NCBI GenBank assembly: GCA_902791965.1
Contig: CADAXZ010000001.1
Span: 1 to 59,612 of the forward strand
Direction of reading: 5' to 3'
Origin: Candidatus Proelusimicrobium bovinum
GTDB taxonomy: Bacteria > Elusimicrobiota > Elusimicrobia > Elusimicrobiales > Elusimicrobiaceae
DNA: 59,612 bases
Made by a program: the position numbers and the translations under genes. Within the stretch, counting starts at the first letter, position 1. Each line of letters starts with the position of its first letter. Positions 1 through 59,612 of this stretch are shown in pieces. Below the pieces are notes generated by a model that was not told the origin of the DNA, did no database searches, and saw only the letters and a list, made by a program, of their open reading frames with translations.

Positions 1-33
1 TTATTTACGGCTTAAATTTATTAAGATATAGTT

Positions 34-660
34 ATGCAAATAGATGAACAATTAAATTCCAAACTGAAAAAAATAAAAGCAGTGCTTACTGATGTTGACG
101 GTGTTTTAACCGATTCCACAATGAATTTTTTTGTAACACCGCAAGGCCAAACGGTTGAAGTAAAAAAATTTAGCGCTTATGACGGTATTGCTTTTCATCT
201 GCTTCGCGATGCGGGCTTTATTACGGGTATTATTACAGGCGGCAATGCCCCTGCTACGGAATGGCGTTTCCGCTCTTTGGGAGTAGATTTCCTCTATTAC
301 AATTTTCTTTCCAAACTTACGCCTTTACAGGATTTTATGGAAAGGACCGGCCTCAAGGCAGAAGAAATTATCTTCGTAGGAGATGATCTTATTGATATGC
401 AGGCTTTAAATATTGTAGGCGTGCCTTGTGCTACACAAAATGCCTGCACGGAAGTAAAATCATCAGCCGTTTACATCACGCAAAAGGCAGGCGGGAAAGG
501 CGCTTTCAGGGAAGTTGCCGAACTTGTATTAAAAGCACAAGGCCTTTGGCCGCAAATGCTCAAAAATGCTCAAGAAGGCAAAATAGGACACAGCGCCAAA
601 AAGAAACTTCAGGTAATAGATTATAAAACTTGGAATCCCGCTTATAAAAATGTATTTTAA
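34..660 (+). CDS. kdsC: 3-deoxy-D-manno-octulosonate 8-phosphate phosphatase (HAD family)
   Basis: Removes phosphate from KDO-8-phosphate to give KDO, the sugar joining lipid A to the LPS core; cytoplasmic. The 208-residue product has the HAD motif I DVDGVLTD at residues 20-27, the substrate-loop TGG at 68-70, a motif II/III Lys near 94 and the motif IV VGDDLID at 115-121. KdsC enzymes are usually 170-190 residues, so this one has a slightly longer C-terminal tail. No Shine-Dalgarno sequence is visible before the ATG, and the gene starts only 33 bases from the window edge, so it may be the last gene of an upstream LPS operon. The barrel gene follows 34 bases later. Confidence 0.9.
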   Translation: MQIDEQLNSKLKKIKAVLTDVDGVLTDSTMNFFVTPQGQTVEVKKFSAYDGIAFHLLRDAGFITGIITGGNAPATEWRFRSLGVDFLYYNFLSKLTPLQDFMERTGLKAEEIIFVGDDLIDMQALNIVGVPCATQNACTEVKSSAVYITQKAGGKGAFREVAELVLKAQGLWPQMLKNAQEGKIGHSAKKKLQVIDYKTWNPAYKNVF

Positions 661-694
661 AAGTATAATAAACTAAAAATTAAGGAGAAACTTA

Positions 695-1294
695 ATGAAG
701 AAATTATTTATAACCGCAGTTGTTTGCGCTCTCTTTACCCCTGCTTTTGCCGGTATCGACCAAGGCATAGAACAGGGAATGACGCATCTTTCCGTTTTAG
801 GCGGTTTTGCCGTACCTGTAAACGAATACGGCTCAGGCAATTCCAAACTTGATTACGGCGATATAGGTGTTACTTACGGTGCACAGGTTATACACCACCT
901 TACAAAAAACTTCGGTTTAGGTGTGGAAGCAAACGGTACAAATTATGATAAAACAGATGTAACCGTATCAGGCAACAAAGTAAAATCTTCGGCAGATAAA
1001 TACGGTTTTTTTGTAGCCGGTAAAGTAAATTTCGCCCCTGATGCAAAAACAAGATTTTATATTCCATTCGGTGCCGGTTTTGTACAATTTAAAGGCAAAA
1101 TAGGCGATGTTGAAGAAAAAAATTCCAAACCTGCTTTATTTGCGGGTGTCGGCGTTGAAAGCGATATGAATGATATTTTTATTTGGGGTTTTGAAGCAAG
1201 ATACAACCATTGGTTTATGGATGACAGTAAATTTGCCGATACAAACTATCTTGCCGATGTTTCGGTACTGTTAAAATTAGGCATAAAACTGTAA
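695..1294 (+). CDS. Outer-membrane beta-barrel protein (OmpA/OmpX-like), copy 1
   Basis: Predicted small outer-membrane porin-like barrel of unknown ligand. A Sec signal peptide covers about residues 1-19 (two Lys, hydrophobic core, AFA cleavage site). The mature part alternates polar and hydrophobic residues in short strands with repeated Gly and aromatic girdle residues and ends in a hydrophobic strand, as in eight-stranded barrels; 199 residues fits that class. A strong AAGGAG lies just before the ATG and a Rho-independent terminator follows. It is clearly paralogous to the barrel at 4988-5647: both contain a SKLDxG...GVxYG...GxGVExxGxNYD signature near residues 50-90. The function beyond membrane location is not shown by the sequence. 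Confidence 0.75.
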   Translation: MKKLFITAVVCALFTPAFAGIDQGIEQGMTHLSVLGGFAVPVNEYGSGNSKLDYGDIGVTYGAQVIHHLTKNFGLGVEANGTNYDKTDVTVSGNKVKSSADKYGFFVAGKVNFAPDAKTRFYIPFGAGFVQFKGKIGDVEEKNSKPALFAGVGVESDMNDIFIWGFEARYNHWFMDDSKFADTNYLADVSVLLKLGIKL

Positions 1295-1312
1295 AATAAA
1301 AATTTATTTTTT

Positions 1313-1340
1313 AAGCCCGCTTTTTACAGCGGGCTTTTTT
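1313..1340 (+). terminator. Rho-independent terminator after barrel copy 1
   Basis: AAGCCCGC (1313-1320) pairs with GCGGGCTT (1329-1336) around an eight-base loop and runs into a T tract. It separates the kdsC-barrel pair from the DUF1646 gene. Confidence 0.9.
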
Positions 1341-1390
1341 ATTATATACCCTGTGCTATTTTGATATAATAATTTTGTTAAGGGGGTACA

Positions 1391-2440
1391 ATGTCTTTAA
1401 CTGTCATCATTCTTTTATCCGTAATTATTTGTTTGGCTTTATTTCTTCCGTTTTTGGTACACGCGGTAGAAAAACAACTTGAAGCCTTTTTATTCGTACT
1501 CGGCATTGCCGCAGTTTCAATTACAGGCGCTTGGAGCGGAGATGTTATAATACACGCAATAAAAGAGCCGGTTGGTATCTCCTTAGCAGTTTTGGTTACC
1601 GGCCTTTTATTCCGCACTTTCCGTAAAACAATTACTAATTTTATTGAAACCGTCGAAACAAAAATCGGCCTTAAAAAAACTATTATATTTTTTGTATTTA
1701 CCCTTTCTCTTTTATCAAGCGTAATAACCGCTATTATTGCCGCCCTTGTACTTTGCGAAATAGCATCTACTTTAAGGCTTTCCAAAAGGGATACAATCCA
1801 TGTAATAGTTATGGGATGTTTTGCTATCGGTATGGGTGCAGTATTAACACCTTTAGGAGAACCCCTTTCCACCATAGTTACCAATAAACTGTCCGGCGCG
1901 CCGCACAATGCAGGATTTTTCTATTTATTTAAACTTTTGTGGGAATTTATTTTCCCGGGGGTTATTTTATTTTCTTTTCTCGCATCAAAAACAAAAGACC
2001 CGCAGCATAAAACAAAAACAAAACTTGAAGGCGAAAGTTCCAAAGATATTTTTATCAGGGCGGCAAAAGTTTTTCTGTTCGTTATGGCTTTGGTTTTCTT
2101 CGGTAAAGGGCTTACGCCTCTGGCCGAAATTTCAATTTTAAAACTGCCAAGTTGGGCTTTATATTGGGCTAACTCAATTTCAGCCATTTTAGATAATGCC
2201 ACTTTGGCGGCGGCTGAAATTGTACCGAGTATGAACAATAAACAAATAGAGTTTCTACTTATGGCATTAATAATATCGGGCGGGTTTTTAATACCAGGAA
2301 ATATCCCCAATATTATTTGTGCTTCAAAATTTAAAATTCAGAGTAAGGAGTGGGCAAAAAAGGCTTTGCCGGTTGGTATTATAGTAATGTTAATTTACTT
2401 TATTATCCTTTTGATAGTGCCCGTAGCCTCGGAATATTAA
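1391..2440 (+). CDS. DUF1646 family predicted cation transporter
   Basis: A 349-residue polytopic inner-membrane protein with about ten hydrophobic helices and one charged cytoplasmic linker (about residues 200-225). The segment LTPLGEPLS near residues 155-163 and the matching C-terminal half motif with a GNIPN turn (about residues 303-307) are what I associate with DUF1646 proteins, a branch of the ion-transporter superfamily annotated as predicted cation transporters. The start is fixed by AAGGGGG at 1380-1386. The next gene, an MgtC-like protein, begins one base after the stop, so the two are translationally coupled and may both serve cation (perhaps Mg2+ or Na+) homeostasis; the transported ion cannot be read from sequence. 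Confidence 0.7.
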   Translation: MSLTVIILLSVIICLALFLPFLVHAVEKQLEAFLFVLGIAAVSITGAWSGDVIIHAIKEPVGISLAVLVTGLLFRTFRKTITNFIETVETKIGLKKTIIFFVFTLSLLSSVITAIIAALVLCEIASTLRLSKRDTIHVIVMGCFAIGMGAVLTPLGEPLSTIVTNKLSGAPHNAGFFYLFKLLWEFIFPGVILFSFLASKTKDPQHKTKTKLEGESSKDIFIRAAKVFLFVMALVFFGKGLTPLAEISILKLPSWALYWANSISAILDNATLAAAEIVPSMNNKQIEFLLMALIISGGFLIPGNIPNIICASKFKIQSKEWAKKALPVGIIVMLIYFIILLIVPVASEY

Positions 2441-2441
2441 T

Positions 2442-3083
2442 ATGCTTACAACAGAAGAAATTATTTTAAGGATTTTAGCCTCTTTAATTTTAGGAGGTGC
2501 TATCGGTTTGGAAAGGCAATACCACGATAAGCCTGCGGGCTTTGCAACAAACACTTTGATTTGTGCAGGTTCGGCTGTATTTGCTTTACTTTCAATAGCA
2601 TCTGCTTTTAATTACGGCGGCGACCCTGCAAGAATAGCCGCCCAAATAGTAGCAGGTGTAGGTTTTTTGGGTGCAGGTTCAATTTTAAGAGAAGGCAATA
2701 AAATATCCGGCCTTACAACTGCGGCCGGCATTTGGATTGTTGCTGCTGTCGGTATGGCAGCAGGCTACGGCGAATATTTAATAGCGGGCGTAGCAACAGT
2801 TTGTGTTTTGATTTTACAATTATTTTTAAGGAAACTGATGAACAGTTTTGATTATGTAAGGCTTTATGATTCCTTAACAATAAAATGTGAGCCTTCCCCC
2901 GCTATTGTAGACAGAATAAATGCCGTCTTAAAAAAGAATAATGCCGAGGTTTTAAAACAGGATTTATTCAAGGATGACGGATTACTCGTAATTAAACTTA
3001 TAGTAAATATGTCTAAAAAATCTTTTTCGGAAACTTTTAAAGAACTTATAGAAATAAAGGAAATTAAATCATTGGATAAATAA
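2442..3083 (+). CDS. MgtC/SapB family membrane protein
   Basis: A 213-residue protein with four or five N-terminal membrane helices (residues 5-130) and a soluble C-terminal domain (about 140-213) that looks like the ACT-like tail of MgtC relatives. The family signatures are present: GxxIGLERQ at about residues 20-26, VAGVGFLGAGSI near 70-81, and GLTTAAGIW near 90-98. MgtC proteins modulate P-type Mg2+ transport or F-ATPase activity in several bacteria; that role here is inference. It begins one base after the DUF1646 stop and is followed two bases later by the aminotransferase, so all three probably share a transcript. Confidence 0.85.
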   Translation: MLTTEEIILRILASLILGGAIGLERQYHDKPAGFATNTLICAGSAVFALLSIASAFNYGGDPARIAAQIVAGVGFLGAGSILREGNKISGLTTAAGIWIVAAVGMAAGYGEYLIAGVATVCVLILQLFLRKLMNSFDYVRLYDSLTIKCEPSPAIVDRINAVLKKNNAEVLKQDLFKDDGLLVIKLIVNMSKKSFSETFKELIEIKEIKSLDK

Positions 3084-3085
3084 TT

Positions 3086-4225
3086 ATGACAAACACAGCA
3101 ACAAAAACAACAGCAGTACCCTTATTTAATTTACAACAGCAGCACGAAAGCCTTAAAGAAGAACTAAACAAGGCTGCTTTAGAAGCACTCAATTCTATGA
3201 AATGGCTTTTAGGCCCTAAAACTCAGGAATTTGAAGCCAATTTTGCAAAAGCATTAAATGCAAAATATTGTATAACCTGTTCATCCGGCGCGAGTGCAAT
3301 ACAAATTGCCCTTATGGCGGCAGGTATCGGCAAAGGTGATGAAGTTATAACCACCCCGTTTACTTTTGTTGCTACTACAACTTCCGTTTCTTTGACGGGT
3401 GCGGATTTTGTTTTTGCTGATATTGACCCCGATACTTACAATCTTGACCCTAAAGATGTAGAGCGCAAAATCACATCTAAAACTAAAGCCATTGTTCCGG
3501 TACATTTATACGGTTATCCTGCCAATATGCCGGAAATTACGGCCCTTGCAAAAAAATATAACCTTAAAGTTATTGAAGACTGCGCACAAAGCCACCTTGC
3601 ACTATGTGCGGGTAAATATACTGGCACTTGGGGTGATGCAGGTGCTTTCAGTTTTTACCCGAGTAAAAATCTTGGCGCTTGCGGCGATGCGGGTGCGGTA
3701 ATAACAAATAATAAAGAAATTGCCGATGCCTGCACAAGCATACGCCACAGCGGCCGCTCTTTAGGCAAAGCCTATGAATATGACCGCGAAGGTTCAACTT
3801 TAAGAATGGACGAAATACAGGCCGCTATCTTAAATGTAAAATTACAGCACCTTGCCAAATGGACGGAAAACCGCAGAAAAGCCGCCCAACTTTACAGACA
3901 AAAACTTGCGGATGTAAAACAAGTTGCCCTGCCCCCGCTTGAAAAAGAAGGCTGGAGCCAAAGTTATTATGTCTTTACAATCCGCGTTAAAGACCGCGAC
4001 GGCTTAAGCGCATACTTAAAAGAAAATAATATCGGTAATGCTGTTTATTATCCTGTACCGCTATATAAGCAGCCGTGCTATGCACATTTAAACTGCAAAG
4101 CGGAAGATTATCCCAATACGGAAGCGGCCGCAAAAGAAGTTCTTTCTATCCCTATGTTTCCTGAGATTACGGAAGAACAAATAGACACCGTCTGCAGTAA
4201 AATAAAAGAATTTTACAATAAATAA
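3086..4225 (+). CDS. DegT/DnrJ/EryC1/StrS family PLP-dependent sugar aminotransferase
   Basis: Transfers an amino group to a nucleotide-linked keto-sugar, typically for LPS, O-antigen or glycan sugars; cytoplasmic. In the 379 residues, the PLP Schiff-base Lys is K194 in FYPSKNLGA, with the cofactor-binding Asp at D165 (EDCAQ) and the Ser/Gly-rich phosphate site at 66-70. Length matches the family. It starts two bases after the mgtC-like gene and ends at a bidirectional terminator facing pth. The sequence does not identify the sugar substrate, and no other sugar-nucleotide enzymes sit beside it, so assignment to a specific pathway would be a guess. Confidence 0.88.
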   Translation: MTNTATKTTAVPLFNLQQQHESLKEELNKAALEALNSMKWLLGPKTQEFEANFAKALNAKYCITCSSGASAIQIALMAAGIGKGDEVITTPFTFVATTTSVSLTGADFVFADIDPDTYNLDPKDVERKITSKTKAIVPVHLYGYPANMPEITALAKKYNLKVIEDCAQSHLALCAGKYTGTWGDAGAFSFYPSKNLGACGDAGAVITNNKEIADACTSIRHSGRSLGKAYEYDREGSTLRMDEIQAAILNVKLQHLAKWTENRRKAAQLYRQKLADVKQVALPPLEKEGWSQSYYVFTIRVKDRDGLSAYLKENNIGNAVYYPVPLYKQPCYAHLNCKAEDYPNTEAAAKEVLSIPMFPEITEEQIDTVCSKIKEFYNK

Positions 4226-4246
4226 AATTCCTTTCAGCCAATAACA

Positions 4247-4276
4247 CCCCGCTTAAATACAAAGCGGGGTTTTTTA
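4247..4276. terminator. Bidirectional terminator between aminotransferase and pth
   Basis: CCCCGCTT (4247-4254) pairs with AAGCGGGG (4262-4269), with T-rich sequence on one side and A-rich on the other, so it can end both converging transcripts. Confidence 0.88.
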
Positions 4277-4287
4277 TTGTTGAAAAT

Positions 4288-4863
4288 TTATTTGGCGTTG
4301 GCTTTTGTCATCGCGGCATCAATACCGCTGACAATAAAATCGTGTATAGCGCCGTCAGCCTTTATAAAAGCCTGTTTTAAAAGAGGGGTTTCTTCTACGG
4401 AAAATTTGGAAAGTACAAAATCTTTTCCTTCAAAAAAAGATGGACGCGGGCCTATACCTATCCTTAAGCGCGGTATATCCTGTGTGCCCATTTGCTCTAT
4501 GATATGCCGCATACCGTTTTGCCCGCCCGCACTTCCGTTTGCACGCAAACGGACAGAACCTAAAGGCAGGCTCATATCGTCAAAAATAATTAAAATATTT
4601 TTTGCCGGAATTTTATAAAAACCAGCCAAACTCCTTACGGCGTGTCCGGAAAGATTCATAAAAGTAAGAGGTTTAAGCAAATAAAGCGTATTTCCGTTTA
4701 ATTCCGTTTTGGCAAACAAACCTTTATCATTTTGCCATTTGCCAAAATCTGCCGTAAAACGCTGTGCAAAAACATCTAAAGCCATAAATCCGGCATTGTG
4801 GCGCGTTTTCTCGTACTCGCGCCCGGGATTACCAAGTCCTGCTATCAAAAAAGTTTGCGGCAT
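4288..4863 (-). CDS. pth: Peptidyl-tRNA hydrolase
   Basis: Cleaves peptidyl-tRNAs released from stalled ribosomes, recycling tRNA. The 191-residue product carries the catalytic residues in their usual places: N12 in GLGNPG, H22 in TRHNAG, N70 in TFMNLSG, D95/D96 in FDDM, and N116 in GGQNG. Length is normal. The start is supported by an AGGA six bases upstream. In many bacteria pth follows rplY directly; here a barrel gene with its own terminator lies between them, so pth probably uses a promoter in the 4864-4945 gap. Confidence 0.95.
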   Translation of the reverse strand: MPQTFLIAGLGNPGREYEKTRHNAGFMALDVFAQRFTADFGKWQNDKGLFAKTELNGNTLYLLKPLTFMNLSGHAVRSLAGFYKIPAKNILIIFDDMSLPLGSVRLRANGSAGGQNGMRHIIEQMGTQDIPRLRIGIGPRPSFFEGKDFVLSKFSVEETPLLKQAFIKADGAIHDFIVSGIDAAMTKANAK

Positions 4864-4945
4864 AAAAATCCTGTATTAAAAATTTCTATATAAATTTTAG
4901 CAAAATAAAATCTGTTATTTTTTTATTATCACAAACATAAAAACG

Positions 4946-4970
4946 AACCCCCGCTGTTAAGCAGGGGTTT
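4946..4970 (-). terminator. Terminator after barrel copy 2
   Basis: A GC-rich hairpin read on the minus strand (CCCC-T-GCT pairing with AGC-GGGG) followed by a T-rich run. It isolates the barrel gene from pth. Confidence 0.75.
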
Positions 4971-4987
4971 GTAGATATTAAAAATGT

Positions 4988-5647
4988 TTAAAATCTTTTA
5001 CTTATCCTAATCATAAAATTCATATATTCATATTTGCGTTTTCCGTCGCCCTGTATCGGTGCGGGAGCATTTTTAACAAGTTTATCCGTATCATAAGTAA
5101 AAATATTATAACGGCTTTCCAAACCCCAACTCCAACCGTTATTTCCGACATCAAATTCCAAACCTGCGCCTAAAAACCAGCCTAAAGAATTATCTGTTTT
5201 TTTATTATTGTATTTTACTCCCGAATAATTTATATCCATATCCTGTTTTGCCGATACTAAACCCGCACCAAAAGGTATGTAAAAACGAAAGCGGCTATCC
5301 GGATTGGCGTTTAAGCGTGCCGAAAGCATAGCCTTAAATAAATGGACAGAATCATTTGTTTCATCGGAATTACTGAAAGTTAAATTTGCGCCGTCATAAT
5401 TTGCGCCGGAAATTTCTACCCCAGCGCCTAAATGGCGCGTAATAAAATAATTATAAGTAATACCGTAATCCACGCCTAAACTGCCCCAATCTAATTTAGA
5501 ACCGGCCGCAGAATATTGTATGCCGGAATTATCTAACTGAAAACCTAAACCCAAATTACCGCTTATCATATTTTGCCCTTGCCCAATTTGGGCAAAAGCA
5601 GGAAATGCACAAAATAAAAATGATATAAAAATTAATAATTTTTTCAT
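4988..5647 (-). CDS. Outer-membrane beta-barrel protein, copy 2
   Basis: A 219-residue predicted outer-membrane barrel with a Sec signal peptide (residues 1-19, FAQ cleavage region) and alternating amphipathic strands ending in an Arg/Phe-rich last strand. It shares the SKLDxG...GVxYG...GxGVExxGxNYD block with the barrel at 695-1294, so the two are paralogues. An AAAGGA precedes the ATG. The gene is bounded by a hairpin on each side, which makes it a self-contained unit inserted between rplY and pth, genes that are adjacent in many other bacteria. Ligand and function unknown. Confidence 0.75.
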   Translation of the reverse strand: MKKLLIFISFLFCAFPAFAQIGQGQNMISGNLGLGFQLDNSGIQYSAAGSKLDWGSLGVDYGITYNYFITRHLGAGVEISGANYDGANLTFSNSDETNDSVHLFKAMLSARLNANPDSRFRFYIPFGAGLVSAKQDMDINYSGVKYNNKKTDNSLGWFLGAGLEFDVGNNGWSWGLESRYNIFTYDTDKLVKNAPAPIQGDGKRKYEYMNFMIRISKRF

Positions 5648-5706
5648 TATTTAATATCCTTTAAAATAAAACTGCAAACACGCAAAATTTTTTATCCTTA
5701 AATGAA

Positions 5707-5739
5707 ACAAGAGAGAGCAAATAATTTGCTCTCTCTTGT
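5707..5739 (-). terminator. Terminator after rplY
   Basis: A perfect 15-base-pair inverted repeat (5707-5721 with 5725-5739) around a 3-base loop, starting 16 bases after the rplY stop and followed on the minus strand by a T-rich stretch. Confidence 0.85.
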
Positions 5740-5754
5740 ATAAAAAGCAAGAAT

Positions 5755-6420
5755 TTATTTCTTTGCTTCGCCGCCTTCTTCTTCTTTCTTACCTTTAGTG
5801 GCAGAAAGTTCAGGCTGGGCAGCAGCTGCATCAGCCGCAGGTGCAGCGGCAGGAGCAGGGGTTTCATCTTTCGGCATAAGAACATGGACAACCGTTCTTT
5901 CGCCTTCGCCCAAGATTTGCACACCTTTAGGTGCTTTAATACCCGCAACTGTAATATGATTTTCCAAGGTTAAATTGGTAATATCAACTTCAATGTGGTG
6001 CGGAATATCGCCAGGCAAGCATTTAATTGTTACTTCGCGCAAAGCGTGGTCAACGATACCGCCGTTGGCTTTAGCAAAAACACATTCGCCTACCAATACA
6101 ACCGGTACGACCGTTTCAATAGCGTGGTCCATAGAAATTCTTTGAAAGTCAATATGGATAGGAGTATCTTTTACGACATGATACTGCACTTCTTTAATAA
6201 TTGCGGATTCTACACCCGTAGGTAAAGCAAGTTCAACAATGACATTACCGCCGGCTTTTTGTATGGCAAGTAAGTCCTTTTCCGACACTGTTATCGCTGC
6301 AGGTTCTTTGCCCGCACCGTAAATTACGGCGGGGATTTGTTTTGTTGCTCTTAATTTTGAAAGTTCTCCCCTTACGCCGGCTTTCTGCCTGGCTTGGGCT
6401 TCTATTTTAATTTTTTCCAT
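5755..6420 (-). CDS. rplY: 50S ribosomal protein bL25 (CTC/TL5 form)
   Basis: Binds 5S rRNA in the large ribosomal subunit. Two domains are visible: the N-terminal 5S-binding barrel (about residues 1-95, with the typical AVIYG motif) and the C-terminal beta domain (about 95-185), so this is the long CTC-type L25. A low-complexity Ala/Pro/Glu/Lys tail occupies the last 40 residues. I chose the ATG at 6420: an in-frame TTG 18 bases upstream overlaps the Shine-Dalgarno sequence GGAGGA (6431-6436) that serves the ATG. It lies 50 bases after prs in the conserved glmU-prs-rplY order. Confidence 0.93.
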   Translation of the reverse strand: MEKIKIEAQARQKAGVRGELSKLRATKQIPAVIYGAGKEPAAITVSEKDLLAIQKAGGNVIVELALPTGVESAIIKEVQYHVVKDTPIHIDFQRISMDHAIETVVPVVLVGECVFAKANGGIVDHALREVTIKCLPGDIPHHIEVDITNLTLENHITVAGIKAPKGVQILGEGERTVVHVLMPKDETPAPAAAPAADAAAAQPELSATKGKKEEEGGEAKK

Positions 6421-6470
6421 TGTATTACAATCCTCCAACTTCTTTTGTTATTTGAAATTTTTGTACTTCT

Positions 6471-7421
6471 CTATTTAAACATATCGCTTATAGAACTGCC
6501 GTCGTGGTTGCGCTGTATCGCATCAGCAAAAATATGTGCTATGCTCAACACTTGTATTTTATCGCTTGCTTTGCGCTTTTCCGGCAGAGTATCGGTAATA
6601 AATAATTTTTCTATTGCGGAATGTTCTACTTTATCCACGCCGTCGCGAGAGAGTACCCCGTGGGTACAGACGGCATAAATCTTTTTTGCGCCGTTTTCTT
6701 TAACTTTATTGGCAACGGCGGAAAGTGTGCCGGCAGTATCTACAATATCATCAACAATAATAACTGTTTTATCTTTAACATCGCCGATAACATTATAAAC
6801 TACGGCTTCATTCTTTTTAGGGCGGCGTTTATCTATTATTACCAAACCCGCTTCCATTTTAGCAGCGAATTTCCTCGCCCGTTCCACCCCGCCGACATCA
6901 GGGGAAACTACTACCAAATCTTTAGGTTTATCTTTAAGGAAATATTCCAAAAATACGCCGCGCGCCCTTAAATGGTCAACAGGAATATCAAAAAAGCCCT
7001 GTATCTGCCCTGCGTGTAAATCCATTGACATAACCCTGTCTGCGCCGGCCATAGCAATAAGATTTGAAACCAATTTTGCCGTTATCGGCACGCGCGGATT
7101 GCTTTTCCTGTCTGCGCGCGCATAGCCGAAATAAGGTATAACTGCTGTTATACGCCCTGCACTTGCACGGCGCATAGCATCAATGGCTACAAGCAGTTCC
7201 ATAAGATTATCATTTGCCGGAGCGCAAGTCGGTTGGATAATATAACAATCTGCGCCGCGTACGCTCTCTAAAATTTGCACATCAACTTCACCGTCGGCAA
7301 ATCTGTCCACGCGCAATCCGCCTAATTCTCTGCCTAAATGCTTGGCTATTTTTTCCGCCAAGGGTCTGTTCGCATTACAGGTAAAAACCTTTAAATCTCT
7401 GGAACATTGGCAACGTATCAT
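6471..7421 (-). CDS. prs: Ribose-phosphate pyrophosphokinase
   Basis: Makes PRPP from ribose-5-phosphate and ATP for nucleotide, His, Trp and NAD synthesis. The 316 residues match class I enzymes. Visible motifs are the flexible loop YFGYARADRK (97-106), the DLHAGQIQGFF segment (134-144), the catalytic KRRPKKNE loop near 198-205 and the PRPP-binding VDDIVDTAGT at 223-232. Its ATG overlaps the glmU stop by four bases, so translation is coupled. An AAAGGA precedes the start. Confidence 0.96.
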   Translation of the reverse strand: MIRCQCSRDLKVFTCNANRPLAEKIAKHLGRELGGLRVDRFADGEVDVQILESVRGADCYIIQPTCAPANDNLMELLVAIDAMRRASAGRITAVIPYFGYARADRKSNPRVPITAKLVSNLIAMAGADRVMSMDLHAGQIQGFFDIPVDHLRARGVFLEYFLKDKPKDLVVVSPDVGGVERARKFAAKMEAGLVIIDKRRPKKNEAVVYNVIGDVKDKTVIIVDDIVDTAGTLSAVANKVKENGAKKIYAVCTHGVLSRDGVDKVEHSAIEKLFITDTLPEKRKASDKIQVLSIAHIFADAIQRNHDGSSISDMFK

Positions 7422-8818
7422 TTTTTATTTTCCTTTTTTCTGTTTAAGTTTACCTGCCTTGCTCTGGCGATAGCCAAAACTTCGGCGGGAACATCTTCCG
7501 TTATAGTAGAACCTGCGCCTATTTTTGCGCCGCGCCCTACTTTAACGGGTGCTACAAAATTTGTATTTGAACCGATAAAGGAATTATCCCCTATAACGGT
7601 TTTAAATTTATTTTTTCCGTCGTAATTACAGGTTATAGTTCCTGCGCCTATATTAACATTTGCGCCCATTTGTGTATCGCCTATATAAGTAAGATGGGAA
7701 ACTTTAGAACCTTTACCTATAACGGCTTTTTTTATTTCCACATAATTGCCTACCCTTGCACCTTCTTTAAGTTCTGCTGCGGGGCGCAAGCGGCTGTAAG
7801 GCCCTACCTGACAATTACTGCGGATTATAGAATCTGTTATATAACTGCCGCTTTTTATATTTACGCCGTCTTCTATTTTGCTGTTTTCAATCCAGCAATC
7901 AGGCCCTATCGTACAGTTTGAGCCTATAACGGTATTGCCTTGTATATAACAATTAGGATAAATTGTACTGTCTGTACCTATTTTAACTTCTGGGTCAATA
8001 TAAGTAACCTGCGGATTTATAAAGGTTATACCTTCATCCATAAGGCTGTTATTTATCCTTTCGCGCATAATTGCGGCGGCTTGTGCAAGTTGCTTTTTGG
8101 AATTTATACCCATAGCCTCGGTAAAATCCGCGGCATTGAATACTTCAACATTAAAACCTTTTTGTTTAAGAAAGCCCAAAGTATCGGTAAGATAATATTC
8201 TTTCTTTACGCCCTGCGGTTTTAATAAAGCAAGCATTTTGATAAGCGGGGCGCAATCAAAAACATACATACCGGAATTAACTTCCTTTATCGCGGCTGTT
8301 TTGGCATCGGCTTCGCTTTGTTCTACAATTTTTGCAAAAGAACCGTCATTTTCCTTAACTATGCGGCCATAACCGTAAGGATTATCCAAATTTACGGTAA
8401 AAACCGTGCAGGCAGCATTCTTCTTATTGTGTGTTTTTACTAAATCTTTTAAAGTTTCGGCCCGCACTAACGGAGCATCGCCTGCCAAAATCAAAACGCG
8501 GTCATATTTTTTAATAAAAGGGACAGAGTCTTTAACGGCAGTACCGCTGCCGGTAAGTTCCTTTTGCAGTAAAAATTCCACAGGGGTTTTTATTCCCCAG
8601 TTTGCAAGGTTATCTTTTACGGTTTGTTTTAAAAGTTCGGATTGGTGTCCTGTAAGAACACCTATTGCTGCAGGTTTTAACTGTTGTGCTGTTTTGAGTA
8701 TATGCGAAAGTATCGGCCCCCCGCATATTGTATGCAACGGTTTAGGGGTTGCGGATTTCATTCTCGTGCCTTTACCGCCTGCCAGTATAAGCACGCACAG
8801 ATTTTTTTTGGCTACCAT
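7418..8818 (-). CDS. glmU: Bifunctional UDP-N-acetylglucosamine pyrophosphorylase / glucosamine-1-phosphate acetyltransferase
   Basis: Acetylates glucosamine-1-phosphate and then joins it to UTP, giving UDP-GlcNAc for peptidoglycan and LPS. The N-terminal nucleotidyltransferase domain (about 1-235) begins with the LAGGKGTRM signature at residues 12-20. The C-terminal domain (about 260-450) is a left-handed beta-helix of hexapeptide repeats (I-G-x4 periods), including the catalytic-loop motif VEIKKA and the SHLTYIGD segment. Length 466 is standard. AAAGGA precedes the ATG. It overlaps prs by four bases and lies 43 bases downstream of the HD-domain gene. Confidence 0.96.
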   Translation of the reverse strand: MVAKKNLCVLILAGGKGTRMKSATPKPLHTICGGPILSHILKTAQQLKPAAIGVLTGHQSELLKQTVKDNLANWGIKTPVEFLLQKELTGSGTAVKDSVPFIKKYDRVLILAGDAPLVRAETLKDLVKTHNKKNAACTVFTVNLDNPYGYGRIVKENDGSFAKIVEQSEADAKTAAIKEVNSGMYVFDCAPLIKMLALLKPQGVKKEYYLTDTLGFLKQKGFNVEVFNAADFTEAMGINSKKQLAQAAAIMRERINNSLMDEGITFINPQVTYIDPEVKIGTDSTIYPNCYIQGNTVIGSNCTIGPDCWIENSKIEDGVNIKSGSYITDSIIRSNCQVGPYSRLRPAAELKEGARVGNYVEIKKAVIGKGSKVSHLTYIGDTQMGANVNIGAGTITCNYDGKNKFKTVIGDNSFIGSNTNFVAPVKVGRGAKIGAGSTITEDVPAEVLAIARARQVNLNRKKENKK

Positions 8819-8861
8819 AATATCCTTTACTCTTGCCGTAGAATCTTTACTACTGCTAATA

Positions 8862-9491
8862 TTATACTAAATTAGGAGAGTTTTTTGTTTCTGCGGCTTT
8901 TTTAAGCATTTCTTCAGCCAGAGTTTTAAGTTCCGGCGCAACGCTGTTTGCTTCATTTTGGTTTATCTTTTCCCAAAAGGAAGGAAATTCTTTTGTATAA
9001 ACATCCAATTTCCCTGATTTTTCCGTAGTAGTACAGGAAAATTCTATATTTGCCAGCCTGTCGCACATTTTAACAAAAGGCGCAAGCGGTACTTGAGACA
9101 TCTCAAAATAATATTTATCGTTAGCCCTTTGTTCGCGGTTTTTGCCTTTCTCGTTAGTAAGGGCATAAACGACTTCCGCCACTTTATAGGCATACTGCGG
9201 CATTATCTGCGATAAAAGTCTTAAAATATTATTATAAGTTTGGCGGGTATCTTCTATGGTGTCGTGCAGCCACGCCGCAGATATTAAGATTACAACATCT
9301 TCCTCTGTCTTAGCGGCCAAATGCCCGTAGCGCAGTGCATATTTGGCTACCATAGTAAGATGATGGCTGTAGGGAAGATTATTGCCGTACATCTGGTTTA
9401 CATTTGCGTGTAAAATACAAGCTGTACTTTCAATAGTATGTAAAAGGGTTTTATTATCTTCAAGATACTTCTCAAAAAGTTCTCTTTGCAT
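8862..9491 (-). CDS. HD-domain protein resembling (p)ppGpp hydrolases
   Basis: A 209-residue single-domain metal-dependent phosphohydrolase. The H...HD...D metal site is present: H43/H44, H76-D77 in the WLHDTIEDT motif, and D144 in KMCDRLAN. The HDTIEDT and CDRLAN forms are those of the RelA/SpoT and Mesh1 hydrolase domains rather than generic HD proteins. No synthetase or TGS domain follows, so by comparison it could be a small alarmone hydrolase, but another nucleotide substrate is possible. It begins two bases after ligA and has a clear AAAGGAG. Confidence 0.65.
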   Translation of the reverse strand: MQRELFEKYLEDNKTLLHTIESTACILHANVNQMYGNNLPYSHHLTMVAKYALRYGHLAAKTEEDVVILISAAWLHDTIEDTRQTYNNILRLLSQIMPQYAYKVAEVVYALTNEKGKNREQRANDKYYFEMSQVPLAPFVKMCDRLANIEFSCTTTEKSGKLDVYTKEFPSFWEKINQNEANSVAPELKTLAEEMLKKAAETKNSPNLV

Positions 9492-9493
9492 AA

Positions 9494-11894
<2,401 letters not shown>

Positions 11895-12063
11895 AGTTTT
11901 ATCCTTAAAGTTTAAGTTGTATCCGTATATAAATTTTATCAAATAAAAGTTTTTAAAGCACCGTCTATTTTACAAATATAAAATTTAATCCGTAAAAGCA
12001 ACTTAAAATTAAAATTTTACCGATACTTTATATACCTGAATAAAAAGTAATTTTAAAACCTTT

Positions 12064-13164
12064 TTATTGCTGCTGCAATTTTGCGGCATCTCTCACTTTC
12101 ATAGCAAAATAAGGCTTTTTTCCGTTTTCTTCTATAAACATTACAAACGGCCCGTCAGCATTAAAATAGCGGGGGCTTTGACGGTTAGGGGAAACGGCAA
12201 TTCCTTTTCCCATAACTATAACCGCTTCCGATTTTAATTTTACGCCTGTTTCGTTCATTTTAAATTCTATTGTTTCTATTGCTTTTGTTATTACCAAGTC
12301 CGTTGCCTTTATCTCTTTATCATAAAATTCTGAAAATTCCCTGTCGGTTTTATAATCCATAAGCGGAACTTTTAAAGTATCTTTTTTGCTTAAAATTCTT
12401 TCTCCTTCATAAGTTTTTGATTTGTTTAACATATCATTGTATAAAACATCCAAAGTTTTATTTTCATCATTGCGGTAAATATATACTTTATCGCCTTGTT
12501 TTGTATTTAATACAACGGCAAAATTCTGCGCATTATCATAAAATAAAACTTCTACCGTAGAACGCAATTTGTAAGCGGCATTTTCTTCCATTCCAAAATA
12601 ATTTATAAGTTTACTGCTTCCTTTAAACTCATCTTTGCCTAACTTTTCAAACTTTTCTAAAAATTCAAATTCTTTTTTTAGCATTGCATAAAGCACATAT
12701 TTGCGCAATTGCGGTGTTGAATTCCATTCTATTTGGTCCAAAATATCACTTGTTTCGTTAAATTTCTTTTTTATTGCCCTTTTCATTTCCGCTTTTAAAG
12801 CAGGGACAGCCTCTCCCCATTTTTTATAATAAGAACTTTGCGATAATTCATCCTCCGTAAAGGTCTGCTTATTTAAGTTTTCGGCAGTAATTGATTTATA
12901 ATTTACAAATTCAACCGGTGCTTTTAAAAGTTCGTTTATTAAATCATTCCATACTAACTGAAAAGTTGCTACCCATACTTGGTTTTTTGCGTTTGAAACG
13001 CTATTTATTGCAGGTAAAATTTCTAAATCTTCCGATGACAGGTTTAAGATTATATTTTCTGCATCATCTGCTTGTTGTGTTGCTTTAAAAATATTTTTTT
13101 GTTTACAAACAATAAAAATAATTATAATAAATGCAATTATTAAACCGTAAAGTAAAAGTTTCAT
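12064..13164 (-). CDS. Membrane-anchored serpin-like protein
   Basis: I recognise no close family, but the last 80 residues align by eye with the C-terminal half of serpins: a strand LVITKAIETIEFKMNE (about 283-298) matches the serpin s5A/hinge entry, a short stretch with AVIVM stands where the reactive loop begins, and FNADGPFVMFIEEN...PYFAMKV matches the conserved serpin FNADHPF...I..N...LFMGKV end. The hinge reads GVKLKSEAV, with two Lys where inhibitory serpins have small residues, so inhibition by loop insertion is doubtful. An N-terminal hydrophobic helix (residues 3-20) has no good lipobox, suggesting a membrane anchor with the domain outside. The N-terminal half is poorly conserved. 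A clear AGGAG precedes the ATG. Single gene with hairpin-bounded flanks. Confidence 0.5.
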   Translation of the reverse strand: MKLLLYGLIIAFIIIIFIVCKQKNIFKATQQADDAENIILNLSSEDLEILPAINSVSNAKNQVWVATFQLVWNDLINELLKAPVEFVNYKSITAENLNKQTFTEDELSQSSYYKKWGEAVPALKAEMKRAIKKKFNETSDILDQIEWNSTPQLRKYVLYAMLKKEFEFLEKFEKLGKDEFKGSSKLINYFGMEENAAYKLRSTVEVLFYDNAQNFAVVLNTKQGDKVYIYRNDENKTLDVLYNDMLNKSKTYEGERILSKKDTLKVPLMDYKTDREFSEFYDKEIKATDLVITKAIETIEFKMNETGVKLKSEAVIVMGKGIAVSPNRQSPRYFNADGPFVMFIEENGKKPYFAMKVRDAAKLQQQ

Positions 13165-13273
13165 AAATTTCTCCTAAAATAATTTTTCTTCCTGCTTATT
13201 TATACGATTAATAAATAAAAGTATCACAAAATAACATATTAACAGTAAAATTTTAACATATTAGGGCAATACA

Positions 13274-13302
13274 AAACCCCGCAGAGTTTTTCTGCGGGGT
13301 TT
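13274..13302 (-). terminator. Terminator after gyrA
   Basis: AACCCCGCAG (13275-13284) pairs with CTGCGGGGTT (13292-13301) around a T-rich loop; it ends the dnaA-gyrA direction of transcription before the serpin-like gene. Confidence 0.88.
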
Positions 13303-13324
13303 ACTTAAACCAACTAGGTTTAAA

Positions 13325-15853
13325 TTATTTTTCGGTATCTTCCGGTTTTTCTTCTTCCTTTACAACCGGTGCAACGCGTGCGATTTTATCATTGTCATCT
13401 AATCTTACAAGCCTGACACCTTGGGCATTTCTGCCGACGGAACGGATTTCTTCGCAGCGGATTCTTATAGCCATACCCTTTTCGGTAATGACCATAAGGT
13501 CTTTGCTTTCGTCAACAAGTTTTATGCCTACTACGCCGCCGTTTCTCTGCGTAGTTTTAATAGTGATAACGCCGCTTCCGCCCCTGTTTTGTGTGCGGTA
13601 TTCTTCAAAGGCGGTGCGTTTACCATATCCGTTTTCACATACGGAAAGCACATCCGGCTGTTCGCCTTCTCTGTCGGCCTGTTCCATACCTACGACATTA
13701 TCGCCCGAAGCAAGCCTTATTCCTCTTACGCCTTTTGCCGTTCTGCCCATAGAACGCACTTGGTCTTCCCTAAACCTTATGGATTTACCTTGCTTGGTAG
13801 CAATGATAATATCACTCTTGCCGTGCGTTTCCTGTACGGATACCAATACATCGCCTTCTTCAAGGCCGATAGCAATAATACCTGTTCTTCTGATATGGGC
13901 AAACTCGGAGAGTTCAACTCTCTTTATCGTACCCATTCTGGTACACATAGTAAGGTAAGTTTCGCCGGAGTTTTTCGGGTCAAAATCCCTGAAGGCAACG
14001 GCGGAAGTTACCTTTTCTTCCCCTGTAATTTGCAGTAAGTTTACTATCGCTTTGCCTTTGGACATTCTTGTCCCTTCCGGTATTTCAAAGGCTTTAAGGG
14101 CAAACACTCTGCCTCTGTTTGTAAACATTAAGATTGTAGCATGGCTGGAAGTTACAAACAGATGTTCTATAAAGTCTTCTTCTTTAGTTTTTCCGCCGAT
14201 AATACCTTTGCCGCCTCTGTTCTGGGAGCGGTAAGTATCAAGAGGGATTCTCTTTGCATAGCCGTCATTGGAAAGAGTAATGACAACATCTTGTTCTTCA
14301 ATAAGGTCCTCAATAGAAAAATCAGAAATTTCATTGGCAATTTCTGTTCTTCTCGGGTCGGCATAATCCTTTTTCATTTTGGTAAGTTCATCAACGATAA
14401 TATTTAAAATGCGTTGCGCCGAACCCAAAATATCCTGAAGTTCCTTAATCAAAGCCATAAGGTCTTTTTGTTCCTGCTCAATGGCTATGGAAGAAAGTTG
14501 CGTCAACTGGTGCAATCTCATATCCAAAATAGCCTGTGTTTGTGCTTCGCTTAATTTAAAGCGGTTCATTAAATTAAGTTTCGCTTCAGAGACATCTTTT
14601 GAATTTCTGATTATGGAAACAACTTCATCCATATTGGCAATAGCAACAAGCAAACCTTCCAAAATATGTTCGCGTTTTAAGGCTTTATTAAGGTCAAAGC
14701 GGGTGCGGTTTGTTATAACTTCCTGACGGTGTTTTATATATTGGCGCATAACTTCTTTAATGCCCAAAATGCGCGGTTTGCCGTCAACAATAGCAAGCAT
14801 ATTTACGCTAAAAGAAGTTTGCAGTTGGGTATGTTTAAATAACTGGTTTAAAACAACCTGTCCGTTGCCGTCGCGTTTAAGTTCTATGACAAGGCGCATA
14901 CCTCTGCGGTCGGATTCATCGCGTATATCGGAAATTTCCGTAATTTTTTTGTCTTTTACCAAACCGACAATAGTTTCTATAAGGTTTGTTTTATTTACCT
15001 GATAAGGTATTTCCGTAACGATAATAGCCTGCCTGCCGCCTTTCATTTCCTCTATTTCGGCTTTGGCTTGTACTTTTACAGAACCTTTACCGGTTTCAAA
15101 ATAATCAAAAACACCTTTTGTGCCTCTTAAAATACCGCCCGTAGGGAAATCCGGTCCTTTTACAATCTGCATCATTTCTCTTGTGCTGATTGCCGGATTT
15201 TTGATTAAAGCAATAATGCCGTCGCAAATTTCGCCAAGATTATGCGTAGGGATATTTGTTGCCATACCTACGGCTATACCGTTTGAACCGTTTACCAAAA
15301 GTTGCGGCATCTTTGCCGGCAATACTGAAGGCTCTTGTAAAGAACCGTCATAGTTAGGTATAAATTTAACGGTATCTTTATCTATATCTTCTAAAAGTTC
15401 GTTTGCTATGGCTTGAAGGCGGACTTCGGTATACCTCATAGCAGCGGCGCTGTCGCCGTCAATAGAACCAAAGTTCCCCTGCCCGTTTACAAGCATATTT
15501 CTCATAGAGAAATCCTGCGCCATACGCACTAAAGCATCATAAACGGCAGTATCACCGTGCGGGTGATATTTACCTAACACATCACCGACGACACGCGCCG
15601 ATTTCTTAAAAGGCTGATTATATTTAAGGCCCATTTCCTGCATAGCAAAAAGTATGCGGCGGTGTACCGGTTTTAAACCGTCCCTTACATCCGGTAAAGC
15701 ACGCCCTACAATTACGCTCATTGCGTAATCTATGTAGGATTTTTTCATTTCCTCGCCTACATCTCTCTGCTTTATATTGCCGAATAAATCAACGCTTTTT
15801 ACTTCCGGCGCAGGTTGCTGATTTTGGGGATTATTGTTAATATTGTCTGTCAT
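13325..15853 (-). CDS. gyrA: DNA gyrase subunit A
   Basis: Breakage-reunion subunit of gyrase, introducing negative supercoils with GyrB. The catalytic Tyr is Y141 in [10 protein letters not shown]. The quinolone-determining segment reads [10 protein letters not shown] at about 98-107, so Thr (T102) stands at the E. coli Ser83 position and Asp at position 87. The C-terminal half (about 520-820) holds the beta-pinwheel blades with the GyrA-box motif QNRGGKG and its later partner QNRGGSG. Length 842. AAGGAG precedes the ATG. It follows gyrB by 14 bases. Confidence 0.98.
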
Positions 15854-15867
15854 TTTCTAAAAACTCC

Positions 15868-18339
<2,472 letters not shown>

Positions 18340-18347
18340 TTACTCCT

Positions 18348-18635
18348 TTATATTATAAAAATCTGTTTTATCCAAGGCGTGTTAAAATTTTTGTTAAGTT
18401 CTTTTATTATTTCTTTCTCTTTTAATTTTAATTCGTGCCTTGCCGCCATAACTGTTACTTTTACATAAATACTTCCGCCTTTAACAGAATCTAAAACCCA
18501 ATAATCGGCCTTTCTTCCTAAAACTTTATTCCATAACACATCAAGTAAAATAAGCCTGTTTATTGTACTGTTAAATTTGGAAAAAGAACTTTTAATTTCA
18601 TCAGACTTATGCCAAATCTCTTTTTTATTTTCCAT
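18348..18635 (-). CDS. DUF721 / DciA-like protein
   Basis: A 95-residue basic protein of the DUF721 family, members of which (DciA) recruit or load the replicative helicase DnaB in bacteria lacking DnaC or DnaI. The typical core is W(N)KVLG...KA..., a beta hairpin SIYVKVTVMAARHELKL and a C-terminal helix-strand. In many genomes this gene follows recF between dnaN and gyrB; here recF is absent and the gene directly follows dnaN with a TAATG overlap of one base. The KH-like core is complete but the C-terminal tail common in DciA is missing. Role as helicase loader is inferred from family and place. Confidence 0.75.
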   Translation of the reverse strand: MENKKEIWHKSDEIKSSFSKFNSTINRLILLDVLWNKVLGRKADYWVLDSVKGGSIYVKVTVMAARHELKLKEKEIIKELNKNFNTPWIKQIFII

Positions 18636-19744
18636 TAAACTCTTACCGGCATAACAACATATTTATACTGATCTTTATCTTCCGGCTCTATAAGTACCGG
18701 CTGCGAAGAATTTGTAAAAGAAAATACAACATTTTCGCTTTCAATTATTTTAAGTACATCTATTAAAAACTGAGGATTAAAAGAAGTTGTAAAATTTTCA
18801 TCATTATAATCTACTTTAAGTTCATCAGAAAAATCCATTTTTGAAGAATTTGCCGAAATACTTAAAATATTTTTACTTAAACTATATTTTACCGTACTGC
18901 TTAAATCACCGGCACATAAAGAAGCTCTTTTTGTTGAAGAAAGTAATTCTTTTGTATTTATTTTAAAAACTATATTCTTTTGTTTAGGAACAACTTGTTC
19001 ATAATTAGGGAAATTACCGTCAATCAATCTTGAAATAAAAGTAGTATCTTTCATATTAAAACTTATCTGATTGGATGAAACGGTAATATCTATAAAATCT
19101 TCATCTGAAGGTTTATTTATTGATAAAACTTTTAAAACCTCATTTAAAATTTTACTTGGTACTATTATTTTAAAATCTTTTGAATTTTGTAAAGCCTGCG
19201 AAGAAGCCAAAGCAAGCCTGCGGCCGTCAGTTGCCACAATCTCAAATCTTTCTTTATTATTTGACCATAAAAGCCCGTTTAAAACATATCTTGTTTCATT
19301 GGAAGAAGATGAAAAAATAGTCTTTTCAACCATTTCTTTCATTTCTTTTGCTTTTATACTGAAGGTATCTTTCTTTTCTATTTCAGGAACTATAGGATAT
19401 TCGCTTTTAGGTGTACCTATAACCCAAAACTTTGCTTTACCGCTTGTAATATGAAGTTTATTATTTTCATCTGTTTCAAGTTTAATTTCTTTATTTGAAG
19501 GAAGATTTTTTAAAATATCGGAAAATTCTTTTAAAGGGACAGTTATTGATCCGTTTTCTAAAACTTCTGCTTTTATATTGTGGATTGTAGCCATTTCCAT
19601 ATCTGTTCTTGTAAGTTTTATATTACCGTCTTCTGCTTCCATAAGAAAGTTATAAAGTATAGGTAAAGCCGTTTTACCGGAAAGGCCTGATTGTATGATT
19701 TGGATTCCTTCCAAAAAATTTTCTTTAGTAATATTTATTTTCAT
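18635..19744 (-). CDS. dnaN: DNA polymerase III sliding clamp (beta subunit)
   Basis: Ring-shaped processivity clamp for DNA polymerase III. The 369 residues divide into three clamp domains of about 120 residues; the terminal segment YVVMPVRV is the classic beta-clamp C-terminus that forms the partner-binding pocket (PMR-like). AAGGAT precedes the ATG. It is downstream of dnaA across a 138-base AT-rich spacer holding DnaA-box-like sites and overlaps the DUF721 gene by one base. Confidence 0.97.
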   Translation of the reverse strand: MKINITKENFLEGIQIIQSGLSGKTALPILYNFLMEAEDGNIKLTRTDMEMATIHNIKAEVLENGSITVPLKEFSDILKNLPSNKEIKLETDENNKLHITSGKAKFWVIGTPKSEYPIVPEIEKKDTFSIKAKEMKEMVEKTIFSSSSNETRYVLNGLLWSNNKERFEIVATDGRRLALASSQALQNSKDFKIIVPSKILNEVLKVLSINKPSDEDFIDITVSSNQISFNMKDTTFISRLIDGNFPNYEQVVPKQKNIVFKINTKELLSSTKRASLCAGDLSSTVKYSLSKNILSISANSSKMDFSDELKVDYNDENFTTSFNPQFLIDVLKIIESENVVFSFTNSSQPVLIEPEDKDQYKYVVMPVRV

Positions 19745-19898
19745 TATTATTATCCTTATTATTATGTACCTGTTAATTATGTTTATAATGTTTATTTAAC
19801 TATACAAATCAAAAATAAAATTTGTTGATAAGTATTACATTCTATAAACACTATCCACATTAAAACCTAAAAATAGGTTTTGTTAATTGTTATCAACA
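19745..19898. other. Candidate replication origin: DnaA-box-like sites in the dnaA-dnaN spacer
   Basis: The spacer between dnaN and dnaA is very AT-rich and, within 76 bases, holds TGTTGATAA (19823-19831, a reverse-strand TTATCAACA), CTATCCACA (19851-19859, one mismatch from the E. coli consensus) and TTATCAACA (19890-19898, just inside the dnaA end). A perfect TTATCCACA also lies at 21133-21141 inside dnaA, where it encodes an Ile-Lys stretch on the other strand. A small hairpin at 19862-19881 could be the dnaA terminator. The cluster supports an oriC here, but the 21236-21442 gap upstream of dnaA cannot be excluded. Confidence 0.5.
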
Positions 19899-21235
19899 GT
19901 TTTTACCTTATTTATCAAATCATTGATAATCGGGGCAAAAAGCAGATTATTATCTATTTCTTCCTTCACCTTTTCTTTAGCGTGTATTACAGTTGAATGG
20001 TCGCGGTTAAATTCCCGTCCTATTTCAGGCAGGGAAAGCGTTGTAAGTTCCGTTGCCAAATACATTGAAACCTGCCTTGGCCACGCTATAGAACTGTTCT
20101 TCTTTTTTGAATTTAAGTCTTCTATACTTACTTTAAAATATTTACAGACAACTTTTTTAATTTGGTTTATATTTATTGCATATTTTTCTTGTTCTGAAGT
20201 TAAAATATCTGCTAAAACTTCTTTTGCTATTGGTATTGTTGCGTTAACACCATGTATATTACACCATGTTGTAAGGCGGTAAAGACATCCTTCAAGTTCC
20301 CTTATACTGCCTTGTATACCTTGTGCTATAAAAGATAAAACATCATCCGTAATATCAAATTGGTTTAAATCTCTTTTTTGTCTTAAAAATGCTATTTTTG
20401 TTTCCAATTCCGGTCGTTTTATTTCGGCTACTATACCGGATAGAAGCCTTGTGGAAATTCTTTCACTCCAGCCTAACTGGTTAGGTGTTTTATCTGAAGT
20501 TAAAACTATTTGTTTTTTGTTATCGAATAAAGTATTAAAGGTATAAAAAAATTCCTGTTCACTGGTTTGTTTGCCTACAACATACTGTATATCATCTATT
20601 AAAAGGCAGTCCAAAGACCGGTATTTTTTTCTAAAATGTTCCATTGATTTTGATGCTATAGCATCTACAAATTCCGAAACAAACCCTTCGCCTGATATAT
20701 AAAGTATTTTAGCATCGGGATTTTCTTTTAATATTTGATTGCCTATTGCGTGTAAAAGATGTGTTTTACCAAGCCCTGGCGCACTAAAAATAACAAAAGG
20801 ATTATTTGATCTTTGCCCCATATTTTTTACTACTAATTGTGATGCTTTATAAGCAAATCTGTTAGAAGGTCCTTCTATAAATCCTTCAAAAGTATAATAA
20901 GGGTCAAGAGTTGTGTTAGAAGAATTTTTTACAGGTTTATAAATTTGAGGTAAAGGTTTTATTTCTTCTTTAACCGAGATAATATAATCAATAGAAAAAT
21001 TACTGTTAATTACATTGGTAAAAGCCTGTAAAATATCATTTTTAAAACGGTTTTGTACTACATTAAACCAAACTTCGCTGGGCAGTTCTATTTTTAAAAC
21101 ATTATCATAAAAAGACAATAACTTCATTGGTTTTATCCACATTTCACAACTGTCTTTATCTAAAGTCTGTTCAATATTTTTATAAAAATCGGCCCAAATT
21201 TCACTTATATTAAGATTTTTCACTGTAAACACCAT
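19883..21235 (-). CDS. dnaA: Chromosomal replication initiator DnaA
   Basis: AAA+ initiator that binds DnaA boxes and opens the origin. The 450 residues show domain I (about 12-80, with WIKP), a short linker, the ATPase with Walker A APGLGKTH (152-159) and Walker B LLIDDI (211-216), and the C-terminal helix-turn-helix with the signature REFNRDHSTVIHA (about 413-425). The exact start is uncertain: ATG at 21235 has TAGGA only two bases away, so the in-frame GTG at 21232 or 21223 may be used instead. It is transcribed away from the rubrerythrin gene. Confidence 0.97.
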   Translation of the reverse strand: MVFTVKNLNISEIWADFYKNIEQTLDKDSCEMWIKPMKLLSFYDNVLKIELPSEVWFNVVQNRFKNDILQAFTNVINSNFSIDYIISVKEEIKPLPQIYKPVKNSSNTTLDPYYTFEGFIEGPSNRFAYKASQLVVKNMGQRSNNPFVIFSAPGLGKTHLLHAIGNQILKENPDAKILYISGEGFVSEFVDAIASKSMEHFRKKYRSLDCLLIDDIQYVVGKQTSEQEFFYTFNTLFDNKKQIVLTSDKTPNQLGWSERISTRLLSGIVAEIKRPELETKIAFLRQKRDLNQFDITDDVLSFIAQGIQGSIRELEGCLYRLTTWCNIHGVNATIPIAKEVLADILTSEQEKYAININQIKKVVCKYFKVSIEDLNSKKKNSSIAWPRQVSMYLATELTTLSLPEIGREFNRDHSTVIHAKEKVKEEIDNNLLFAPIINDLINKVKTVDNN

Positions 21236-21442
21236 TTCCTACTATATTAAAAAAAGACGGCAATATAAATAAATATTAGCAGTTTTGGGGCAACTAATCA
21301 ATATATAAGAATATATTAAATATATAACATTTAGGGAACGGACAGGGCCTTGTAAAAATGTTTTATATATCTATACTTAAAATTGCCGAAATTTTATATA
21401 CTTTGTGTTATATACATATATTTTAGGAGGTAGTTTAAGTTT
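21236..21442. other. AT-rich divergent intergenic region between dnaA and rubrerythrin
   Basis: A 207-base gap holding promoters for both directions. It contains runs of alternating A/T (21299-21330) that could unwind easily, but I see no good DnaA box in it. AGGAGG at 21425-21430 is the rubrerythrin ribosome-binding site, with a long 12-base spacing. Confidence 0.4.
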
Positions 21443-22015
21443 ATGACTTTAAAAGGAACTAAGACGGAAAAAAATATTCTTACGGCTTTTGCGGGTGAAT
21501 CTCAGGCAAGAAACAGATATACATTTTTTGCGAGCAAAGCCAAAAAAGACGGTTATGTACAAATAAGCAAAATTTTTGAAGAAACAGCCGAACAGGAAAA
21601 AGAACATGCAAAAAGATTGTTTAAATTTCTTGAAGGCGGAGAAGTTGAAATTACGGGGGCTTTCCCTGCTGGGGTAATTGGCAGCACGGAAGATAATCTT
21701 AAAGCCGCAGCGGAAGGCGAAGATCATGAATGGCAGGTAATGTATCCGGAATATGCCAAAATTGCGGAAGAAGAAGGATTTAATGAAATTGCTGCCGTTA
21801 TGAGAAGTATTGCCGTAGCGGAAAAAGAACATTCTAAAAGGTATAAAGCATTAAGGAAAAACATTCTTGAAGGCACAGTATTTAAACACGCCAATCCTGT
21901 AATTTGGAGATGTTTAAACTGCGGCTATTTGCATGAAGGTAAAGAAGCACCTGAAAAATGCCCTGCTTGTGCACACGCAAAATCATATTTTGAAATTCTT
22001 TGCGAAAATTGGTAA
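21443..22015 (+). CDS. Rubrerythrin
   Basis: Diiron peroxidase that reduces hydrogen peroxide with electrons from rubredoxin in anaerobes; cytoplasmic. The first 145 residues form the four-helix ferritin-like bundle with ligand motifs EsqARnR (about 16-22), EEtaEQEkEHA (about 47-57) and VAEKEHSKRY near 122-131. The C-terminal rubredoxin-like domain (about 150-190) has CLNCGY and CPAC Fe ligands. Length 190 is standard. It is first of the oxidative-stress set with superoxide reductase, flavodiiron protein, flavin reductase and rubredoxin. Confidence 0.95.
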   Translation: MTLKGTKTEKNILTAFAGESQARNRYTFFASKAKKDGYVQISKIFEETAEQEKEHAKRLFKFLEGGEVEITGAFPAGVIGSTEDNLKAAAEGEDHEWQVMYPEYAKIAEEEGFNEIAAVMRSIAVAEKEHSKRYKALRKNILEGTVFKHANPVIWRCLNCGYLHEGKEAPEKCPACAHAKSYFEILCENW

Positions 22016-22034
22016 ATATAAAAAATTGAACGGC

Positions 22035-22112
22035 CGGCAAAGGTAAATAAGGTTTTATATCTGTTTTACCTTTGCCGTTAAATATGGAACTACGGCTTAA
22101 ATTATAGCCGTA
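22035..22112 (+). other. Two tandem hairpins between rubrerythrin and superoxide reductase genes
   Basis: The 135-base gap holds a perfect 13-base-pair inverted repeat (22035-22047 with 22065-22077) and a second hairpin (22091-22097 with 22106-22112). Neither ends in a long T run. They could be a partial terminator or RNA-stability element that lowers expression of the downstream genes relative to rubrerythrin. Confidence 0.45.
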
Positions 22113-22150
22113 ATCTGTTGATTGTGTAATTAAATATTTAAGGGGGTAGT

Positions 22151-22534
22151 ATGGAATTAAACAATATTTACAAATGTCCTGTTTGCGGGAATGTTGTAGA
22201 AGTGGTAAGTGCAGGTAAAGGGGAACTTGTATGTTGCGGCAAACCTATGCTTAAACTTAAAGAAAACAGCACCGACGGGGCACAGGAAAAGCATGTCCCT
22301 GTTATAGAAAAAACTGCCGACGGTTATTTAGTAAAAGTAGGCTCTGCTGCACATCCTATGCTGCCGGAACATTTTATAGAATTTGTTGAAATTCTTACAA
22401 AAGACGGTAAAATCGGCCGTAAATACTTAAAACCTGGCGATAAACCGGAGGTTTTGTTTAAGAATAAAGAAGCGGAAATAATTGCTGCCAGAGAATATTG
22501 TAATTTACACGGGCTTTGGATTTCAAAAAAATAA
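22151..22534 (+). CDS. dfx: Desulfoferrodoxin-type superoxide reductase
   Basis: Reduces superoxide to hydrogen peroxide without making oxygen. The 127 residues show both iron sites: the N-terminal rubredoxin-like Fe(Cys)4 centre with C9, C12, C28 and C29, and the catalytic Fe(His)4Cys centre with H48, H68, H74, C117 and H120 (CNLHG). This two-iron form is desulfoferrodoxin rather than neelaredoxin. A strong TAAGGGGG lies before the ATG. The peroxide made would be the substrate of the rubrerythrin encoded upstream. Confidence 0.95.
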
Positions 22535-22546
22535 TAAGGAATTTTT

Positions 22547-23743
22547 ATGCAGGCAATAAAACTAACTGATAAAGTTTATTGGGTAGGTGCTATTGATTGG
22601 AATGTCAGGGATTTCCACGGTTATTCTACCAATAAAGGTACAACTTATAATGCTTTTTTGATATTAGATAAACAAATTGTCTTGATAGATACGGTAAAAA
22701 AAGAATTTTATCCGGAAATGCTTTCAAGAATAAAAAGTATTATTGAACCTTCCAAGATAGATATTATAATTTCTAATCACGCGGAATTTGACCATAGCGG
22801 CGCTTTAAAAATGGCTGTTGCCGATATGAAGCCGCAGCATATTTACGCTTCAACTATGGGTGCTGCAAACTTAAAAGCGCATTTAGGCAATGATTTGCCG
22901 GTGGAGGCTTTAGCCAATAACAGCAGCCTTAATATCGGAGATGACAGTTTAACTTTTATTGAATCAAGGATGCTTCATTGGCCTGACAGTATGGTATGTC
23001 TGCTAAAAAATGAAAATATTTTATTTTGTAATGATATTTTCGGTATGCATTATGCATCTTCAAAGCGTTTTGATGACGAAGTTTGCGAAACGGAGTGGCT
23101 CTACGAAGCAAAAAAATATTATGCCAATATAATATTGCCTTACAGCAAAATTGTTATTGCATTTTTAGCACAGGTAAAAAGGCTTGGAATAAATCCGTCT
23201 GTAATTTGCCCCGACCACGGCCCGATTTGGCGTAAAGATATATCAAAAATTATAAATCTTTATGCCGGTTTTGCGGCGCAAAAGAATAAAAATAAAGCAC
23301 TTGTTATTTATGATACAATGTGGGGCAGTACGGAAAAGATGGCAGCCGCTGTCAGCGACGGTATTATAAGTACAGGTGTTGAGATAAAACAAATGTCTTT
23401 GCACTCAACACACAGAAGCGACGCCGCGGCTGAACTGTTAGACAGTGCCGCACTTGTTATCGGTTCGCCTGTTTTAAATCAGGAAATTTATCCTTCTTTG
23501 GGGGATTTATTGACTTATTTTAAAGGGCTTAAAAAACAGAATCTTGTCGGGGCGGTATTCGGTTCTTACGGATGGAGCGAGGGCGCTTTAAACGGTTTAG
23601 AAACTTTTCTTAAAGAAAGTCTTAATGTAGAAATTGTTTGCCCTGCGGTAAAAAGCCGCTTTGTACCTACGGAAGAAAAACTTAAGGAATGTTTTGAACT
23701 CGGACGCAATATAGGTTTAAAAATTTTGGAGAAAAATAAATAA
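22547..23743 (+). CDS. Flavodiiron protein (rubredoxin:oxygen oxidoreductase)
   Basis: Reduces O2 to water (or NO to N2O) with rubredoxin electrons. The N-terminal beta-lactamase-like diiron domain has H78-x-E80-x-D82-H83, H144, D163 and H224, which is the complete ligand set for a diiron site. The C-terminal flavodoxin domain (about 250-398) has the FMN phosphate loop YDTMWGSTEKMA near 258-269. Length 398 fits the two-domain class A form without an attached rubredoxin; a separate rubredoxin is encoded two genes downstream. AAGGA precedes the ATG. Confidence 0.94.
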   Translation: MQAIKLTDKVYWVGAIDWNVRDFHGYSTNKGTTYNAFLILDKQIVLIDTVKKEFYPEMLSRIKSIIEPSKIDIIISNHAEFDHSGALKMAVADMKPQHIYASTMGAANLKAHLGNDLPVEALANNSSLNIGDDSLTFIESRMLHWPDSMVCLLKNENILFCNDIFGMHYASSKRFDDEVCETEWLYEAKKYYANIILPYSKIVIAFLAQVKRLGINPSVICPDHGPIWRKDISKIINLYAGFAAQKNKNKALVIYDTMWGSTEKMAAAVSDGIISTGVEIKQMSLHSTHRSDAAAELLDSAALVIGSPVLNQEIYPSLGDLLTYFKGLKKQNLVGAVFGSYGWSEGALNGLETFLKESLNVEIVCPAVKSRFVPTEEKLKECFELGRNIGLKILEKNK

Positions 23744-24270
23744 TGATAGACTTAAAGGCTTTAGCGGATTTATCGTACGGGCTTTTTATAGTAAGCAGTT
23801 ATAAGGACGGCAAATTTAACGGGCTTATTGCCAATTCCGTTTTTCAGGTTACGGCAGAGCCGCCTCAACTTGCAGTTGCTTTAAATAAAGAGTCCCTTAC
23901 GCACGAATATATAAAATCTTCCGGTAAATTCTGTGTGCAACCTTTAAAAGAAACGGCGCAAATGCCGTTTATAGGCATTTTCGGCTTCAGGAAGGGAAAA
24001 GAGTTTGATAAGTTTTCAAAAGTTTCCTATAAAGTAAATACGGAAGGTTTGGCGGTAGTTACGGAAAACACATTGGCAGCGCTTTGTGTTGAAGTTAAGC
24101 AAAAAATAGATTTGGGTACGCATACAATGTTTATCGGGCCGATAACTTTCGCTGAAGTTTTATGTTCAGATTGTAAGCCTTTAACTTATGATTATTATCA
24201 AAATACGCTTAAGGGCAAAACGCCTAAAGGCGCAACAACATTTAAAGATTATCAAGGAGGAGTAAAATGA
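23743..24270 (+). CDS. Flavin reductase-like FMN-binding protein
   Basis: A 175-residue split-barrel flavoprotein of the flavin-reductase-like family. The N-terminal SYGLFIVSSYKDGKFNGLIANS is the usual FMN-binding entry, and the TEPP/AEPPQLAVALNK segment follows. It starts in a TAATG overlap with the flavodiiron gene and its stop overlaps the rubredoxin start (ATGA), so it belongs to the same electron chain. In some clostridia the same domain is fused to rubredoxin as high-molecular-weight rubredoxin, a NAD(P)H:rubredoxin electron donor; here the two parts are separate genes. That function is inferred. Confidence 0.82.
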   Translation: MIDLKALADLSYGLFIVSSYKDGKFNGLIANSVFQVTAEPPQLAVALNKESLTHEYIKSSGKFCVQPLKETAQMPFIGIFGFRKGKEFDKFSKVSYKVNTEGLAVVTENTLAALCVEVKQKIDLGTHTMFIGPITFAEVLCSDCKPLTYDYYQNTLKGKTPKGATTFKDYQGGVK

Positions 24271-24422
24271 AATATGTATGCCAAGTTTGCGGCTATGTTT
24301 ATGACGAAGAAGTAGGTGATCCGGATAACGGTATTCCGGCAGGCACAAAATGGGATTTGGTGGACAGCAGTTGGGTTTGCCCTGTATGCGGTGTTGCCAA
24401 AGACCAGTTTTCTGCCCAGTAG
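24267..24422 (+). CDS. Rubredoxin
   Basis: A 51-residue Fe(Cys)4 electron carrier, found by direct translation of the gap after the flavin reductase gene. The Cys pairs are C5/C8 (CQVCGY) and C38/C41 (CPVCG), with the conserved YDEEVGDPDNGI stretch and the W29 and W36 aromatic residues of the family. The ATG overlaps the upstream stop by four bases and follows AAGGAGG. It is the natural shared donor for the flavodiiron protein, rubrerythrin and superoxide reductase encoded just upstream. Confidence 0.96.
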   Translation: MKYVCQVCGYVYDEEVGDPDNGIPAGTKWDLVDSSWVCPVCGVAKDQFSAQ

Positions 24423-24442
24423 ACGGTCTTTTTAAAAAGATA

Positions 24443-24470
24443 AAACCCGCTTGTAAAAGCGGGTTTTTGT
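24443..24470 (+). terminator. Terminator of the oxidative-stress gene set
   Basis: AAACCCGCTT (24443-24452) pairs with AAGCGGGTTT (24457-24466) around a GTAA loop and enters a T run. A second GC-rich hairpin (24480-24487 with 24491-24498) with no T run follows. Confidence 0.93.
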
Positions 24471-24529
24471 ATTGTTTCCCCGCCGGCTGTGCCGGTGGAT
24501 ATTTATTGCTGTTAATTTAAGGTTAATAA

Positions 24530-24612
24530 AAAAACACCCCTGTTAGTTGAACTGTACCAAAAAATTTAAGAATTCCGTCTTTTTAAGTTAAGTTCATAAT
24601 TGGGGTGTTTTT
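24530..24612 (-). terminator. Long-looped terminator or structured end after the M3 peptidase gene
   Basis: AAAAACACCCC (24530-24540) pairs perfectly with GGGGTGTTTTT (24602-24612), but the loop is 61 bases and holds a further TGAACT/AGTTCA pairing. On the minus strand it lies just after the peptidase stop and ends in T residues, so it can terminate; the size is unusual for a simple terminator. Confidence 0.6.
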
Positions 24613-24625
24613 ATATCGGTAAAGG

Positions 24626-26674
24626 TTATTTAAGGCCGATATTTTTTAAGAAAGGTTCGTTTGAAACTTTCCTGCCCAAAAAGTTTTTAACCAAATCTTC
24701 TTCTTCATAACTGCCGCCTACGGCCAAGATTTCTTTACGGAATTTTTTGCCTATTTCCGGATTAAATAAACCGTATTTTTGAAATTCCGAAAAGAAATCT
24801 AACGCAATAACTTCTGCCCATAGATAACCGTAATATCCCGCATCATAACCGCCCATAAGGTGGTCAAAACTTGCCTGCGGATAAGTGCCTTTTGTCGTTG
24901 GTACAAGGCGGATTTTTTTGGAATATTTTTCCCAAAGTTTTGTACTGTCAACGGGTTTTGTCGCCGTATGGTAAATCATATCAATTTGTGCCAAAAAGTT
25001 TTGCCTTATATAAAAACTGCCGGAACAATGGTTTTTGGCCGCAATCATTTTATTGATTGTTTCATCATCAAGCGGTTTGCCCGTCTTATAATGTTTGGAA
25101 ATTTTCTTTAATACGGCAGGGTCCCAAGCCCAATTTTCAAGTATCTGGGAAGGAACTTCCACAAAATCCCTGCTGACGGAAGTTCCTGAAATGGAAGAAT
25201 ATTTTGCCTCCGTCAAAACATTATGAAGGACATGTCCGAACTCGTGGAATAAAGTTTCTACCTCGCTGTGTTTTAATAAAGAAGGGACATCTCCCGACGG
25301 AGGATTTAAGTTTGCAACAATGGCCGTAAAAGGTTTTTGGTAAGTTCCGTCGTCTTTAAGTTCGCCGTTGACGAGGTCAAAACACGCAGCGTGTTTATAT
25401 TTCCCGTCGCGCGGATACAGGTCCATATAAATATAGCCGACAGTTTTGTCCGTTTCGCTGTCTATGACTTTATAACTTTTTACATCTTTATGCCATACGG
25501 GAATATCGGCCTTTTCAAATTTTACGCCGAAAAGATTACCGAAAATTTCAAACATATTATCAATTACTATGTCTGCTTGGAAATATTCTTTTATCTGTTC
25601 GGGGTCAATATTATAATAAAGTTTTTTGTGCAGATTCGTCCAATAACCGGTTTCCCAAGCATTAAAATAATCTGATTTTATACCTGTTTTTTCGTATTTT
25701 AATTTCAGCAGTTCCTTTTCCTCTTTTTTTGCCATCTTTTTAAGTTTCTTTTCTAAATCTTTAAGGAACTTTTCCACATTTTCAGGTGTTTTTGCCATAC
25801 GGGTATCAAGACGGTTTTCGGCGTGGTTTTTGTATCCTAAAAGTTTGGCGGTTTTGTATCTTAAAGTAAGGGTATCTTCAAATAATGTGATGTTTTCTTT
25901 TCCCCCTCTTTTAGAATATTTAAACTCTAATGCTTTGCGTGCGTCGTCGTCTGAAGCATTTTGCATAAACGGGACATAATCGGGGTAATCCAAGGTGATA
26001 ATATATTTGCCCTCGCCGGTCTTTTTTAATTTATTGATGTAATCCTGCGGCATACCTTCAAGTTGTTTTTCGGACACTTCAAGTGGGTCTTTATATTCGC
26101 GGATGTTTTTAGAAAACTCTATCGTGTTTTTTGCTTTTTGTTTGTTTAATTCTTTAAAAGTTTCCAAATCTTCGTCGTTAAGTTCCATACCGCTTTTTCT
26201 AAATCCTATCATAGTATCTTTAAGCATTTTTGCTTCTATGGGGCCTAAGTTAGGTTTGGTGTCGGCATAATCTTTAAAGGCTTTATAAATATCTCTTCTG
26301 GTGGAAACTTCTATAAGATAATTGCTTACTTCCTGCTCTAAAGCAAGGGCGGCATTTCTTAGGTTTTCATCGTCGGAAACATAAGCCAAAAAACCGGCCT
26401 GCCCGAGTGAGTGGGAATATTTATCAAATGCTTTATCGTAAGCAAGATAAGTATTTTCAAAAGTTCTTTGTTCTTTAGGTATAGAAACAATCTTTTGAAG
26501 GTCTTTTTCAAGTTGGACTCTGGCGGCTTTTTCCCGCGGGGCTAAATCCTCGGCTTTATAATCAAAATGCAGAACACCGTTTTTATTAAACATATTATAA
26601 GGCATAAAATCCTCCGCCGCAAGTAAATTTACCGTCAGGAACAATAAAGGTATAAGAAGAATAAATTTTTTCAT
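24626..26674 (-). CDS. Exported M3 family oligoendopeptidase/dipeptidyl carboxypeptidase
   Basis: Zinc metallopeptidase that cuts short peptides. The zinc motif HEFGH lies at residues 477-481, with the third ligand Glu in the following helix (VEVPSQILENW, about 505-515) as in Dcp and thimet oligopeptidases. The first 19-20 residues are a Sec signal peptide (two Lys, hydrophobic core, LAA), so the enzyme works in the periplasm, unlike the cytosolic PrlC or PepF. The 682-residue length fits the Dcp-like group. Only a weak ribosome-binding site (AAAGAT) is visible. A single-gene unit, divergent from the arginine decarboxylase gene. Confidence 0.9.
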   Translation of the reverse strand: MKKFILLIPLLFLTVNLLAAEDFMPYNMFNKNGVLHFDYKAEDLAPREKAARVQLEKDLQKIVSIPKEQRTFENTYLAYDKAFDKYSHSLGQAGFLAYVSDDENLRNAALALEQEVSNYLIEVSTRRDIYKAFKDYADTKPNLGPIEAKMLKDTMIGFRKSGMELNDEDLETFKELNKQKAKNTIEFSKNIREYKDPLEVSEKQLEGMPQDYINKLKKTGEGKYIITLDYPDYVPFMQNASDDDARKALEFKYSKRGGKENITLFEDTLTLRYKTAKLLGYKNHAENRLDTRMAKTPENVEKFLKDLEKKLKKMAKKEEKELLKLKYEKTGIKSDYFNAWETGYWTNLHKKLYYNIDPEQIKEYFQADIVIDNMFEIFGNLFGVKFEKADIPVWHKDVKSYKVIDSETDKTVGYIYMDLYPRDGKYKHAACFDLVNGELKDDGTYQKPFTAIVANLNPPSGDVPSLLKHSEVETLFHEFGHVLHNVLTEAKYSSISGTSVSRDFVEVPSQILENWAWDPAVLKKISKHYKTGKPLDDETINKMIAAKNHCSGSFYIRQNFLAQIDMIYHTATKPVDSTKLWEKYSKKIRLVPTTKGTYPQASFDHLMGGYDAGYYGYLWAEVIALDFFSEFQKYGLFNPEIGKKFRKEILAVGGSYEEEDLVKNFLGRKVSNEPFLKNIGLK

Positions 26675-26734
26675 ATAAATCTTTTATACAATGCTCCATT
26701 ATTTTTTGTTATAATTTATTTTATAAAAATAATC

Positions 26735-26752
26735 CCCTGTTTTTCATCAGGG
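26735..26752 (+). promoter_or_regulatory. Leader hairpin in front of the arginine decarboxylase gene
   Basis: Downstream of a TATAAT-like -10 (26710-26715), the leader contains CCCTG (26735-26739) pairing with CAGGG (26748-26752). It may be an RNA regulatory or stabilising element; no known riboswitch is recognised. Confidence 0.3.
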
Positions 26753-26780
26753 TTATATTAATGACAGAGAGAATAAGACA

Positions 26781-27332
26781 ATGTACGAACCATTTGTTGC
26801 AAAGGAAATATTTCTTACAAAAGGTGTAGGCAGACATAAAGAAAAATTAGCAAGTTTTGAAGAGGCATTAAGGGATGCAAAAATTGCTCCGTTTAATATT
26901 GTCCCCGTTTCAAGCATTTTCCCGCCGAAGTGTAAATTGATTACGGTAAGCAAAGGGCTTGAACAGTTGCATCCGGGGCAAATACTTCATTGTGTTATCA
27001 GCAGAAATACAAGTAATGAAAACAGACGCTTAATTTCCGCTTCCGTCGGTTTGGCTATGCCTAAAGATAAAAACACGCACGGCTATATTTCTGAACACCA
27101 CAGTTTTGGCGAGGCTGACCAAAAAGCCGGGGATTATGCGGAAGATTTGGCCGCGATGATGCTTTCCACTACTTTAGGTATTGAATTTGACAACAATACC
27201 ACTTGGGACCAAAAAGAAGAAATTTGGAAAATGAGCGGCAAAATCGTAAAGACAACCAATATGACTCAATCGGCAATTTGTGTTGACGGTTTGTGGACGA
27301 CAGTTGTTGCTGCTGCGGTATTTGTAAGGTAA
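26781..27332 (+). CDS. pdaD: Pyruvoyl-dependent arginine decarboxylase
   Basis: Converts arginine to agmatine with a covalent pyruvoyl group instead of PLP. The 183-residue proenzyme cleaves itself between S44 and S45 in VPVSSIFPP, giving a small beta chain and a larger pyruvoyl alpha chain. The conserved SAS-VGLA and GxISEHH stretches follow, and the C-terminal half carries the TWD...WKMSGK segment. The gene is followed two bases after its stop by agmatinase, the next step to putrescine. The family is common in archaea and occurs in some bacteria, including Chlamydia. Confidence 0.93.
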   Translation: MYEPFVAKEIFLTKGVGRHKEKLASFEEALRDAKIAPFNIVPVSSIFPPKCKLITVSKGLEQLHPGQILHCVISRNTSNENRRLISASVGLAMPKDKNTHGYISEHHSFGEADQKAGDYAEDLAAMMLSTTLGIEFDNNTTWDQKEEIWKMSGKIVKTTNMTQSAICVDGLWTTVVAAAVFVR

Positions 27333-27334
27333 TT

Positions 27335-28219
27335 ATGCATCCGGAACACGCAAAACATTTTTTGGCGGTTGAAGAAGGCCAGCCTTCTTTAAAAGATAGT
27401 CGCTTTGCAGTTATTTCCATACCTTATGAAAGAACGGTTTCTTATGGCGGCGGGACGAGATTAGGCCCTGCCGCTATTATTGCTGCTTCCCCCCAGATAG
27501 AATTTTGGGATGAAGAATTGGGCATAGAAACTTATAAACAGGGTATTCATACTCTGCCCCCGATAAATTGCAAAGGCAGTGAAAAGGCTGTTTTTGACCG
27601 TATAGAAAAATATGTTGAAAAGTACATTGCGCAAAATAAGGCTTTTCCGTTTTATCTCGGCGGGGAACATTCAATTTCTCAGGCTTTGATAAAACCGTAT
27701 ATAAAAAAATACGGCAAAAAACTTTCCGTCTTACATTTTGATGCCCACGCAGATTTAAGAGAATCGTATTTTGGCGACGAACGCTCACACGCCTGTGCTT
27801 TATATCCTGCTTCCAAAGAGGTTAAAGTTGTGCAGGTTGGTATACGCTCCGTCGGCAGTGAAGAAAAACAAAATGTAAACAGCGGTAATGTTATTACTTA
27901 TTTTATGCACGACAATTTGGATATAGACAAATTGATAAATAAGGTTTTAAAAAATCTTACGGATTTAGTTTATATCACTATTGATGTCGACGGTTTTGAC
28001 CCTTGCGTTGTACCCGGAACCGGCACGCCGCAACCCGGCGGTTTTACTTGGTATGATGCGATGAAACTTTTCAGAGCCGTAATAGAAAAAAAGAAAATCT
28101 GTGCCATTGATGTCGTAGAAACTGCACCGATAAAAGGCACACATATATCGGAGTTTAATGTTTCTAAAATGGTTTATCGTCTTATGGGTTATTTGACGGT
28201 AAGTAAGAAAAATAAATAA
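27335..28219 (+). CDS. speB: Agmatinase
   Basis: Hydrolyses agmatine to putrescine and urea with a binuclear Mn centre. Ureohydrolase ligands are all visible: GGEHSIS (about 108-114), DAHADLR (about 134-140) and TIDVDGFDP (about 213-221), plus VVETAP toward the end. I place the start at the ATG at 27335, two bases after the decarboxylase stop, because the longer reading starts inside that gene with a Cys-rich stretch unlike the family; GTAAGG upstream can serve as ribosome-binding site. Length is 294 residues. With PdaD it forms a complete two-step arginine-to-putrescine route. Confidence 0.93.
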   Translation: MHPEHAKHFLAVEEGQPSLKDSRFAVISIPYERTVSYGGGTRLGPAAIIAASPQIEFWDEELGIETYKQGIHTLPPINCKGSEKAVFDRIEKYVEKYIAQNKAFPFYLGGEHSISQALIKPYIKKYGKKLSVLHFDAHADLRESYFGDERSHACALYPASKEVKVVQVGIRSVGSEEKQNVNSGNVITYFMHDNLDIDKLINKVLKNLTDLVYITIDVDGFDPCVVPGTGTPQPGGFTWYDAMKLFRAVIEKKKICAIDVVETAPIKGTHISEFNVSKMVYRLMGYLTVSKKNK

Positions 28220-28238
28220 AAAATTATATGATATTTTA

Positions 28239-28272
28239 TAAACACTCCCTTAATTACAGGGAGTGTTTATTT
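28239..28272 (+). terminator. Terminator after speB
   Basis: TAAACACTCCCT (28239-28250) pairs perfectly with AGGGAGTGTTTA (28258-28269) around a seven-base loop and continues into T residues. Confidence 0.92.
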
Positions 28273-28855
28273 TTATTAAGGGCAAACCATTTAAACTTTT
28301 ATTTTTTATAAATACTGCCTCTAAATTTTATAACAGATTTTGTATTAATTGCCAAAAAGTTGATTTAGGATGTTTTTTAATTAAACTTAAACCTAAAAAT
28401 CTATTTCATAATAATTCTTGTTCTGATTTTTGTTCTTTAATTTTTAAATTATAAACTTTTTCTTGTTAATAATATCAAAACAGGCAGGTCTTTTTACTGA
28501 AAAGTATAAAATGTTTGTATTTCTTTTGAAAATGACACAGAAAAGGTTTTTATGTAGTTCCGCGGTAATTAGTCTATTTCTTGCCAAAAACCTTTTATGG
28601 TTTAGTTTTGTTGGTTTTCTGTTTCGTACGACGGGGAAAATGTGATAAATATTGTTAAAATAACTAAAAATAATTATAAAAATGTTTTAATAGTTTTCAC
28701 ATAAAAACTTTTTGTGGTCAAAATTCAATCTGGTATGAAATAAAACAATTTAAGCATTAAATTAAAAAAATAAGATTTAAGCCTGATGCTTAAAATGTTA
28801 ATTATACATAAATTGCAAAAAATATCTCTTTTTAAAAAATATATTTTTATAAATT
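28270..28855. other. Gene-poor AT-rich region between speB and parB
   Basis: About 590 bases with no gene I can support. It holds an 11-base perfect inverted repeat (28541-28551 with 28586-28596), a parS-like site at 28693-28708 and short open frames. One of these, at about 28263-28454, encodes two Cys pairs (CINC and CSDFC) reminiscent of a small zinc ribbon, but it has no ribosome-binding site or initiation context and lies in AT-rich sequence, so I do not call it a gene. Confidence 0.5.
28693..28708. promoter_or_regulatory. Candidate parS site A
   Basis: GTTTTCACATAAAAAC, the reverse complement of site C, with one broken base in the right arm. It lies about 200 bases downstream of parB and is one of four related palindromes around parAB. 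Confidence 0.55.
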
Positions 28856-28888
28856 AAAAAACGGCCGCTTTTGGGCAGCCGTTTTTTT
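28856..28888 (-). terminator. Terminator after parB
   Basis: AAAAAACGGC (28856-28865) pairs with GCCGTTTTTT (28878-28887); on the minus strand it lies 16 bases after the parB stop and ends in T residues. Confidence 0.9.
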
Positions 28889-28903
28889 AGATATTTTTTC
28901 AAT

Positions 28904-29779
28904 TTATAATATCTTATTTTTTAATTTTTGCGATAGCGCTTCTAATTCTTCAAAGGAATTATAGTGCAATATAAGTTTTCCTTTGCTGGGTTTTACTCCG
29001 TATTTGAGTTCTACTTTTGTTCCTAATGCTTCTTGCAAAGAGTTTTCAAATGCAATAGCATCAGGAGTTTTTTGCGGTTTTATTTTGTTAATTTGTTCCA
29101 AAGAGTTTTTTGCTGCTTCTTCTGCCTGCCGTACAGATAATTTGGAAGCAATTATCTTTTTGAATAGTAAATCCCTTTTCTGCCCTTCGGATACCATTAA
29201 TAAAGCCCTTCCGTGTCCTTCGCTTATTTCGCCGGTTTTTATGGCTTGCTGTATATTATCTTCAAGGGTTAAAAGTCTTAAAGAATTTGATATTGCCGCT
29301 TTTGACTTGCCGCAATAATCTCCTAATTCTGTTTGGGAAATTTCAAATTTTTGTATAAGATTTTTATATCCTAATGCTGTTTCAATAGGGTTTAGGTCTT
29401 CTCTTTGTATGTTTTCTATAAGGGCTAAAGCACACATTTGTTTGTCATCTAATTTTGAGTGTATTATAGCGTTTATTTCGCTAAAACCTGCCAACTGTGA
29501 TGCTCTAAAGCGCCTTTCCCCTACTACGATTTCATATTTATCCAATCCTGCATCATAAACTACTATTATAGGTTGTGTTAATCCGTGTTGTTTTATTGAT
29601 TCGGCTAACCCTTTAAGGGACTCTTCATTAAAAGTTTTACGAGGTTGAAATCTGTTAGGAATTATTTTATCCAAAGGTATTTTCTGTACACCATTTGAAT
29701 TTGGTATTCCTTCTTGTATATTATTATTTGTTTCGCCGTTTAATAGGGCATCAAGACCTTTGCCAAGTGCATTTCTCAT
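28904..29779 (-). CDS. parB: Chromosome-partitioning protein ParB (Spo0J)
   Basis: CTPase DNA clamp that loads at parS and spreads to organise the origin region. The start at 29779 gives MRNALGKGLDALL, the usual ParB N-terminus that stimulates the ParA ATPase; GGAGG lies ten bases before it, and the upstream in-frame reading would run into parA. Key parts are the arginine patch VGERRFRA, the ENIQRE(D)LNPIE motif, the helix-turn-helix with recognition-helix sequence GKSKAAISNSLRLL, and the C-terminal dimerisation region (291 residues total). It follows parA by seven bases, with parS-like sites flanking both genes. Confidence 0.95.
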   Translation of the reverse strand: MRNALGKGLDALLNGETNNNIQEGIPNSNGVQKIPLDKIIPNRFQPRKTFNEESLKGLAESIKQHGLTQPIIVVYDAGLDKYEIVVGERRFRASQLAGFSEINAIIHSKLDDKQMCALALIENIQREDLNPIETALGYKNLIQKFEISQTELGDYCGKSKAAISNSLRLLTLEDNIQQAIKTGEISEGHGRALLMVSEGQKRDLLFKKIIASKLSVRQAEEAAKNSLEQINKIKPQKTPDAIAFENSLQEALGTKVELKYGVKPSKGKLILHYNSFEELEALSQKLKNKIL

Positions 29780-29786
29780 AATAAAA

Positions 29787-30620
29787 TTATCCTCCGAAAT
29801 CAAAATCATTACCCTTAGAAGCAGCATAGCGGAAATTTTCAAAATCTTCTACTTTCGCGCCTCTTCTTACTAAAAACTCAATGGCTAAGTCCATATACGC
29901 TTTAGTCCCCCTGCAAGAAGGGTCATACTCAAAAATACTTTGTCCGAAGCCGGGTGCTTCAGCCAGACGGATATTACGCGGAATAGGAGTTTTGTAAACT
30001 TTATCCCCGTAGAATTTAGAAACCTCATCTTTTACTTGATTTGCTAAATTCATCCTTCCGTCAAACATAGTAAGTATTCCGCCGTCTATTTTAAGTTGAG
30101 GGCTTAAAAATTGTTTAACTTTACTTGTAGTATTAATAAAACGGGCAAGTCCTTCCATAGCATAATATTCACATTGTATGGCGGTTAGAACATTGTCTGC
30201 TGCAACAAGAGCATTTATTGTGAGCAGGCTTAAAGAGGGGGGGCAATCTATTATGATAAAGTTATACATTTTTCTTATAATAGAAAGTTGTTCCTTAAGG
30301 AATTTTTCCCTTCCGGCAACATTTACCAACTCTACTTCTGCTCCCGCTAAATCTTTATTAGAGGGCAGAATATCAAGCATTTCATTACTTGTTTGTCGTA
30401 CAACTTCTTTAAAAGATGCTGTTTTGGTAAGGAAATGATAAACTGTTTTATCGTTTTCTTTTACTTCTATGCCCAAACCGGAACTTGCATTGCCTTGGGG
30501 GTCAAAATCTACTAATAAAACTTCCTGTCCCAAGCAGGCAAGTGCATAAGATAAATTTACGGCAGTAGTTGTTTTTCCTACACCGCCTTTTTGGTTTGCT
30601 ATACAAACTATTTCTCCCAT
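29787..30620 (-). CDS. parA: Chromosome-partitioning ATPase ParA (Soj)
   Basis: Deviant Walker A ATPase that works with ParB to move origins. The KGGVGKTT motif is at residues 11-18, followed by the FDPQGN switch near 41-46 and the IDCPPSL motif near 120-126. I place the start at 30620 (MGEIVCIANQ) because GGAG lies just upstream and the earlier frame is unlike the family; this gives 277 residues. A promoter with TTGACT and TTTAAT spaced by 17 bases lies upstream, directly next to parS-like site B. Confidence 0.96.
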   Translation of the reverse strand: MGEIVCIANQKGGVGKTTTAVNLSYALACLGQEVLLVDFDPQGNASSGLGIEVKENDKTVYHFLTKTASFKEVVRQTSNEMLDILPSNKDLAGAEVELVNVAGREKFLKEQLSIIRKMYNFIIIDCPPSLSLLTINALVAADNVLTAIQCEYYAMEGLARFINTTSKVKQFLSPQLKIDGGILTMFDGRMNLANQVKDEVSKFYGDKVYKTPIPRNIRLAEAPGFGQSIFEYDPSCRGTKAYMDLAIEFLVRRGAKVEDFENFRYAASKGNDFDFGG

Positions 30621-30639
30621 TTTACTCTCCTGTAATAAT

Positions 30640-30668
30640 ATTAAATATAAAAAAGAAGAATAAGTCAA
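30640..30668 (-). promoter_or_regulatory. parA promoter
   Basis: On the minus strand, TTGACT (plus 30663-30668) and TTTAAT (plus 30640-30645) are spaced by exactly 17 bases, with a start near 30633. ParS-like site B ends 12 bases from the -35, which would allow ParB to regulate its own operon. Confidence 0.7.
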
Positions 30669-30680
30669 GTAAGATGTTTT

Positions 30681-30696
30681 GTTTTCATGTGAAAAC
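30681..30696. promoter_or_regulatory. Candidate parS site B
   Basis: GTTTTCATGTGAAAAC: seven-base arms GTTTTCA and TGAAAAC around TG. It differs from the common bacterial parS (TGTTTCACGTGAAACA) by an extra T/A in each arm and TG instead of CG at the centre. Confidence 0.68.
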
Positions 30697-30710
30697 AACA
30701 TATCTTGAAA

Positions 30711-30726
30711 GTTTTTATGTGAAAAC
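30711..30726. promoter_or_regulatory. Candidate parS site C
   Basis: GTTTTTATGTGAAAAC, one base off site B, starting exactly 30 bases from it. Confidence 0.6.
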
Positions 30727-30819
30727 AGAGTATATATATTATAGGTACAGTTAAATATATATTTAGTTAAACAGATATGTTTAGTTGGTAAGAATTATAA
30801 ATATATAGGTTTGTTATAA

Positions 30820-30835
30820 GTTTTCATGTGAAAAC
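30820..30835. promoter_or_regulatory. Candidate parS site D
   Basis: GTTTTCATGTGAAAAC, identical to site B, 109 bases from site C, upstream of parA. Confidence 0.68.
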
Positions 30836-31021
30836 TTTATATTAATTTGAGCAAGATTTGTTTAAGTAAACTGTCATAGTCTTCCGCTCGCGGTTTTTAC
30901 GCTTCGCGAGTTTTAAACAGTTTCACTGTTTGCCAACACCAAACACAAAAATATACGATTTGGGGTGCGTCTTTTTTATTCTCCATACGCTCCCGAAAAT
31001 GTTTCCCTCCGGTATTATAAA

Positions 31022-31045
31022 AAACCCCGTTTCAAAACGGGGTTT
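31022..31045 (-). terminator. Terminator after lepB
   Basis: AAACCCCGT (31022-31030) pairs with ACGGGGTTT (31037-31045) around a six-base loop, and on the minus strand is followed by a T-rich run. Confidence 0.88.
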
Positions 31046-31049
31046 AAAA

Positions 31050-32018
31050 CTATTTAATAAAGCCCATTCTTTTAAAAGGCCAATGTATAAACCAGGCTTT
31101 TCCTTTTATGTTTTGTTCCGGTATAGGGCCCCAAAAACGGGAATCACAAGAAAAATCTCTGTTATCGCCAACTCCCAAATAATGCCCTTGCGGTACTACA
31201 ACAGGGCCGAAATATTCTCTTAAATAAATTCCAAGTTTGTGTTCTAATTCCCTGTTTTCCCAAAGTCGTTGGTATTCTTCTTTAGTGAAAGGCAAATCCC
31301 TTTCTGTCCTTTCAATATCGGCGTAAACCTCATAAGGCTGGGTATCGGCAAGTTTCCCGTTTATAAAAACTTGTTTGTTCTTTATTTCCACAGTATCACC
31401 AGGCATACCTATTACCCTCTTTACAAAATCTCTGCCGTATTGGGATTCTCCGCAGTTAATTTGTTGTTTGCTGTCTGCTGGAAAGCGGAAAACAATAACA
31501 TCTCCTCTTTTAATATCATTAAACTTAAAGAATCTTTTATCGCTAAAAGGTAATCTTATTCCATAAGTTATTTTATTTACAAACAGATTGTCGCCTTCCA
31601 AAAGGGTATTATGCATAGAAGCAGAAGGAATTTTAAATGCTTGAATAAAAAAGAACATTACGAAAGCGGCAAAAAATGCAGCAAAATAAACTGTTTCTGC
31701 CCAATCAAGATTAAAAGCAAATATTTTTTCTTTTTTCTTTTCTTTAGATTTTTTTGCAGATGTAAAATTATAAATTGCTGCAGCGATAGAAACAGTAACT
31801 ATTAAAGAAAACATTTTAGCGCTGATTCCGCCTTCAACACCGTTTTTTGCCATAAAATTTAAAATATAAATTACTAAAGTTCCTGCTATTACGGCAAAAG
31901 AAGCATTCCAAAGAGGGAAAATATTATCTTTTATTAAAATATTCTTTTTCTTTAAAAATTTTGAGGTCTTTGCAAAAACAAAAGCAATAATGCCTGTTAT
32001 AAATAAAGTAAGTTCCAT
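31050..32018 (-). CDS. lepB: Signal peptidase I
   Basis: Cleaves signal peptides of secreted proteins at the inner membrane. The catalytic Ser is S134 in PSASM and the Lys is K200 in RDFVKRVIG, with the later GDNRDFSCDSRFWG box intact. Unlike the short Gram-positive enzymes, the protein has three N-terminal membrane helices (about 3-17, 38-56, 68-84) before the helix preceding the active site (about 108-127), giving 322 residues. AAAGGAT precedes the ATG and lies inside the end of the GT8 gene, so the GH13-GT8-lepB genes probably share a transcript. Confidence 0.94.
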   Translation of the reverse strand: MELTLFITGIIAFVFAKTSKFLKKKNILIKDNIFPLWNASFAVIAGTLVIYILNFMAKNGVEGGISAKMFSLIVTVSIAAAIYNFTSAKKSKEKKKEKIFAFNLDWAETVYFAAFFAAFVMFFFIQAFKIPSASMHNTLLEGDNLFVNKITYGIRLPFSDKRFFKFNDIKRGDVIVFRFPADSKQQINCGESQYGRDFVKRVIGMPGDTVEIKNKQVFINGKLADTQPYEVYADIERTERDLPFTKEEYQRLWENRELEHKLGIYLREYFGPVVVPQGHYLGVGDNRDFSCDSRFWGPIPEQNIKGKAWFIHWPFKRMGFIK

Positions 32019-32022
32019 TTTT

Positions 32023-32970
32023 TTATCCTTTTATTCCCATTTTCATAATAACTTTTTTATTAAGAAATTTCATTTTTATATCTACAATCTTTTGGAAAAA
32101 TCTCCATATAAAGGGTATCTTTTCTAAAAAGATTTTTATTTTAAAAAGTATAAGATATTTTTTATTGTAATTCTGGATTATAACTTCCGCTCCGCCGGCT
32201 TGCAGCCATTTTTGATAAAAGTTATCCCAATCTTTAAAGGGATAATTATCCCAAAATTTATAATTGCCCATAGCATGTAAAATTAAGGCTTGGGATGTTT
32301 TTATAGGGGAAAGTACCGGATGGCTGTTAAATTTGCGCGGCAATATTGCGGGTTTTACTTGAAATTTCTGTAAATAAAGATTTAAAATGCCTTGATCTAT
32401 CCAGCGCAGTTTATCTGCAAGGGCTTTTGTTTGCTGATAACACCAAGCACCGGCTTTTACGGGGTTTTTAATATTGGATGCGCTAAATAGGATTACGCCG
32501 GCATTAAAATTCCTTCTTGTCATATCATAACCTTCAACGGGTGCAAAAAAGTTTGATGCTACGATATTATCGTCGTGTGATATAGCAAATCCTGCTTTTT
32601 TAAATTTAAGTATATTGATAAGTTCTTTCCTTACTAAAACATCACAATCCAGCCATAAAATCTGATTAAAATCTTTTAACAGGAAAAAACATTCATATCT
32701 TGCTAAAGTCAGTTGGCTGTACCTTTTGATAGTTTTTATTGCGGCAGTTGAAAAATTAAGTTTATATTCCTTAAAAAATACCCTTCCTAAAGAGCGCAAT
32801 GCCCTTTTATTTTCTTTAGACAGATTCTGGTAAAAAATTATTATTTCCGCTTTTTTAAATAATAACGGGGAGTTTTCCTTTAAACTTAACAGGGCAACCC
32901 CTGCAGCGAAAGCAGTTTTATCATCTGTCGCCAAAACTACGGCTAAAGGTTTTTTTTGGACAGGCTGCAT
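32023..32970 (-). CDS. Glycosyltransferase family 8 protein
   Basis: Retaining glycosyltransferase using a nucleotide sugar. The metal-binding DxD is D108-C-D110 in LWLDCDVLV. The family signatures NFNAGVILF (about 168-176), WIDQGILN (about 197-204) and a C-terminal His in LHAMGNYKFW (about 235-244) are present. Length is 315 residues from the ATG at 32970; a TTG directly before it is less likely. It begins one base after the stop of the GH13 gene, and the lepB gene follows by four bases. GT8 enzymes often make LPS-core or glycogen-primer linkages; the acceptor here is not evident. Confidence 0.8.
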   Translation of the reverse strand: MQPVQKKPLAVVLATDDKTAFAAGVALLSLKENSPLLFKKAEIIIFYQNLSKENKRALRSLGRVFFKEYKLNFSTAAIKTIKRYSQLTLARYECFFLLKDFNQILWLDCDVLVRKELINILKFKKAGFAISHDDNIVASNFFAPVEGYDMTRRNFNAGVILFSASNIKNPVKAGAWCYQQTKALADKLRWIDQGILNLYLQKFQVKPAILPRKFNSHPVLSPIKTSQALILHAMGNYKFWDNYPFKDWDNFYQKWLQAGGAEVIIQNYNKKYLILFKIKIFLEKIPFIWRFFQKIVDIKMKFLNKKVIMKMGIKG

Positions 32971-32973
32971 CAA

Positions 32974-34437
32974 TTAAAAGTCCACAGAAAAGATTTTAAC
33001 TTCAAAAGGCTGCATTTCCAGCAGTACGCCTTCTTTTTTTGCTTGTGAACTTGAAAGAACAGTTTCGTTTTGTCTGAAATGCTCTTTAAGTACCATATTT
33101 TCTGCAGAAGGGACTTTGTCCAAAGGCATTATACACTTTGAAACCGCATCGCAATAGTTTATTATAACGATTTTTTGCGTTGTTTGCTGCGTCCAAGCCC
33201 AACAGAGAATATTTTTAAAGGAAAAATCTTCTTTATTTACGGGTTTAGGATTTCTTATTGTCCATTGTCCGCCGTGAAAGCATGGGCTGTCTGTGATTTC
33301 CAAGAGTTTTTTATAAAATTGGAAAGATTCTTCATCAGGCTGCCCGAAGTTTTGCCTGTACTGTATCGGCATACGGTTCTTTTTACCGTATATTTGCGAC
33401 ATAGTATAAAGCCTTGCTCCAATTAAGGTGTAAGCCGCAGCTGCAGCCGCTTTTGATTTTTCTTTGCCGAATGCCGTAACAGGGGCTTCTTCGTCGTGAT
33501 TGGCAATAAATCTTAAAGACCTTTTTTGGTATAAATGCTCTGCGTTTAAGTGGCCTTGAATATCCTGCGGGGTGGAAAAACGCAAACGGTCATAAAGGGT
33601 TTTATCGTAAGTATAATCAAAGCCCATTTCCTGTACTTCCCACTCAAGTCCCCAATAGACTTCTGCTAAAAATACAAAACCAGGGTTTTCTGCTTTTATT
33701 TCTTCTATAATTTGCGGCCAAAATTCTTCCGCCGGTGCTTGTTCTTTAACGAAAGCACCCCAAGTATCACGGAAAACTTTATTAAGCATTAAAATTACCA
33801 TATCACAGCGCAGGCCGTCGCACATAGGAACTATTTTGCGTATGATATTTTTAAGGAAATCTCTTGTTTGGGGATTAAAATGGTTTATTTGTACGCTGTC
33901 TGTCCAAGGCGGAAAGTGAGGGTCTTTGCCATGGGCGAGCCAATATCCTTTTTCCGTTTGGTAAAATAAATCTTTTTGTTTAGGTTCTTCGTCGGAATAT
34001 ACAAAAAGTTCTTTCCTTTCCAAAACCAGAGGGTTATCTTTAGAAAAATGATTTCCCGCAAAATCTAATATAAGTTGTATGCCGAAGTCATTAAGCCTTT
34101 TTTTGAGTTTTAGCAAGGCTTCATTTCCTCCCAAATTATCGTCTACGGAATAATCATAAATAGCATATTGGGAGCCTGCAATATCTTGCTTACTATATTG
34201 CGGAACGGTTTTTGCCAAATAATCATTTATTGTTTTGTCTTGCCTTGCTATTTCGCGGGAAGCGGGACTTTCTTTCCACACGCCCATAAGCCAAATAGCG
34301 TCAAAGCCGAGAGCTTTAATAGAAAAGAGTTGATCTTCAGGCATATCGGCCAAAGTTATATTTTGCCCCAATTTTTCTCTGATATGTTTCAACCAGTTTT
34401 GGGCATTTATTTCTAAAATATGGGGATTTGTGCGCAT
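32974..34437 (-). CDS. Alpha-amylase family (GH13) protein
   Basis: A 487-residue (beta/alpha)8-barrel glycosidase or transglycosidase with all four GH13 regions: DFAGNH (125-130), GLRCDM with nucleophile D212, FLAEVYW with acid/base E259, and ANHDE (312-316) with the third catalytic Asp D315. No signal peptide is seen, so it acts in the cytoplasm on alpha-glucans or short glucosides. I take the ATG at 34437 because AGAGGTG lies four bases before it; the upstream ATG has no such site. A promoter TGGACT-17-TATAAA lies at 34458-34486. It is divergent from a TreT-like gene, suggesting shared glucan or trehalose use. Confidence 0.88.
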   Translation of the reverse strand: MRTNPHILEINAQNWLKHIREKLGQNITLADMPEDQLFSIKALGFDAIWLMGVWKESPASREIARQDKTINDYLAKTVPQYSKQDIAGSQYAIYDYSVDDNLGGNEALLKLKKRLNDFGIQLILDFAGNHFSKDNPLVLERKELFVYSDEEPKQKDLFYQTEKGYWLAHGKDPHFPPWTDSVQINHFNPQTRDFLKNIIRKIVPMCDGLRCDMVILMLNKVFRDTWGAFVKEQAPAEEFWPQIIEEIKAENPGFVFLAEVYWGLEWEVQEMGFDYTYDKTLYDRLRFSTPQDIQGHLNAEHLYQKRSLRFIANHDEEAPVTAFGKEKSKAAAAAAYTLIGARLYTMSQIYGKKNRMPIQYRQNFGQPDEESFQFYKKLLEITDSPCFHGGQWTIRNPKPVNKEDFSFKNILCWAWTQQTTQKIVIINYCDAVSKCIMPLDKVPSAENMVLKEHFRQNETVLSSSQAKKEGVLLEMQPFEVKIFSVDF

Positions 34438-34457
34438 AAACACCTCTGGATACATAT

Positions 34458-34486
34458 TTTATATCACTTTATGTAAGAAAAGTCCA
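34458..34486 (-). promoter_or_regulatory. Promoter of the GH13-GT8-lepB genes
   Basis: On the minus strand TGGACT (plus 34481-34486) and TATAAA (plus 34458-34463) are spaced by 17 bases, giving a leader of about 15 bases with the AGAGGTG ribosome-binding site. Confidence 0.65.
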
Positions 34487-34573
34487 TATTTTAAAATGAG
34501 AATTATAAAAAACTACTGCAGTTTATCGGAAGATTAAACAATAAGGCATTTTATTAACGGGGATAAAAAAGTA

Positions 34574-34588
34574 TATAATAAATCTATG
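34574..34588 (+). promoter_or_regulatory. -10 element placed for a leaderless TreT-like mRNA
   Basis: TATAAT at 34574-34579 is followed by exactly six bases and then the ATG at 34586. No ribosome-binding site lies upstream, so transcription should begin at the start codon itself. No strong -35 is seen (TTATTA at 34551-34556). Confidence 0.5.
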
Positions 34589-35764
34589 CAATCTTTGGAT
34601 ATTTTGGCAAAATCCTATGCTGTTCCTGTTGAAACTCTTAAACGGGAATATTCTTCTTTTTCTGATTTCAAACTTGTTATGCTTACTGCGGCTTCATTTG
34701 GCAGCGGAGTAAGCGAACTCGTTTGTACTTTGCAAAAATATTTCACGGAACTTGGCTTAAACAGCAGTTGGCTTTCGGTTAAAGCGGATAAAGAATTTTT
34801 TGTTTTAAGTAAAAAAATAACGGATGCTTTATCTTTAAGTTTGCATAATGTTTCGCATAGGGATTTGGAAAGATTTAAAGAACTTTCATTATCTTTACAG
34901 ATTCCTTCTGAGGCCGATGTGTTATATTTACACGATTTCCACGCGCTTATTGCGGCTTCTCATATTAAGAATGCCAAAAAAATTTACCGCTGCCATTTTG
35001 ATATTTCCCGTGCGAATATGGAAGTTTGGACTTTCCTTAAGCCATATATAGAAGCCTGCGACGAAATTATTTTTACCTCGCCGGAATGCCACCGTCCTTT
35101 AAATAAAAAAGCAGATTATATTTTGCCTTCGATAGATCCTTGCTGTGTAAAAAATACGGTTGTTGCAAAAAAAGATTATTTAAAAGTTTTAAATTGCTTT
35201 AATATTGCGTCAAATAAACCTTTAATTTTGCAGGTTTCGCGTTTTGACAGGGTTAAAGATCCTTTTGGTTTAATAGATGTTTTTCGCGAAGTCCGCAAAG
35301 ATTATCCTTGTACTTTAGTTTATGCCGGCGGTTTTGCTCCCGATGATATAAATGCGGCCGCCCTTTATGAAGAACTAAAACAATATTCACAGGGGGAAAA
35401 AGATATTATTTTGCTTTCTATTAACCGCCGTGATTATGAAATATCTGCCCTTCAAAGTGCGGCCGATGTAATAGTACAAAAAAGTTTTAGTGAAAGTTTT
35501 GGCTTAAGCATTACCGAAGCCCTTTGGAAAACAAAACCGGTAGCGGCAAGCGATGTAGGCGGTATAAGGAAGCAAATAATCAATAATAAAACAGGTCTTT
35601 TATGTAAAGATAAGGAAAGTTTTACCGCGGCGGTGCTTCGTCTTTTACAGGATAAATCCTTAAGTTTAAGATTAGCGGAAAACGGCCATAATTTTGTTAA
35701 GGAAAAATTTCTAATTACTCGTGAACTTAAAGAACATACAGAAATTTTCAAAAAGATAGTATAA
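34586..35764 (+). CDS. GT4 family glycosyltransferase, trehalose synthase (TreT)-like
   Basis: A 392-residue GT-B glycosyltransferase. The middle block KIYRCHFDISRAN...FLKPYIEACDEIIFTSP (132-165) and PSIDP (181-185) followed by VKN closely resemble TreT, which makes trehalose reversibly from NDP-glucose and glucose. The C-terminal GT4 part has VSRFDRVKDP (about 214-223) and the E-x7-E nucleotide-sugar motif SESFGLSITEAL (about 303-314). The N-terminal 30 residues are extra. Trehalose production is inferred from family resemblance; other nucleotide-sugar acceptors are possible. Its stop codon lies inside a TATAAT that may begin the ATP synthase operon. Confidence 0.72.
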   Translation: MQSLDILAKSYAVPVETLKREYSSFSDFKLVMLTAASFGSGVSELVCTLQKYFTELGLNSSWLSVKADKEFFVLSKKITDALSLSLHNVSHRDLERFKELSLSLQIPSEADVLYLHDFHALIAASHIKNAKKIYRCHFDISRANMEVWTFLKPYIEACDEIIFTSPECHRPLNKKADYILPSIDPCCVKNTVVAKKDYLKVLNCFNIASNKPLILQVSRFDRVKDPFGLIDVFREVRKDYPCTLVYAGGFAPDDINAAALYEELKQYSQGEKDIILLSINRRDYEISALQSAADVIVQKSFSESFGLSITEALWKTKPVAASDVGGIRKQIINNKTGLLCKDKESFTAAVLRLLQDKSLSLRLAENGHNFVKEKFLITRELKEHTEIFKKIV

Positions 35765-35796
35765 TGGAATTAAGGTCCTTTTGGGAATAAAATATT

Positions 35797-36012
35797 ATGA
35801 TAAACAGGCAAGACCATTTACTTATAGCCGGTTTGGGCATTCAGTTTGCAGTAATAATGTGTATAGGTTCTTTCGGCGGGTATTATCTTGATAAAAAATT
35901 AGGGACTTTACCGGTTTTTATTCTTACGGGCAGCGCTTTGGCTTTTGCCTTGGCTTTATATATAATGGTGCGCAGTGCAAAAGCCTATGTGGATAAGGAA
36001 CAAAAGAAATGA
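35797..36012 (+). CDS. AtpZ/AtpI-like ATP synthase assembly protein
   Basis: A 71-residue protein with two membrane helices (about 10-30 and 39-58), the usual first gene of the operon. AtpI/AtpZ helps c-ring assembly or Mg2+ entry in the family; that role is inferred here. GGGA and a potential -10 (TATAAT, 35760-35765, overlapping the treT-like stop) precede it. Its stop overlaps atpB by four bases (ATGA). Confidence 0.75.
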   Translation: MINRQDHLLIAGLGIQFAVIMCIGSFGGYYLDKKLGTLPVFILTGSALAFALALYIMVRSAKAYVDKEQKK

Positions 36013-36767
36013 TAGATATTTCGGAAATTTTAGCACATCATATTTTAGACCATCGCATTTTTGATATCAGCCTTGGAAGTTTTTCTTTTCATATAACACA
36101 GCATATGTTTTATATGTTTGTCATAACGATAATATTATTAAATGTGATAGTCTTTTTCGCACATAAAAAATTCGGCAAAGTAAGAACTTTTCTGGAGATG
36201 TTTGTGTCTTTTGTGCGTGATGAAATCGCAATACCTAATTTAGGGGAAAAGGAAGGCCGCAAACTTACGCCGTTTTTTTGTACTATGCTGATATTTCTTT
36301 TAGCTGCCAACTATATCGGTATGCTGCCGGGTGCAAGGACAATTACTTCCAATATTTCCGTAACGGGCGGTATGGCAATTTTAAGTTTATGCGTAATTAT
36401 GGGTTTAAGCATAAAAGAAAACGGCCCTATCGGATGCCTTAAAACTTTTATTCCTGGCGGTGTTCCGGCGTGGCTTATACCGCTTTTATTTCCGTTAGAG
36501 ATTATAAGTTTATTCATAAAAATATTTGTATTGGCTGTCCGTCTTTTTGCTAATATGACGGCAGGGCATATTATCCTTATAGGATTGTTCTCTTTCATTT
36601 TTATAATGGGGGAACGCAGCATTGTGCAAGGTTATGGTACGGCAGGTCCTGTCCTTGCGATGACGCTTTTTGTTAGTATCCTTGAATTGCTTGTGGCTGC
36701 AATACAGGCTTATGTGTTTACATTACTTACGGCCATATTTGCAGGATTACAAATGCATTCACATTAA
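36009..36767 (+). CDS. atpB: ATP synthase subunit a
   Basis: Membrane stator subunit forming the ion half-channels. The 252 residues have about six membrane helices, the essential Arg in LAVRLFANMTAGH (about 176-188), and the C-terminal helix with the Gln/Glu stretch AAIQAYVFTLLTAIF. Length is normal. Located second in the operon, overlapping the atpZ-like gene by four bases and ending 19 bases before atpE. Confidence 0.96.
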   Translation: MIDISEILAHHILDHRIFDISLGSFSFHITQHMFYMFVITIILLNVIVFFAHKKFGKVRTFLEMFVSFVRDEIAIPNLGEKEGRKLTPFFCTMLIFLLAANYIGMLPGARTITSNISVTGGMAILSLCVIMGLSIKENGPIGCLKTFIPGGVPAWLIPLLFPLEIISLFIKIFVLAVRLFANMTAGHIILIGLFSFIFIMGERSIVQGYGTAGPVLAMTLFVSILELLVAAIQAYVFTLLTAIFAGLQMHSH

Positions 36768-36786
36768 CTTACGGAGGATTAAAATT

Positions 36787-37011
36787 ATGGAACTTGAAGT
36801 ACTTAAATATATCGGCTCTGGTTTAGGTGCAGGATTAGCAGTAATCGGGGCAGGCTTAGGTATCGGTAAAATCGGTGCGGCAGCTTTAGATGCGGCAGCC
36901 CGCCAGCCGGAAGTAGCAGGCATAACAAGAATTACTATGATTATCGCTGCTGCTTTGGTAGAAGGTGCAACCTTCTTCGCGTTGGTAATCTGCTTAATGA
37001 TGGTTTTATAA
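36787..37011 (+). CDS. atpE: ATP synthase subunit c
   Basis: Rotor ring subunit, 74 residues, two helices joined by the polar RQPE loop (39-42). The ion-carrying residue is E59 in ALVEGATFF. The first helix has I and K where the Na+-binding Gln of sodium-type c subunits would be, and Gly follows E59 where sodium types have Ser, so proton coupling is more likely. I place the start at 36787 because GGAGGA (36773-36778) precedes it and the longer reading runs back through atpB. Confidence 0.95.
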   Translation: MELEVLKYIGSGLGAGLAVIGAGLGIGKIGAAALDAAARQPEVAGITRITMIIAAALVEGATFFALVICLMMVL

Positions 37012-37029
37012 TAAAACACAAAGGATTGT

Positions 37030-37524
37030 ATGGACAAATTATTACAACCCGATATAGGGTTAATGTTTTGGACGGCACTTAATTTCCTTATACTTGCTTT
37101 TCTCTTGGCTAAATTTGCTTGGAAGCCTTTAATGAAGGCGCTTGACGACAGAGAAAGGAAAATTAAGGAAGATATTGCCTCTGCCAATAAAGCCAAAGAG
37201 GATGCCCAAGCCATAAAACAGGAATTGGAAAAATCCTTAGCCGATGCGGCGCAGGAAAGTTCCAAAAGGCTTCAAGAAGCATCACAGGCCGGTTTAAAAC
37301 AAAGAGAAACCATAATTGCACAGGCAAAAGAAGATGCGCAAACTCTTATCAGCCAAGCCAAGGCAGAAATTGAAGCCGAAACCCAAAAAGCCATAGAAGC
37401 CGTAAAGAAAGAAGTTATAGACATGACCTTGCTTGCGGCAAAAAAGATTATCGGCAAAGAGGCAGATAAAGCCTCTAACGAGCAACTGATAGAAGATTTG
37501 CTAAAGGATATAAAAGTTAAATGA
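37030..37524 (+). CDS. atpF: ATP synthase subunit b
   Basis: Peripheral stalk subunit: one N-terminal membrane helix (about 11-28) and a long Lys/Glu/Ala-rich coiled coil (about 35-164). Length 164 matches family. The stop overlaps the atpH start by four bases (ATGA). AAAGGA precedes the ATG. Confidence 0.94.
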   Translation: MDKLLQPDIGLMFWTALNFLILAFLLAKFAWKPLMKALDDRERKIKEDIASANKAKEDAQAIKQELEKSLADAAQESSKRLQEASQAGLKQRETIIAQAKEDAQTLISQAKAEIEAETQKAIEAVKKEVIDMTLLAAKKIIGKEADKASNEQLIEDLLKDIKVK

Positions 37525-38051
37525 AAGCAAATAGTTCCGTTCTTGCCAAACGCTACGCAAAAGCCTATGACAGCCTTGCGCAGGGTAATGCTTTGGCAAA
37601 AGTGAATATGACTCTTTTTAAAGATGTTTTATCCGCACTTAAACCTGCGGAAAACTATCTTAATAATCCTACTATACCGTCTTCGGTAAAGTTGGAAATT
37701 GTTTCCAAACTTTGCTCGGAAAATAATCAAGCGGGTAATTTTGTAAAAACGCTTATTTCAGCAGGGAGATACTATCTTTCTGCGGAAATTGAGAAAGAAA
37801 TTCAAAATCTTCTTGATATGCGTTTAGGCATAAAAAGAGTTACGGTAACTTGTGCAGAGGAAATGACAGAATCTGAAAAAATCAGGCTTAAAAATTATTT
37901 GAGCAAATATTTCAATAGTGTTGTTGAGTTGGATTTTAATACGGATGCTTCGCTTTTAAGCGGCATAACCGTACGCTGCGGGGATATTTTAATAGACGGT
38001 AGTGCCTCGGGGCGGCTTAAACAAATGGCAAAAATTTTAACGGAAAGGTAG
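37521..38051 (+). CDS. atpH: ATP synthase subunit delta
   Basis: Links the F1 head to the b stalk. The 176 residues have the N-terminal helical bundle ([12 protein letters not shown] at 8-19) and the C-terminal [21 protein letters not shown] motif (about 148-168) diagnostic of OSCP/delta. Overlaps atpF by four bases and precedes atpA by four. Confidence 0.93.
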
Positions 38052-38055
38052 AAAT

Positions 38056-39582
38056 ATGGGTATAAGACCGGAAGAAATAACCTCTATCATCAAGGAAAAA
38101 ATAAACAATTTTGTACCCCAGACACAAACGGAAGAAGTAGGTACTGTAATTAGTGTAGGCGACGGTATAGCCAGAATTTACGGGCTTAATAAAGCGGTAG
38201 CGGGCGAACTTTTAGATTTTCAAAGCGGTATCAAGGGTATGGTAATGAACCTTGAATACGATAATATCGGCTGCGTGCTTATGGGCCCTGATACTGAGGT
38301 AAAAGAAGGCGACAGCGTAAAAAGAACGGGCAAAGTTATCAGTATTCCCGTAGGCGAAGCGCTTTTGGGGCGTGTTGTAAACCCTTTAGGACAGCCGCTT
38401 GACGGTAAAGGTGCAGTAAATACAACGGATTTTCGCCCTATGGAAGTTGTAGCCCCTGGCGTAGTTGAACGCCAGCCTGTTAAACAGCCTTTACAAACAG
38501 GCTTAAAAGCCGTTGATGCCATGGTGCCTATCGGTAAAGGACAAAGGGAACTTATTATAGGCGACAGGCAAACAGGCAAAACGGCAGTTGCCATTGATGC
38601 TATTATTAATCAAAAACAACAGGGCGAAGGCGTAATTTGTATTTATGTTGCCATCGGGCAAAAACAAAGTACCGTAGCGCAGGTAGTGCAAACTTTAACG
38701 GATTTTGGTGCTATGTCTTATACAATAGTCGTAGCGGCAAATGCCTCTGATCCTGCCTCTCTGCTTTATGCCGCCCCTTATGCAGGATGTGCTATGGGAG
38801 AGTATTTTATGTGGAAGGGTAAAGATGTTCTTATTGTCTATGACGACCTTTCCAAACATGCACAGGCATATAGGGAAATGTCCTTGCTGTTAAGGCGTCC
38901 GCCAGGCCGTGAGGCTTACCCTGGAGATGTTTTTTATCTCCATTCAAGGCTTTTGGAAAGGGCCTGCAAATTGAGTGAAAAGAACGGCGGAGGTTCTTTA
39001 ACGGCTTTGCCTATTATTGAAACTCAGGCCAACGATATTTCCGCTTATATTCCTACGAATGTTATTTCCATTACCGACGGGCAAATTTACCTTGATGCTA
39101 ACTTGTTCCGCAGCGGTGTAAAGCCTGCCATTGATGTCGGTTTTTCAGTTTCGCGTGTAGGGGGAAGCGCACAAAAGAAAACAATGCGCAAAGTTTCAGG
39201 TACATTAAGGATTGATCTTGCACAATATCAGGAACTTGAATCTTTTGCACAATTCGGCTCTGAATTGGATAAAGAATCCCAACTACAACTTGCCCGCGGA
39301 CAAAGAATGAAAGAAATTCTAAAGCAGTCGCAATACAGCCCTATGCTTGCCGAAGAACAGGTTTTAGTTCTTTTTGCCGGTACAAAGGGTTATGTAGATA
39401 ATATTTCCGTAAATTCTGTTTTACCTTATCAGAAAGAACTTTTAACCTTTGTTAAATCTTCCCATCCGGAACTTTTAAAAGAAATTGCCGCTGCTTCTTT
39501 AAGCGGTATCAGCGAAGAACTTGAACAAAAGATAATTTCTGTATTGGAAGAATTTAAGAAACTTTTTAAGGAGAATAAATAA
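38056..39582 (+). CDS. atpA: ATP synthase subunit alpha
   Basis: Non-catalytic nucleotide-binding subunit of F1. The 508 residues contain Walker A GDRQTGKT near 169-176, the VYDDLSKHA segment and the [17 protein letters not shown] stretch with the arginine finger region downstream ([10 protein letters not shown]). Length is standard. Its stop directly abuts the hldD start, and an AGGAGAATAAATAA ribosome-binding context for that gene lies inside the atpA end. Confidence 0.97.
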
Positions 39583-40515
39583 ATGACACAAAAGAAATTT
39601 TTAGTTACAGGCGGTGCAGGTTTTGTAGGCAGTAATATTGCTTTTGAACTTCAAAACCAAGGCCATAGCGTTACTATTATAGATGATTTTTCTTCAGGCA
39701 ATTTTAAGAATCTTATCGGCTTTAAAGGCGATATTATCACTGCAAATGTTTTTGAGGAAATGCCCGGAGAAAACTATTATTTTGATGCAATTTTCCACGA
39801 AGCCGCAATTACGGATACAAATATTCACGACCAAAAACTTATGATGGAAATGAATGTGGAAGCATTTAAAAATGTTCTTTATTATGCGGCTGAAAGGGGT
39901 ATTAAGCGTGTTGTTTATGCTTCTTCTGCTGCAACTTACGGCAACGGTGAATGTCCTATGAATGTGGCCCAGACGCCTAAACCGGAAAATATTTACGGTT
40001 TTTCAAAAGCGATAATGGATAATGTCGCAAGGGAATTTGCTGCCGCAAACAGGGATATGGTAATTGTCGGTTTAAGATATTTTAATGTTTACGGCCCGGG
40101 GGAATATTATAAGGGTAAAACATCAAGTATGATGTACCAACTTTATAATCAGATGAAGCAAGGCTACCGCCCGAAAATCTTTAAAATGGGCGAACAGGAA
40201 AGGGATTTTGTATATATTAAAGATGTTATCAAAGCCAATATGTGCGCACTTAACAATGCAAAAGAATCCTGCGTAGTTAATGTCGGCACAGGAATATCGC
40301 GCAACTTTAACGATATTGTAAAATGCCTTAATAATGAATTAGGCCTTAATCTTGCACCTGATTATATTGATAATCCTTTTACAAGATTTTATCAGTTAAA
40401 GACTCAGGCCGATATTGCTTTAACGACAGAAAAAATCGGCTATACTCCCGATTATACCTTGGAAAAGGGTATAGCGGATTATGTTAAAGTGCTTGAAGCA
40501 AGACAGGTAAAATAA
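39583..40515 (+). CDS. hldD: ADP-L-glycero-D-manno-heptose-6-epimerase
   Basis: Short-chain dehydrogenase-type epimerase that makes the heptose donor for LPS inner core. NAD(P)-binding TGGAGFVGSN lies at residues 9-18, catalytic Ser/Thr near 124-127 (SSAATYG) and Y138-x3-K142. The later blocks RYFNVYGPGEYYKGK, QERDFVYIKDV and RFYQLKTQAD resemble HldD rather than GalE or other epimerases. Length 310. It is lodged between atpA and atpG with no gap upstream and 13 bases downstream, so it should be made with the ATP synthase. The exact substrate is a family-based inference. Confidence 0.8.
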   Translation: MTQKKFLVTGGAGFVGSNIAFELQNQGHSVTIIDDFSSGNFKNLIGFKGDIITANVFEEMPGENYYFDAIFHEAAITDTNIHDQKLMMEMNVEAFKNVLYYAAERGIKRVVYASSAATYGNGECPMNVAQTPKPENIYGFSKAIMDNVAREFAAANRDMVIVGLRYFNVYGPGEYYKGKTSSMMYQLYNQMKQGYRPKIFKMGEQERDFVYIKDVIKANMCALNNAKESCVVNVGTGISRNFNDIVKCLNNELGLNLAPDYIDNPFTRFYQLKTQADIALTTEKIGYTPDYTLEKGIADYVKVLEARQVK

Positions 40516-40528
40516 GAAGGCGTAATTT

Positions 40529-42864
<2,336 letters not shown>

Positions 42865-42866
42865 AT

Positions 42867-43286
42867 ATGGCAGGCAAAAAGAAACTTAAACTTCAGATAA
42901 TAACTCCGCAAAAGCAAGTACTTGATAAGGAAGTAGATTTTATAGCACTTCCGGCCTATAACGGCGAAATGGGTGTTTTGCCCGGACATGTGCAGTATGT
43001 AGCAAAACTTAATTACGGCGTCTTGCGCTATAAAGACGGTAATACGCAGGAAGAGTTTGCCATAATGGGAGGCCTTGCGGAAATTGCGCACGATGTCGTC
43101 AGCGTTTTTGCGGAGGACGCCGCCCTTGCGGAAGAAATTGACGAAGCCGAAGCGAAACAAAAACTTGCACAGGCAAAAGCATCTTTATCATCTCACGATG
43201 CCGATATAGATATGGAACTTGCGGAAATGGAACTAAAAAAAGCATTGCTTATGTTAAAGGTTAAAAACAAAAAGACCAAGTTTTAA
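42867..43286 (+). CDS. atpC: ATP synthase subunit epsilon
   Basis: Regulatory subunit with the N-terminal beta-sandwich (about 1-90, AYNGEMGVLPGH) and a C-terminal two-helix tail (about 92-139) that in the family inhibits ATP hydrolysis. Length 139. Last gene of the operon, followed by a terminator. Confidence 0.93.
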   Translation: MAGKKKLKLQIITPQKQVLDKEVDFIALPAYNGEMGVLPGHVQYVAKLNYGVLRYKDGNTQEEFAIMGGLAEIAHDVVSVFAEDAALAEEIDEAEAKQKLAQAKASLSSHDADIDMELAEMELKKALLMLKVKNKKTKF

Positions 43287-43315
43287 TTTTGTTTTCTGTG
43301 TTGAAGTAAAATAAT

Positions 43316-43345
43316 AAAACCCTGCTCTTACAGCAGGGTTTTAAA
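43316..43345 (+). terminator. Terminator of the ATP synthase operon
   Basis: AAAACCCTGCT (43316-43326) pairs perfectly with AGCAGGGTTTT (43332-43342) around a five-base loop. Confidence 0.93.
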
Positions 43346-43406
43346 TTTATAACTTTTATTGTAAGTATTAAAATGTATTGTGCAAAACCTGTATTTCTAT
43401 TTAGGT

Positions 43407-43829
43407 TTAACTTGGCCAAGCAATAATTTCTACGGAAACGCCGGCTTTATTTGCTGCATTTATAATGCCGTTAACGGTTTTTGTATCCGGCATTGAAAAG
43501 CCTTTTATCCTCTTTAAATTCCAATATATTTTTGTACCTCTTGGCATAGATAATAATTTATCCTTAAGATAATCAGTTCCTACAATAATATTATTATCTT
43601 CCGTAATTGATTTGAAGGAGGAAGTAATTCTTGTTCCGTTTTCAAATATTGAATAAGCCCAATCCTGCCCGTTGTACCAAGAATACATTTCATAAGATAT
43701 GGAATTCCTTGCGGATGGGGTAATATCTGTATCGGGATTTAAACTGCTGAAGGCAAGTTTATTCCCGTTTGGCGTATAGCAGGCGGTAAAAAATAAAACC
43801 GTTGTTAAAATGACTAAAATATTTTTCAT
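43407..43829 (-). CDS. Small predicted lipoprotein of unknown function
   Basis: A 140-residue protein with a lipoprotein signal peptide: Lys, hydrophobic core and FFTAC, so Cys17 would be acylated and the protein anchored in a membrane. The mature part is rich in Ser, Asn and Tyr with alternating strand-like segments and a C-terminal stretch resembling a helix-strand end (GIINAANKAGVSVEIIAW). I recognise no family. AAGGAG lies before the ATG, which immediately follows the YbgC stop, so it is co-translated with ybgC. Confidence 0.6.
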   Translation of the reverse strand: MKNILVILTTVLFFTACYTPNGNKLAFSSLNPDTDITPSARNSISYEMYSWYNGQDWAYSIFENGTRITSSFKSITEDNNIIVGTDYLKDKLLSMPRGTKIYWNLKRIKGFSMPDTKTVNGIINAANKAGVSVEIIAWPS

Positions 43830-44237
43830 TTAAAATCTCCTTATTTTAATTTTTCTTTCGGATATGGGTATTGCTTTTATAACATCTTGCGGCCAAGAAG
43901 AAAGTTTACCTTCTTTATTTACGCAAACTACATCTGTTATACCTTGTACCAAAAGAGTATCTTGGTATTTAACAAAGGCTTCAAATACTATTCTGAAAGG
44001 TGTTATTTCCACGGCATAAGTTTCTATATCAAGTTCCTGTCCGTATTTTGCGGGGTGTTTGTACCAGACTTCCTGATGATGTACCATAATAAAACAGTTT
44101 GCTTTTTCAAGGTCTGGTATTGCGCAGCCTGTTTTTTCCATAAAATCTGTACGGCCTTCTTCAAAAAATTTAAGGTAATTGCCGTAATAAACAACTCCTC
44201 CGCAATCTGTATCGTAATAATATACTTTGCGTTTCAT
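43830..44237 (-). CDS. ybgC: Acyl-CoA thioesterase (YbgC/4HBT hotdog family)
   Basis: A 135-residue hotdog thioesterase. The signature YYDTDCGGVVYYGNYL at 7-22 holds the catalytic Asp (D11). In many genomes ybgC neighbours tol-pal; here it sits between yjbQ (one base upstream) and a lipoprotein gene. Substrate acyl length is not evident. AGGAGAATGAT context precedes the ATG. Confidence 0.9.
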   Translation of the reverse strand: MKRKVYYYDTDCGGVVYYGNYLKFFEEGRTDFMEKTGCAIPDLEKANCFIMVHHQEVWYKHPAKYGQELDIETYAVEITPFRIVFEAFVKYQDTLLVQGITDVVCVNKEGKLSSWPQDVIKAIPISERKIKIRRF

Positions 44238-44238
44238 A

Positions 44239-44655
44239 TCATTCTCCTATAATTTTTATAAGAACCCTCTTGTTTCTCTGTCCGTCAAATTCCCCGTAGA
44301 AAATTTCTTCCCACGGGTCGAAGTCCAACTGCCCTTGCGTTATCGCTATGACGACTTCCCTGCCCATAATAGTCCTTTTTAAATGGGCGTCGCCGTTATC
44401 TTCTCCGGTTAAATTATGTTGGTATCCGTTAATATCATAAGGGGCAAGTTTCTCCACCCAGAGTATAAAATCTTTATGCAGGCCGCGTTCATTATCGTTT
44501 ATAAATACACTGGAAGTGATATGCATAGAGTTTACTAAACATAGCCCTTCTTTAACACCGCTTTTTTGTAATGCTTGTTGTACCTGCGGTGTAATATTTA
44601 CTATTTGATAGCGTTCATCAGTTCTTAAAGTTAAGTATTCGGTATATGATTTCAT
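44239..44655 (-). CDS. yjbQ: YjbQ (UPF0047) family protein
   Basis: A 138-residue single-domain protein with the family signatures: the HITSS stretch (about 46-50), NDNE near 54-57, the [15 protein letters not shown] block with metal-binding His (about 85-99), and the C-terminal [20 protein letters not shown] run. Some members have thiamin phosphate synthase activity; that is family knowledge, not shown here. First of a three-gene set with ybgC and the lipoprotein. Confidence 0.9.
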
Positions 44656-44961
44656 AAAATAATTATATGGCTTTTGTAAAAATACAAAAGCATTAAAAAT
44701 TTTTAACTGTTTTTAATAAAATAACAGGTTTCGCGCCTTGAGCGCGCCTTACTTTTCTCACTCACAAAAAATTAGCAAAAGCAATAAAGAGCGCTAATAA
44801 TTTTTTGCTCGGACAAAACCCGCAAAACTAAACAAAAAATCTCCAAATTTTAACAGCGAGCGTCGGCGATGTCGCCAAAACGGCAAACAACTTAAAACTT
44901 GTATTATAATTATTATAATATTATTTTAAAAGGTAATATCATTTTATGTTAAAATAGTGTT
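44656..44961. other. Intergenic region with GC-rich patches
   Basis: Divergent gap between yjbQ and the orphan membrane protein. The GC-rich stretch 44735-44885 contains GGCGA/TCGCC (44872-44883) and the near-inverse pairing of AAAAAATTAGC (44766-44776) with GCTAATAATTTTTT (44793-44806). A TATTATAAT run (44902-44920) and TAAAAT (44950-44955) can serve as promoter elements. No gene or known RNA is recognised. Confidence 0.4.
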
Positions 44962-44964
44962 ATG
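44950..44964 (+). promoter_or_regulatory. -10 element placed for a leaderless mRNA of the orphan protein
   Basis: TAAAAT at 44950-44955 is followed by six bases and the ATG at 44962, with no ribosome-binding site upstream; the same geometry as at the TreT-like gene. Confidence 0.45.
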
Positions 44965-45723
44965 GATAAAGAAAAACAAACTCAGTTTTTACAAATTGCA
45001 GGGGTAATAGGATTAGCAGTATTTTTACTTTTACCCGTTCTATGGTATGCCAACAGGGCTAAATCGCCTGAAAGGGCTATGACTGCCGAACAACTTAAAT
45101 CTTTTCAAAATGATAATTTGGAATTTGTTGACCATAACGGTCCTACCCTTTCTGATTTTGACGAAGGTAATGTCGGCAGAGAAGGGCAACGCAGTAAGTG
45201 GGAAAATACAGGCAATGCGATAGTGTCCGTTAATATAAATAATATCATTACTTTATCAAAGGAAGAATTACAACAAGTCGGTGCGACGCCGTTTTCCCTT
45301 ATGAATACCGTAATGAACAATATTAAAACTACTCCGCAGGTAATAGAAGTAGTTTTTGATAATGAAGATGTCCTGATAGGTTTTACTAACCGCCAGAGTG
45401 TTAAGGAATTGGCCTCTAATCCAAAAAAACTGTATGATATGGTATCCTCGCAGGATATTGCAATAGAGCGCTTTGTAAAAAGTCCGTCTGTGCAAGGTGT
45501 CCTTAATAGCGAAAGACTTTTGCGCAGTATTTTAAAGAGTAAACTTTTTAATTATATTTTCCAAACTGCGACGGCAAAATATTATATTGCAAATCCGTTA
45601 AAAACAAAAAAACTTATAGCAAGCAACCCTGTACTTGCCCCTTACTTAAAACATCAGGGCCTTAAAAAAGTCCTTTCGGAAATACCGGCCACGCGGCAAG
45701 CAGCGTCGCAAATATTTAAGTAA
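44962..45723 (+). CDS. Orphan membrane-anchored protein with helical repeats
   Basis: I recognise no family in this 253-residue protein. A single N-terminal membrane helix (about 11-29) is preceded by a short charged N-terminus without signal-cleavage features, so the rest probably faces the periplasm. A Pro/Asp-rich linker (about 34-75) leads to a helical region with repeated Asn-Pro helix breaks: LASNPKKLYDMV (about 146-157) and LIASNPVLAPYL (about 216-227) have the same S-N-P register, hinting at tandem helical repeats. Independent gene with its own promoter; tRNA-Gly follows 77 bases later. Confidence 0.55.
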   Translation: MDKEKQTQFLQIAGVIGLAVFLLLPVLWYANRAKSPERAMTAEQLKSFQNDNLEFVDHNGPTLSDFDEGNVGREGQRSKWENTGNAIVSVNINNIITLSKEELQQVGATPFSLMNTVMNNIKTTPQVIEVVFDNEDVLIGFTNRQSVKELASNPKKLYDMVSSQDIAIERFVKSPSVQGVLNSERLLRSILKSKLFNYIFQTATAKYYIANPLKTKKLIASNPVLAPYLKHQGLKKVLSEIPATRQAASQIFK

Positions 45724-45755
45724 AGGTTTTAGGATAGTGTGGCATTAAAAATATT

Positions 45756-45784
45756 TTGCAAAAGTTATTTGCTTATGCTATAAT
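45756..45784 (+). promoter_or_regulatory. Promoter of tRNA-Gly
   Basis: TTGCAA (45756-45761) and TATAAT (45779-45784) are spaced by 17 bases, close to the consensus, with a start expected a few bases before the tRNA. Confidence 0.85.
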
Positions 45785-45800
45785 ATTTATACAGATTTAT

Positions 45801-45874
45801 GCGGGCGTGGTTCAATGGTAGAACGCGACCTTGCCAAGGTTGAGACGAGAGTTCGATTCTCTTCGCCCGCTCCA
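45801..45874 (+). tRNA. tRNA-Gly (anticodon GCC)
   Basis: A complete cloverleaf is visible: acceptor GCGGGCG (45801-45807) with CGCCCGC (45864-45870), anticodon GCC at 45833-45835 in the loop between CGACC and GGTTG, T arm with GTTCGATTC, and an encoded CCA end. It reads GGC (and by wobble GGU) codons. A terminator hairpin follows. Confidence 0.97.
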
Positions 45875-45877
45875 TTT

Positions 45878-45908
45878 AAACGGTACTTTAAAAGTGCCGT
45901 TTTTTTGT
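45878..45908 (+). terminator. Terminator after tRNA-Gly
   Basis: AAACGGTACTTT (45878-45889) pairs with AAAGTGCCGTTT (45891-45902, one G-T wobble) and continues into a T run. Confidence 0.9.
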
Positions 45909-46028
45909 CTGTAATGTATAAATTTATTTGCGATAAAGTTTTTAAATACCGTGCAGCATGTTATCAAAATTTGCAGGTGTTTAATTTATCGGTTCTTTAT
46001 TTGTAAGATATATATTTTCTGCGGGATT

Positions 46029-46439
46029 TTATATGTTTTTTTGCATTTTGATATGCGGGCAATACTCATCTAAGTAAACATCTCCTACCGCAGTATATCC
46101 TATTTTAGCGTAAAAATCTTTTACTCTTAGTTGCGCGGAAATTTCAATAAGTTTGCCGCCTTCTTTTAGTATTTCTTTTTCGGCAATTAACATAATTTTC
46201 CGGCCTGAATTTTTGCCTCTGTATTTTTTATCTACGGCAACTCTGCCTATATGATAACTTTCTCCCGTTTTAAAATACCGGCAAACGGCAAATGGTATTT
46301 TACCGTCATATAAAACAATATGGGTACAGGTTTTATCGGTATCGTCCAATTCGTTTTTAAAGCCTTGTTCTTGTATAAAAACTTCTGTCCTTATTTTTAC
46401 TATATCATCATTAAGACCGTAAAATTTTTTATAGTGCAT
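46029..46439 (-). CDS. GNAT family N-acetyltransferase
   Basis: A 136-residue acetyl-CoA-dependent acyltransferase. The acetyl-CoA site motif RxxGxG/A appears as KKYRGKNSGRKIM (about 77-89), preceded by the core strand IGRVAVD. The N-terminal TEVFIQEQGF segment suits the ElaA-like subgroup. I take the ATG at 46439; a longer TTG reading has no ribosome-binding site and would nearly overlap murD. The substrate is unknown. Confidence 0.75.
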   Translation of the reverse strand: MHYKKFYGLNDDIVKIRTEVFIQEQGFKNELDDTDKTCTHIVLYDGKIPFAVCRYFKTGESYHIGRVAVDKKYRGKNSGRKIMLIAEKEILKEGGKLIEISAQLRVKDFYAKIGYTAVGDVYLDEYCPHIKMQKNI

Positions 46440-46490
46440 AAAATCCGCCGTAAAAATTTGTATATAACAATAATCTTGCGGCAAAAAAGT

Positions 46491-47861
46491 TTAATGTTTT
46501 TGTGTATAATCTTTAACGATTTGCTTAAAAATTTCTCCGCGTTGTTCAAAATTTTTAAATTGGTCAAAGGAAGCACAAGCGGGGGATAAAAGCATAATAT
46601 CGCCTTTTTCTGCCTTAGTAAAAATATATTCCACGGCTTTTTTAAGGGTTTTTGTTTCCGTGGCGGGGAATCTGCCCGAAAGTTGCTGTTTGATGTTTTT
46701 TGCGTCTTCCCCTATCAAAACAGCGTGTTTGCAGTAGCGGGAAAGATACGGTATCAGCGGTTTATAGGGCGAACCTTTTCCTCTTCCGCCTAAAATAATC
46801 CAAATTTTATTATTACTTTGCAGGGCTTTTAATGCAGTTACGGTAGAATCAATATTTGTCGCTTTAGAATCGTTATAACATTTAATGCCTTTATATTCGC
46901 AGAAAAGTTCTATCCTGTGTTCAAGGCAATTAAATGTATTAAAACCGTCTTGCACATCTTTTGCTTTTATACCTGCGGCAAAAGCCATTAAGGAGGCCGC
47001 CATAGCGTTTTCAATATTATGTATGCCTATTGCAAGTTTTGGCGGTTTTATGTGGTATCCGTCTGCAAAAATCATTTCGTCGCCGTCGTAAAACACATCC
47101 ACTTTAACGCTGTGCCTTGGTGTGGAAGAAAACGCAAACACTCTGCATTTTGCTTTATTCATAAACTGCACGCATTGGCAATCTGCGCCGTTGGCAATAA
47201 AGGCGCACTCTTTTGTTTGATGCTTAAAGATTTTACCTTTTGCTGCAATATATTTTTTAAGGCTGCCGTGATGTTCTTCGTGGTCGGGCGTTATGTTGAG
47301 CAACGCGCTTACATAAGGTTTAAAATAGGTGCTGTCCTCAAGTTGATAACTTGAAACTTCAATAACAATAATACTGCGCGGCTCTATTTTATCTGCTACG
47401 GAAGAAAACGGCTTGCCGATATTGCCCACGGTATAAACTTTGCGGCCTTTTGCTTCGTTAAGGCAGTAGGCTTTCATAATTTCGCTTAACATTACGGTAG
47501 TTGTTGTTTTGCCGTTAGTACCTGTTATAGCAAAAATTTTGCAGTTTTTAGGGATAAAAGCACAGGCGGTTTCAAGTTCGCTGAAGATAGGCTTTTTTAA
47601 TCTTTTAATTTTTTTAATTACGGGATTATGCGGCGCAATACCAGGGCTTTTAATAAAGAAATCACAATCAAAAACTGCTGCGGAATGGCCGCCCGTTTCT
47701 GTTTCAATGCCTTCAAGCCCTGTGGGTACGGGCATAACTCTGCTGTCGCTGATTAAAACATTAAAACCCTGCCTTTTTAAAAGCCTTGCGCAACTTATAC
47801 CGCTTTTTCCCATACCAAGTACGCAGGCTTTTTTACCTTTAAATATTTTTGGTGAGAACAT
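46491..47861 (-). CDS. murD: UDP-N-acetylmuramoyl-L-alanine--D-glutamate ligase
   Basis: Adds D-Glu to UDP-MurNAc-L-Ala in peptidoglycan synthesis. The ATP loop is ITGTNGKTTTT (about 111-121) and the N-terminal Rossmann motif GMGKSGIS (16-23) binds UDP. Length 456. Its start lies 23 bases inside the end of murE, a longer overlap than usual, with no clear ribosome-binding site, so its translation likely depends on murE. Confidence 0.95.
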   Translation of the reverse strand: MFSPKIFKGKKACVLGMGKSGISCARLLKRQGFNVLISDSRVMPVPTGLEGIETETGGHSAAVFDCDFFIKSPGIAPHNPVIKKIKRLKKPIFSELETACAFIPKNCKIFAITGTNGKTTTTVMLSEIMKAYCLNEAKGRKVYTVGNIGKPFSSVADKIEPRSIIVIEVSSYQLEDSTYFKPYVSALLNITPDHEEHHGSLKKYIAAKGKIFKHQTKECAFIANGADCQCVQFMNKAKCRVFAFSSTPRHSVKVDVFYDGDEMIFADGYHIKPPKLAIGIHNIENAMAASLMAFAAGIKAKDVQDGFNTFNCLEHRIELFCEYKGIKCYNDSKATNIDSTVTALKALQSNNKIWIILGGRGKGSPYKPLIPYLSRYCKHAVLIGEDAKNIKQQLSGRFPATETKTLKKAVEYIFTKAEKGDIMLLSPACASFDQFKNFEQRGEIFKQIVKDYTQKH

Positions 47862-49311
47862 ATTTTTTTAAAGCCGCTTCGGCTTCCTCCCTGTCGGAAA
47901 AATGAATTACTCCGTTTGGCAAAATCTGATAATCTTCGTGTCCTTTACCGGCAATTATTACTATATCGTCTTTTTTTGCAAGGCGTACGGCTTCATAAAT
48001 GGCTTCGCGCCTGTCTGGGATAATTTTAAAATTATCGGCAAAGGGCATACCGTTTAAAATATCGGCAAAAATTTTATTGGGGTCTTCTTTGCGGGGGTTA
48101 TCTTTTGTCAGTAAAAATAAATCACTGTTTTTTACGGCGCTTGCTCCCATTAAAGGGCGTTTGGTGGTATCTCTCTGCCCGCCGCAGCCAAGTACGGTTA
48201 TAATGCGCCCTTTTTTAAACGGGGCTACGGCATCATAAGCCCTTAAAAGGGCTTCGTTGGTGTAGGCAAAATCCACAAACAAATAAAAATTTTGCCCCAA
48301 ATCTATTCTTTCCATTCTGCCCGGCACGCCTTTTAAAGCGGCAAGGCCTTTAATTGCCGTTTTAATGTGTATACCCAAGCGGCTTGCAACCGCTATTGCG
48401 GCAAGCGCATTATAAACATTATGCTCGCCGAGTAAATTAAGTTTTGCGCTTTCCCCGTTTACTTTAAAACTTACGCCTTCTAACGAAGTTTTTATATTTG
48501 TTGCCAAAAAATCTGCCGGCTTGCTTAAACTGTAAGTTATTACTTTTATTTTATTTTCAAGCATTTGCGCTAATTTTTGTCCGTAAGGATCGTCAATATT
48601 TATAACTGCGCTCTTTTTCTGTTTTGTATTTTCCGGCGAAATTAAATTTTCAAATAATTTCTTTTTGGCGGCAAAATAATTATCAAAAGTGTTATGAAAA
48701 TCTAAATGGTCTCTTTGTAAATTGGTAAATACGGCAATATTAAAATCTATCCCGCGCACACGCTGGTATTCTAAAGCGTGGGATGACACTTCCATTACAA
48801 CTTCCCCGCAGCCGTTTTGTTTGGCTTGGTAAATTATATTTTGCAGTAATAAAGGCGCAGGTGTGGTATTGGGTGCTTTGCTGATTTTTTTGCCTGCCAC
48901 GCGGTAATTTATTGTTCCCATAACGGCAGGTTTATGCTTAGCCTCAAACAAAATGCTTTCTATTAAATAGGAAATACTCGTTTTTCCTTTTGTACCGGTT
49001 ATGCCTATCATAGTTAAATCTTTTGAAGGATTACCGTAAAAAGCACAGGCTGTATCAGCCATAGCATAATCTATATTATCAACTTTTATGATGGGTACGG
49101 GGTAAACTTCTTCCAGATCTTCCTGCGTAATAATAGCGCAAGCCCCTTTGGCAAGGGCGGAAGGAATATAATTATGTCCGTCAACGGTGTGTCCGCGTAC
49201 GGCAAAAAACACCCAATCTTTTTGTACTTCCTTGGAGTTTTGTGTCAGCCCTTTAACTTCCGTTTGGGGTAAATCTGTTTTATATTTGCTGAAAAGTTCA
49301 TTTAGTTTCAT
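47839..49311 (-). CDS. murE: UDP-N-acetylmuramoylalanyl-D-glutamate--2,6-diaminopimelate ligase
   Basis: Adds meso-diaminopimelate to the peptidoglycan precursor. The ATP loop GITGTKGKTS lies near 105-114. The DNPR motif is at residues 404-407 (E. coli 413-416), the signature of diaminopimelate-type MurE, consistent with the dapA-dapB operon nearby. I take the ATG at 49311 (AAGAG upstream), giving 490 residues; the earlier in-frame codon is a TTG. Divergent from the TIGR02757 gene and overlapping murD by 23 bases. Confidence 0.95.
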   Translation of the reverse strand: MKLNELFSKYKTDLPQTEVKGLTQNSKEVQKDWVFFAVRGHTVDGHNYIPSALAKGACAIITQEDLEEVYPVPIIKVDNIDYAMADTACAFYGNPSKDLTMIGITGTKGKTSISYLIESILFEAKHKPAVMGTINYRVAGKKISKAPNTTPAPLLLQNIIYQAKQNGCGEVVMEVSSHALEYQRVRGIDFNIAVFTNLQRDHLDFHNTFDNYFAAKKKLFENLISPENTKQKKSAVINIDDPYGQKLAQMLENKIKVITYSLSKPADFLATNIKTSLEGVSFKVNGESAKLNLLGEHNVYNALAAIAVASRLGIHIKTAIKGLAALKGVPGRMERIDLGQNFYLFVDFAYTNEALLRAYDAVAPFKKGRIITVLGCGGQRDTTKRPLMGASAVKNSDLFLLTKDNPRKEDPNKIFADILNGMPFADNFKIIPDRREAIYEAVRLAKKDDIVIIAGKGHEDYQILPNGVIHFSDREEAEAALKKYVLTKNI

Positions 49312-49402
49312 ACTCTTATATCTTAACAAATTGCTAAAATCAATATATATACTTTTATTAAAGTTTAATATTTATTACTCACGGGGACAAACAAATAATA
49401 AT

Positions 49403-50173
49403 ATGATAAAAAAAGAATGTTTGGAAAATATTTACCGTAAATATAATAAATTTGAATATATTTCGCCTGACCCTTTACAGTTTGTCCATTTATATAAAAC
49501 TGGGGCAGACATGGAAATAGTTGCTTTAATTGCGGCAAGTTTTGCTTACGGTAATGTAAAGCAAATAATAAAAACCGTTGATAAAATTTTATCTGTTTTA
49601 GGTCCTCGTCCCAAACAATTTTTAGAGCAAACAACCCGTAAGGAATTAGAAGAACTTTTTAAAGGTTTTAAATACCGTTTTACTACGGAACAGGAACTTG
49701 TAAATTTACTTTGTGCGATAAAAGAAGTTTTAAAACAATACGGCAGTTTGGAAAATCTTTTTTGGCAATATTATAAACAGGATAAAAACCATCTTGCGGC
49801 GCAAAGGGCCTTTGCGGCGAAATTGCGCTCTTACGGCAAAATTGATACGCTTATGCCGGACCCGCAAAAAAACAGTGCTTTAAAGCGGCTTAATTTATAT
49901 TTGCGCTGGTGTATCCGCAAAGATGATGTGGATGTAGGCTGTTGGACAAAAATCCCCGCAAGCGGGCTTATAGTGCCTTTAGATGTGCATATGCACCGCG
50001 TGGCGCGTATGTTAGGGCTTACCAAACGCAATCAGGCGGATATGAAAACCGCAGTTGATATATCAAAATCTTTTGCTTCACTTTGTCCGGAAGATCCCGT
50101 TAAATACGATTTTTGCTTAACGCGTTTCGGCATACGCGATGATATGAGCGAAAAGGATTTAGAAAATATTTAA
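49403..50173 (+). CDS. TIGR02757 (DUF2400) family protein
   Basis: A 256-residue conserved protein of unknown function. Its alpha-helical sequence has the family hallmarks: YxSPDPLxF near 17-25, a SFAYGNVKQI core (about 47-56), WCIRKDDVDVGCW (about 172-184), PLDVHMHRVAR (about 194-204) and CLTRFGI near the C-terminus, reminiscent of endonuclease III-like HhH folds without an obvious catalytic residue. I use the ATG at 49403 because the longer reading runs back through murE. No neighbour points to a function. Confidence 0.75.
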   Translation: MIKKECLENIYRKYNKFEYISPDPLQFVHLYKTGADMEIVALIAASFAYGNVKQIIKTVDKILSVLGPRPKQFLEQTTRKELEELFKGFKYRFTTEQELVNLLCAIKEVLKQYGSLENLFWQYYKQDKNHLAAQRAFAAKLRSYGKIDTLMPDPQKNSALKRLNLYLRWCIRKDDVDVGCWTKIPASGLIVPLDVHMHRVARMLGLTKRNQADMKTAVDISKSFASLCPEDPVKYDFCLTRFGIRDDMSEKDLENI

Positions 50174-50210
50174 AGTTTGTTCCCGCAGACAATTCACATT
50201 ATTTACTGTA

Positions 50211-50250
50211 AAAACCCCGCTTAAAGGATATATCCCAAAGCGGGGTTTTT
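50211..50250. terminator. Terminator between TIGR02757 and the thioredoxin-DsbD genes
   Basis: AAAACCCCGCTT (50211-50222) pairs perfectly with AAGCGGGGTTTT (50238-50249) around a 15-base loop; T- and A-rich flanks allow use from both sides. Confidence 0.92.
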
Positions 50251-50267
50251 AGTTTGTTAAAACAATC

Positions 50268-51509
50268 TTACATATTTGTCAGCAGCAAAATCAAAAGGCC
50301 TAAAAATAGCAGGCACAACGCAAGTTTTGTGAGCCCCAAATGATTTTTCAGGAAGTTATTAAACCCTTTTGATTCATAACCCATAACGCTTAAACATAAA
50401 ATTATTACAAGCGGTACGATAAACATAAGGTTATAGATTATCAAATAAGCCATAGCGCGGATAAAATTAGCATCGGCTTCTTTAAGTATCAAAGCGATAG
50501 TAGGCAGATAAACCTGGCCCGTACAAACGGCTTCAATGAGAGAAACTACAAACCCTACCGCCAAAGCCGCACAAACAAGCCTGAAGGTGCTTTTTTGTTT
50601 ATCTCTTAAAAAGAAACGCATTACTTTATGGATATATTCCTTATTGTTTTTGGAAAGTTGCAGAACAATTTTATTATGGTCTTTTGTTTTTTGGTAGATA
50701 ATAAAATCATACAAACTTAATATCAAAAATAAAGCACACAGACCGATAGTTATCCACTTAAAGGCTATCATAACATAGTAAAAGGACTTCATAGCGTAAA
50801 GGAAATTAAATAATCCAAGCCCGATAGCGATATAAGCCAAAAATACGGCAAGGCAGTAAGCAGAGCCTACCAAAATAATCTCCTTACGGTTATATTTATA
50901 AACCGCCAAGAAAGAAACAAAAAACACTATAACGGCAAAAGCGCAAGGGTTTATACCGTCAATAAGCCCCGCGGAAATAATAGCCCAAAAAGTTATTTGG
51001 TTAAACATATTTAAAGTTTCGCTTTTGCTTACTTCGGGGGATAATTCCTGTTCTTGACAAGTTTCTTTTTCTTGTTTTTTTAGTTCATTGGCTTTACATT
51101 CCGCTATATAATTTTTTGTGCCGTGGTAAGTAATTTCTTTGTTAGCAAGGGCTTTTAAAACGGTTTGGGGGCCTTTTGTTCTTATTTCGTCAGGATACCC
51201 CGTAAGAACCGTTTTACCAATTATCATAGTAGGAACGCCTGCTTTTTGGGGATTTATACCGTATTCCTTCATAGTATCGTTAAAGATAATATTTGTGCCG
51301 GCTTTACTTATATCATAATCAACGAATTTGACTTCATTTTTAAATTGTTTTTTAAAGTCATCTAAATATTCTTTTTTAAGCCTCTGGCAATGCCCGCACC
51401 ACGGCGCAGTAAAAATTGCCACTTCCAATTTTTGCTCTGCTGCGGCATAGGCTTTTATGTTTAAAAAGCCTAAAGCCAAAATCAAAAGCAAAAATAATTT
51501 TTTAAGCAT
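50268..51509 (-). CDS. Thioredoxin-DsbD (CcdA-like) fusion protein
   Basis: A 413-residue redox protein. A signal peptide (about 1-22) is followed by a thioredoxin/glutaredoxin fold with the active site CGHC (C38, C41), then a region with about six membrane helices. The membrane part has C189 in DGINPCAF and C329 in EAVCTGQ, the Cys pair that in DsbD/CcdA proteins carries electrons from cytoplasmic thioredoxin across the membrane. Here the thioredoxin domain is N-terminal, whereas in E. coli DsbD it is C-terminal. Its likely job is to keep periplasmic thiols reduced. It follows murC by 57 bases, with a GGAGACAAG before the start. Confidence 0.8.
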   Translation of the reverse strand: MLKKLFLLLILALGFLNIKAYAAAEQKLEVAIFTAPWCGHCQRLKKEYLDDFKKQFKNEVKFVDYDISKAGTNIIFNDTMKEYGINPQKAGVPTMIIGKTVLTGYPDEIRTKGPQTVLKALANKEITYHGTKNYIAECKANELKKQEKETCQEQELSPEVSKSETLNMFNQITFWAIISAGLIDGINPCAFAVIVFFVSFLAVYKYNRKEIILVGSAYCLAVFLAYIAIGLGLFNFLYAMKSFYYVMIAFKWITIGLCALFLILSLYDFIIYQKTKDHNKIVLQLSKNNKEYIHKVMRFFLRDKQKSTFRLVCAALAVGFVVSLIEAVCTGQVYLPTIALILKEADANFIRAMAYLIIYNLMFIVPLVIILCLSVMGYESKGFNNFLKNHLGLTKLALCLLFLGLLILLLTNM

Positions 51510-51566
51510 TTATCTTGTCTCCTTGTTTTTTGCCGTTAAATAAATAGGTATCAAAAAACCTTTATT

Positions 51567-52973
51567 TTAAAACTTTTTATCAACATTCATCAAACATTCG
51601 CGGCAGGGTTTTTTGGAAAAATCTTTATTTTTAATTGCTTCAAAGATTTGTTTTGCAAAGTCCGTCATTGTCGGGTCCCTTGCGCCCATTACCAAAACGA
51701 CATCCCCGGGTTTTGCGGCTGCGGCAATATCTGCTGCGGCTTCATTTCTGCAAGGTATAAACTTAACATTTACGCCGTTATGTTTAAGGCCTTCATAAAT
51801 AAGATTGCTTGATATATGTTCGGGTATAGTGCCGCCGGCATAATAAATTTCGCCAAGCCACAAACAATCGTTTTTGCCGATTTGTTTGGTAAATTCTTCA
51901 ATAAATTCCTTAAGCAAAAGTTGTACGGAAGTAAAAGCGTGCGGCTGGAAAAACGCCAAAACCCTTTTGCCTCTTAAATGAGCCGCTTTTAAGGTTGCCG
52001 CAAGTTTATGCGGGTTATGGGCGAAGTCATCAATAACCTCAATATCATTTACTTTGCCTATGGTGTTAAAGCGTCTGTAAACACCCTTAAATTCCGCAAG
52101 TGCTTTTGCGCATTGTTCCAAAGAAACACCCATTTCCAACGCGGCGGAAATTGCACCTAAAGCATCTTTTACATAATGTTCGCCCGGCAGATTTATGCGG
52201 AAGTTTAAACCTTGTATTTTAAAATCCGAGCCAAATCCGTCAAGTTTCAAATCATCCGCGGTCAAATCGCCTTTTTTAAGGCCGAAAGTCTTGCATTTGC
52301 CGCCGATTTCTTTTAAATTTTCTTCTTCGGCGTTGATAATAAATTTATCGCAGTTGATGCTGAATTTTTTAAAATAACCTTTCAAAACATCAAGTTCTTT
52401 ATGGTCTTTTGCCAAGTTAAGCATAATGCCTATTTTAGGGCGGTAATTTACAAGCGTGCCGTCGGATTCGTCGGCTTCAATTACAAGGATATTGCTTTTG
52501 CCTTTATAGACATTGCCGAAGTATCCTTCCTGCTGAAGAGAAAGCAAAACACCGCCTGTAATAAGGGAAGGCTCTTTGCCTGCTTTGCGTAAAATTTCAA
52601 AAAGCATAGCCGTAGTTGTGCTTTTGCCGCTTGTGCCGGAAATTGCAATAGTGCGCGATTCTTTAACATGTTTGGCAAGCAAATCGGAGCGGTGTAAAAT
52701 TGGTATGGAATATTTTTTTGCGGCTTGTATTTCTATGTTATCTGGCTCTATTGCGGAAGTTAAAACAACGGCATCTGTATATTCATCAATACCGCTTCCG
52801 TCTTGGGGGTAAAGTTTAACGCCTAATTTTTTTAGTTCTTTCCAAATAGGTAAATCAGTAAAACCTTTATTTATTAATCTGTCAGAGCCTGTAACCTCGT
52901 CGCCTGACATAGCGTGCAGTTGCGCAAGAGCGCTCATTCCTATACCGCCTACACCTACGAAATGTATTTTCAT
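51567..52973 (-). CDS. murC: UDP-N-acetylmuramate--L-alanine ligase
   Basis: First cytoplasmic amino-acid ligase of peptidoglycan synthesis. N-terminal GVGGIGMSALAQL (7-19), ATP loop ISGTSGKSTTT (about 110-120), and the HNPHKLAAT stretch are present. Length 468. It overlaps dapB by four bases, so it ends the diaminopimelate operon and links precursor supply to wall synthesis. Confidence 0.95.
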   Translation of the reverse strand: MKIHFVGVGGIGMSALAQLHAMSGDEVTGSDRLINKGFTDLPIWKELKKLGVKLYPQDGSGIDEYTDAVVLTSAIEPDNIEIQAAKKYSIPILHRSDLLAKHVKESRTIAISGTSGKSTTTAMLFEILRKAGKEPSLITGGVLLSLQQEGYFGNVYKGKSNILVIEADESDGTLVNYRPKIGIMLNLAKDHKELDVLKGYFKKFSINCDKFIINAEEENLKEIGGKCKTFGLKKGDLTADDLKLDGFGSDFKIQGLNFRINLPGEHYVKDALGAISAALEMGVSLEQCAKALAEFKGVYRRFNTIGKVNDIEVIDDFAHNPHKLAATLKAAHLRGKRVLAFFQPHAFTSVQLLLKEFIEEFTKQIGKNDCLWLGEIYYAGGTIPEHISSNLIYEGLKHNGVNVKFIPCRNEAAADIAAAAKPGDVVLVMGARDPTMTDFAKQIFEAIKNKDFSKKPCRECLMNVDKKF

Positions 52974-53638
52974 AATAAGTTCTCCGTAAAGTTATTCATA
53001 TCGTAAAAGCCTGCTTTTTGCCCTGCCAGCCATAAAGCGATTTTTACGGCGGAAGAAGCAAACAATTTCCTGTCTAAGGCTTTATGCGTAAGGGATATAA
53101 CTTCATCCCCGTTTTTAGATGTTAAATTTAAAATATGCGTACCCGGTACTGTTCCGGTACGCTCATAAGTAATATTTTCCTGCGGAAAGTTTATCAGCGC
53201 GGCAAGCATTTTAGCCGTACCGCTGGGGGCATCTTTCTTTTGTGCGTGGTGGGCCTCGTGCAGTTGCGGGGTATAATCTTTATAAAGTTGGGCCGCTTTC
53301 TGTAATAATTTACCGAACAAAAATACCCCTATGCTTACATTTGCGCAGTAAAAAACCGGTATTTGTTTTTCGGTTTTTAAAGCATTGATAAACTCCGCCG
53401 GTAAATTGGTAGTGCCGCACAAAAAAGCGCAGTTGTTTTGTTTTGCTATATTAAAGGCCTGCTCTGCTCCTTGCGGCAGGGAAAAATCAATAATAATATC
53501 TGCTTTCGGGGCGGGCTGTGCGGTATCTTTATCCCTTAATTGGACTATTCGGGCTTGGTCTTTATATTCTGTTTCTATAATTTGTTTTATAAGCGCGCCC
53601 ATTTTTCCTTTTGCGCCGTTAATTATAATATCCGTCAT
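52970..53638 (-). CDS. dapB: 4-hydroxy-tetrahydrodipicolinate reductase
   Basis: NAD(P)H-dependent reductase in diaminopimelate/lysine synthesis. The nucleotide motif GAKGKMG lies at 8-14, and the substrate and catalytic segment EAHHAQKKDAPSGTA (about 129-143) is intact. At 222 residues it is shorter than most DapB (240-270), with a reduced N-terminal loop. It shares a TAATG junction with asd and overlaps murC by four bases. Confidence 0.93.
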   Translation of the reverse strand: MTDIIINGAKGKMGALIKQIIETEYKDQARIVQLRDKDTAQPAPKADIIIDFSLPQGAEQAFNIAKQNNCAFLCGTTNLPAEFINALKTEKQIPVFYCANVSIGVFLFGKLLQKAAQLYKDYTPQLHEAHHAQKKDAPSGTAKMLAALINFPQENITYERTGTVPGTHILNLTSKNGDEVISLTHKALDRKLFASSAVKIALWLAGQKAGFYDMNNFTENLL

Positions 53639-54513
53639 TAAAAATTCTCCAAAAGATATTCGGCAATTTGTCTGCCGTTAAGTGCCGCGCCTTTAAGCAA
53701 ATTATCAAAAGTAATCCAAAAATGCAGGATATTTTTATCTTCAAAATCCTGTCTTATTCTGCTGATAAACACTTCGTCTTTGCCTTCCACTTCTTTAGGA
53801 GTGTAAATTTTGCCGTCGCAGATAACGCCTTTTTGGGAAGCAAATAAATCCTGTATGCTTGCCATATCAAAATCTTCTTTTGCTTTTAAACTGACGCCCA
53901 AACTGTGGCTTACCATAACAGGCACGCGTACCGTATGCGGGCGCACTTTTATTTTAGGCAGGCGCAAAATTTTGCGTGTTTCGTTAAGGCCTTTCATTTC
54001 TTCTGATGTAAAACCGTTTGGCTGCAGAGAGCCTATCAAAGGTACGCAGTTAGCCTGATATAAAGAGCCTTGGCTGTTAAATTCGTCTATTAATTTTTTG
54101 CCGCCGCCGCTTATTGCCTGATAGGAGCAAAAGAATACTTCTTCAAGCGTATATTTTGTTTTTAAAGGGTTTAAGGCCATAACAAGGCCTGTTGTAGTAC
54201 AGTTTGGGCTGGCAATAAGTTTTGTATCTTTTGTTATTGTATCGGCATTAATTTCCGGTATTACCAAAGGCACTTTGGGGTCATTACGGAACTTGGCAGA
54301 CATATCAATAATAAAATTTGCTTTATCTTTAAGTTCGCCTGCAAGTTTTTCGCTTACGGGGTCATCTGTGCATAAAATTGCAATATCGCAAAAGGCAGGT
54401 TTTTCATCTCTGCCGTAAGGCTCAACTTTTATTTCTTTTTTAATACGGGCAAGTTCTTTAAGCATTAACTGCCCTACTTTGCCTGCCGCTCCTAAAACTG
54501 CTATTGTTTTCAT
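53638..54513 (-). CDS. asd: Aspartate-semialdehyde dehydrogenase
   Basis: Reduces aspartyl phosphate to aspartate semialdehyde. The active-site Cys is C105 in SPNCTTTG, with the GAAGKVGQ NADP loop at 8-15 and the RPHTVRVPV and SLGV segments of the C-terminal half. At 291 residues it is shorter than the usual 330-370, missing a loop after the first strand. It overlaps the aspartokinase by four bases (ATGA). Confidence 0.9.
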   Translation of the reverse strand: MKTIAVLGAAGKVGQLMLKELARIKKEIKVEPYGRDEKPAFCDIAILCTDDPVSEKLAGELKDKANFIIDMSAKFRNDPKVPLVIPEINADTITKDTKLIASPNCTTTGLVMALNPLKTKYTLEEVFFCSYQAISGGGKKLIDEFNSQGSLYQANCVPLIGSLQPNGFTSEEMKGLNETRKILRLPKIKVRPHTVRVPVMVSHSLGVSLKAKEDFDMASIQDLFASQKGVICDGKIYTPKEVEGKDEVFISRIRQDFEDKNILHFWITFDNLLKGAALNGRQIAEYLLENF

Positions 54514-55238
54514 TTTATTATTGTCCCCACTTCCCCTGTTTTATAGTAGATAATTCTTATTTCCACATTTTTTTCTTTAGCCAGTTTTATGGCATCGGGA
54601 TGAAGTACATTTGCGCCCTCAAGGGCAAGTTTATACATAACATCAAAATCCATAAGATTAAGTTTTTGGGCATCTTTATTTTTATTAGGGTCTTTGTTGT
54701 AAACGCCGTCGACATCTTTAATCATTTCCACATGGTCCGCGCCGAATTGGCTTGCAATAAATACTGCCGAAACATCACTGCCGCCCCTTTTAAGGGTTGT
54801 AATTTCTTTATTTTCGCCGATACCCTGAAAGCCTGCAATTATTGGTATATGCCCTTTATCAAGTTCTTTTTGAAGGCGGTCGCTTGTAATACATTTAATA
54901 TCTGCGCCTGCGTGTTCGGGTGTGGTAGTCAACCCTATTTGCGACCCTGTTAAAGAAACCGCCGGCAGCCCTATATCATTTAAGGCTATTGAAAGCAAAG
55001 CAACGCTTATCCTTTCCCCAGTTGTTATAAGCATATCAAGTTCCCTTTTGTTTGGATTCTTGCTTAAGGAGTAAGCATTATCAAGCAAAATATCAGTCAT
55101 ATTGCCGTTTGCGGAAGCCACAACAACAGGCTGCATACCTTGCTGTACCCTTTGCTTAATAAGATTTACAGCCAAAAGGATTTTTTCTTTATTGGCAAGA
55201 GTATTGCCGCCGAATTTTAATACGGAAATCTTTTTCAT
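54510..55238 (-). CDS. lysC: Aspartokinase catalytic domain without ACT domains
   Basis: Phosphorylates aspartate, the first step of the Lys/Thr/Met/diaminopimelate family. The KFGGNTLA start, TTGERIS (about 71-77), SLTGSQIG and the RGGSDVSA ATP/aspartate segment (about 151-158) and DVDGVYNKDP are all intact. The protein stops after the kinase fold at 242 residues; standard aspartokinases (about 400-450 residues) carry two C-terminal ACT domains for feedback control by Lys or Thr. The next gene overlaps the stop by four bases, so no ACT module follows. It overlaps dapA by four bases upstream. Confidence 0.88.
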   Translation of the reverse strand: MKKISVLKFGGNTLANKEKILLAVNLIKQRVQQGMQPVVVASANGNMTDILLDNAYSLSKNPNKRELDMLITTGERISVALLSIALNDIGLPAVSLTGSQIGLTTTPEHAGADIKCITSDRLQKELDKGHIPIIAGFQGIGENKEITTLKRGGSDVSAVFIASQFGADHVEMIKDVDGVYNKDPNKNKDAQKLNLMDFDVMYKLALEGANVLHPDAIKLAKEKNVEIRIIYYKTGEVGTIIK

Positions 55239-56119
55239 ATAAACAGTTCCTTTGGTGCTTTATTGATAAGATTATCTAAAGTTTCTTTAGTGCTTTGGGA
55301 AATTTCCCCTAACGGCAGGCGCACCTCGCTGCTGCAAAGCCCCAATTTAGCCAAGATGTATTTAGGGCAAGTCGGATTGACTTCCAAAAAACTGCCGTTG
55401 ATTAAAGGATAAGCCGTACGGAAAACTTGCATGGCATCTTGCGTTTTACCCTGCTCAAAAAGTTTGTAAATTTTTACCATAGCAGGGGCAATGCTGTTGC
55501 CTGCTGCAGTTATCAAACATCTTGCGCCAAGCCCTAAAAATACGGGCCATAAATCATCATTACCGCAAATATAGTCAATCCTTTTTTCACCGTGTTGTAC
55601 GGCAGTTTTTGTAATGCCGGCAATATCATAATCGGATTCTTTAACTGCTTTTATCATTGGTACTGCTTCAAGTAAGGCGGAAAGAAAAGCAGGCGGGAGT
55701 TTTTGCCCCGTTCTGCCCGGAATGTGATAAAGCACTATTGGGATATTTGCCTGCGCCGCTAAGGAAAAATGCTTAATCATACCGCTTAAATTAGGTTTGT
55801 TGTAATATGGGGTAACAATTAATATTCCTTCGGGATTATATGTTTTTGCAAGGTCTATATTTTTAATGGTTGTCTGCGTGTTATTAGAGCCTGCACCAAT
55901 AATAATTTTTGCTCTTTTATTTATTTTGGCAACTGCGAAATCCAAAATCTGCTTTTTTTCTTCAAAACAAAGGGCAGGTGTTTCGGCTGTTGTGCCTAAA
56001 AGAACAAAACCTTCAAGCCCTGCGGATATTTGGCGCTCTATTAAAAGGCCTAAGGCATCAAAATCAATATTACCGTTTTTAAACGGTGTAATAAGTGCGC
56101 AGTAAACTCCTTTAAACAT
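55235..56119 (-). CDS. dapA: 4-hydroxy-tetrahydrodipicolinate synthase
   Basis: Condenses aspartate semialdehyde with pyruvate, the first committed step to diaminopimelate and lysine. The Schiff-base Lys is K160 (VKESD), with Tyr131 (YHIPGRT) and T43/T44 (LGTTAET) at the usual places. Length 294. AAGGAG lies before the ATG. It leads the overlapping dapA-lysC-asd-dapB-murC operon, so aspartate is steered toward peptidoglycan. Confidence 0.96.
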   Translation of the reverse strand: MFKGVYCALITPFKNGNIDFDALGLLIERQISAGLEGFVLLGTTAETPALCFEEKKQILDFAVAKINKRAKIIIGAGSNNTQTTIKNIDLAKTYNPEGILIVTPYYNKPNLSGMIKHFSLAAQANIPIVLYHIPGRTGQKLPPAFLSALLEAVPMIKAVKESDYDIAGITKTAVQHGEKRIDYICGNDDLWPVFLGLGARCLITAAGNSIAPAMVKIYKLFEQGKTQDAMQVFRTAYPLINGSFLEVNPTCPKYILAKLGLCSSEVRLPLGEISQSTKETLDNLINKAPKELFI

Positions 56120-56204
56120 AAATCTCTCCTTTTTATTAAATAAATTGTATCATTTTATTGATATAATTTATTTGAATGAAAGTAAACACCGGAGGATGAT
56201 TTTA

Positions 56205-57257
56205 ATGGCAGAAAATAATGAAGTGCCCCAACAAGCGGCGGCAGCGGAAGAAAAACATTGTGCAAGCAATAATTTAGGAGTAAAATTTTGGCTTATTTTA
56301 CTTACAATAGTTTTCAGTTTATCAATGGCCAGCGGATTATATCTTGCTTTAACGCCGTGCCAGACACAACAACAGGAAGAAGAAGCATCTGGCGAGCAAA
56401 AAGAAAGTATGACATCTTCTTTTATTAAAAGCCTTTCTAAGGAGGAAGGCGCTGCGGTAATAAAAATCCGCGGTGTTATTCAGGAAGGTACGGAAAACGG
56501 CTTTATGGCGCGCCAGAACAGCGCTTCTGCGATAGCAAAAAGGATAAGGGATTTAGCGGATAAAAAAGAAGTTAAAGCGCTTTTGTTGGATATAAATTCC
56601 CCGGGTGGTACGGTTGCGGCCGTGCAGGATATTTATAATGCGCTTTTATTCTTTAAATCCAAAGGCAAACCTGTTGTAGCATTGTTCAGGGATGTGGCGG
56701 CAAGCGGCGGTTTTTATATTGCTATGGCGGCTGATAAAATAGTAGCCCAGCCCGGCACTATGACGGGTTCTATCGGTGTTATTATGCAGGCAAATAATGT
56801 TGAAGGCTTATTTGATAAATTGGGCATAAAAGTAATGCCGGTTAAATCTGGCAAGCATAAAGATATAGGCTCTGCTTACCGCCCTATGACGGAAGAAGAA
56901 CTTGCCCTTTTACAGGAAATGATAAACGAAACTTACCAACAGTTTTTTAATGCCGTAAAACAAGGCCGCCCTCAGGTCAATGCTGAAATGCTGCCTGTTT
57001 ATGCAGACGGGCGCGTCTTTACCGGTGCACGCGCAAAGCAAATCGGTCTTATAGATGAATTGGGCGGGGAAGAAGTCGCCAAAGAACAACTTTCCGCCTT
57101 AACTAAAATAAAAGATATAAAACTTATCACGCCAAAGAGCAATAATTTTATGGATATTATCTATATGGGCGGCGCTTCTATGGAAAACAAATTAGGTTTA
57201 TCTTCCAAAATAGAAGATTTAACCACCCCGAAAGTTGCTTATTTGTGGACCTATTAA
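56205..57257 (+). CDS. sppA: Signal peptide peptidase SppA (36K type)
   Basis: Membrane serine protease that degrades cleaved signal peptides. One N-terminal membrane helix (about 24-45) anchors the periplasmic domain. The catalytic dyad is S167 in AASGGFY and K219 in the GKHKD stretch, 52 residues apart as in B. subtilis SppA. The single-domain 350-residue form differs from the tandem E. coli enzyme. I take the ATG at 56205 because GGAGG at 56191-56195 precedes it; the ATG at 56196 overlaps that site. Confidence 0.92.
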   Translation: MAENNEVPQQAAAAEEKHCASNNLGVKFWLILLTIVFSLSMASGLYLALTPCQTQQQEEEASGEQKESMTSSFIKSLSKEEGAAVIKIRGVIQEGTENGFMARQNSASAIAKRIRDLADKKEVKALLLDINSPGGTVAAVQDIYNALLFFKSKGKPVVALFRDVAASGGFYIAMAADKIVAQPGTMTGSIGVIMQANNVEGLFDKLGIKVMPVKSGKHKDIGSAYRPMTEEELALLQEMINETYQQFFNAVKQGRPQVNAEMLPVYADGRVFTGARAKQIGLIDELGGEEVAKEQLSALTKIKDIKLITPKSNNFMDIIYMGGASMENKLGLSSKIEDLTTPKVAYLWTY

Positions 57258-57268
57258 GGAGTATTTAT

Positions 57269-57832
57269 ATGTCTTTAATAAATACTGTTTATAATTTTGT
57301 TATTGAGCCTTCAAAAGCGGTAAACGATATTATTAAAAACCGTTCTTTATTCTTATCTTTTTTGGGATATTTTACCGGTTCTTTAAGTATAATGATAATG
57401 TTTGCGCTTGAAGCCGGCGGTATGGGCGGGATAAGTTTTACTTTAACTTTTCTTGCTGTCTTGTTTATGAATATATGTATAGGTTTTTTTATATCTTCCG
57501 GCGCGCATTTGCTGTTGGAACTTTCAACGGGTAAAGGCAGCGCCGCAGGCCTGTTTACATTGGTGGGGCTTTCCCAGTTTTGTTTAACCCTTTTGGTAAG
57601 TTTTGCCCTGATGGAAGAAGTTTTGCCCTTATTGGGGATATTTAAGTTTTTTGTATTTTTGGCAGTAGCGTGTCTGCAATTTTTCTTTATTCTTTTTATG
57701 ATGAATAAAGCCTACGGCCTTTCCAAGATAAGGACATTCTTTACTTTGATATTATCTTTTATCCCTGCCGTATTAAGTTTGTTTGCGGCCTGCGGTGCGG
57801 TAGTATTCTTGTTGGTGTGGATTTGTTTATAA
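57269..57832 (+). CDS. Multi-pass membrane protein, possibly Yip1-like
   Basis: A 187-residue protein with about five hydrophobic helices spread over the whole length after a short N-terminal amphipathic stretch containing EPSKAVNDI, which resembles the Yip1-domain start (membrane proteins often next to signal-peptidase or protein-export genes). I do not see a conserved catalytic residue. AAGGAG precedes the ATG at 57269, 11 bases after the sppA stop, so the two are co-transcribed. Function unknown. Confidence 0.6.
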   Translation: MSLINTVYNFVIEPSKAVNDIIKNRSLFLSFLGYFTGSLSIMIMFALEAGGMGGISFTLTFLAVLFMNICIGFFISSGAHLLLELSTGKGSAAGLFTLVGLSQFCLTLLVSFALMEEVLPLLGIFKFFVFLAVACLQFFFILFMMNKAYGLSKIRTFFTLILSFIPAVLSLFAACGAVVFLLVWICL

Positions 57833-57854
57833 TAAATTGGCTGCTTAAACAAAT

Positions 57855-57885
57855 AAATATCCCCCGATATGTTCGGGGGATATTT
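57855..57885. terminator. Bidirectional terminator between the Yip1-like and SPFH genes
   Basis: AAATATCCCCCGA (57855-57867) pairs perfectly with TCGGGGGATATTT (57873-57885) around TATGT. It can end both converging transcripts. Confidence 0.92.
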
Positions 57886-57912
57886 GTTTGTGTGTGCAAT
57901 AATAATATTAAC

Positions 57913-58725
57913 TTATTTTATCGTTATAAATGGCATATTATCGCCGGCCATATAGTGCGGCAAAACACCGTTCCATTTTTCTATTGCTTTAAGTTGGGCT
58001 TCAACTTGGCGCAGTTTAATCAAATCAGGTGTTACGGCCTGGCGCTGAAGCCTTAAAGATTCGGCTTCCGCCTGCGCTTTAAGGACTTGCTGGTCTGCCT
58101 CTTTTTTAACTTTTTCTACCAAATTAGTGGCGCGTTTGGCTTCCTGTTCGGCAATTTGTTTTTCTTCTACTGCTTTTAAAAACTGCGGAGAAAAATCAAA
58201 ATCCACAATAGCAATATCGGAAATTATAACTTGTTTGTTTGCCATTTTTTCCTTTAAAACGGAATCAAGTTCTTTTGCCACTTCAACACGGTTAGATATA
58301 AGGCTTTCGGCTGAATACTTTGCTACGATTGCTTTTATCCATTCTTCCGCCATAGGTGCAAGTACCGTATTTACATAATCTATGCCCAAATTTCTGTAAA
58401 TGGACACTACGGTATCAGGTTGTATTCTGTGGTTAATGGCAAGGCCTACTTTGACGGTCTGCAAGTCTTTAGAAAATGCTTCAGTTTTAACGACATCTTT
58501 TTTGATACGGACAGAAAATTTTTCTATTCTGTCAACGAACGGTATTTTAAGATGCAGGCCTTCTTCGTAAGCACCTACAACTTTACCAAAGCGTAATTTT
58601 ATTGCTGAAGTTCCCGCCGAAACCGTAAAATAAGAATCAAAGGCTATAAAGGCCAAAACAGCAATAAGTATAGCAGACACTATAAATTTGCCGCCGATAT
58701 TAGCATAATTGTTATAATTACTCAT
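57913..58725 (-). CDS. SPFH-domain (prohibitin/HflC-like) membrane protein
   Basis: A 270-residue scaffold protein with an N-terminal membrane helix (about 13-33), the SPFH/band-7 domain (about 35-195, with VVGAYEEGLHLKIPFVD) and a charged coiled coil (about 195-240) ending in a short tail. Prohibitin-like members form large rings that organise membranes and modulate FtsH-type proteases; no FtsH or NfeD partner is seen here, so the role is inferred. AAGGAG precedes the ATG. It lies 26 bases downstream of comEC on the same strand. Confidence 0.85.
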   Translation of the reverse strand: MSNYNNYANIGGKFIVSAILIAVLAFIAFDSYFTVSAGTSAIKLRFGKVVGAYEEGLHLKIPFVDRIEKFSVRIKKDVVKTEAFSKDLQTVKVGLAINHRIQPDTVVSIYRNLGIDYVNTVLAPMAEEWIKAIVAKYSAESLISNRVEVAKELDSVLKEKMANKQVIISDIAIVDFDFSPQFLKAVEEKQIAEQEAKRATNLVEKVKKEADQQVLKAQAEAESLRLQRQAVTPDLIKLRQVEAQLKAIEKWNGVLPHYMAGDNMPFITIK

Positions 58726-58751
58726 TTTTATCTCCTTAATAAATATCTGTA

Positions 58752-59612
58752 CTAATTATACAAAAATAACTCCCCGTCTTTTTTATAACTTTTCATATCT
58801 GCAGAAAAACTGTATTGTCCGTGAGCAAGGCTGAGGCTTTTATATTCTTTTTTAGGTGCGGAAATATTATATTGGCCGTACCAAGGGATTTGAATGTCTA
58901 CCCCGCAGTATTGCTTTCCTGTTTGCACGGTATGTATTTGTGCGGGAATATTATTTAAAAGTTCTTTTGTCCCTTCTGATAGTTCTGCATCGGGCAGGTA
59001 AATATTTTTAATTTTTATTCCTTGCAAATCCTTTAAAACATAAGCGGAACTTTTATAAACGGAATTGATAAACAAACAATCTATTTGCTTTGTACCTGCT
59101 TGTAAAACGGCTGTTTTTGCAGTTTGCGCATCTATCCCGCCGCCGATAAGTTTTATTTCATTTTTTTGCCGTACAAAAAGCGCTTTGCTGTATCTGCTTT
59201 CAAGTAAACGGGTAAAATCCGGCTTGATAAAAACACCGCATAAAAATAAAACTGCCGTGATGCTTAAAACTATACTTACAAAATATTTTTTATTTTTAAA
59301 AACAGGAAAATTAAAAACAACAAAAAGTAAACAATAGTAAGCCGCCACATACCAATAAGACCAAGCATGAACTTCTATTCCTGCAAGCGGCGTTGCGGCA
59401 AAAGCCTCTACAAAAAAGTTAAACAAATAAAGCAGTTTTTCCATAACAAACACTATACTTTTAAATAAAATGTCAAAAGGCAAAAAAGATGCCGCCCACA
59501 TCAAAAAACCGCCGCCCATAAGCGCACCGCTTAACGGTACTAAAATTATATTGGAAAGTACTGCCGCAAAAGACACCCTGTGAAAGCAATTTGTAAATAT
59601 GATTATAACAAA
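58752..59612 (-). CDS. comEC: ComEC/Rec2-like DNA-uptake membrane channel, C-terminal part (cut by window edge)
   Basis: The reading frame is open to the window edge, so this is only the C-terminal part of a larger gene; the reading continues upstream of 59576. The visible membrane segment RVSFAAVLSNIILVPLSGAL and following helices match the Competence domain of ComEC, the inner-membrane channel for single-stranded DNA uptake. Downstream, where a metallo-beta-lactamase-like domain is expected, the usual THxDxDH metal motif is replaced by INSVYKSS (about residues 170-177 counting from 59576), so the nuclease-like site looks lost. Function in uptake is therefore uncertain. Confidence 0.72.
   Translation of the reverse strand, partial: FVIIIFTNCFHRVSFAAVLSNIILVPLSGALMGGGFLMWAASFLPFDILFKSIVFVMEKLLYLFNFFVEAFAATPLAGIEVHAWSYWYVAAYYCLLFVVFNFPVFKNKKYFVSIVLSITAVLFLCGVFIKPDFTRLLESRYSKALFVRQKNEIKLIGGGIDAQTAKTAVLQAGTKQIDCLFINSVYKSSAYVLKDLQGIKIKNIYLPDAELSEGTKELLNNIPAQIHTVQTGKQYCGVDIQIPWYGQYNISAPKKEYKSLSLAHGQYSFSADMKSYKKDGELFLYN

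Follow-up and report, generated by a model that had tools for sequence, protein, structure and literature searches.

A divergent bacterial protein with a predicted serpin fold and a rewritten, conserved hinge

Analysis of a 59,612-nucleotide stretch of DNA from Candidatus Proelusimicrobium bovinum (hereafter the window) established that one of its open reading frames encodes a protein whose C-terminal part is homologous to serpins, that the inhibitory serpin hinge has been replaced in this protein and its relatives by a conserved amphipathic strand, GVKLKSEA, and that the stretch from helix A to helix F has lost some 60 residues. A serpin fold is predicted over residues 51–364, and on the modelled structure the protein is a new serpin variant that has the fold but neither the inhibitory hinge nor the full helix set; no description of the family was found in a literature search confined to published papers readable without subscription. 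Serpins are known for their metastable native state. The reading favoured here, in which about as much belief as doubt is placed, is that the protein would form a pre-relaxed, non-trapping serpin-fold scaffold presenting a variable loop.

The open reading frame is a real one: it lies on the minus strand at 12064–13164, begins with ATG and encodes 366 residues, the plus strand across the same interval being crowded with stops. From their sequences, the genes on either side are presumably gyrA (13325–15853) and nusB (11475–11942), separated from it by gaps of 160 and 121 bases, respectively. The features referred to below, each with the evidence on which it was placed, are as follows.

12064..13164, minus strand: whole open reading frame of the divergent serpin-fold protein (predicted fold), 366 residues; stop codon at 12064–12066
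13060..13164, minus strand: residues 1–35, hydrophobic N-terminus, a putative signal peptide, lipoprotein signal or membrane anchor (sequence; AlphaFold2 helix 2–35)
12925..12984, minus strand: residues 61–80, helix A region, the most conserved in the family (WVATFQLVWND) (AlphaFold2; conservation ranking)
12805..12924, minus strand: residues 81–120, holding just a 7-residue helix and a 7-residue strand (AlphaFold2 secondary structure; sequence lengths; global hhalign)
12730..12804, minus strand: residues 121–145, helix F equivalent, register inferred (AlphaFold2; global hhalign)
12661..12699, minus strand: residues 156–168, strand 3A equivalent, with invariant Y159, M161, K163 and K164 (alignment; AlphaFold2; hhalign)
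12256..12285, minus strand: residues 294–303, strand 5A (AlphaFold2)
12214..12246, minus strand: residues 307–317, rewritten hinge P15–P5, GVKLKSEAVIV, modelled as strand 4A (AlphaFold2; alignments)
12172..12213, minus strand: residues 318–331, reactive-centre-loop equivalent, predicted disordered (AlphaFold2; conservation)
12094..12171, minus strand: residues 332–357, C-terminal serpin signature RYFNADGPFVMFI...PYFAMKV, strands 4B and 5B (PF00079; hhalign; AlphaFold2)

The protein opens with a hydrophobic stretch of roughly 25 residues, after which a segment at approximately residues 33–44 is predicted to be disordered (pLDDT below 50 at 33–35 and 37–44 in the AlphaFold2 model); the protein is probably exported, export signals having been judged by a crude pattern.

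The serpin relation is visible solely through profiles and the structure model. The Pfam profile PF00079 matched the protein over profile positions 276–367 of 370; the score of 24.2 bits (E 1.4e-5 within the genome that it comes from) falls short of the curated cut-off, which is 27 bits. hmmscan of the protein alone returned no Serpin match at E ≤ 10, and single-protein searches of Pfam, NCBIfam and the PDB (phmmer) yielded nothing useful. Scattered weak Serpin matches apart, neither Pfam nor NCBIfam has a model that recognises the family; Serpin is the commonest Pfam match among 62 relatives (14 of them, best E 2.4e-6). Among 146 sampled genomes of an order taken as Gastranaerophilales, a Serpin match at E ≤ 0.001 was recorded in 40, two family members exceeded the PF00079 cut-off with 31.9 and 28.6 bits, and all ten of the best-scoring loci encode the family of the window protein. 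When the family profile was compared with 18 true serpins by hhalign, an E of 7.5e-6 and a score of 50.7 were obtained, whereas 60 column shuffles reached at most 23.5 and the reversed alignment 14.3. Removal of rows of at least 86% identity left 61 of 80 loci in the family alignment. The serpin pattern that a prior reading made from the sequence alone had noticed at the C-terminus was thereby borne out, although at the level of sequence the match comprises the C-terminal part only, the N-terminal register depending on the AlphaFold2 model. The same reading saw no other sign of a serpin in this bacterium, a claim contradicted by a 70% identical paralogue in the same genome and by serpins above the Pfam cut-off in 56 of the 294 genomes sampled from the phylum. 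Nor is the protein isolated, a homologue search having revealed a large family of relatives.

The opposite case, that the protein is not a serpin and that its C-terminal likeness is convergent or due to chance, could appeal to the empty hmmscan result and to a profile search of the PDB in which proteasome alpha subunits ranked above PAI-1 (E 0.0081 versus 1.6). The proteasome match was rejected: it covers 52 residues of a different fold, and with a larger alignment its E rose to 1.1, at which point proteasome alpha subunits and PAI-1 stood approximately level. With two family members above the Pfam cut-off, a profile score more than any shuffle produced, and serpins over most of the length as the best 50 structural matches, this case is largely refuted and carries hardly any weight.

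The AlphaFold2 model of the window protein, computed with 62 sequences (pLDDT 88.0, pTM 0.79), consists of one compact domain from about residue 51 to residue 364 with a serpin fold. At E ≤ 0.001 Foldseek retrieved 263 chains of the PDB, the top one with 6.8e-12 and the best 50 of the 263 all being serpins, and the best VIA-align match was cleaved vaspin, with Z 19.2 and an rmsd of 3.9 over 271 residues. Structure prediction, which had been named beforehand as a check, thus returned a serpin fold, and neither a lack of sheet A nor a better match to another fold was encountered. As to the earlier suggestion of an altered serpin fold facing the periplasm, the predicted fold and the altered hinge both support it, and export is probable.

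In the model, helix A occupies residues 66–80 and the helix F equivalent residues 121–135, with only a helix (92–98) and a strand (112–118) between them; the interval amounts to 58 residues, compared with about 120 in the canonical serpin L046. In textbook serpins hB, hC, hD, hE, s1A and s2A sit between helices A and F, and the brevity of the interval indicates that several of these elements have been lost or reduced, the full set of hB, hC, hD and hE with s1A and s2A being absent from the model.

Hinge residues were counted in 80 relatives and, for comparison, in 30 canonical serpins from the phylum. After an invariant Gly at P15, positions P14 to P8 of the family hold V (62 of 80), K (65), L (64), K (76), S (76), E (80) and A (79), the canonical counterparts being T (30 of 30), E (29), A (30), A (29), A (30), A (28) and T (30). 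The window protein itself has G, V, K, L, K, S and E from P15 to P9, so that GVKLKSEA stands in place of the inhibitory P17–P9 consensus ExGTEAAAA. An atypical hinge had been proposed from the sequence, and altered it is, but it has not decayed: the new form is strongly conserved across the 80 relatives, and in conservation the hinge window takes 35th place out of 358. Once a serpin loop is inserted, odd hinge positions face the solvent and even ones point under sheet A. The Lys residues earlier taken as the anomaly are indeed present, at P13 and P11, but these are odd positions, the first of which holds Glu in 29 of the 30 canonical serpins, and since they face the solvent they are by themselves no argument against insertion. 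Charged residues are wholly absent from P14, P12, P10, P8 and P6 throughout the 80 members, and P13, P11 and P9 are Lys, Arg or Glu in 233 of 240 cells. On the aligned sequences, the inward position that truly deviates is P12, with Leu instead of Ala; Leu or Val occurs there in 77 of 80 members. Five divergent relatives (in G008, G015, G239 and twice in G136) hold V at P14, L at P12 and A at P8 constant, with P13, P11 and P9 varying. The shutter pair N186/H334, in what we take to be alpha-1-antitrypsin numbering, apparently corresponds to Y159 and E297, with the register drawn from the profile alignment.

The loop that follows the hinge (residues 318–331) has the lowest conservation of any segment save the N-terminus. 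When the relative L071 (GVKLKSEAVIIVGLTCMP) was compared with the true serpin L023 (GTEAAAATAIIMVLTCMP), the loops aligned without a gap and the reactive centres proved alike (IIVGLTCMP and IIMVLTCMP); the canonical spacing from hinge to P1 is kept, and 71 of 80 relatives have their first Pro between +16 and +18. The ungapped match suggests that an ancestral inhibitory loop had one stretch replaced and its spacing retained; an alternative hhalign alignment places a 4-residue gap in the hinge and pairs SEA with TEA.

Gap-free spacing of the kind found in inhibitory serpins counts against a dead, pre-relaxed loop, because such a loop need not keep it. It is instead what would be expected of the main rival explanation, a serious one though clearly less probable than an even chance, according to which the protein is a working but altered inhibitor whose exposed loop is cut and then inserts, aimed at a host or neighbour protease favouring a small P1 residue (Ser, Thr, Ala or Cys), with inward hinge positions that are merely uncharged. 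The similar reactive centres of L071 and L023 and the variability of loop 318–331 speak for such an inhibitor, but the absence of the ExGTEAAAA hinge, the apparent change of the shutter pair and the loss of some 60 N-terminal residues speak against it. Export in gut bacteria would also suit an inhibitor, the characterised serpins of such bacteria being described in passages of PMC8233489 as inhibiting host proteases, but the Leu or Val at P12 would not, an Ala to Thr change at P12 being stated in part of PMC3268027 to abolish inhibition by antithrombin.

The AlphaFold2 model bears on whether the hinge is inserted. A strand at 307–317 is separated from s5A (294–303) by a three-residue turn, the 10-residue blocks there having a pLDDT of 97 and 86, and the hinge was on that ground read as an inserted strand 4A, the strand pairing being taken from secondary structure and from the rank of the structural matches. 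The matches of highest Z were mostly loop-cleaved serpins, 10 of the best 14 being titled 'cleaved', and structures titled native stood lower among the matches listed (VIA-align Z of 16.1 for 1jmj, 15.6 for 2h4r and 15.5 for 1t1f). According to part of PMC11226102, AlphaFold gives serpins the native conformation, with the loop not inserted, even when experiment contradicts it, and a model with an inserted hinge, being contrary to that bias, carries some weight. The canonical-serpin control failed, however: L135, modelled with only three sequences, reached a pLDDT of 44 and likewise had a strand (362–372) after s5A, so that the pipeline may insert hinges in sheet A regardless. A canonical hinge modelled into the sheet is a further point for an altered inhibitor, and the conformation of the window protein is consequently one that we infer.

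What nevertheless favours the pre-relaxed scaffold is that the hinge is conserved and amphipathic, that P12 is Leu and that the helices are trimmed. On this proposal the hinge of the uncut protein would already lie in sheet A as strand 4A, a latent-like, relaxed arrangement that would preclude a spring-loaded protease trap; the product would be a rigid, protease-resistant scaffold outside the inner membrane, on which the variable loop 318–331 might be displayed as bait, ligand or partner-binding site. The further proposal that in a whole bacterial order the relaxed state has become the native one, with the loop a permanent strand of sheet A, the sheet-opening helices trimmed and a stable extracytoplasmic scaffold spread horizontally among gut phyla, is put forward tentatively and commands more doubt than belief; to our knowledge, and as far as the literature search extended, no earlier serpin lineage has settled in a relaxed native state.

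That the protein is a non-inhibitory serpin whose loop is exposed and rigid, for example a chaperone or carrier of the periplasm comparable to HSP47, ovalbumin or the hormone-binding globulins, appears improbable. The occurrence of the family in 159 of 192 genomes of one order (see below) looks more like housekeeping than warfare, and animal non-inhibitory serpins with diverged hinges do exist (parts of PMC6379291 and PMC10090351), but a conserved, amphipathic hinge with uncharged inward positions argues for insertion, the AlphaFold2 model has the hinge inserted, and the gene neighbourhood offered no sign of a chaperone or carrier.

Comparison with known serpins places the family as follows. 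Canonical Elusimicrobiota serpins (PF00079; L046 and L023), of which examples with an inhibitory hinge are mentioned in part of PMC8233489, share with it the fold, the order of the C-terminal strands, the ungapped loop register and similar reactive centres, and many are likewise exported; unlike them, the family lacks some 60 residues in the interval from helix A to helix F, has the hinge GVKLKSEA rather than GTEAAAAT, and has, by inferred register, replaced the canonical N/F-K-G/W of strand 3A, and the window protein does not reach the Pfam cut-off. Solved structures of latent or cleaved serpins (tengpin 2pef, PAI-1 3eox and vaspin 5ei0; Z 16.9 to 19.2) resemble the AlphaFold2 model in having the hinge inside sheet A as s4A, but they enter that state by cleavage or by leaving a metastable native form, whereas the family sequence seems built for it. 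Ovalbumin, HSP47, CBG, TBG and maspin similarly combine a serpin fold with the lack of a full inhibitory hinge consensus; the hinges of non-inhibitory serpins, described as less conserved in part of PMC6379291, have in animals diverged to differ from one another, whereas the bacterial family keeps one new hinge throughout. Siropins, the Bifidobacterium serpin and miropin are secreted serpins of host-associated bacteria, as the family members probably are, but they inhibit host proteases, and the family, known here from sequence and model, differs from them in its hinge.

A conserved fold with a rewritten hinge and lost helices allows it to be asked which parts of the serpin fold serve metastability alone. 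Whether prokaryotic serpins have non-inhibitory functions was, according to part of a 2023 paper (PMC10090351), not known, and the family makes that question testable.

A scan of genome contigs confirmed 191 relatives, of which 80 were kept; these come mostly from Candidatus Gastranaerophilales, rumen and gut isolates, and Elusimicrobiaceae, with three labelled Alphaproteobacteria. The family was found in 159 of 192 sampled genomes of the order of G305 (taken as Gastranaerophilales; G305 included) and is close to a core gene there, one for which no Pfam or NCBIfam model recognises most members. Within the Elusimicrobiota the family is rare. Of 90 Elusimicrobiaceae genomes 12 were matched, one of them (G019) through a weakly matching canonical serpin, and an even draw from Elusimicrobiota gave 8 of 247. 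The paralogue in the window's own genome (contig 34, 13928–15079) scores 19.2 bits against PF00079; it has a lipobox-like VMGC in its N-terminus, and the open reading frame downstream of it is presumably ribosomal-protein-L10-like. Very divergent members occur in another family of the phylum (L054:546–2845 in G136, where they stand in tandem, and L053 in G239), with changed odd hinge positions (GVILESYA). Two family genes also form a tandem pair in Cyanobacteria bacterium UBA1221 (L055:6744–8966), with 3 bases between them.

Gain of the gene at the gyrA–nusB site fits best with the available comparisons. Its GC content (31%) and that of the paralogue (30%) compare with 42% in gyrA and 41% in ligA, nusB also being low at 33%. 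In the three close species G007, G011 and G001, whose GyrA is 91–92% identical, gyrA is directly followed by nusB and ligA with no serpin-fold gene between them, and none of the 17 other gyrA-bearing genomes of the genus has the gene within 1.5 kb of gyrA, although in the other 14 of the 17 the gyrA flank contains no nusB, through rearrangement or a contig end. In an unrooted quick tree, ten Elusimicrobiaceae rows including the window nest with 13 mostly rumen rows (SH-aLRT 99); the three alphaproteobacterial rows fall elsewhere, and long branches were flagged. The likely source is Gastranaerophilales-type bacteria, from which the family has apparently passed sideways to other gut bacteria; it would thus be at home in gut Gastranaerophilales and horizontally acquired by this Elusimicrobiaceae lineage. 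Searches for possible carriers gave 93 pattern stretches in viral contigs, none confirmed as a family relative, and no relative among PLSDB plasmids.

No general neighbour gene was apparent among 81 family loci, and nothing there pointed to a function. The commonest neighbours were a gene that we take to be RadA-like (25 loci, at +1 in 15) and an upstream DUF167 gene (19). A Penicillinase_R (BlaI/MecI-type) gene together with an open reading frame of about 123 residues lies upstream of the family gene at 20 of the 81 loci, the Penicillinase_R gene sitting two genes upstream. These loci form one subgroup (L078, L084, L085 and 17 others) in which the three genes stand in a tight row on the same strand, possibly an operon under envelope-stress control.

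Serpins apparently encoded by phages, for which no paper was found in the literature search, were encountered in passing. Two IMG/VR contigs carry serpin genes with a canonical hinge (L137:2983–4065 and L136:2959–3972) and are bacteriophage-like, with RNA_ligase family neighbours and an AAA ATPase, and tblastn located two further serpins in the unannotated human faecal phage records MT835510 (36% identity) and MT835777 (30% identity).
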